Virus record (IMG/VR): IMGVR_UViG_3300028610_001825
Coordinates: 1-24,515 of that record
DNA length: 24,515 bases
From: a virus
Strand: one strand, 5' to 3'
Positions 1 through 24,515 of this stretch are shown one piece after another; position 1 is the stretch's first letter, and each line of letters opens with the position of its first letter. Both the position numbers and the translations under genes were made by a program. The notes below the pieces were generated by a model. It had not been told where the DNA came from. It searched no databases and worked only from the letters and a program-made list of their open reading frames with translations.

Positions 1-21
1 CTATTATTTTATCCCCAGATA

Positions 22-50
22 TATGTGTTTTCAAATCCGTGAAACACATA
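22..50. repeat. Perfect 9-bp inverted repeat before the first gene
   Basis: TATGTGTTT at 22-30 is exactly complementary to AAACACATA at 42-50, leaving an 11-nt loop. The right arm ends directly before the Shine-Dalgarno AGGGAG (51-56) of the gene at 65. There is no T-run after either arm, so it does not look like an ordinary intrinsic terminator. It could be an operator, an mRNA 5' stabiliser or part of a phage promoter. What lies to its left is outside the window. Confidence 0.55.
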
Positions 51-64
51 AGGGAGCCGTATCC

Positions 65-361
65 ATGGCCAACTCCATCAAACTGTTCATCGATCCGGCA
101 GATCTCTATACGGGTGGGTACACTTCCAACATGATCGAGGCCAATTCGGTAAACCACCGATCCAACGCCACTCGTGGTGTTGTTCAGGCAGATGTTGAGC
201 CTGCGGGTTCTGTCAGTCTCCAGATGCGACTTACCGTGGAGTCTCGATGGGTCGAGGTTGCAGTCTATACCGAAGACACAATCGAGGAAGTGGTCATGGC
301 CAAATTCACACGGGTTGTTGTCACTGGTGATGCACGAGTTTGGCTTGGGGAGACAAAATAA
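65..361 (+). CDS. Small hypothetical virion-associated protein (98 aa)
   Basis: I do not recognise a named family. The 98-residue product is soluble and rich in predicted beta strands and valine/threonine, with no signal peptide, membrane segment or obvious catalytic motif. The ATG at 65 is chosen over an in-frame ATG at 23 because AGGGAG at 51-56 gives ideal spacing to it, and because position 23 lies inside the inverted repeat at 22-50. Its TAA overlaps the next start (TAATG at 359-363), so the two genes are translationally coupled. Being first in a run of beta-rich structural-looking genes suggests a minor virion or appendage protein. That role is inferred from context only. Confidence 0.7.
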   Translation: MANSIKLFIDPADLYTGGYTSNMIEANSVNHRSNATRGVVQADVEPAGSVSLQMRLTVESRWVEVAVYTEDTIEEVVMAKFTRVVVTGDARVWLGETK

Positions 362-1116
362 TGGTTACCACCCACCTGTCCAACATGGTTCCTGGAAACC
401 AACGTCTGGTCCACCCTGACTCTGTTGTTTGTGGTTTCGCAGAGACCGAGATCACTGGCGTCACCAACAACGCTGATATCTGGGCTGGGTCTGGAGCTGC
501 TGCCATCCAGCCCGAACCTGACACTGGAGGCTATGCCATCTTCGTGAAGTCTTCGGATGCAACCGATAACTTGACCGGAGTTGGTGTCCGAACAGTGGAG
601 GTTCATTACCTGGATACAGCAGGGCTCGAACAATCGGTCAGCGTCGACCTCAATGGAGTAACCGAAGTCGACTCTGGTGTGACAGATTGCATGTTCGTGC
701 AGGATCATCACGCCACAGCAGTCGGTACTACCCTCGTCTCTGTGGGCACTGTAGATTGCCTGGCAGGTTCTGCCGGAGCTGTCGTCAGTCGAATTCCCAT
801 AGCAGGAAACCAATCTCTGTCAACGATGTTCCAGGTTCCTGCTGGTAAGAAGCTGATCATCACCGGATGGTTGGCTGCTGGTGTGGCAAGCACAGTCAAG
901 ATCGCTACCCTCCGTCTCCGTACCAGTTCCCATGGGGAGGTGAGTGCTCCAGGCATTTACCACTTCATCAACAGCACTCGGGTCAAGGATTTCGCAGGCC
1001 CGTGGATCCCCATGAACAAGGAGATCCCGGCACTAGCCTGCGTCAAAATCTCGGCATGGACTGATGGCACAATCTCCCTTTCTGCTCAGTGGTGTGGGCA
1101 ATTAGAGAACGTCTGA
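361..1116 (+). CDS. Putative phage structural protein with C-terminal beta-sandwich
   Basis: This 251-aa protein has no membrane segment or catalytic motif and is dominated by short beta strands with Gly/Thr/Val turns. Residues ~145-251 contain a pattern (FQVPAGKKLIITGW, then LRLRTSSHGE and PGIYHF) that I associate with a beta-sandwich found in phage virion proteins, where a VPAGK-x-xxIT strand precedes a TRP/LRLRT-type strand. The start at 361 overlaps the upstream stop (TAATG) and is preceded by GGGGAGA at 347-353. An in-frame ATG at 340 lies inside the upstream gene and has no good ribosome site. A head decoration or tail-appendage component is the best guess; the exact place in the virion is unknown. 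Confidence 0.72.
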   Translation: MVTTHLSNMVPGNQRLVHPDSVVCGFAETEITGVTNNADIWAGSGAAAIQPEPDTGGYAIFVKSSDATDNLTGVGVRTVEVHYLDTAGLEQSVSVDLNGVTEVDSGVTDCMFVQDHHATAVGTTLVSVGTVDCLAGSAGAVVSRIPIAGNQSLSTMFQVPAGKKLIITGWLAAGVASTVKIATLRLRTSSHGEVSAPGIYHFINSTRVKDFAGPWIPMNKEIPALACVKISAWTDGTISLSAQWCGQLENV

Positions 1117-1128
1117 GGAGACTGAGCA

Positions 1129-2082
1129 ATGCCTAATATGTTATCCAACATGATCCCACCTGGGCCTGGACATGAAAGTGGTGTTCAGTTTGGAATAACA
1201 GGTAGTGACCCCGCATACTCCGAGGGTCTTCTATTCTATGATAACCATCATGGTTCTCTAGGTTTTTACAATGAAGAAGCTGGTATCACTTTACAGATTG
1301 GCCAAGAACAGTGGATCAGGGTTCGAAATAACTCAGGAGTAGATATTGCTGATGGTGCAGCAGTCTATATCAGTGGAGCAATAAGTGATAATCCAACCAT
1401 AGAATTAGCCAAAGCTGATAATATTACTACTGCTCATGTTATTGGTATTGCCACACATGTCATTGAAAACAATACGGTTGGTTATGTGACAGTCGCTGGA
1501 CTTGTCCACAACCTTGACACTAGTTCATTTTCAGCCGGTGATACAATGTATATCAGTTCAACGGTTGCTGGTGATCTCGTTGATACTGCTCCGACTGGGG
1601 ATAATTATAGCGTCTCCGTTGGGACTATCACTCGATCTCATCCTACCGATGGAGCACTTCTTGTCCATCCAGATCAAATTCTACCCTTGACAGCAGGTAC
1701 ATTCGCTGCTCTCGCCTCAGCTCCATCCTATCGCCAACAGGCGGCAGCCAGTGATGAAGTGACAGAACTTGCTATCCTGGTTGGAGCAGTGACCTTCCGT
1801 GCCGAGACAGCATTCAGTCTCACAAGCATACGAGCCTCACTTAAGACTGCAAGCACGACCGGAGTCGTCACTGTCAATGTCAAGAAGAACGGAACCACGG
1901 TGTTCTCTACGCTCTTGACGATCGACCAGGACGAGAAGACCAGTGTGACTGCGGCTGTACCAGCGGTACTGACTACTACACCGACCGCAGTAGCCGATGA
2001 TGATGAGATCACCATCGACATCGATGGAGCTGGAGTAGGAGCCTATGGACTGAAGGTGTTGCTGCTTGGCAATATCACATGA
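1129..2082 (+). CDS. Modular phage fibre/appendage-like structural protein
   Basis: This 317-aa protein has two visible parts. Residues ~15-187 match a repeat-like module common in phage structural proteins: GLLFYDNHHGSLGFYNEE, GQEQWIRVRNNSGV, VIGIATHVIENNTVGYVTV and FSAGDTMYISST. Residues ~190-317 form a separate beta-sandwich (TAFSLTSIRASL, TVNVKKNGTTVF, DDDEITIDIDGAGVG) that I associate with tail-fibre tip or receptor-facing domains. GAGGAGA at 1116-1122 precedes the ATG. The 3' end overlaps the next start (ATGA, 2079-2082). The first part is visibly more AT-rich than the second, which suggests a mosaic origin. Likely a virion surface or appendage protein; receptor binding is possible but not shown. 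Confidence 0.8.
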   Translation: MPNMLSNMIPPGPGHESGVQFGITGSDPAYSEGLLFYDNHHGSLGFYNEEAGITLQIGQEQWIRVRNNSGVDIADGAAVYISGAISDNPTIELAKADNITTAHVIGIATHVIENNTVGYVTVAGLVHNLDTSSFSAGDTMYISSTVAGDLVDTAPTGDNYSVSVGTITRSHPTDGALLVHPDQILPLTAGTFAALASAPSYRQQAAASDEVTELAILVGAVTFRAETAFSLTSIRASLKTASTTGVVTVNVKKNGTTVFSTLLTIDQDEKTSVTAAVPAVLTTTPTAVADDDEITIDIDGAGVGAYGLKVLLLGNIT

Positions 2083-2807
2083 GCTTTCTGATAAACCCCT
2101 ACACATTTGGGGTAGCAGGCCCTCCAGCTTGGACTCCCGCTTCTCTTTTTGAAAGCAGCGAACTCGGGGTTTACTACGATCCCTCTGTTCTCTCATCGAT
2201 TTGGCAGGACAGTGATCGAACTGTAGCCGGAGCAGTTGACAGCCCAGTGGGAGCCATGGATGACCTATCCGGCAACGGCAATCATGCCCTCCAAACTGTA
2301 GACGTTTCACGCCCAATACTGAGACTGTCAGGTGGTAAATATCATCTGGAATGTGATGGCGTAGACGATGGTCTTCTATTTGGAACTCTTGCAGCTATGG
2401 GTACGGGAGCCGAAATGTGTTTCGGCATACAAAGCACAAAAACAACATGGCTATTTATATCCAGATTAGGAACCAGTAGCCCTCTTATTCCTATTGCTCA
2501 AGATGGATCCAGTTCTCCGAATACTGCTGGTGCTGGTGCCCCAACCATACTGGTGGATAGAGCTGCTCTTGCATCCAACGATAGAAACGGAGTACATGAT
2601 GCAGTGACTTCGGCAAATTCAAAAGTAGTCACAATTCATACTGTCGATCTCACACTACTGACAACAGGTGAAATAGCTGGTGCTGGAAGTGGTTTCGAAT
2701 TTGGTGGAAAGATCCACAGTTGTGTGATTGTTCCAGGTTTGTCTGCCGAAAATAGGGCACTGCTCGAAGACTGGACAGCACTGAAATCAGGAGTCACCTT
2801 GCCATGA
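2079..2807 (+). CDS. LamG/concanavalin-like phage surface protein
   Basis: The 242-aa product has features typical of phage LamG-like (concanavalin-fold) surface proteins: ELGVYYDPSVLSSIWQDSD near residue 30, then MDDLSGNGNHALQ followed by RPIL, and YHLECDGVDDGLLF around residue 90. The DLSGNGNHA motif is the usual hallmark of these domains. LSAENRALLEDWTALKSG near the C-terminus is also typical of their last strand and helix. The start overlaps the stop of the preceding gene (ATGA) and has only a weak ribosome site, so translational coupling is likely. The role is probably a fibre or capsid-attached protein that may bind carbohydrate. The ligand cannot be read from the sequence. Confidence 0.78.
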   Translation: MSFLINPYTFGVAGPPAWTPASLFESSELGVYYDPSVLSSIWQDSDRTVAGAVDSPVGAMDDLSGNGNHALQTVDVSRPILRLSGGKYHLECDGVDDGLLFGTLAAMGTGAEMCFGIQSTKTTWLFISRLGTSSPLIPIAQDGSSSPNTAGAGAPTILVDRAALASNDRNGVHDAVTSANSKVVTIHTVDLTLLTTGEIAGAGSGFEFGGKIHSCVIVPGLSAENRALLEDWTALKSGVTLP

Positions 2808-3187
2808 CCTATGTGAAATCCCTCACCATGGTGGTAACAATAGCCGACCGTGACAACGCCAATAAGTTAATGCGTGGTCTGGGTCGTGATGTCTCACCCA
2901 ATCCAGGGAATACGTTTTCAGTGGAACTCAATCTGGATGGGGACAATCAACGAGCTGTCTCTCACTACGCAGCCCATGGCTGGGACGATGCGTTAGTGGA
3001 CATCCTGACCACCCTCACCTTGCCCGGAGGTATTGATTGGTCTCGTGTCGGTCTGACTCAGGTAGAGGCACAGAACGCATTGAACTCAATCAGGTTTTCT
3101 GCCATTGAAAACCGAACACCTTTGATGAATTTCAATATCGCAGTGGCAATCGAAGGAGTGGAACGAGTCAGACGATCCGTAGGTTAG
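2804..3187 (+). CDS. Hypothetical protein, last of the appendage gene cluster
   Basis: This is a 127-aa protein I do not recognise. It has a mixed alpha/beta look: an N-terminal beta strand (KSLTMVVTIADR), a segment GRDVSPNPGNTFSVELNLDG, a tryptophan/histidine patch AAHGWDDALV, and a C-terminal strand with basic residues (VAIEGVERVRRSVG). There are no membrane segments or catalytic motifs. It starts inside the previous stop (ATGA, 2804-2807) and has AGGAG about 10 nt upstream, so it is well supported as a gene. Its operon position suggests an accessory virion protein or a chaperone for the fibre-like proteins; this is contextual inference. Confidence 0.7.
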   Translation: MTYVKSLTMVVTIADRDNANKLMRGLGRDVSPNPGNTFSVELNLDGDNQRAVSHYAAHGWDDALVDILTTLTLPGGIDWSRVGLTQVEAQNALNSIRFSAIENRTPLMNFNIAVAIEGVERVRRSVG

Positions 3188-3202
3188 ATAGCAATCGCTA
3201 TT
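3187..3202. repeat. Short hairpin just upstream of a promoter
   Basis: ATAGC (3188-3192) pairs with GCTAT (3197-3201) around the loop AATC, with a possible G-T closing pair at 3187/3202. It starts at the stop codon of the gene ending at 3187, and its right edge touches the -35 element at 3201-3206. The stem is too short and lacks a T-run, so it is not a confident terminator. It may be an operator or incidental. Confidence 0.35.
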
Positions 3203-3229
3203 GACTGAACGGGGCTCTCAGGATATAGA
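3201..3229 (+). promoter_or_regulatory. Candidate sigma70-type promoter for the 234-aa structural gene
   Basis: TTGACT at 3201-3206 matches five of six bases of the -35 consensus. A 17-bp spacer leads to TATAGA at 3224-3229 (TATA plus a weaker tail) as the -10. Transcription would begin near 3236-3238, about 30 nt before the ATG at 3268. The following gene has a near-perfect Shine-Dalgarno (AGGAGGA, 3253-3259) and is closed by a strong terminator, which fits a dedicated strong transcript. N4 late genes are known to use host RNA polymerase, so a host-type promoter is plausible. No experimental support is available here. Confidence 0.55.
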
Positions 3230-3267
3230 TTTTCGAAATTCATCGATCGAGCAGGAGGAATATATCC

Positions 3268-3972
3268 ATGACCGTACATCCCTATAACCTCAACTTCCAG
3301 AATCACGCCATCACGGCAGCAGCCTACGTCAATGTGGCTCACCGGGATGCGGACCTTGCCTGGCAGGCCACGAAGAACCTGAACAAGGTTGCCTTCGTCG
3401 AAGACATTGCCTCCTACCAGGTTCTGGTTTCGTTGAACCCCACCGTCTGGCACACTTTGGGTGCCGGTAGTCAGACCGCTGCGGCTGGTGTTGGCATCAC
3501 CGCTGGTGTGAATACTCTGTTCGGTTCCGGCGTGACCCGTGTAGGCTCGATGTTCAAAACCGAGATTATCATCGACATGGATGGTCTCCACTCCACGAAT
3601 ACCGATGACGACATCATCGGTGTCGAGGGTGTTGGTGCCGCCAGTTTGGGTCAGATCCTCGCTGGTCTGAACGGCACAATCTTCATGGGCCGAATGACCT
3701 GTATCGAACTACCCGCTGGCGGTCAGCCGGATATCGCCCTCTGGGCAGCCGACGAAGCCACAGGCGTCGAAGACACGTTGATCACCGCTTTGACCAACCA
3801 GGTCGAGCTGCTCCAGTCGCAGGGCGATGGCACTGCTTGGGCTGCTGGTGATGTCATCAACATTCCCGTCTTCGCTGGTGAAGCCCAGTATCTTTATCTG
3901 GTCTCCGATGGTGCCATCACCGATGGTGAGTATACGGCAGGCAAGTTCCTGATCGAGTTCTGGGGCGTCTGA
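3268..3972 (+). CDS. Phage structural protein, probably abundant, own transcription unit
   Basis: This 234-aa protein has no membrane segment and a beta-rich C-terminal half. Residues ~145-234 contain PAGGQPDIALWAADEATG, DTLITALTNQVELL, QYLYLVSDGAITDGEY and a final FLIEFWGV strand, a pattern I associate with virion proteins (decoration or fibre type) of podoviruses. It sits between a sigma70-like promoter, an AGGAGGA ribosome site with 8-nt spacing, and an intrinsic terminator. Its codons are strongly biased to C-ending forms (GTC, ATC, GAC, AAC), unlike the more AT-rich genes before it. Both features suggest high expression. It is short for a major capsid protein, so an abundant decoration or appendage protein is my preferred reading. 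Confidence 0.78.
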   Translation: MTVHPYNLNFQNHAITAAAYVNVAHRDADLAWQATKNLNKVAFVEDIASYQVLVSLNPTVWHTLGAGSQTAAAGVGITAGVNTLFGSGVTRVGSMFKTEIIIDMDGLHSTNTDDDIIGVEGVGAASLGQILAGLNGTIFMGRMTCIELPAGGQPDIALWAADEATGVEDTLITALTNQVELLQSQGDGTAWAAGDVINIPVFAGEAQYLYLVSDGAITDGEYTAGKFLIEFWGV

Positions 3973-4003
3973 TCCAGACACCTGAGACTATTTGAAACCA
4001 GTT

Positions 4004-4026
4004 ACGGCCCCTTCGAGGGGCCGTTT
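4004..4026 (+). terminator. Intrinsic terminator after the 234-aa structural gene
   Basis: ACGGCCCCT (4004-4012) pairs perfectly with AGGGGCCGT (4016-4024) around the loop TCG, giving a 9-bp GC-rich stem followed by TTT and a further T-rich stretch (TTTCTCGTTGGTTTTC). It lies about 30 nt after the stop codon. The tRNA gene begins 21 nt downstream of the T-run, so some read-through, or a phage-specific promoter, is needed for the tRNA and the following genes. Confidence 0.85.
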
Positions 4027-4046
4027 CTCGTTGGTTTTCAGATAAC

Positions 4047-4122
4047 GCTGGCCTAGCTCAGTTGGTAGAGCGCCTGCCTTGTAAGCAGGATGTCGGGGGT
4101 TCGAGTCCTCTGGCCAGCACCA
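4047..4122 (+). tRNA. tRNA-Thr (anticodon UGU)
   Basis: A complete cloverleaf can be folded. Acceptor stem GCTGGCC (4047-4053) pairs with GGCCAGC (4112-4118). The D arm contains AGCTCAGTTGGTAGAGC. The anticodon stem CCTGC/GCAGG (4073-4077/4085-4089) holds the loop CTTGTAA with anticodon TGT at 4080-4082. The T loop is TTCGAGT. The discriminator is A4119, and CCA is encoded at 4120-4122. The anticodon reads ACA threonine codons. The gene lies between the terminator at 4004 and the Shine-Dalgarno of the gene at 4139, on the same strand. Phage tRNAs commonly compensate for codon differences with the host or replace host tRNAs cleaved in defence; which applies here cannot be decided. Confidence 0.95.
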
Positions 4123-4138
4123 ACCCAGGAGGTGTCTT

Positions 4139-4354
4139 ATGACCCCAACTAACACCATGCGAAAGCTTATCTCCTCTGGGGATGTACCCATGGGGACCAT
4201 CATGGATCTGCGAGATAAACTGGAACATGTTTACGAGTATCTGCTGGCTTTGAGCCTTGGCAGTGTGGATGAGCGGATACTACTCTATGATGCCAAGTCC
4301 ATCCTCACTGCGCTGGCAGCTCTGGAGTTCAGACCTGAGAAGGAGACCTCATGA
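4139..4354 (+). CDS. Small hypothetical protein downstream of tRNA (71 aa)
   Basis: The 71-aa product is not recognised. It is mostly predicted helix (DLRDKLEHVYEYLLALSL, then ILLYDAKSILTALAALEF), with alternating hydrophobic and charged residues that could form a helical hairpin or coiled coil. It has no membrane segment. A strong AGGAGGT at 4127-4133 precedes the ATG at ideal spacing, and the gene ends in an ATGA overlap with the next gene (4351-4354), so it is a convincing coding region. The first base of the Shine-Dalgarno is only five bases after the CCA end of the tRNA, so tRNA 3' maturation would create the mRNA 5' end. Confidence 0.75.
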   Translation: MTPTNTMRKLISSGDVPMGTIMDLRDKLEHVYEYLLALSLGSVDERILLYDAKSILTALAALEFRPEKETS

Positions 4355-4863
4355 TCTACACAGGTATCGGGGCCCGCAAGACACCTGATAACATCATCAA
4401 GGCCATGGTGGGAGTGGGTATATACATGGCCGATCACGGACACACCCTACGATCAGGTGGTGCCCATGGAGCTGATGCAGCCTTCGAACGTGGCTGCGAT
4501 CGAGCCCGAGGACTCAAAGAGATTTATCTACCGTATCAGGGCTTCAAGCACAACAAGTCTCCCCTTCATCATGTAGGGCTCGATGCCCAGGATGTTGCGG
4601 CTTTGTTCCACCCGGCCTGGGAACGCTGCGATCCGTATACTCGTCATATGATGGGGCGAAACTCTTACCAAATCCTGGGAGCAGATCTGAAAACCAAAAC
4701 CAATGTAGTTTTCTGTTGGACACCTGGAGGTAAGGTGGTTGGTGGTACCGGTCAGGCTCTTCGTATGGCAATCCATTATGGCATCCCGGTGTTTAACCTG
4801 GGATCAGCCCCACTCAATGACATGAACGAACGCATCCTGGATTTCCTGGAGAGAGAGTCATGA
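4351..4863 (+). CDS. SLOG/DprA-like Rossmann-fold nucleotide-binding protein
   Basis: The 170-aa protein has the signatures of the SLOG (SMF/DprA-LOG) superfamily. An N-terminal strand TGIGARKTP is followed by a helix and then LRSGGAHGADAAFERG (about residues 33-48), the glycine-rich phosphate-binding loop of this fold. Later FCWTPGGKVVGGTGQALRMA (~residues 121-140) is the second nucleotide-facing segment, and GIPVFNLG the following strand. Such proteins bind nucleotides or nucleotide-derived ligands. Phage members are common but mostly without known function. The single domain lacks the extra domains of bacterial DprA. It is coupled by ATGA overlaps to both neighbours and lies just upstream of ribonucleotide reductase, so a role in nucleotide metabolism or sensing is plausible. 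DNA uptake is unlikely. Confidence 0.82.
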   Translation: MIYTGIGARKTPDNIIKAMVGVGIYMADHGHTLRSGGAHGADAAFERGCDRARGLKEIYLPYQGFKHNKSPLHHVGLDAQDVAALFHPAWERCDPYTRHMMGRNSYQILGADLKTKTNVVFCWTPGGKVVGGTGQALRMAIHYGIPVFNLGSAPLNDMNERILDFLERES

Positions 4864-5090
4864 CAGTAAAAGATGGAGAGGGCGACATACCCCGGATCCC
4901 TCGGAAGATCTGGAATGAGCTTCGGAAGGAACTCAAGCAGATGGATGATGGGTTCACCCACTCCGGAAATGCTGAAGCATGTGCCTTTCGGATCCAACGA
5001 CTCCAGCATGAGTTCACCTTCTCGAAGAAGTTCCACATTGGGAGAGTACCCACACCAGGTAAGATCCTACTCGTCAATGTCTTTCCATAA
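4860..5090 (+). CDS. Small hypothetical protein (76 aa)
   Basis: This 76-aa basic-and-acidic soluble protein is not recognised. A helical N-terminal half (RKIWNELRKELKQMDDG) is followed by a second helix (EACAFRIQRLQHEFTF) and a short beta-like end (GKILLVNVFP). It overlaps the preceding gene by ATGA at 4860-4863, with GGAGAGAGAG just upstream as ribosome site, and is followed after 11 bases by the reductase gene. These features support a real gene. Another reading frame over the same stretch (4873-5133) has no such signals and runs into nrdJ. Possible roles include a partner of the SLOG protein or of the reductase, but nothing in the sequence decides this. Confidence 0.65.
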   Translation: MTVKDGEGDIPRIPRKIWNELRKELKQMDDGFTHSGNAEACAFRIQRLQHEFTFSKKFHIGRVPTPGKILLVNVFP

Positions 5091-5101
5091 GGAAACACCC
5101 C

Positions 5102-7453
5102 ATGAGCAAAGATTTCCCCCAGCCGATCTGTGAACAGATCTGGAACCGTAAATACCGTCTGACCACTCCTAACCCTGACATCGCTGATGATGTGTGTGTT
5201 GCCAGCACTTGGGACCGTATCGCACAGGCATGTGCCGCTGCTGGCCCTGAAGATATGCAGGTTCCTAACGCAATCGATTTCTACAGTATCCTGGAGGACT
5301 TCAAGTTTCTCCCGGCTGGTCGTATCACTGCTGGTGCAGGGTCTGGCCGCAATGTCACGCTGTTCAACTGCTATGTCATGGGCCAGGTTCCCGATGATAT
5401 CGGTGGGATCTTCGAATCGCTACGGGAAGCTGCTCTCACCATGCAGCAAGGTGGTGGCATCGGTTACGACTTCAGCAACCTGCGTCCTGCTGGTTCACCT
5501 GTGAAAGGTGTCGACGCTGATGCTTCGGGTCCACTAAGTTTCATGGATGTCTGGGACGCCATGTGCAAGACAATTATGAGTGCTGGCTATCGTCGTGGGG
5601 CCATGATGGCTACCATGCGGTGTGATCACCCGGACATCGAGGATTTCATCACCGCCAAGCAGGAGAAGACCAGGCTTCGTATGTTTAATATGTCGGTAAT
5701 GTGCTCCAACGCTTTCATGGAGGCAGTCAAAAACAATGCTCGTTGGGATCTGGTCCACGAGAAGCCCCCCGCAGTAATGGGAGATACCATCTTCAGTGGT
5801 GATAAACCTTTGTACGTACACAAGATCATCAGTGCCCGTGGCTTGTGGCGTCTCATCATGCAGTCCACCTACAATTATGCTGAGCCAGGCGTTCTGTTTA
5901 TTGATACAATAAACCAGATGAATAACCTCTGGTACGCTGAAGAAATCACTGCCACAAATCCGTGTGGCGAACAGCCGTTGCCTCCTTACGGTGCTTGTTT
6001 ACTTGGCTCGATCAACCTCACCAAAATGGTAGAGGATGTCTTTACTCACCCATGGATTAACTGGAACAAGATTAGCAAAACAGCTACTATCGCTGTCCGA
6101 ATGTTGGACACTGTTATTGATATGTCCAACTTCCCTCTACCTCAACAGCAAGAGGAAGCTCTGTACAAACGTCGAATGGGTATTGGCATTACTGGGTTGG
6201 CAGATATGTTATTCATGATGGGTAAACAGTACGGTTCAAAAGATGCAGCCGAAACTACAAGACAGGTCATGGAGACTATCACTATTGCTTGCTATGAGGA
6301 GTCCATCAAAATGGCTATGAGATATGGACCTTGCCCAGCTACTGCTACCCTGGAGCAACGCAAGCAGTATATTCAGTCTGGCTTTATGGAAAACATACCT
6401 CCACATATTCGTGACGGCATCATTACCTACGGTATCCGCAACTCCCATCTAATCTCGATCGCACCCACCGGCACCATCTCGATGTTCGCTGGCAATGTGT
6501 CATCAGGGATCGAGCCCATCTTCGCGGCAGAATATATTCGCAAGATCCTGGACGATGATGGGGTCACCTCCAAGACAGAAATGGTCCAAGATTACGCTGT
6601 GCATCTGCTCGCCAACATGACAGAAGAGACCAAGTTCTCCAAGCAGCACTATATGGATAGACTGGTCACAGCTCAGACGCTGACACCTGCTGATCACCTC
6701 GTCATGTTGCAGGCTGTTCAGCCTTGGGTCGACTCCTCCATCTCAAAGACAATCAACTGTCCTGAAGACATTACCTTCGAGAATTTCGAAGCAATTTACA
6801 TGAACGCCTACGACCATAACCTCAAGGGATGCACAACTTACCGCCCGAACGCTGTCACCGGCTCTGTGCTGTCCGTGGAGGGCCCTGCTGAGCCAGAGCC
6901 TACGCCTGTGACCGAGGATGAGACCCCGGTCCTGTGGCACCCCATCACTGAGCCCATGGAGAGACCCAAGAATCTGAAGGGAACCACCTATAAACTGAAG
7001 TGGGACAAGACAAGCTTCTACGTCACCATCAATGACTCTGTGGATGACCACGGAAATGTGATCCCTTTCGAGGTCTTCATTAATTCAGCAGAGATGGCGA
7101 ACCTTCAGTGGACTGTGGCTCTGACCCGGATGATCTCGGCAGTGTACCGCAGAGGAGGTGACGTTGCTTTCGTCGGTGAGGAACTCAAGCGTATCTCGGA
7201 TCCCAGCGGAGGCTTCTGGGTGGATGGGAAATATGTACCTTCCTTCGTTGCCCTTCTTGGGCAAACCATCATGAACCATCTAGATGGCTTAGAGCGTAAA
7301 GAGGAAGAGTACGACATAGCATCACTATTTGATACTCTTGAGGAGCCTGTGCTCAAACCTTTTGACAAGTGTCGGGAGTGCTATGAGTATTCTATGGTTA
7401 CCTCTGGTGGTTGTGAGACCTGTACAAGCTGTGGCTATTCCAAGTGCGGCTAA
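5102..7453 (+). CDS. nrdJ: Class II (adenosylcobalamin-dependent) ribonucleotide reductase
   Basis: This 783-aa enzyme reduces ribonucleotides to deoxyribonucleotides for phage DNA synthesis. NPCGEQ at ~286-291 gives the radical cysteine C288 with N286 and E290. C90 (in TLFNCYVMG) and C299 (in YGACLLGSINL) form the redox pair, and the 11-residue gap C288-C299 is the class II spacing. QQGGGIGYDFSNLRP (~115-129) and ISIAPTGTIS are further family motifs. A TSCPD-type domain lies at ~625-730, and six cysteines fill the last ~30 residues, as expected for the C-terminal zinc/redox tail. No small subunit gene is adjacent, consistent with class II. Cofactor need implies a host that makes or imports B12. 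I see no thioredoxin gene in the window, so host thioredoxin would be the reductant. Confidence 0.93.
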   Translation: MSKDFPQPICEQIWNRKYRLTTPNPDIADDVCVASTWDRIAQACAAAGPEDMQVPNAIDFYSILEDFKFLPAGRITAGAGSGRNVTLFNCYVMGQVPDDIGGIFESLREAALTMQQGGGIGYDFSNLRPAGSPVKGVDADASGPLSFMDVWDAMCKTIMSAGYRRGAMMATMRCDHPDIEDFITAKQEKTRLRMFNMSVMCSNAFMEAVKNNARWDLVHEKPPAVMGDTIFSGDKPLYVHKIISARGLWRLIMQSTYNYAEPGVLFIDTINQMNNLWYAEEITATNPCGEQPLPPYGACLLGSINLTKMVEDVFTHPWINWNKISKTATIAVRMLDTVIDMSNFPLPQQQEEALYKRRMGIGITGLADMLFMMGKQYGSKDAAETTRQVMETITIACYEESIKMAMRYGPCPATATLEQRKQYIQSGFMENIPPHIRDGIITYGIRNSHLISIAPTGTISMFAGNVSSGIEPIFAAEYIRKILDDDGVTSKTEMVQDYAVHLLANMTEETKFSKQHYMDRLVTAQTLTPADHLVMLQAVQPWVDSSISKTINCPEDITFENFEAIYMNAYDHNLKGCTTYRPNAVTGSVLSVEGPAEPEPTPVTEDETPVLWHPITEPMERPKNLKGTTYKLKWDKTSFYVTINDSVDDHGNVIPFEVFINSAEMANLQWTVALTRMISAVYRRGGDVAFVGEELKRISDPSGGFWVDGKYVPSFVALLGQTIMNHLDGLERKEEEYDIASLFDTLEEPVLKPFDKCRECYEYSMVTSGGCETCTSCGYSKCG

Positions 7454-7480
7454 ACCAACAAGAAGAAAGGAGGTCGCCAA

Positions 7481-8761
7481 ATGGGGCTTAATAAAGAACA
7501 ACAACGGAGCTTCATGGACGTGATCAGGTTCATTAACGATCCGACCCAGCAGTATATGTCACTTTCTGGTGGTGCAGGAACCGGTAAGACTTATTTCATC
7601 GCCCAGGTTGCCAAGGGAATACTTCGACACAAGGAGAAACACTCGCCTCTTCACACGGTGGCCGTCACTGCAACAACCAACAAGGCAGTAGCAGTCATCT
7701 CCGAAGCGATCGGTGATATGATCAGCGAGGTGGAGACGGTCTATTCATTCATGAACCTCCGGGTCAGCGAGAATTACAGCACCGGTGCTATCAAAATCGT
7801 ACCCACCAAGACATGGTGCGTCCACTCCGGTACGTTGTTGATCATTGATGAGTGCTCCATGATCAACAAAGAACTATGCAGATGGTTGGAGAAGGGTCTG
7901 GACTCTACCTGCAAGGTGCTTCTCGTTGGAGACAAAAATCAGTTAGCTCCCATCAAGGAGGAACTATCCCCTATTTACACCCAGGGTTACCCGATCTCCA
8001 CATTGACTATACCTGTACGTAATGCTGAGCAACCTGCTCTGATGGCGCTGTGTAACCAGGTTCGTCGAACCGTGGAGACTGGGATATTTACCCCCATCAT
8101 TGAGATTCCTGGTGTGATAGACTTGATCGATGGAACACAACTAAAGGGTATCTTGGAGCGAGAGTATAGCCAGGAGGATCCGAGCAGACGTGTGCTGTCG
8201 TACACCAATAGACGAGTCATCGAGTATAATACCCATATCCGGGGGCTGCGTGGATACTCTGCCCCTTTCGAACCTGGAGAGATTTTATCGAACAACTCTG
8301 CAACCAATGGTTCAGGATCAAACTCCAACACACTGTATACCGATCAACTCGTTCGAGTATTACAGATCACAGACGATTCGGAAGATCATGATGTTGTACG
8401 AGGCTACAAAGTTCGTACTATAACCATGGAAGTTGAAGACCTGACCATTGGAACTCAGTATACGATCACCTGCTTTGCAGATATAAACGACCGTGCTGAT
8501 GTGTTGAAGTATTATTCCTCCCAGAAGAGATGGGATAAGTACTTTCAAATCAAGAGCGGCTTCCCCGACCTTCGGTCGGTCGCCGCCTCGACTATTCACA
8601 AAGCCCAGGGGTCTACTTATGATTCCGTAATCGTCGACCTCAGTGACATCGGTCGGTGTACCATCAAGTCTCAGACCGCTCGAATGCAATACGTTGCTCT
8701 GAGTCGTCCCAAGACCCGGCTCTATATCCGTGGCCATCTCCCAGCGAGGTACTTCCAGTAA
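7481..8761 (+). CDS. Dda/RecD-like superfamily 1B DNA helicase
   Basis: This 426-aa protein is a 5'-3' helicase-type ATPase. Walker A is GGAGTGKT (residues 30-37) and Walker B DECS (123-126). Motif III is LLVGDKNQLAPI (~147-158), the UvrD-like motif V is STIHKAQGSTYDSVIVDL (~373-390), and motif VI is QYVALSRPKTRLYI (~405-418). Length and motif order match the phage T4 Dda family; N4 also has a Dda-like helicase in its replication block. A strong AAGGAGGT precedes the ATG. Its TAA overlaps the DNA polymerase start (TAATG, 8759-8763), tying production of helicase and polymerase together. It probably unwinds forks or removes bound proteins during replication. Confidence 0.93.
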   Translation: MGLNKEQQRSFMDVIRFINDPTQQYMSLSGGAGTGKTYFIAQVAKGILRHKEKHSPLHTVAVTATTNKAVAVISEAIGDMISEVETVYSFMNLRVSENYSTGAIKIVPTKTWCVHSGTLLIIDECSMINKELCRWLEKGLDSTCKVLLVGDKNQLAPIKEELSPIYTQGYPISTLTIPVRNAEQPALMALCNQVRRTVETGIFTPIIEIPGVIDLIDGTQLKGILEREYSQEDPSRRVLSYTNRRVIEYNTHIRGLRGYSAPFEPGEILSNNSATNGSGSNSNTLYTDQLVRVLQITDDSEDHDVVRGYKVRTITMEVEDLTIGTQYTITCFADINDRADVLKYYSSQKRWDKYFQIKSGFPDLRSVAASTIHKAQGSTYDSVIVDLSDIGRCTIKSQTARMQYVALSRPKTRLYIRGHLPARYFQ

Positions 8762-11418
8762 TGAAGCACATAACCGTTGGCGGTACTGGTAATGCACCGG
8801 AAATTGCCTTCCTGTGTCCTAGAATTCAAGGCGCGGAGGTGGAGAAGCACTACTATAAGCCCCACCTTGTCACTTTGGCTCAGGACGTAATGGTGTGCGA
8901 CCTCTTCCTAGATCGAACCAAGAAGAAAACTTCAGCCGCACTCATCAAGGAATACCTCAACGATTTGATACCAGAACTACTGGCCAAAAACATCAAGCTT
9001 CTTGTTGTCACCCATCCAGACTACTTCAAGGTTCTGACCAAGAAGTCCAAGACGGATGCAACGATTGGGGATATCGTCACGACGGTTGTCCCTGGTCTAT
9101 TCGCGACCTACTGCCCGAACTACGGGCGGGTGTTCTATGATCCCGATAAAATCAAGGCAAAGATAGCCTTGGCATTGGGATCTGTGAGTCGCTGGATGGG
9201 TGGCAACGACGTAAGTGTTGGCTCAGACATCATCAAATATGTCCAATACCCTCAGACGGATAAGGCCATCCTGGGGTGGATCAAAACCCTCCAAGAGATG
9301 GACTGCGATCTGACCTGTGACATCGAAGGTTTCTCTCTGAAGCACTACGACTCGGGCATTGGAACCATCACCTTCTGCTGGAATAAGGGGGAGGGGGTGG
9401 CGTTCCCTGTCGATTACCAGGCCACCACCCCAACCGAAGATAACCCGAAGACAGTGGGCAAGTGTACCCCCAATCCCGTGGTTCGAGCAGCTCTTCGAGA
9501 GTTTTTTGAGAACTTCCAGAGGAAGATGATTTATCACAATATCTGCTACGACGTTTACGTCCTGGTCTATCAGCTTTTCATGGACCATCTACTAGACCAA
9601 GAAGGTCTGCTGTATGGGCTGGACGTAATGTTGAGGGACTGGGACTGTACCCAGTTGATCACATATCTGGCAACCAATTCATGTGCTGGCAACGAACTGG
9701 GGCTCAAGGTCCAGGCCCAGGCATTCGCCGGAAACTATGCACAGGAAGATGTACATGACATCACGCTAATCCCGCTGGACAAGTTGCTCAAGTACAATCT
9801 GACTGATGGACTTTCCACTTGGTACGTCTACCAGAAAAACCAACCCATCATGATCGCTGATCAACAGGAAGATATATATCTCAAGATATTCAAACCGGCT
9901 GCTAAGGATATCATCCAGATGCAGCTCACTGGTTTGCCAATCAACATGACCAAGGTCATAGCCCTGGATAAAAAACTCCAGGCTGAGTCAGATATACTCC
10001 TCAGCAGAATGAATGCCCTAAAGACAGTACAGGATTACATGTATATTCTGGGGGATGATGTAGTCGCAGCCAAGAATATTAAACTCAAGAAAAAACAGAT
10101 TACCCGAGCTGATCTGGGTAAAACCAAAGATACTGTGATCGAGTTTAATCCTGGTAGTCCTCAGCAGCTCCAGCGTTTATTGTACTCCGAGGATTTTCTC
10201 GGTCTGCCTGTGTTGGATCTGACTGACACAAAACTACCTGCCACTGGCGCAGATACTCTTGAGAAACTCATCAACCACACAAAAGATCCTGAGGTGATTG
10301 AGCTGCTCAACTTGTTGATCCAGTTCAAGGCATCTGCGATCATCCTGTCTACGTTCCTGCCAGCCTTCCTCAAGGCTCAGCTTGGAGACGATGGCTGGCA
10401 CTATCTGTTTGGAAGCTTCAGACTGGGTGGTACAGCTTCGGGCAGGCTCAGCTCTGCCAATCCCAACCTCCAGAATATTCCTTCCTCTGGTTCAACCAAG
10501 ATCAAAATGAGACTGGCGAAGCTCATCAAGGAGTGCATCGAAGCACCACCTGGCTGGCTCTTCGTCGGTTTGGATTTCGACTCACTGGAAGACAAGATCT
10601 CGGCAGTCACCACCAAGGATCCCATGAAGATCAAGGTGTACTCCGATGGGTATGACGGTCACTGCCTTCGGGCGTTTGGCTACTTCAAGGATGAGATGCC
10701 TGATATCGTGGACACGGTTGCAAGCATCAACTCGATCAAGACCAAGTACCCTGACCAACGCCAGAAAAGCAAGGTACCTACCTTTGCTCTAACCTACGAT
10801 GGAACCTTCGTAACACTCATGAAAAACGTCGGGCTCAGTGAGGTAGTAGCCAAGTCAATCGAAAAAGCTTACCACGAGATGTACGCCGTCTCTGATGCCT
10901 GGGTCGCAGACAAGATCCAACAGGCGTCGAAGGACGGGTACATCACTGTAGCGTTCGGGTTGAGGCTGAGAACACCCCTGCTGAAACAGGTGGTGCTCGG
11001 TACCAGCAAGACACCTCATGAAGCTGCGTCAGAGGGCCGTACAGCGGGCAATGCCCTCGGGCAGTCCTGGTGCATGTTGAACAGCCGTGCAGGCTCAGAG
11101 TTCATGGGGATCGTCCGTGCGGGTGAATACAAGCTGGACATCAAACCATGTGCCCAGATCCACGATGCAGGGTACTTCCTCATTCGGGACAACATGAAGG
11201 TGTTAAGGTATACCAACGACCATCTCGCCAAGGCAGTGTCTTGGCAAGAGGATCCGCTCATCCGAAATGAGCACATCTCCATGAGCGGTGAGCTGGATGT
11301 GTACTACCCGAATTGGAACCATGGCATGACAATACCTAACCATGCCACGGAACCTGACATCAACATACTCACTAGAAAACATATGGAGGTGCTCAATGGC
11401 ATCAAGTCAGACAGTTGA
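8761..11418 (+). CDS. Family A DNA polymerase with 3'-5' exonuclease and UDG-like N-terminus
   Basis: 885 aa. The start at 8761 is chosen because it overlaps the helicase stop (TAATG) and has GAGGT at 8746-8750; an upstream in-frame ATG at 8656 lies inside the helicase gene. Residues 1-~150 resemble a degenerate uracil-DNA-glycosylase fold (see findings). The exonuclease domain is intact: D187/E189 (CDIEGF), N260/D264 (HNICYD) and Y345/D349 (YNLTD). The polymerase domain shows GRLSSANPNLQNIPS, motif A D605 (LDFDSLEDK), motif B R667/K671/F675/Y679 with Pol I spacing, and motif C H801-D802. Motif C reads HDAGYF, so the usual HDE glutamate is alanine, and the usual Gly after Tyr in motif B is Asp680. 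It should be the replicative polymerase. Confidence 0.94.
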   Translation: MKHITVGGTGNAPEIAFLCPRIQGAEVEKHYYKPHLVTLAQDVMVCDLFLDRTKKKTSAALIKEYLNDLIPELLAKNIKLLVVTHPDYFKVLTKKSKTDATIGDIVTTVVPGLFATYCPNYGRVFYDPDKIKAKIALALGSVSRWMGGNDVSVGSDIIKYVQYPQTDKAILGWIKTLQEMDCDLTCDIEGFSLKHYDSGIGTITFCWNKGEGVAFPVDYQATTPTEDNPKTVGKCTPNPVVRAALREFFENFQRKMIYHNICYDVYVLVYQLFMDHLLDQEGLLYGLDVMLRDWDCTQLITYLATNSCAGNELGLKVQAQAFAGNYAQEDVHDITLIPLDKLLKYNLTDGLSTWYVYQKNQPIMIADQQEDIYLKIFKPAAKDIIQMQLTGLPINMTKVIALDKKLQAESDILLSRMNALKTVQDYMYILGDDVVAAKNIKLKKKQITRADLGKTKDTVIEFNPGSPQQLQRLLYSEDFLGLPVLDLTDTKLPATGADTLEKLINHTKDPEVIELLNLLIQFKASAIILSTFLPAFLKAQLGDDGWHYLFGSFRLGGTASGRLSSANPNLQNIPSSGSTKIKMRLAKLIKECIEAPPGWLFVGLDFDSLEDKISAVTTKDPMKIKVYSDGYDGHCLRAFGYFKDEMPDIVDTVASINSIKTKYPDQRQKSKVPTFALTYDGTFVTLMKNVGLSEVVAKSIEKAYHEMYAVSDAWVADKIQQASKDGYITVAFGLRLRTPLLKQVVLGTSKTPHEAASEGRTAGNALGQSWCMLNSRAGSEFMGIVRAGEYKLDIKPCAQIHDAGYFLIRDNMKVLRYTNDHLAKAVSWQEDPLIRNEHISMSGELDVYYPNWNHGMTIPNHATEPDINILTRKHMEVLNGIKSDS

Positions 11419-11638
11419 GGTTGAGGAAGCTCGGCGCTCAATCATTTTCACAGACGGTCAGCGGCTCGAACTCAGCAACGTAACCGCCTTCAACGCTTCC
11501 GGTACATGGCTGCGGCTTTGGTCGGATGAGGGATACATTGTCGTGAATCCCAAGAAGATCCTGTATCACATGATCCAGAAGAACCCTCGGCAGAACGAGG
11601 CCGATGATATGGCCGCTCTGAACGTCGCAGGAATTTAA
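11396..11638 (+). CDS. Small hypothetical protein overlapping polymerase 3' end (80 aa)
   Basis: The 80-aa product is not recognised. It begins inside the last 23 bases of the polymerase gene, with GGAGG at 11385-11389 giving proper spacing to the ATG at 11396; an in-frame ATG at 11342 has no comparable site. The sequence shows a compact beta fold (IIFTDGQRLELSNVTAF, then TWLRLWSDEGYIVVNPKKILYHMI), reminiscent of a small SH3-like or LSm-like barrel, followed by a charged tail. There is no membrane segment. Its place between polymerase and nuclease suggests a replication accessory protein, which is inference. Confidence 0.68.
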   Translation: MASSQTVEVEEARRSIIFTDGQRLELSNVTAFNASGTWLRLWSDEGYIVVNPKKILYHMIQKNPRQNEADDMAALNVAGI

Positions 11639-11666
11639 CTTACCCAGCTCACCGAGAGGAGCCATT

Positions 11667-12668
11667 ATGAAAATCACAAATGAGCACATGATCGACCTAC
11701 CCATCGCGGTCTGGTTGATGCAGGACGGCTACAAGTCCGGCGCTGCTGATGCTCCTCCCGGTGAGCTGATCTCTGTCACCACCCTGATGAAGCCGACCAA
11801 GCAGCTCATCCTGAAGCGCCAGGTCGACACAAAGATGGAGACGATCGACGTTTCCGAGATGGTGGCTCGTCGTATGGGCCACAGTCTACATGACTCCATC
11901 GAGCGTGCATGGACTGAGGGAAACTGGCAGGCATCTATGCGGGCGCTGCACTACCCCCAACGAGTCATCGACACCATCAAGATCAACCCGGAACCTGGTA
12001 CCCTGAAGAAGGACGACATCCCCATCTATCTGGAAATGCGTGGCTTCAAACAGTTCATGGGCCTGGTTATCACAGGTCAGATGGATTTCCTGATCGGCAC
12101 ATCCTATCGGGACTTCAAGACCACCAGCACATTCGCTTGGACCTCCACCAACAAAGATGATGATTACATCCTTCAGGGGAGTCTCTACCGATGGATCATG
12201 CCGGAGTATATCAAGAACGATGTCATGCGGATCGAGTTTATCTTCACGGATTGGCTCAAGTACCGTGCCAGAGTGGATCCGAAATACCCACAGGCCAAGG
12301 TAGCTCACCGAGAGTTTCCTTTGATGAGTCTGGCTGCTACCGAACAGTGGGTCATCGACAAGATCGCTGACATCAAAAGGAACGTCGGCAAATCCCAGGA
12401 CGACATGGCTCCCTGCACTGACAAGGAGATGTGGCGTGGGGATGACACCTACAAGTACTACCTCCGAGAGGAGACTGCGAAGGCTGGTGGTCGATGCACG
12501 AAACGATTCACCTCTGCCTCTGATGCTGAGCGTCATCGCCAGACGAAAGGTAAAGGCGTAGTGGTCACGGCATATGGGGAGGTGAAGGCATGTACATATT
12601 GCCCTGCTTTCTCGGTCTGTGAACAACGCAAAAACTACTTCAAGGATGACGGACAGTCTATCCAGTAG
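11667..12668 (+). CDS. PD-(D/E)XK exonuclease of the RecB/Cas4 type with Cys cluster
   Basis: This 333-aa nuclease contains the PD-(D/E)XK core: H75 in HSLHDSIE, E123 in YLEMRG, D140 in GQMDFLIG, D149 and K151 in RDFKTT, and Q170/Y174 of motif QxxxY. C250 (PCTDKEMW) together with C309, C312 and C318 (CTYCPAFSVC) has the layout of the 4Fe-4S staple of Cas4/AddB nucleases, so an iron-sulfur cluster is likely. GAGAGGAG precedes the ATG. It follows the DNA polymerase gene, a place where N4 encodes replication/recombination exonuclease functions. It probably resects double-stranded DNA ends or processes replication intermediates. Polarity cannot be read from the sequence. Confidence 0.88.
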   Translation: MKITNEHMIDLPIAVWLMQDGYKSGAADAPPGELISVTTLMKPTKQLILKRQVDTKMETIDVSEMVARRMGHSLHDSIERAWTEGNWQASMRALHYPQRVIDTIKINPEPGTLKKDDIPIYLEMRGFKQFMGLVITGQMDFLIGTSYRDFKTTSTFAWTSTNKDDDYILQGSLYRWIMPEYIKNDVMRIEFIFTDWLKYRARVDPKYPQAKVAHREFPLMSLAATEQWVIDKIADIKRNVGKSQDDMAPCTDKEMWRGDDTYKYYLREETAKAGGRCTKRFTSASDAERHRQTKGKGVVVTAYGEVKACTYCPAFSVCEQRKNYFKDDGQSIQ

Positions 12669-12689
12669 CAACTCATGATGGGGATACCT

Positions 12690-14846
12690 ATGAGCAAATT
12701 GTACGACTTAAAGGTGATCAACGATGCTGATCATCACCCGGCTATGAGCGAGCTGGTTGACCTGTTGTGTTACCGAACAGGTAACGTCAATCGCACGTTC
12801 TTTCAAGCCGAGGTTGCCTACTTCCTGGGACTGGTCCCCAGCTCTATGCGGGCAACTATCGACAGCCCGGAGCGAGGAGATATCCCCGTCAACATCTACT
12901 CCATCGCTCTGGCTACATCGGGATTTGGTAAGGGCCATTCTGTGAGCTTGATGGAAGACGTGATTACCGACTTTCGCAGCGAGTTCACCAAGGTAGTATT
13001 CCCCCAGATTGCAGAGGATGCAATCTACGCATTAGCGGTCGAGATTGCTGCTGCCAAGGGTGGAGATGAGGATGAAGAGAAGGCCCTACTACTGGCAGAC
13101 TTCAAGCGTCAGGGCCATGCACCGTTTATCTTTGATTCGGGTACTGGACCAGCCCTGAAGCAGCTTCGCTACAAGCTTCTGTTGGCTCGGGCAGGATCGA
13201 TCAATTTTCAGATGGATGAGATCGGCTCCAACATCATGGGCAACACCGATGTCATCAATATCCTTCTGGAGCTGTATGACCTTGGACGGGTGAAGACAAA
13301 ACTGGTGAAGAACACTGCGGAAAATGAACGTGGTCTGGATCTTATGGGAGCTACACCCTCGAACCTCTTGATGTTCGGTACCACCTCTCGTCTGTTTGAC
13401 GGCAGCAAGATCGAAGAAGAGTTCTATGCGTTCTTGGAAACGGGATATGCTCGACGCTGCTTCTTCGGTATGGGCAAACCAGAGGCGGTTTCCGCTACTG
13501 TGGTGCCCGAGGATGTCTACAATAGTCTGGTATCCAAGAGCCGATCCAAGGCTCTGGTCAAGTGGAGAAACTACCTCAAAACTTTAGCTGATGACTCATT
13601 CTACAACCAAGCACTGAAGGTGCCCAGAGAGGTGGGTATCGAACTTGTTGCCTACCGCTTGTTCTGTGAAACTCTGGCCGCCGAGATGCCAGAACACGAT
13701 GTCATCCGTAAGGCTGAGATGAGCCACAGGTATTTCAAATCACTGAAGCTGGCTGGGGTATATGCGTTCCTCGACAAGAGAGGAGCTATCTCCACACTGA
13801 ACCTCCGCCAGGCTATCAAGGTTGCTGAGGAGAGTGGTGAAAGCTTCCAAACCCTCATCAAACGTGAGCGAAACTTTGTTCGGCTGGCCAAGTATCTCGC
13901 CGAAGCGGAATCTGTTTTCACTCACGCCGACTTGGTTGCCGATCTTCCATACTATCCAAGCAGCTCCACTCCCCGAAAGGAGATCATGGACCTAGCAATG
14001 GCATGGGGGATTGGTAATCATGTGGTGATCAAGAGGAGCGTGATCAGCGGTGTTGATTTCTTCTCTGGTTCCACACTTAAAGAGACTGATCTACAGAGGC
14101 TTAGCTTCAGTTTCTCCGACCACTTTGCCTCTGGTTATACCCCTGAATACCAGGCTTTCGATGATATACCCAAGCTCCTTGGGGCACCTGGTCTTCACTG
14201 GTGTAACCACCACTTCGACAAGCAACATCGTCTGGAAGACAACGTGATTGAAGGCTTCAATATGCTGGTCGTCGATGTGGACAGCTCCATCTCTTTGGAT
14301 GCGGTTCACCACTTACTGTCCGAGTACACCTACATCACTGCAACGACCAAACGACACACCGATGAGGAAAATAGATTCCGCCTCATCCTTCCTGCTAACT
14401 ATAACCTGTCCTTGGACAAAGCTGACTACCGCGAGTTCATGGATAATTTTCTTCTTTGGTTACCATTTGACTCGGACAGAGCTGCCAATCAGCGTTCGAA
14501 GAAGTGGATGACCAACGACGCAACCCAGATCACGGTACACCGTGGGACATCCCTCGTGAACGTCCTGCCGTTTATTCCGAAAACCAAGAAGAATACCGAG
14601 TACGTGAACTCGATTGCCGATCTTGGTAACCTCGATCATCTGGAGCGTTGGTTCCTGAACAACATGGACGTTGGTAACCGCAACAACAACTTGTTGAACT
14701 TCGCAATGATGCTGCACGATGCTGGTTGTGCCTATGATGACCTGTCAACGAAAGTAAAGCATCTGAACGAAAAATCGGTCTCACCCCTCAGTGCAGAAGA
14801 AGTGGAAATGACCGTATTGAAATCCGTCGGCCAGAAGTATAACTGA
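12690..14846 (+). CDS. Fused P-loop ATPase (DUF3987-like) and primase-like protein
   Basis: 718 aa from ATG 12690, which has GGGGA at 12680-12684; two earlier in-frame ATGs (12675, 12678) lack a ribosome site. Residues ~60-240 form a DUF3987-like helicase/ATPase: an unusual Walker A SGFGKGHS (77-84), D176-E177 in INFQMDEIGS as Walker B, and a sensor-like strand LLMFGTTSRLFDG. The C-terminal part has LVVDVDSS with D529 and D531, then ITATTKRH (H556) and ENRFRLILP (R562, R564). This is the DxD...H...RxR pattern of phage primase-like (archaeo-eukaryotic primase-related) domains. Size and position fit the ~78 kDa N4 replication protein encoded between the DNA polymerase and SSB genes. It likely combines priming and helicase activity; the primase assignment is the less certain half. 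Confidence 0.75.
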   Translation: MSKLYDLKVINDADHHPAMSELVDLLCYRTGNVNRTFFQAEVAYFLGLVPSSMRATIDSPERGDIPVNIYSIALATSGFGKGHSVSLMEDVITDFRSEFTKVVFPQIAEDAIYALAVEIAAAKGGDEDEEKALLLADFKRQGHAPFIFDSGTGPALKQLRYKLLLARAGSINFQMDEIGSNIMGNTDVINILLELYDLGRVKTKLVKNTAENERGLDLMGATPSNLLMFGTTSRLFDGSKIEEEFYAFLETGYARRCFFGMGKPEAVSATVVPEDVYNSLVSKSRSKALVKWRNYLKTLADDSFYNQALKVPREVGIELVAYRLFCETLAAEMPEHDVIRKAEMSHRYFKSLKLAGVYAFLDKRGAISTLNLRQAIKVAEESGESFQTLIKRERNFVRLAKYLAEAESVFTHADLVADLPYYPSSSTPRKEIMDLAMAWGIGNHVVIKRSVISGVDFFSGSTLKETDLQRLSFSFSDHFASGYTPEYQAFDDIPKLLGAPGLHWCNHHFDKQHRLEDNVIEGFNMLVVDVDSSISLDAVHHLLSEYTYITATTKRHTDEENRFRLILPANYNLSLDKADYREFMDNFLLWLPFDSDRAANQRSKKWMTNDATQITVHRGTSLVNVLPFIPKTKKNTEYVNSIADLGNLDHLERWFLNNMDVGNRNNNLLNFAMMLHDAGCAYDDLSTKVKHLNEKSVSPLSAEEVEMTVLKSVGQKYN

Positions 14847-14926
14847 CGGAAACGACCTGAGTATATGGACGTACCGTATCTCCCCATATTGGAGTCCTGT
14901 CGTAAGTTAAACTGCTCCCAGAACCG

Positions 14927-14953
14927 AATACCCCCAGCCGTGGCAGGGGTGTT
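14927..14953 (+). repeat. Stem-loop in the intergenic region before the two-TM gene
   Basis: AATACCCC (14927-14934) pairs with GGGGTGTT (14946-14953) through eight pairs including one G-T. An inner GCC/GGC pairing at 14937-14939/14942-14944 would add to it. No T-run follows, so it is not a standard terminator. It abuts a second, longer inverted repeat at 14955. Confidence 0.55.
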
Positions 14954-14954
14954 G

Positions 14955-15013
14955 GCGGGGGAAGGAAGGGGCCTGCAAAGCCTATGTATCCACAAGAGAT
15001 TACCTTCCCCCGC
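14955..15013 (+). repeat. Perfect 11-bp inverted repeat with G-rich left arm
   Basis: GCGGGGGAAGG (14955-14965) is the exact reverse complement of CCTTCCCCCGC (15003-15013), separated by 37 nt. The right arm ends 11 nt before the Shine-Dalgarno AGAGGA (15025-15030) of the gene at 15038. The plus strand from 14946 to 14971 is almost all purine, with three runs of four or five G, so alternative G-rich structures are possible. No T-run follows the right arm. It may be a regulatory RNA structure, a phage promoter element or a replication signal. Confidence 0.6.
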
Positions 15014-15037
15014 TGTAGAAACAAAGAGGATATTCAC

Positions 15038-15226
15038 ATGATCGAGTATGTCAATCTAGCCGCTGTCGTGTGGCTCGCCTACTATACTTTGGGAAATGTT
15101 TACACAGTCCAAATAAGTATAAATACTGGTCAGCGTATTACCAGTGTAAATGGATTCCCTCTGGCTCTATCAATCGCATCTCTGATCACTTTGGGGATTG
15201 CCGTCATCAAGGAAATCGTCACATGA
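15038..15226 (+). CDS. Small membrane protein with two predicted TM segments (62 aa)
   Basis: The 62-aa product has two hydrophobic stretches, NLAAVVWLAYYTLGNVYTV (~residues 5-23) and FPLALSIASLITLGIAVI (~39-56), joined by a polar loop. The ATG at 15038 has AGAGGA at 15025-15030; an in-frame ATG at 14984 falls in the loop of the inverted repeat and lacks a ribosome site. Its stop overlaps the start of the RecA-like ATPase gene (ATGA, 15223-15226), so the two are translationally coupled. The function is unknown. A membrane protein inside a replication block could tether replication to the membrane or act on the host envelope; neither is shown. Confidence 0.68.
   Translation: MIEYVNLAAVVWLAYYTLGNVYTVQISINTGQRITSVNGFPLALSIASLITLGIAVIKEIVT
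15099..15127 (+). promoter_or_regulatory. Weak candidate promoter inside the two-TM gene
   Basis: TTTACA (15099-15104) and AATACT (15122-15127) are separated by 17 bp, within a locally AT-rich patch (AAATAAGTATAAATACT) in the gene at 15038. If used, it would give a separate transcript for the RecA-like ATPase, SSB and RusA-like genes. The -10 is only a 4/6 match, and the patch may simply reflect coding sequence. Confidence 0.25.
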
Positions 15227-15960
15227 CCGAGAACCCCAACAGTGTATTACTCTGCGGTGAGTCTGGAGCAGGTAAGTCCTTCTCTTTGATGAACATGCGT
15301 GATCAGCAGGGCATTGTCTACATCAACTGCGAGGGAGGTAAGCCTCTCCCATTCAAGAACAACTTCAAGCGTATCACGATCGATGACCCCATGGAAATCT
15401 TCGACCTTTTGGATCAGATCAATGGCGATACCACAGGTCGCTTCCACACGGTCATCATCGATACGGTCAGCTTCATGATGAACCGGTATGAGACCGTGCA
15501 TGTCATCGGAGCAGTAAACACCATGGCAGCATGGGGTGCCTACGGTCAGTTCTTCCCAAAGCTGATCTATGACTACGTGGCCAAGGGCCGGGCGTTCGTC
15601 GTTATGCTCGGTCACTTGGACGCAGTGCTAAACGAGGCAACAAGCAGGACAGACTACATGGTACCGGTGAAGGGTGCCCTCAAGAAGAACGGCCTGGAGG
15701 CGTACTTCACCACCGTCATCAACTGCAAGAAACTGAGTATCAGAGAGATCCTCAAGGAGGCCAAAGAGGGTCCAGTGCTCACCATCACAGATCGTGATCG
15801 TAGCCTGGGATACATGCACGTCTTCCAGACACGCACCGTCAAGAGCACAGTAGGGGATCGAATTCGTTCTCCTTGGGCTCTGTTCAGTGACGACGAGACC
15901 TACATCAACAATGACGCTCAGATCGTCATCGATCGGTTGATGAAATACTACGCCGAATAA
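15223..15960 (+). CDS. RecA-like P-loop ATPase (Sak4 / N4 gp42-like)
   Basis: 245 aa from ATG 15223, which overlaps the preceding stop (ATGA); the longer in-frame opening to 15070 lies in the two-TM gene and has no ribosome site. Walker A is CGESGAGKS (residues 11-19) and Walker B HTVIIDTVSFMM (D80). A RecA-fold strand AFVVMLGHLDAVLNE follows at ~125-140. Length and motif order fit the single-domain RecA-like proteins of phages (Sak4 family) that support annealing-type recombination, and the AAA-type ATPase of N4-like replication blocks. It sits directly upstream of SSB, a typical pairing. It probably loads or remodels SSB-coated single-stranded DNA; strand-exchange activity is not established by sequence. 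Confidence 0.82.
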   Translation: MTENPNSVLLCGESGAGKSFSLMNMRDQQGIVYINCEGGKPLPFKNNFKRITIDDPMEIFDLLDQINGDTTGRFHTVIIDTVSFMMNRYETVHVIGAVNTMAAWGAYGQFFPKLIYDYVAKGRAFVVMLGHLDAVLNEATSRTDYMVPVKGALKKNGLEAYFTTVINCKKLSIREILKEAKEGPVLTITDRDRSLGYMHVFQTRTVKSTVGDRIRSPWALFSDDETYINNDAQIVIDRLMKYYAE

Positions 15961-15990
15961 CCCCACAACCAAACAAGGAACGTAACCGCC

Positions 15991-16797
15991 ATGACGAACA
16001 TTTTCAGCGGAAAGACCACAGCCAAAGAGAAGGTCGAAGACGACTTCCTCGCAGGCTCTGGCATTCTGGATACGGACATGTATCTGGCCAAGATCAAGAC
16101 CGCCTACATCGGCAAAGCCGCTTCCTCGGAAGCTCGCAATGTCACTCTGCTCCTGGACATCAATGGCCGTGAGTATCGCTCCCAGATTTGGGTCTCGAAC
16201 CGTGCGGGTGAGGTCACCTACAAGGACAAGAAGACCGGTGAGGACAAGAACCTTCCGGGCTTCAACCAGGTCAACTCTCTCTGCCTGCTGGTTGCCGGTC
16301 AGGAGATGGGTGCCATGGATGTCGAAGAGCTGACCGTCAAGCTGTATGACTTCGAATCGAAGCGTGAGCTGCCCCAGGCAGTCGATTGCTTCACTGCACT
16401 CCATGGCGAGGATGTCATGGTTGCCATGCAGCGGCAGACTGTCGACAAGCAGGCCAAGAATGACGCCACCGGTGCCTATGAGAATACCGGTGAGGTCCGC
16501 GACCAGAATGAGGTCGTCAAGTTCTTCGCCAATGGGCCGACCGTCACCATCTCGGAAGTCGCCGAGTTCGTCAAGTCGCTCGGTGGTGACTTCGATGATG
16601 TCATCAACGACGGTGATGTGCTGAAGGCCATCACCCGTATGGACGCCGACGCTGGCGCCTATGCCGAGAAATGGCTGGAGCGCAACAAGGGCCAGACCTA
16701 CAACAAGTCGAGCGGCAAGAAGGCCGCTGGCTCACCGTTCAGCGGTGGTTCAGGCTCCAGTGACAAGCCGAAGAAGTCGACCAGCCTGTTCGACTAA
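15991..16797 (+). CDS. Single-stranded DNA-binding protein (N4 SSB-like)
   Basis: This 268-aa protein has an OB-fold-like beta-rich core (NVTLLLDINGREYRSQIWVS, then KNLPGFNQVNSLCLLVAG, then VKLYDFESKRELPQAVDCF), a helical middle region, and a Gly/Ser/Lys-rich linker ending in TSLFD. The acidic-hydrophobic tip is the typical protein-docking tail of phage SSBs. AAGGAA precedes the start. The codon use is strongly C-ending, consistent with high expression. Position between the RecA-like ATPase and the RusA-like gene fits. In N4, SSB is needed for replication and recombination and also activates host RNA polymerase at late promoters. If that holds here, this protein may control the sigma70-like promoter at 3201; that link is inference. 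Confidence 0.82.
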   Translation: MTNIFSGKTTAKEKVEDDFLAGSGILDTDMYLAKIKTAYIGKAASSEARNVTLLLDINGREYRSQIWVSNRAGEVTYKDKKTGEDKNLPGFNQVNSLCLLVAGQEMGAMDVEELTVKLYDFESKRELPQAVDCFTALHGEDVMVAMQRQTVDKQAKNDATGAYENTGEVRDQNEVVKFFANGPTVTISEVAEFVKSLGGDFDDVINDGDVLKAITRMDADAGAYAEKWLERNKGQTYNKSSGKKAAGSPFSGGSGSSDKPKKSTSLFD

Positions 16798-16803
16798 GGG
16801 CTG

Positions 16804-17751
16804 ATGGTTAACGAAACGGAGATTGCAGGACAACGAGTGTTTACGCTAGATCTTCCAATGAGGGTTCAAACCTCTAGTAAGAAGAAGACAGCGTTAAACT
16901 TGAACGTCTACCGCAATCTCCATCATCGCAGTCTCCATGCACAAAAGAAAAAATTTGAGGAGCTTGCGAAGAAACTGTTACGCGGAATGCCACAAGTGGG
17001 AGTAATCACTCTCCACTACGAGGTCTTTGTTAATACGAAGCGACGCCTTGATATCATGAATGTTGGTTCCATTGTGGACAAGTATTTCTCGGATACTCTC
17101 ACTGAGGTGGGAATTATCGAGGACGACGATTATGTTAATATCACGGAGGTCAAATTTAGCTTCGGAGGTCTCGTAAAGAAAGAACACATCCGTGTGACGA
17201 TCACTGAAATCGAACCCAGAAAAGGGAAATTGCCCATGCGCGTACTGCTAGACCAGTCCGATATTCAGGCTGCTCTGACTACCTATGTCAGCACCTTGAA
17301 TATCCCCAACGCCACCGGAGTCCAGTTGGACTACAATAATGGCGTGATCACTGCCGAGGTTATGTTCGGCGTGACGGAGAATGCTCCGGATGATACCGAT
17401 TCAACCGAAGAAGCACCGAAGCCGAAGCGTGGCCGTGGTGGTCGTCCCAAGGGTTCGAAGAACAAGCCGAAGGACGAGGAGACCCCCGATGTGGATGCAC
17501 CTGTTCAAGATCGTGCTGATATCAGCAGCGCAGGAGATACTTCGGGATCAGAAGTCGAAGCTCCGGAGACCTCCGGTGAGTCGGAGACCACCGAAGGCGA
17601 GACACCCGTCAAGGGTAACTCCCGAAAAAACCTTTTCGGGGACAAGGACGACCAATCCTCCGAGGATGATGGTCAGGCGGAAGCCGCTCCTGATAGTGCC
17701 CCGGAGGACGTACCCGCTCCTGTGAAGAGGGGCTCCATCTTCGATGCTTAA
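16804..17751 (+). CDS. RusA-like Holliday junction nuclease with added domain, AT-hook and acidic tail
   Basis: 315 aa. Residues 1-~137 look like a RusA-type fold: YEVFVNTKRRLDIMN with D83 and N86, D92 and D97 in VDKYFSDTL, and IIEDDDYV (D107-D109), followed by a strand like the RusA C-terminus. Residues ~145-190 are a small separate domain (MRVLLDQSDIQAALTTYV...). Residues ~209-223 (RGRGGRPKGSKNKPK) are an AT-hook-like DNA-binding motif. The remaining ~90 residues are acidic and disordered, ending in GSIFDA, similar to the SSB tip TSLFD. AAGGG follows the SSB stop and serves as ribosome site. It probably resolves branched replication intermediates. An internal in-frame ATG at 17236, with AAAGGGAAA upstream, could make a shorter product. 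Confidence 0.72.
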   Translation: MVNETEIAGQRVFTLDLPMRVQTSSKKKTALNLNVYRNLHHRSLHAQKKKFEELAKKLLRGMPQVGVITLHYEVFVNTKRRLDIMNVGSIVDKYFSDTLTEVGIIEDDDYVNITEVKFSFGGLVKKEHIRVTITEIEPRKGKLPMRVLLDQSDIQAALTTYVSTLNIPNATGVQLDYNNGVITAEVMFGVTENAPDDTDSTEEAPKPKRGRGGRPKGSKNKPKDEETPDVDAPVQDRADISSAGDTSGSEVEAPETSGESETTEGETPVKGNSRKNLFGDKDDQSSEDDGQAEAAPDSAPEDVPAPVKRGSIFDA

Positions 17752-17947
17752 AGTAATCAAGGCCGTAGCGATCGGACTGTTGATCGCTACGGCTGCCATT
17801 GCTGTCATAGTGGTTGGGGCGTTCATCGGAACTGTCTTACTATTCCTCGGAACAGTTGCCGGTATCTCCTTGCTACTGTATATCTTTTGGTGGGCTCATA
17901 AGGAACACCAGAATGCGATTAAGGCCCAAGCCAAAGGGAAGGAATGA
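17744..17947 (+). CDS. Small membrane protein at end of plus-strand operon (67 aa)
   Basis: The 67-aa product has two adjacent hydrophobic segments (AVAIGLLIATAAIAVIVVGAF and TVLLFLGTVAGISLLLYIFWW) and a short charged C-terminus with AHKEHQNAIKAQAKGKE. It overlaps the RusA-like gene by 8 bases, with an AGAGGGG site upstream. Holins often look like this, but so do many small phage membrane proteins, and there is no lysin gene nearby. The stop codon lies in the loop of the convergent terminator hairpin. I call it only a membrane protein. Confidence 0.68.
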   Translation: MLKVIKAVAIGLLIATAAIAVIVVGAFIGTVLLFLGTVAGISLLLYIFWWAHKEHQNAIKAQAKGKE

Positions 17948-17962
17948 GAATTCTCCTTCCCT
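17935..17962. terminator. Bidirectional hairpin between convergent genes
   Basis: AGGGAAGGA (17935-17943) pairs with TCCTTCCCT (17954-17962) around a 10-nt loop that contains the palindrome GAGAATTCTC in part. The plus-strand stop TGA (17945-17947) is in the loop, and the minus-strand stop (17963-17961) is in the right arm. No T-run follows on the plus strand, and only TTT appears on the minus strand. It may terminate both transcripts weakly or protect their 3' ends. Confidence 0.6.
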
Positions 17963-20900
17963 ATTCCCAATCACTCATCTGAGCCCAGGGGTTCAGAGAA
18001 GGGGCACCGAACAACATGTCCCAACCAAGAGCGTAATCAAGACGATCCTGTGCATGAACAGTCACCAGGTTATCGTTAACAGGCGAACCAAATTCACCAA
18101 CGGTGCCTGCTGTGATCATAGCTCTCACCGGATTATCCCTCAAAATACTCATTGCGATTTTCATCACCCGGATCTTGAAGGACAGGAACCATGTCCCGCC
18201 AAGACTCTCAAGATATGACCTTGTGCGACCCGGAAGAACGGAGAAGTTCACATACTCTTCGTTGATTTTCTTCATGGCTGTATCTGCATCCATGCCCTGA
18301 CCCAATAGGTGATCATACATGATCGCCTTGGCAAGAAAATCACCATACTGAACCGCTTTATTCGCAGCCTTATAGATGGTTGTGTCCTTCGAAATGAACG
18401 CATACTTCGTTATAGTCTGCAACTTCGGAGGAAGCTTGTTCACCTGACCCTCCAACCACTCTGCCATACGACCACTGGTCAGCTCAACGTCCAGATCAGT
18501 GATACCCTCCGAGATGTTCTTGTAAGCACCAGCTTCAATCAACGGAGCAATGCTCATGCGAGCATTCTCATCCAGGATCACCTGGTACTGCTGCTGCAAG
18601 ATAGATTTCCGATTGGCGTTGTTGCCAGCCAGGGCGATACGAGTATCCAGCTCAAGCAACTTCGTCTTGTTGACATTGAACCTCTCAATCTCAGCCAACT
18701 TGTCACGGTAGCCTTTAATCATAGTCTTGTAAGGCACGCCTCGTGTGGCGAGCTGAAACACATTCGCTTGCATATTCATGTAGGGCACGATCAACGACCG
18801 AACAATGATAAGGTCTTTGGCACTCGATACGACGCCCTGTACGGCCTCCTCAGAGCGAGAGAGGATGGTTACGGCGCGATCACCCATCAAAAGCTTGGTG
18901 GCCGCCTGTACGGCTATTTGAGCCGCTTTGGGCATACGGGTCTTTCCTGTCCACACATCGACGATGGAGGGATCACGATAACCAAGAGCCAGGTTGACCA
19001 TATCCTTGCGAACCGGGAAGCCATCAGCCTCTCCGAAGATATCCTCGATCGCTGCTTTGGTATGCGGAGAGATCACTCGCCAGCTATCCTTGTAGACCTG
19101 ATCCTTGAGTTTCGGATTGCTGATGTCGACGAACAATCCCTCATCTCCGGGCCCACGATTGTCCCAGATCTTTTTCAGCTCAATCACTAGCTCGGTATTA
19201 TACTGATCAGCGAGTTTCTCCTCCACCTGACGACCAGCCCAGGCACCCAGCATGAGGGCCAAGTTGGACCTCGGCTTGGTATACTGCTCCAGCACATCGG
19301 GGTTGATGGCTCGCTCATAGAAGATCACCCCAGTTTCGTCATAAACTGGGATCAGAACTTCCTTATCGTTTACCACACCCGTGCCATCGTTCAGGGACTT
19401 GGTTGCTTCCAGAGAACCTTCCGCTGAGAGGACACCAGACGTGGCTCCAGAGATGGTCAAACCAGAGTGGGCGTTCACCCCACGGTAGGAGCCTTGAACT
19501 GTCTGGAGAGCACCCTGAGAGTAGGAGCCACCCTGCTTCACCGTGGTAGTGTAGTACCCACGGCTCACTGAGGAAAACTTGCTCTCGGCAGTATAATCAC
19601 CCACCCGAGTAAAGCCCATCCGGATCAACTCATCACCCTTGCTGTCATCCTCGATGATCAAACGAGCATTGGTGGTTCCATGGTCAGGCACCCAACCCTT
19701 GTATCCGTTCATACGAGCACTCTCGGAGACGATCTTGAGATCCTCCTCGATGTTCAGGGCCTGCATGTAGGTAACCAGGTTCTTGGTAGCCTCGGTATCG
19801 TTGTCATACATCTCAGCGATCGTGTCTTTCTGAGCCTGGTCAGCAATCTCCAGAGCGTAGAGCGAAACCAGGGTATCGATGGCCGCTGTCATCTTGGCAT
19901 CATACTCGCCACCCAGCCTGTTTATGGCGTAGGCATTCTTCCAAAGCTGGTGCCCAGCTCCCTTGCCATTCATGAAGCTTGCGAGCTGCTTGGCCTTCTC
20001 CAGAATGGTATCAGCCACTGCCTTGGAGAAGGCTGCATTGATCTCGACTTCTTTGGCAGCAGTCTTGGAACTCAGCAATCCACTGTCAGTGAGCAGATCA
20101 AAAGCACGCTCAGGATTGCCCAGGTCAAACAGGTTGGCGAAGTCCAGTTTACCGAGGATCCTGTGGGCAGCTTTCCACTGGTCAGCATCCGGATGGTTCT
20201 CGAAAGCATTCTGGAAAATGATCGGCATATCTTCCTTCAGATCCTGACGGATGGCCTGGATTGCATAGTTGGCTCGATCCTGAATTTGCATGACCTCTGC
20301 GTTGGTTTTGTCTGTGCCCACGATCTCCGTAACGAACTCACGGAAAAACACAAAGTGATCGAGACTGGCACCCATGTGGGTAAGCCGTTTGATACCCTGC
20401 ACAGCAACTTCAGAACGCTGAGCATCGATAAATGCAGCGGCTCCAGACACAGTACCGACAAGGATCTTGGTCAGAGCAGAGCGATCGCTCGCCTGCATTC
20501 GACGATCGACCTCAGCAGCACGTTCGGCCAGCTTGCTCATTGCACCACTGACATAGTTGTCGGCCCTGGTGATGGAACCCATGAGATCACGCAGGAGAGA
20601 GAACTCCTTGTCAGTATCCTCACGGAGCAGGTTCTCAGCCAATACGTCCAGCAGCTCCTTTGCATTTCCATCTGAAGTGTCGATGGTGCCGATGGCCTTG
20701 TTCATCATCATGCCTGTGATCGAGGTCAGGAACGCATTGAGAGTTCCAGCGTTCAGCTTGTTGTCTGTTTCGGGCTCAGGGAGCTGATCCAATGCCTCAC
20801 GGAACTTTTTACTCGTCTGGCTTAGAGCCAGCAGAACTGCCATGGCGTCGGTCACACTTTCATCGTTCTTCGTATCACCCAGTAGATCCCGGACGGTTGC

Positions 20901-23900
20901 ATAAAGCTCCTGACCCAGCTTACCCGGACCAAACATCTCGGGGGTCAGGTTGTCGGTGACGTACTCGAACACCTTGTTCATAGCGATCGAGGACTGAGTA
21001 TTCAGACGCATCTCCATGGCTAGAACCATATGGATCGCCTTGAAGGTCTGCTTCTGGTAATCGCTCAGAACGAACCCACCGAAGTCCAGCTTGATTACTG
21101 CGTTTTTCGCAGCATCTTGATACCGGACAAACTGGTCTGTGCGAGCAATCCGATCAGTCCCAGACCTAAGATCTTCAAGCCGGGCTTTGACCAGATCAAT
21201 CCAGAAGTTGGTGAAATTATGCGCCGAAGGAGTGAGCCCTCCACCGGAGTTTCCGTTGTCGTTGTTGTCTCCATTTCCACCACCATCTTCTCCATTACCC
21301 TTGTCTCCGCCTTTGTCGATCGGACTGTCATTGATGATGGCCGTGTTGAACAAAATGTTGGAAAACATATTCGTGGGAACCTTGCCCAAGATGCGACGCA
21401 TCAGGGCTTTGACTGTTTTGGCCAGCTTGGTCAGAATAGTTTCTTTCTTCAGGCCCTTGATCAGAGCTTCGTTGGTCAGGGTCCAAGCCATGAACTCGTT
21501 CAGAGCAGCAGCCTGGTTGAACGGGGTGGCATCGATCTGGTAGCCGAGGATCTGGGCCTTGGCAGAGTTGGCCGCATTACGCAGGGCAGCCCCCTTATCG
21601 GAGAAATCCATGTCCATGAACTGCTCCATCAGAGTTTCCAAACGGGACACGGCATCGTTGTTGGTTCCCTCGTAGTGGGCCAGCACCGCCTCAAACGTGG
21701 CCAAGTGCATCATTTCATGGGCCAGGGTCTCATGATTGTTGTCAGTCAAATAGATCACCTTAGCCTCCAGATCGACCATACCCTTGGAATGGGGCAGTGC
21801 CTCACCACGATAGCTCTCCAGTTGTCCGATAGTCCCAATCACTACTTTGTAGTTCTCGGTCAGGAGATCACGCAGAACCCGAACAGTGTCCCGAACACCC
21901 TTGTTGCGAGTCTCCTGGAGCAAGGAAACCAGCAGAGTATCTGTGTCGGTTTCGAGGATCGGCTGTCCCTCGGGAATTGCAGCGGGCTCAGTAATATCTC
22001 GACCCAATAGCTCATTCTCGATGAGATTGTTGATCTCAGCGAGAGTCATCTCTCCGTCGGGGCCACGAGTATATGCACTGTCGGATCCACCCATATGGTC
22101 AACCGAAAGGGGCACACTCCGGAAAGCTTTCTTCCGAGCCAGGTTCTGACGACGTTGCTCTTGAAGAGCCTCCATCAATTCCTGAACATCTTTGGCAGTA
22201 ACCGAGGACTTGCCGGAGTTTTCAGCAACCTGATTGAAGGCAGTCGTGAGTATATCGGCATCGTCTCCGACCATGCTGAGGAAGTTTTCGAAGTCGGCCA
22301 CGATGTCACCCAGTACATCACGATCCCAGTTCTGCATTACCGCGCCATTGATACGATCAGCATACTCTTTGACCTTGTTGATGGGCATATCGATACCATC
22401 AAACACCGGGAGAGTGTCTGCGGGAGCGTCTTTTGAACTGTAGATTGTGTTCATCATCATGGCATCACCACGTCCAATCGAGACGTAGGGAATGATCTTC
22501 ACACCTGCAACGTCGGGTGCAGGCAAGGTGGACTTCATACGCATGTTGCCACTCATGTTTGAGGACAACTCGATATCGCTCACCTGACCAGAGAACGATC
22601 CGACGGCCAAGGTCTGAGTGCCGTTCGAGTACAGGGGAGCATACGCCTTCAACTCTGCAACCAGAGCATCGTAATCGCTCTGGGAGAGTTGACGGATGAT
22701 CGGCTGACCCTTCTTGTTACGCTCGATTTTGCCCTCGGTAGCGCGCTTCTCAGCCAGCTCCAGAAGACGTTTCTGGAACAGCTCCTGAAGGAATTCAGTC
22801 TGGACGTTGGTGACGAAAACCAGGGTATCATTCACGCCGATGATCGGAGCACCAATCACACTCTTGGCTGTGGTTGCAACCATTTCGCCGATACCATCAC
22901 CGATGATATCCTTGAAGACACCCATGGAATTGCCGTCAATAAACGAGTCTTTCCAGTTTACATTACTCGGATACCTTGTCCCGAAGAGAAGCTCAAAGTC
23001 TGCGATCAGATCCGGGTAACCAAGGAAAGCAGCAGGGTCGGTCCCCTCAGGAACATCTACCATTCTATTGTAGAATTCCAGAACCATCTCCTCAGCAATA
23101 CCACTTGCGACACCACGTATACCAGATCCATAGACCGTCTTGGTCATCGGGTTCTTGGCAGTATTACGGGTCATCTCAATGGTGCCCCTATCCGTGATAC
23201 GGAAGTCACCAAAGATCGCGGCAAACCTTGCAGCAGCATACAGAACCTTTTTCTCATTGGGACCGGCCTTGGCGATCTCGGAGAACATACGCCTCTGGGC
23301 CCGGTCAGCAGTCACCTGATAAAGGTCGACGTTCCCGCCAGAGAAGAACCGGTTCAGGGTCTTGAATTTCGTTCCAAGGAAGAACCCAACACGCTGGAAG
23401 TTGTTCATATCCTCTGGGGTCACTTTACCTTGGCCGAAGTTGCTCATCATATTGGCCGGACCATCGGTCTTGCCATCAAGCTCAAAGCTCAAGCTGGTCT
23501 CGAACTTGGTCTTGTCCGTGGTATGATTGAAGTCTGCCACAGCGAACAGTGCGTTCAACTGGGCCATCTCCAGTTCCCCAGTGAGAGCGAAGAGGGCATC
23601 AGCATCCAGAACACCACTGGTGAGGTAGGCTTCGATCAGTTCCACGGCCTCACCATACTTGGCGGTAAAGTCATCCTGGATACGGGACAGGATACTCTGG
23701 TGAGCCTCATTCTCAACCTTGGCCAGATCAGAAGCCTGAGCAACTGTCAGCCAGAAGGCATCAGCATCTTCCTGGTTCGTCATGTCCAAGGTGGAATGTG
23801 TGGGGGTCACCAGAGCCCGAAGGATCTTGTTGTTCTGAGGGTTGATGCCCTTAAACTGGTGTCGACCAACCTTGGAAATACCCACAGGGTAGTAGACCGG

Positions 23901-24515
23901 AGTATCTTCACGACCTTCCAGTTCAGCTAGTACAGCCTGTGCATCATCCCAGTCCCGCTCGATGGAGAGGTTCTTGCCCTCAATGGAGCTGCGGAGAGGA
24001 TGGTTTTTCGTCAACTCTGAGACATCCCGGAAACCGAGCATCTTGGAGATGACATCAAATCCAATGGCCTTGGCCAGATCGGAGATACCCTTGGCCTTTG
24101 TGTGAGGAGTGTCCTGCATGGCCTTCAAGGCAGCTCGTTCGATCCTGGAAAGCTTCACATTCCCTCGGCTCTGGGTGCGATCGGTGGCTTCGATCTTCTC
24201 CCCAATGGAGGGGGTAGTATTCTCCTCCGGGGCGAGGAGTTTCTGAACCGAGTTCTGACCGCTGAGTCCAATATCCTTTTGGATCGGCTGAAGCTTCCTG
24301 ACGTTGATGGTAGGCGTTGTCACCTTCTTGCCATCCTTGATCACCGGGACATCGTTGATATCGAGAAACTCGAATTTGACATCCAGTACAGTGAGCATCT
24401 CTTTGACGAGACCTTCGACAGCTCCCCGAGCATCGACGAGCTGAGCATCAGAGTTAGCTTCGACGTTCCACATACGAATGATCTGCTTTGCCAGAACCTC
24501 TGATGCCTGACGGGG
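17961..24515 (-). CDS. Giant N4-like virion RNA polymerase, partial at window edge
   Basis: The reading frame stays open to base 24515, so the true start is outside. Numbering from the first Met in the window (24473), the T7/N4 RNA polymerase signatures are: SKVGR with R204 (the T/DxxGR motif); motif A LDGKTDGP with D333; motif B RNTAKNPMTKTVYG with R436, K440, Y448 and G449 at exactly T7 spacing; motif C PVFDGIDM with D692, where the His of T7's HD is Phe. HETLAHEMMH follows (H919, E920, H923), a zincin HExxH. A Gly/Asn/Asp-rich linker spans ~1052-1082. The last ~1,090 residues are mainly helical, ending in ...SDWE, perhaps for encapsidation. In N4 this protein is packaged and injected to transcribe early genes from hairpin promoters. 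Confidence 0.88.
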   Translation of the reverse strand, partial: PRQASEVLAKQIIRMWNVEANSDAQLVDARGAVEGLVKEMLTVLDVKFEFLDINDVPVIKDGKKVTTPTINVRKLQPIQKDIGLSGQNSVQKLLAPEENTTPSIGEKIEATDRTQSRGNVKLSRIERAALKAMQDTPHTKAKGISDLAKAIGFDVISKMLGFRDVSELTKNHPLRSSIEGKNLSIERDWDDAQAVLAELEGREDTPVYYPVGISKVGRHQFKGINPQNNKILRALVTPTHSTLDMTNQEDADAFWLTVAQASDLAKVENEAHQSILSRIQDDFTAKYGEAVELIEAYLTSGVLDADALFALTGELEMAQLNALFAVADFNHTTDKTKFETSLSFELDGKTDGPANMMSNFGQGKVTPEDMNNFQRVGFFLGTKFKTLNRFFSGGNVDLYQVTADRAQRRMFSEIAKAGPNEKKVLYAAARFAAIFGDFRITDRGTIEMTRNTAKNPMTKTVYGSGIRGVASGIAEEMVLEFYNRMVDVPEGTDPAAFLGYPDLIADFELLFGTRYPSNVNWKDSFIDGNSMGVFKDIIGDGIGEMVATTAKSVIGAPIIGVNDTLVFVTNVQTEFLQELFQKRLLELAEKRATEGKIERNKKGQPIIRQLSQSDYDALVAELKAYAPLYSNGTQTLAVGSFSGQVSDIELSSNMSGNMRMKSTLPAPDVAGVKIIPYVSIGRGDAMMMNTIYSSKDAPADTLPVFDGIDMPINKVKEYADRINGAVMQNWDRDVLGDIVADFENFLSMVGDDADILTTAFNQVAENSGKSSVTAKDVQELMEALQEQRRQNLARKKAFRSVPLSVDHMGGSDSAYTRGPDGEMTLAEINNLIENELLGRDITEPAAIPEGQPILETDTDTLLVSLLQETRNKGVRDTVRVLRDLLTENYKVVIGTIGQLESYRGEALPHSKGMVDLEAKVIYLTDNNHETLAHEMMHLATFEAVLAHYEGTNNDAVSRLETLMEQFMDMDFSDKGAALRNAANSAKAQILGYQIDATPFNQAAALNEFMAWTLTNEALIKGLKKETILTKLAKTVKALMRRILGKVPTNMFSNILFNTAIINDSPIDKGGDKGNGEDGGGNGDNNDNGNSGGGLTPSAHNFTNFWIDLVKARLEDLRSGTDRIARTDQFVRYQDAAKNAVIKLDFGGFVLSDYQKQTFKAIHMVLAMEMRLNTQSSIAMNKVFEYVTDNLTPEMFGPGKLGQELYATVRDLLGDTKNDESVTDAMAVLLALSQTSKKFREALDQLPEPETDNKLNAGTLNAFLTSITGMMMNKAIGTIDTSDGNAKELLDVLAENLLREDTDKEFSLLRDLMGSITRADNYVSGAMSKLAERAAEVDRRMQASDRSALTKILVGTVSGAAAFIDAQRSEVAVQGIKRLTHMGASLDHFVFFREFVTEIVGTDKTNAEVMQIQDRANYAIQAIRQDLKEDMPIIFQNAFENHPDADQWKAAHRILGKLDFANLFDLGNPERAFDLLTDSGLLSSKTAAKEVEINAAFSKAVADTILEKAKQLASFMNGKGAGHQLWKNAYAINRLGGEYDAKMTAAIDTLVSLYALEIADQAQKDTIAEMYDNDTEATKNLVTYMQALNIEEDLKIVSESARMNGYKGWVPDHGTTNARLIIEDDSKGDELIRMGFTRVGDYTAESKFSSVSRGYYTTTVKQGGSYSQGALQTVQGSYRGVNAHSGLTISGATSGVLSAEGSLEATKSLNDGTGVVNDKEVLIPVYDETGVIFYERAINPDVLEQYTKPRSNLALMLGAWAGRQVEEKLADQYNTELVIELKKIWDNRGPGDEGLFVDISNPKLKDQVYKDSWRVISPHTKAAIEDIFGEADGFPVRKDMVNLALGYRDPSIVDVWTGKTRMPKAAQIAVQAATKLLMGDRAVTILSRSEEAVQGVVSSAKDLIIVRSLIVPYMNMQANVFQLATRGVPYKTMIKGYRDKLAEIERFNVNKTKLLELDTRIALAGNNANRKSILQQQYQVILDENARMSIAPLIEAGAYKNISEGITDLDVELTSGRMAEWLEGQVNKLPPKLQTITKYAFISKDTTIYKAANKAVQYGDFLAKAIMYDHLLGQGMDADTAMKKINEEYVNFSVLPGRTRSYLESLGGTWFLSFKIRVMKIAMSILRDNPVRAMITAGTVGEFGSPVNDNLVTVHAQDRLDYALGWDMLFGAPSLNPWAQMSDWE

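Follow-up and report, generated by a model that had tools for sequence, protein, structure and literature searches.

The window analyzed here, the whole stretch of DNA under study, is a virus record of 24,515 nucleotides (IMG/VR IMGVR_UViG_3300028610_001825). Its plus strand encodes an N4-type replication set (ribonucleotide reductase, helicase, DNA polymerase, exonuclease, primase, a Sak4-like protein, and SSB), and its minus strand carries, at positions 17961 to 24515, a virion RNA polymerase (vRNAP) gene whose 5' end is missing. The placement of vRNAP on one strand and replication genes on the other is common to N4 and Ruegeria phage V13. The vRNAP frame comprises 2,184 open codons without a stop, bearing out the preliminary description of RNA polymerase motifs and an HExxH motif joined in one uninterrupted frame. 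The best PHROG match is PHROG 2206, virion RNA polymerase (E = 0), which aligns over profile positions 1100 to 3404 of 3406. Because the frame runs unbroken to the edge of the record and the profile match begins only at position 1100, the true start of the gene lies outside the contig; about 1,100 N-terminal residues are probably missing beyond the contig end. It follows that residue numbering from position 24473, introduced in the preliminary description and kept here, is an arbitrary convention. All residues named in that description are found where it placed them, but position 24473 is an internal methionine, the first ATG in frame, and the gene starts elsewhere. We conclude that the 3' two thirds of a vRNAP gene of the Schitoviridae (the N4-like, N4 gp50 family) lie within the window.

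The encoded protein is matched by 462 phage records, the best of which are Rhodovirinae roseophages at 35 to 40% identity. Ruegeria phage V13, Sulfitobacter phage EE36phi1, and Roseovarius Plymouth podovirus 1 (RPP1) align over the window's whole chain at 37 to 40% identity. An assembly or frame artifact fusing two genes was considered and rejected, as 219 phage records match at least 80% of the chain that is present. The chain begins with the part of the T7-like single-subunit RNA polymerase domain that lies within the record (22089 to 24515, minus strand), for which three Pfam models, vRNAP_dom (130 bits), N4_RNAP_helical, and vRNAP_dom_2, score above cut-off. All four polymerase motifs noted earlier (R204, D333, R436/K440/Y448, and D692) are present and arranged as in Schitoviridae vRNAPs. 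The TxxGR-type motif reads KVGR (R204; 23862 to 23873, minus strand) and aligns with RVGR of N4, motif A reads FELD (D333; 23475 to 23486, minus strand), motif B reads RNTAKNPMTKTVYGSG (R436/K440/Y448; 23121 to 23168, minus strand), and motif C reads VFDGIDM (D692; 22386 to 22406, minus strand). In an alignment of 14 vRNAPs, 23 columns of the RNA polymerase are invariant, among them the Asp of motif A, the Arg, Lys, and Tyr of motif B, and the Asp of motif C.

The C1 domain (residues 833 to 1053; 21315 to 21977, minus strand), delimited by a structural match to N4 gp50 and by an AlphaFold model, immediately follows the polymerase domain and is itself followed by the C-terminal helical region C2 (17961 to 21314, minus strand). 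As in other Schitoviridae vRNAPs, the C-terminal domain (CTD) exceeds 1,000 residues, and residues 896 to 2166 match that of N4 gp50 (591 bits). The preliminary description placed a strand, VIYLTDN, ahead of the sequence HETLAHEMMH, and both are there: the edge strand occupies residues 906 to 912 (21738 to 21758, minus strand) and HETLAHEMMH residues 914 to 923, ending in HEMMH (21705 to 21719, minus strand), in which H919 and H923 are predicted to bind zinc and E920 to act as the general base. A third ligand had been sought downstream of H923, and alignment of relatives points to E993 (21495 to 21497, minus strand), which lies in a helix with the sequence NEFMAW.

Conservation of these residues is nearly complete. 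In a sample of vRNAPs taken at all ranks of the phage-record matches, out to the remotest Vibrio phages, together with seven viral contigs, HExxH occurs at the equivalent place in every protein. A viral-contig search made with a single stretch around C1 returned only seven close relatives. When 29 diverse C1 domains (mean identity, 22%) are aligned, the sole invariant columns are the H, E, and H of the motif, the downstream E, and one N. The E993 column is invariant in two alignments and played no part in choosing the rows of either: in A1 the rows were centered on HE..H, which every sampled vRNAP had at that place, and in A4 they were chosen for E...HE..H, which leaves the invariant third Glu as the one independent observation in that alignment. 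A census of 113 distinct C1 domains (at <99% identity), recruited with whole-vRNAP, RNA polymerase, or C1-region queries and mostly with the RNA polymerase without C1, extends the comparison of H919, E920, and H923 to other N4-like vRNAPs: 111 of the 113 keep HExxH together with the downstream E. At the third-ligand position, all 138 loci with HExxH have Glu, and the loci without it have Ala. The census left out the locus of Shigella phage pSb-1 (L081), whose frame is split right after HExxH, and two others (L065 and L109) stop short of C1. The pSb-1 record annotates two hypothetical proteins at the split, which may reflect either a sequencing error or a real frameshift.

The AlphaFold model of C1, built on 60 sequences, is confident (mean pLDDT of 85.2, and >90 through the active-site region). 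It contains a small sheet and the order strand-strand-HExxH helix-E helix, with a strand at model residues 113 to 116, HExxH in a helix at 121 to 141, and E993 (model residue 200) in a helix at 191 to 207; the strand and active-site helix expected of a zincin are thus both predicted. Foldseek places the N4 vRNAP first (E = 2e-8) and anthrax lethal factor next (E = 0.085, probability of 0.60). With VIA-align, model residues 40 to 260 superpose on N4 gp50 residues 2127 to 2351 with a Z score of 10.7. The catalytic domain of lethal factor (residues 587 to 778) gives a Z of 7.0 (4.5 Å over 152 residues) and the PPEP peptidases a Z of 5.5, values below 8 that may mean a common arrangement only, a Z of 7 being within reach of unrelated folds. 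Lethal factor and the PPEP peptidases resemble C1 in having the zincin fold with HExxH and a Glu in a later helix, but sequence similarity to them is not significant, and a sequence search with C1 gave no lethal factor match. No Pfam family, including SprT-like and MPTase-PolyVal, scores above cut-off on C1 of the window (the best is SprT-like, at 15.9 bits against a cut-off of 25.6), a miss that is compatible with kinship.

Taken together, residue conservation, the confident model, and the matches to N4 C1 and lethal factor support the earlier proposal of a zincin fused to a virion RNA polymerase. We are highly confident that C1 is a zinc metallopeptidase of the gluzincin type, in which H919, H923, and E993 would bind the metal and E920 would serve as general base; this confidence attaches to the identity of the domain and to neither the timing nor the substrate of its action. 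That the HExxH might instead be fortuitous, or belong to a nonpeptidase fold such as that of the alpha-ketoglutarate HExxH enzymes, is very improbable. Bellis et al. (PMC12633501) point out that radical SAM enzymes can also have HExxH and cite fused radical SAM/aKG-HExxH proteins. Against such a reading stand family-wide conservation, a model that resembles lethal factor and has a Glu downstream, and an expectation of only 0.017 HExxH in 2,170 residues of the window's composition. Chance occurrence as such was rejected in view of that expectation and of the same location of the motif in all relatives except one clade.

The fusion itself is not new. The preliminary description took a zincin in the N4 polymerase to be undescribed, but Iyer et al. 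reported in 2017 that the N4 gp50 vRNAP carries a metallopeptidase (MPTase) of the zincin superfamily, always fused to N4-like RNA polymerases, and linked it to lethal factor with HHpred (PMC5512222). The assignment was repeated in 2021 for N4 and Pectobacterium phage CB1 (PMC8472413), and the cryo-EM preprint of Bellis et al. in 2025 resolves the zincin region of N4 gp50 as domain C1, residues 2124 to 2375 (PMC12633501). The fusion is nearly universal in N4-like phages, and the window therefore contributes one more divergent member. Coliphage N4 gp50 (PDB 9pnr, 9pnt, and 11fw; PMC12633501) has the same RNAP-C1-C2 order, a matching fold, and an equivalent active site (HExxH at 2228 to 2232 and the third Glu at 2310), although the two C1 domains are only about 29% identical and the N-terminal region of the window protein lies beyond the contig end. 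The MPTases of polyvalent proteins (PMC5512222) likewise combine a HEXXH helix with a Glu helix and show no substantive difference from C1, and the C1 site is intact in V13, EE36phi1, and RPP1. What is new here is the co-conservation of E993 and a clade in which the active site has been lost naturally.

That clade consists of two loci (L039 and L040) from two metagenomes, 85% identical in the C1 region. In both, an in-frame deletion has taken out the HExxH helix along with the strand, and Ala stands at the third-ligand position; the C1 regions without the active-site half span residues 2040 to 2320 of L039 and 2073 to 2353 of L040, and neither locus contains any Ns. The joint loss of HExxH and the third Glu supports the assignment of ligands. 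Both proteins retain the RNA polymerase, the CTD, the second, helical half of C1, and a zincin with HExxH farther upstream. We consider that the C1 active site was lost as a unit, probably once, with the scaffold kept. Loss of H919, E920, and H923 in relatives had been named beforehand as a sign against a zincin; such loss does exist, but it is confined to this single clade. Retention of the helical half after loss of the active site suggests that this half may have a separate structural role.

These two loci also bear on whether C1 is an enzyme at all. It might hold a structural zinc or be a pseudoenzyme scaffold that clasps the CTD to the RNA polymerase and aids packaging, without catalysis, and shedding of the catalytic half while the helical half was kept is in line with this. 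However, the Glu of HExxH binds no metal in zincins. Across the 111 divergent sequences, E920 nevertheless varies no more than the ligands do, which argues for catalysis rather than a structural zinc. In the tight complex of N4, C1 does touch the RNA polymerase, D2012 to R2279 (PMC12633501), as a scaffold would, but on balance we regard a purely structural C1 as distinctly unlikely. The papers that we consulted report no zinc site or activity for any vRNAP.

As to what the peptidase might do, two proposals in the preliminary description, namely, maturation of the giant protein and cutting of a host factor, are not new; Iyer et al. had already suggested host-factor cutting and self-cutting after injection (PMC5512222). 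Maturation of the giant protein, or of other virion proteins, in the head before ejection has a precedent in DdrB of phage P1, a polyvalent protein with an MPTase that is cut before packaging (PMC5512222). In N4, however, the vRNAP is packaged unprocessed even though packaging requires the MPTase-bearing region (PMC5512222, citing older work), and recombinant full-length gp50, once purified, gave no evidence of degradation (PMC12633501). Packaging of an uncut chain makes maturation in the virion improbable, and we disfavor it.

We lean slightly toward action after ejection. The whole vRNAP chain, which others report to be packaged and ejected intact in N4, would then deliver a C1 peptidase into the host, where its target would be either a host protein or the vRNAP that carries it. 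Of these targets we favor the first, in that a host protein is a reasonable candidate, though one that we hold with less than even confidence, and cutting of the vRNAP itself is unlikely. Self-cutting after ejection is conceivable because the N4 CTD inhibits the RNA polymerase, promoter binding gives no release, and the RNAP-C1 linker of 22 to 23 residues is disordered (PMC12633501). In its most specific form, a cut in this flexible linker would relieve the inhibition that the CTD exerts on the polymerase of the same chain. Yet full-length N4 vRNAP stays whole when purified, a loose state observed without cleavage has been proposed to be the active one (PMC12633501), and the clade that lost the C1 active site retains both RNA polymerase and CTD, so that cleavage by C1 is not universal; release by linker cutting is accordingly as doubtful as the scaffold reading. 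More speculatively, and with slightly less confidence than in either of those, the zincin could be a timer that, once injected, switches on early transcription by cutting either a host factor or the RNAP-CTD linker of its own chain, with an upstream M90-type zincin sharing or replacing this job in roseophage-like relatives and letting one clade delete the C1 site. A full catalytic set conserved family-wide, set beside a clade that has lost all of it, offers a clean comparison for the substrate question in N4.

A zincin of C1 type also occurs in a protein without a polymerase. A profile search with C1 retrieved PDB chain 9sfn_G (E = 4e-17), a phage internal virion protein with HEAVH and KELVAWGLT, whose segment is nearly identical to gp37 of phiKMV and LKD16. 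Like the window protein, phiKMV gp37 thus combines a C1-type zincin with an internal virion location; unlike it, gp37 has the annotation of an internal core protein bearing an endolysin domain, lacks a polymerase, and belongs to a phage of another family. Literature searches returned no paper that describes phiKMV gp37 as a metallopeptidase; those on zincin-bearing ejection proteins yielded nothing besides the N4 papers. That internal virion proteins carry C1-type zincins whether or not they contain an RNA polymerase fits a role in ejection or in the early host better than one in transcription chemistry, and we infer such a role.

Other vRNAPs carry additional zincins. Many roseophage-like vRNAPs have a second one (HExxHxxD, later mostly a SELFAE-like sequence) just before the RNA polymerase, as seen in V13, EE36phi1, and RPP1; the window ends short of that region. 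Its position is residue 1087 in L003, 1427 in L004, 1084 in L006, 1294 in L017, and 1343 in L018, and it is also found in L033, L036, L039, L040, L049, L050, L052, L053, L055, L059, L066, L069, L085, and L087. The second zincins of L003 and L017 score above the Pfam Peptidase_M90 cut-off, and a clade in which Asp follows HEXXH at a distance of three residues is described by Iyer et al. (PMC5512222). Another upstream HExxH type lies near the M90-like site in L008 (EHELQH, residue 1287), L043 (AHELEH, residue 1100), and L074 (EHEFQH, residue 1196). Vibrio phage phi 1 (L015) has two C1-like HExxH domains in tandem after the RNA polymerase, at residues 1950 and 2185.
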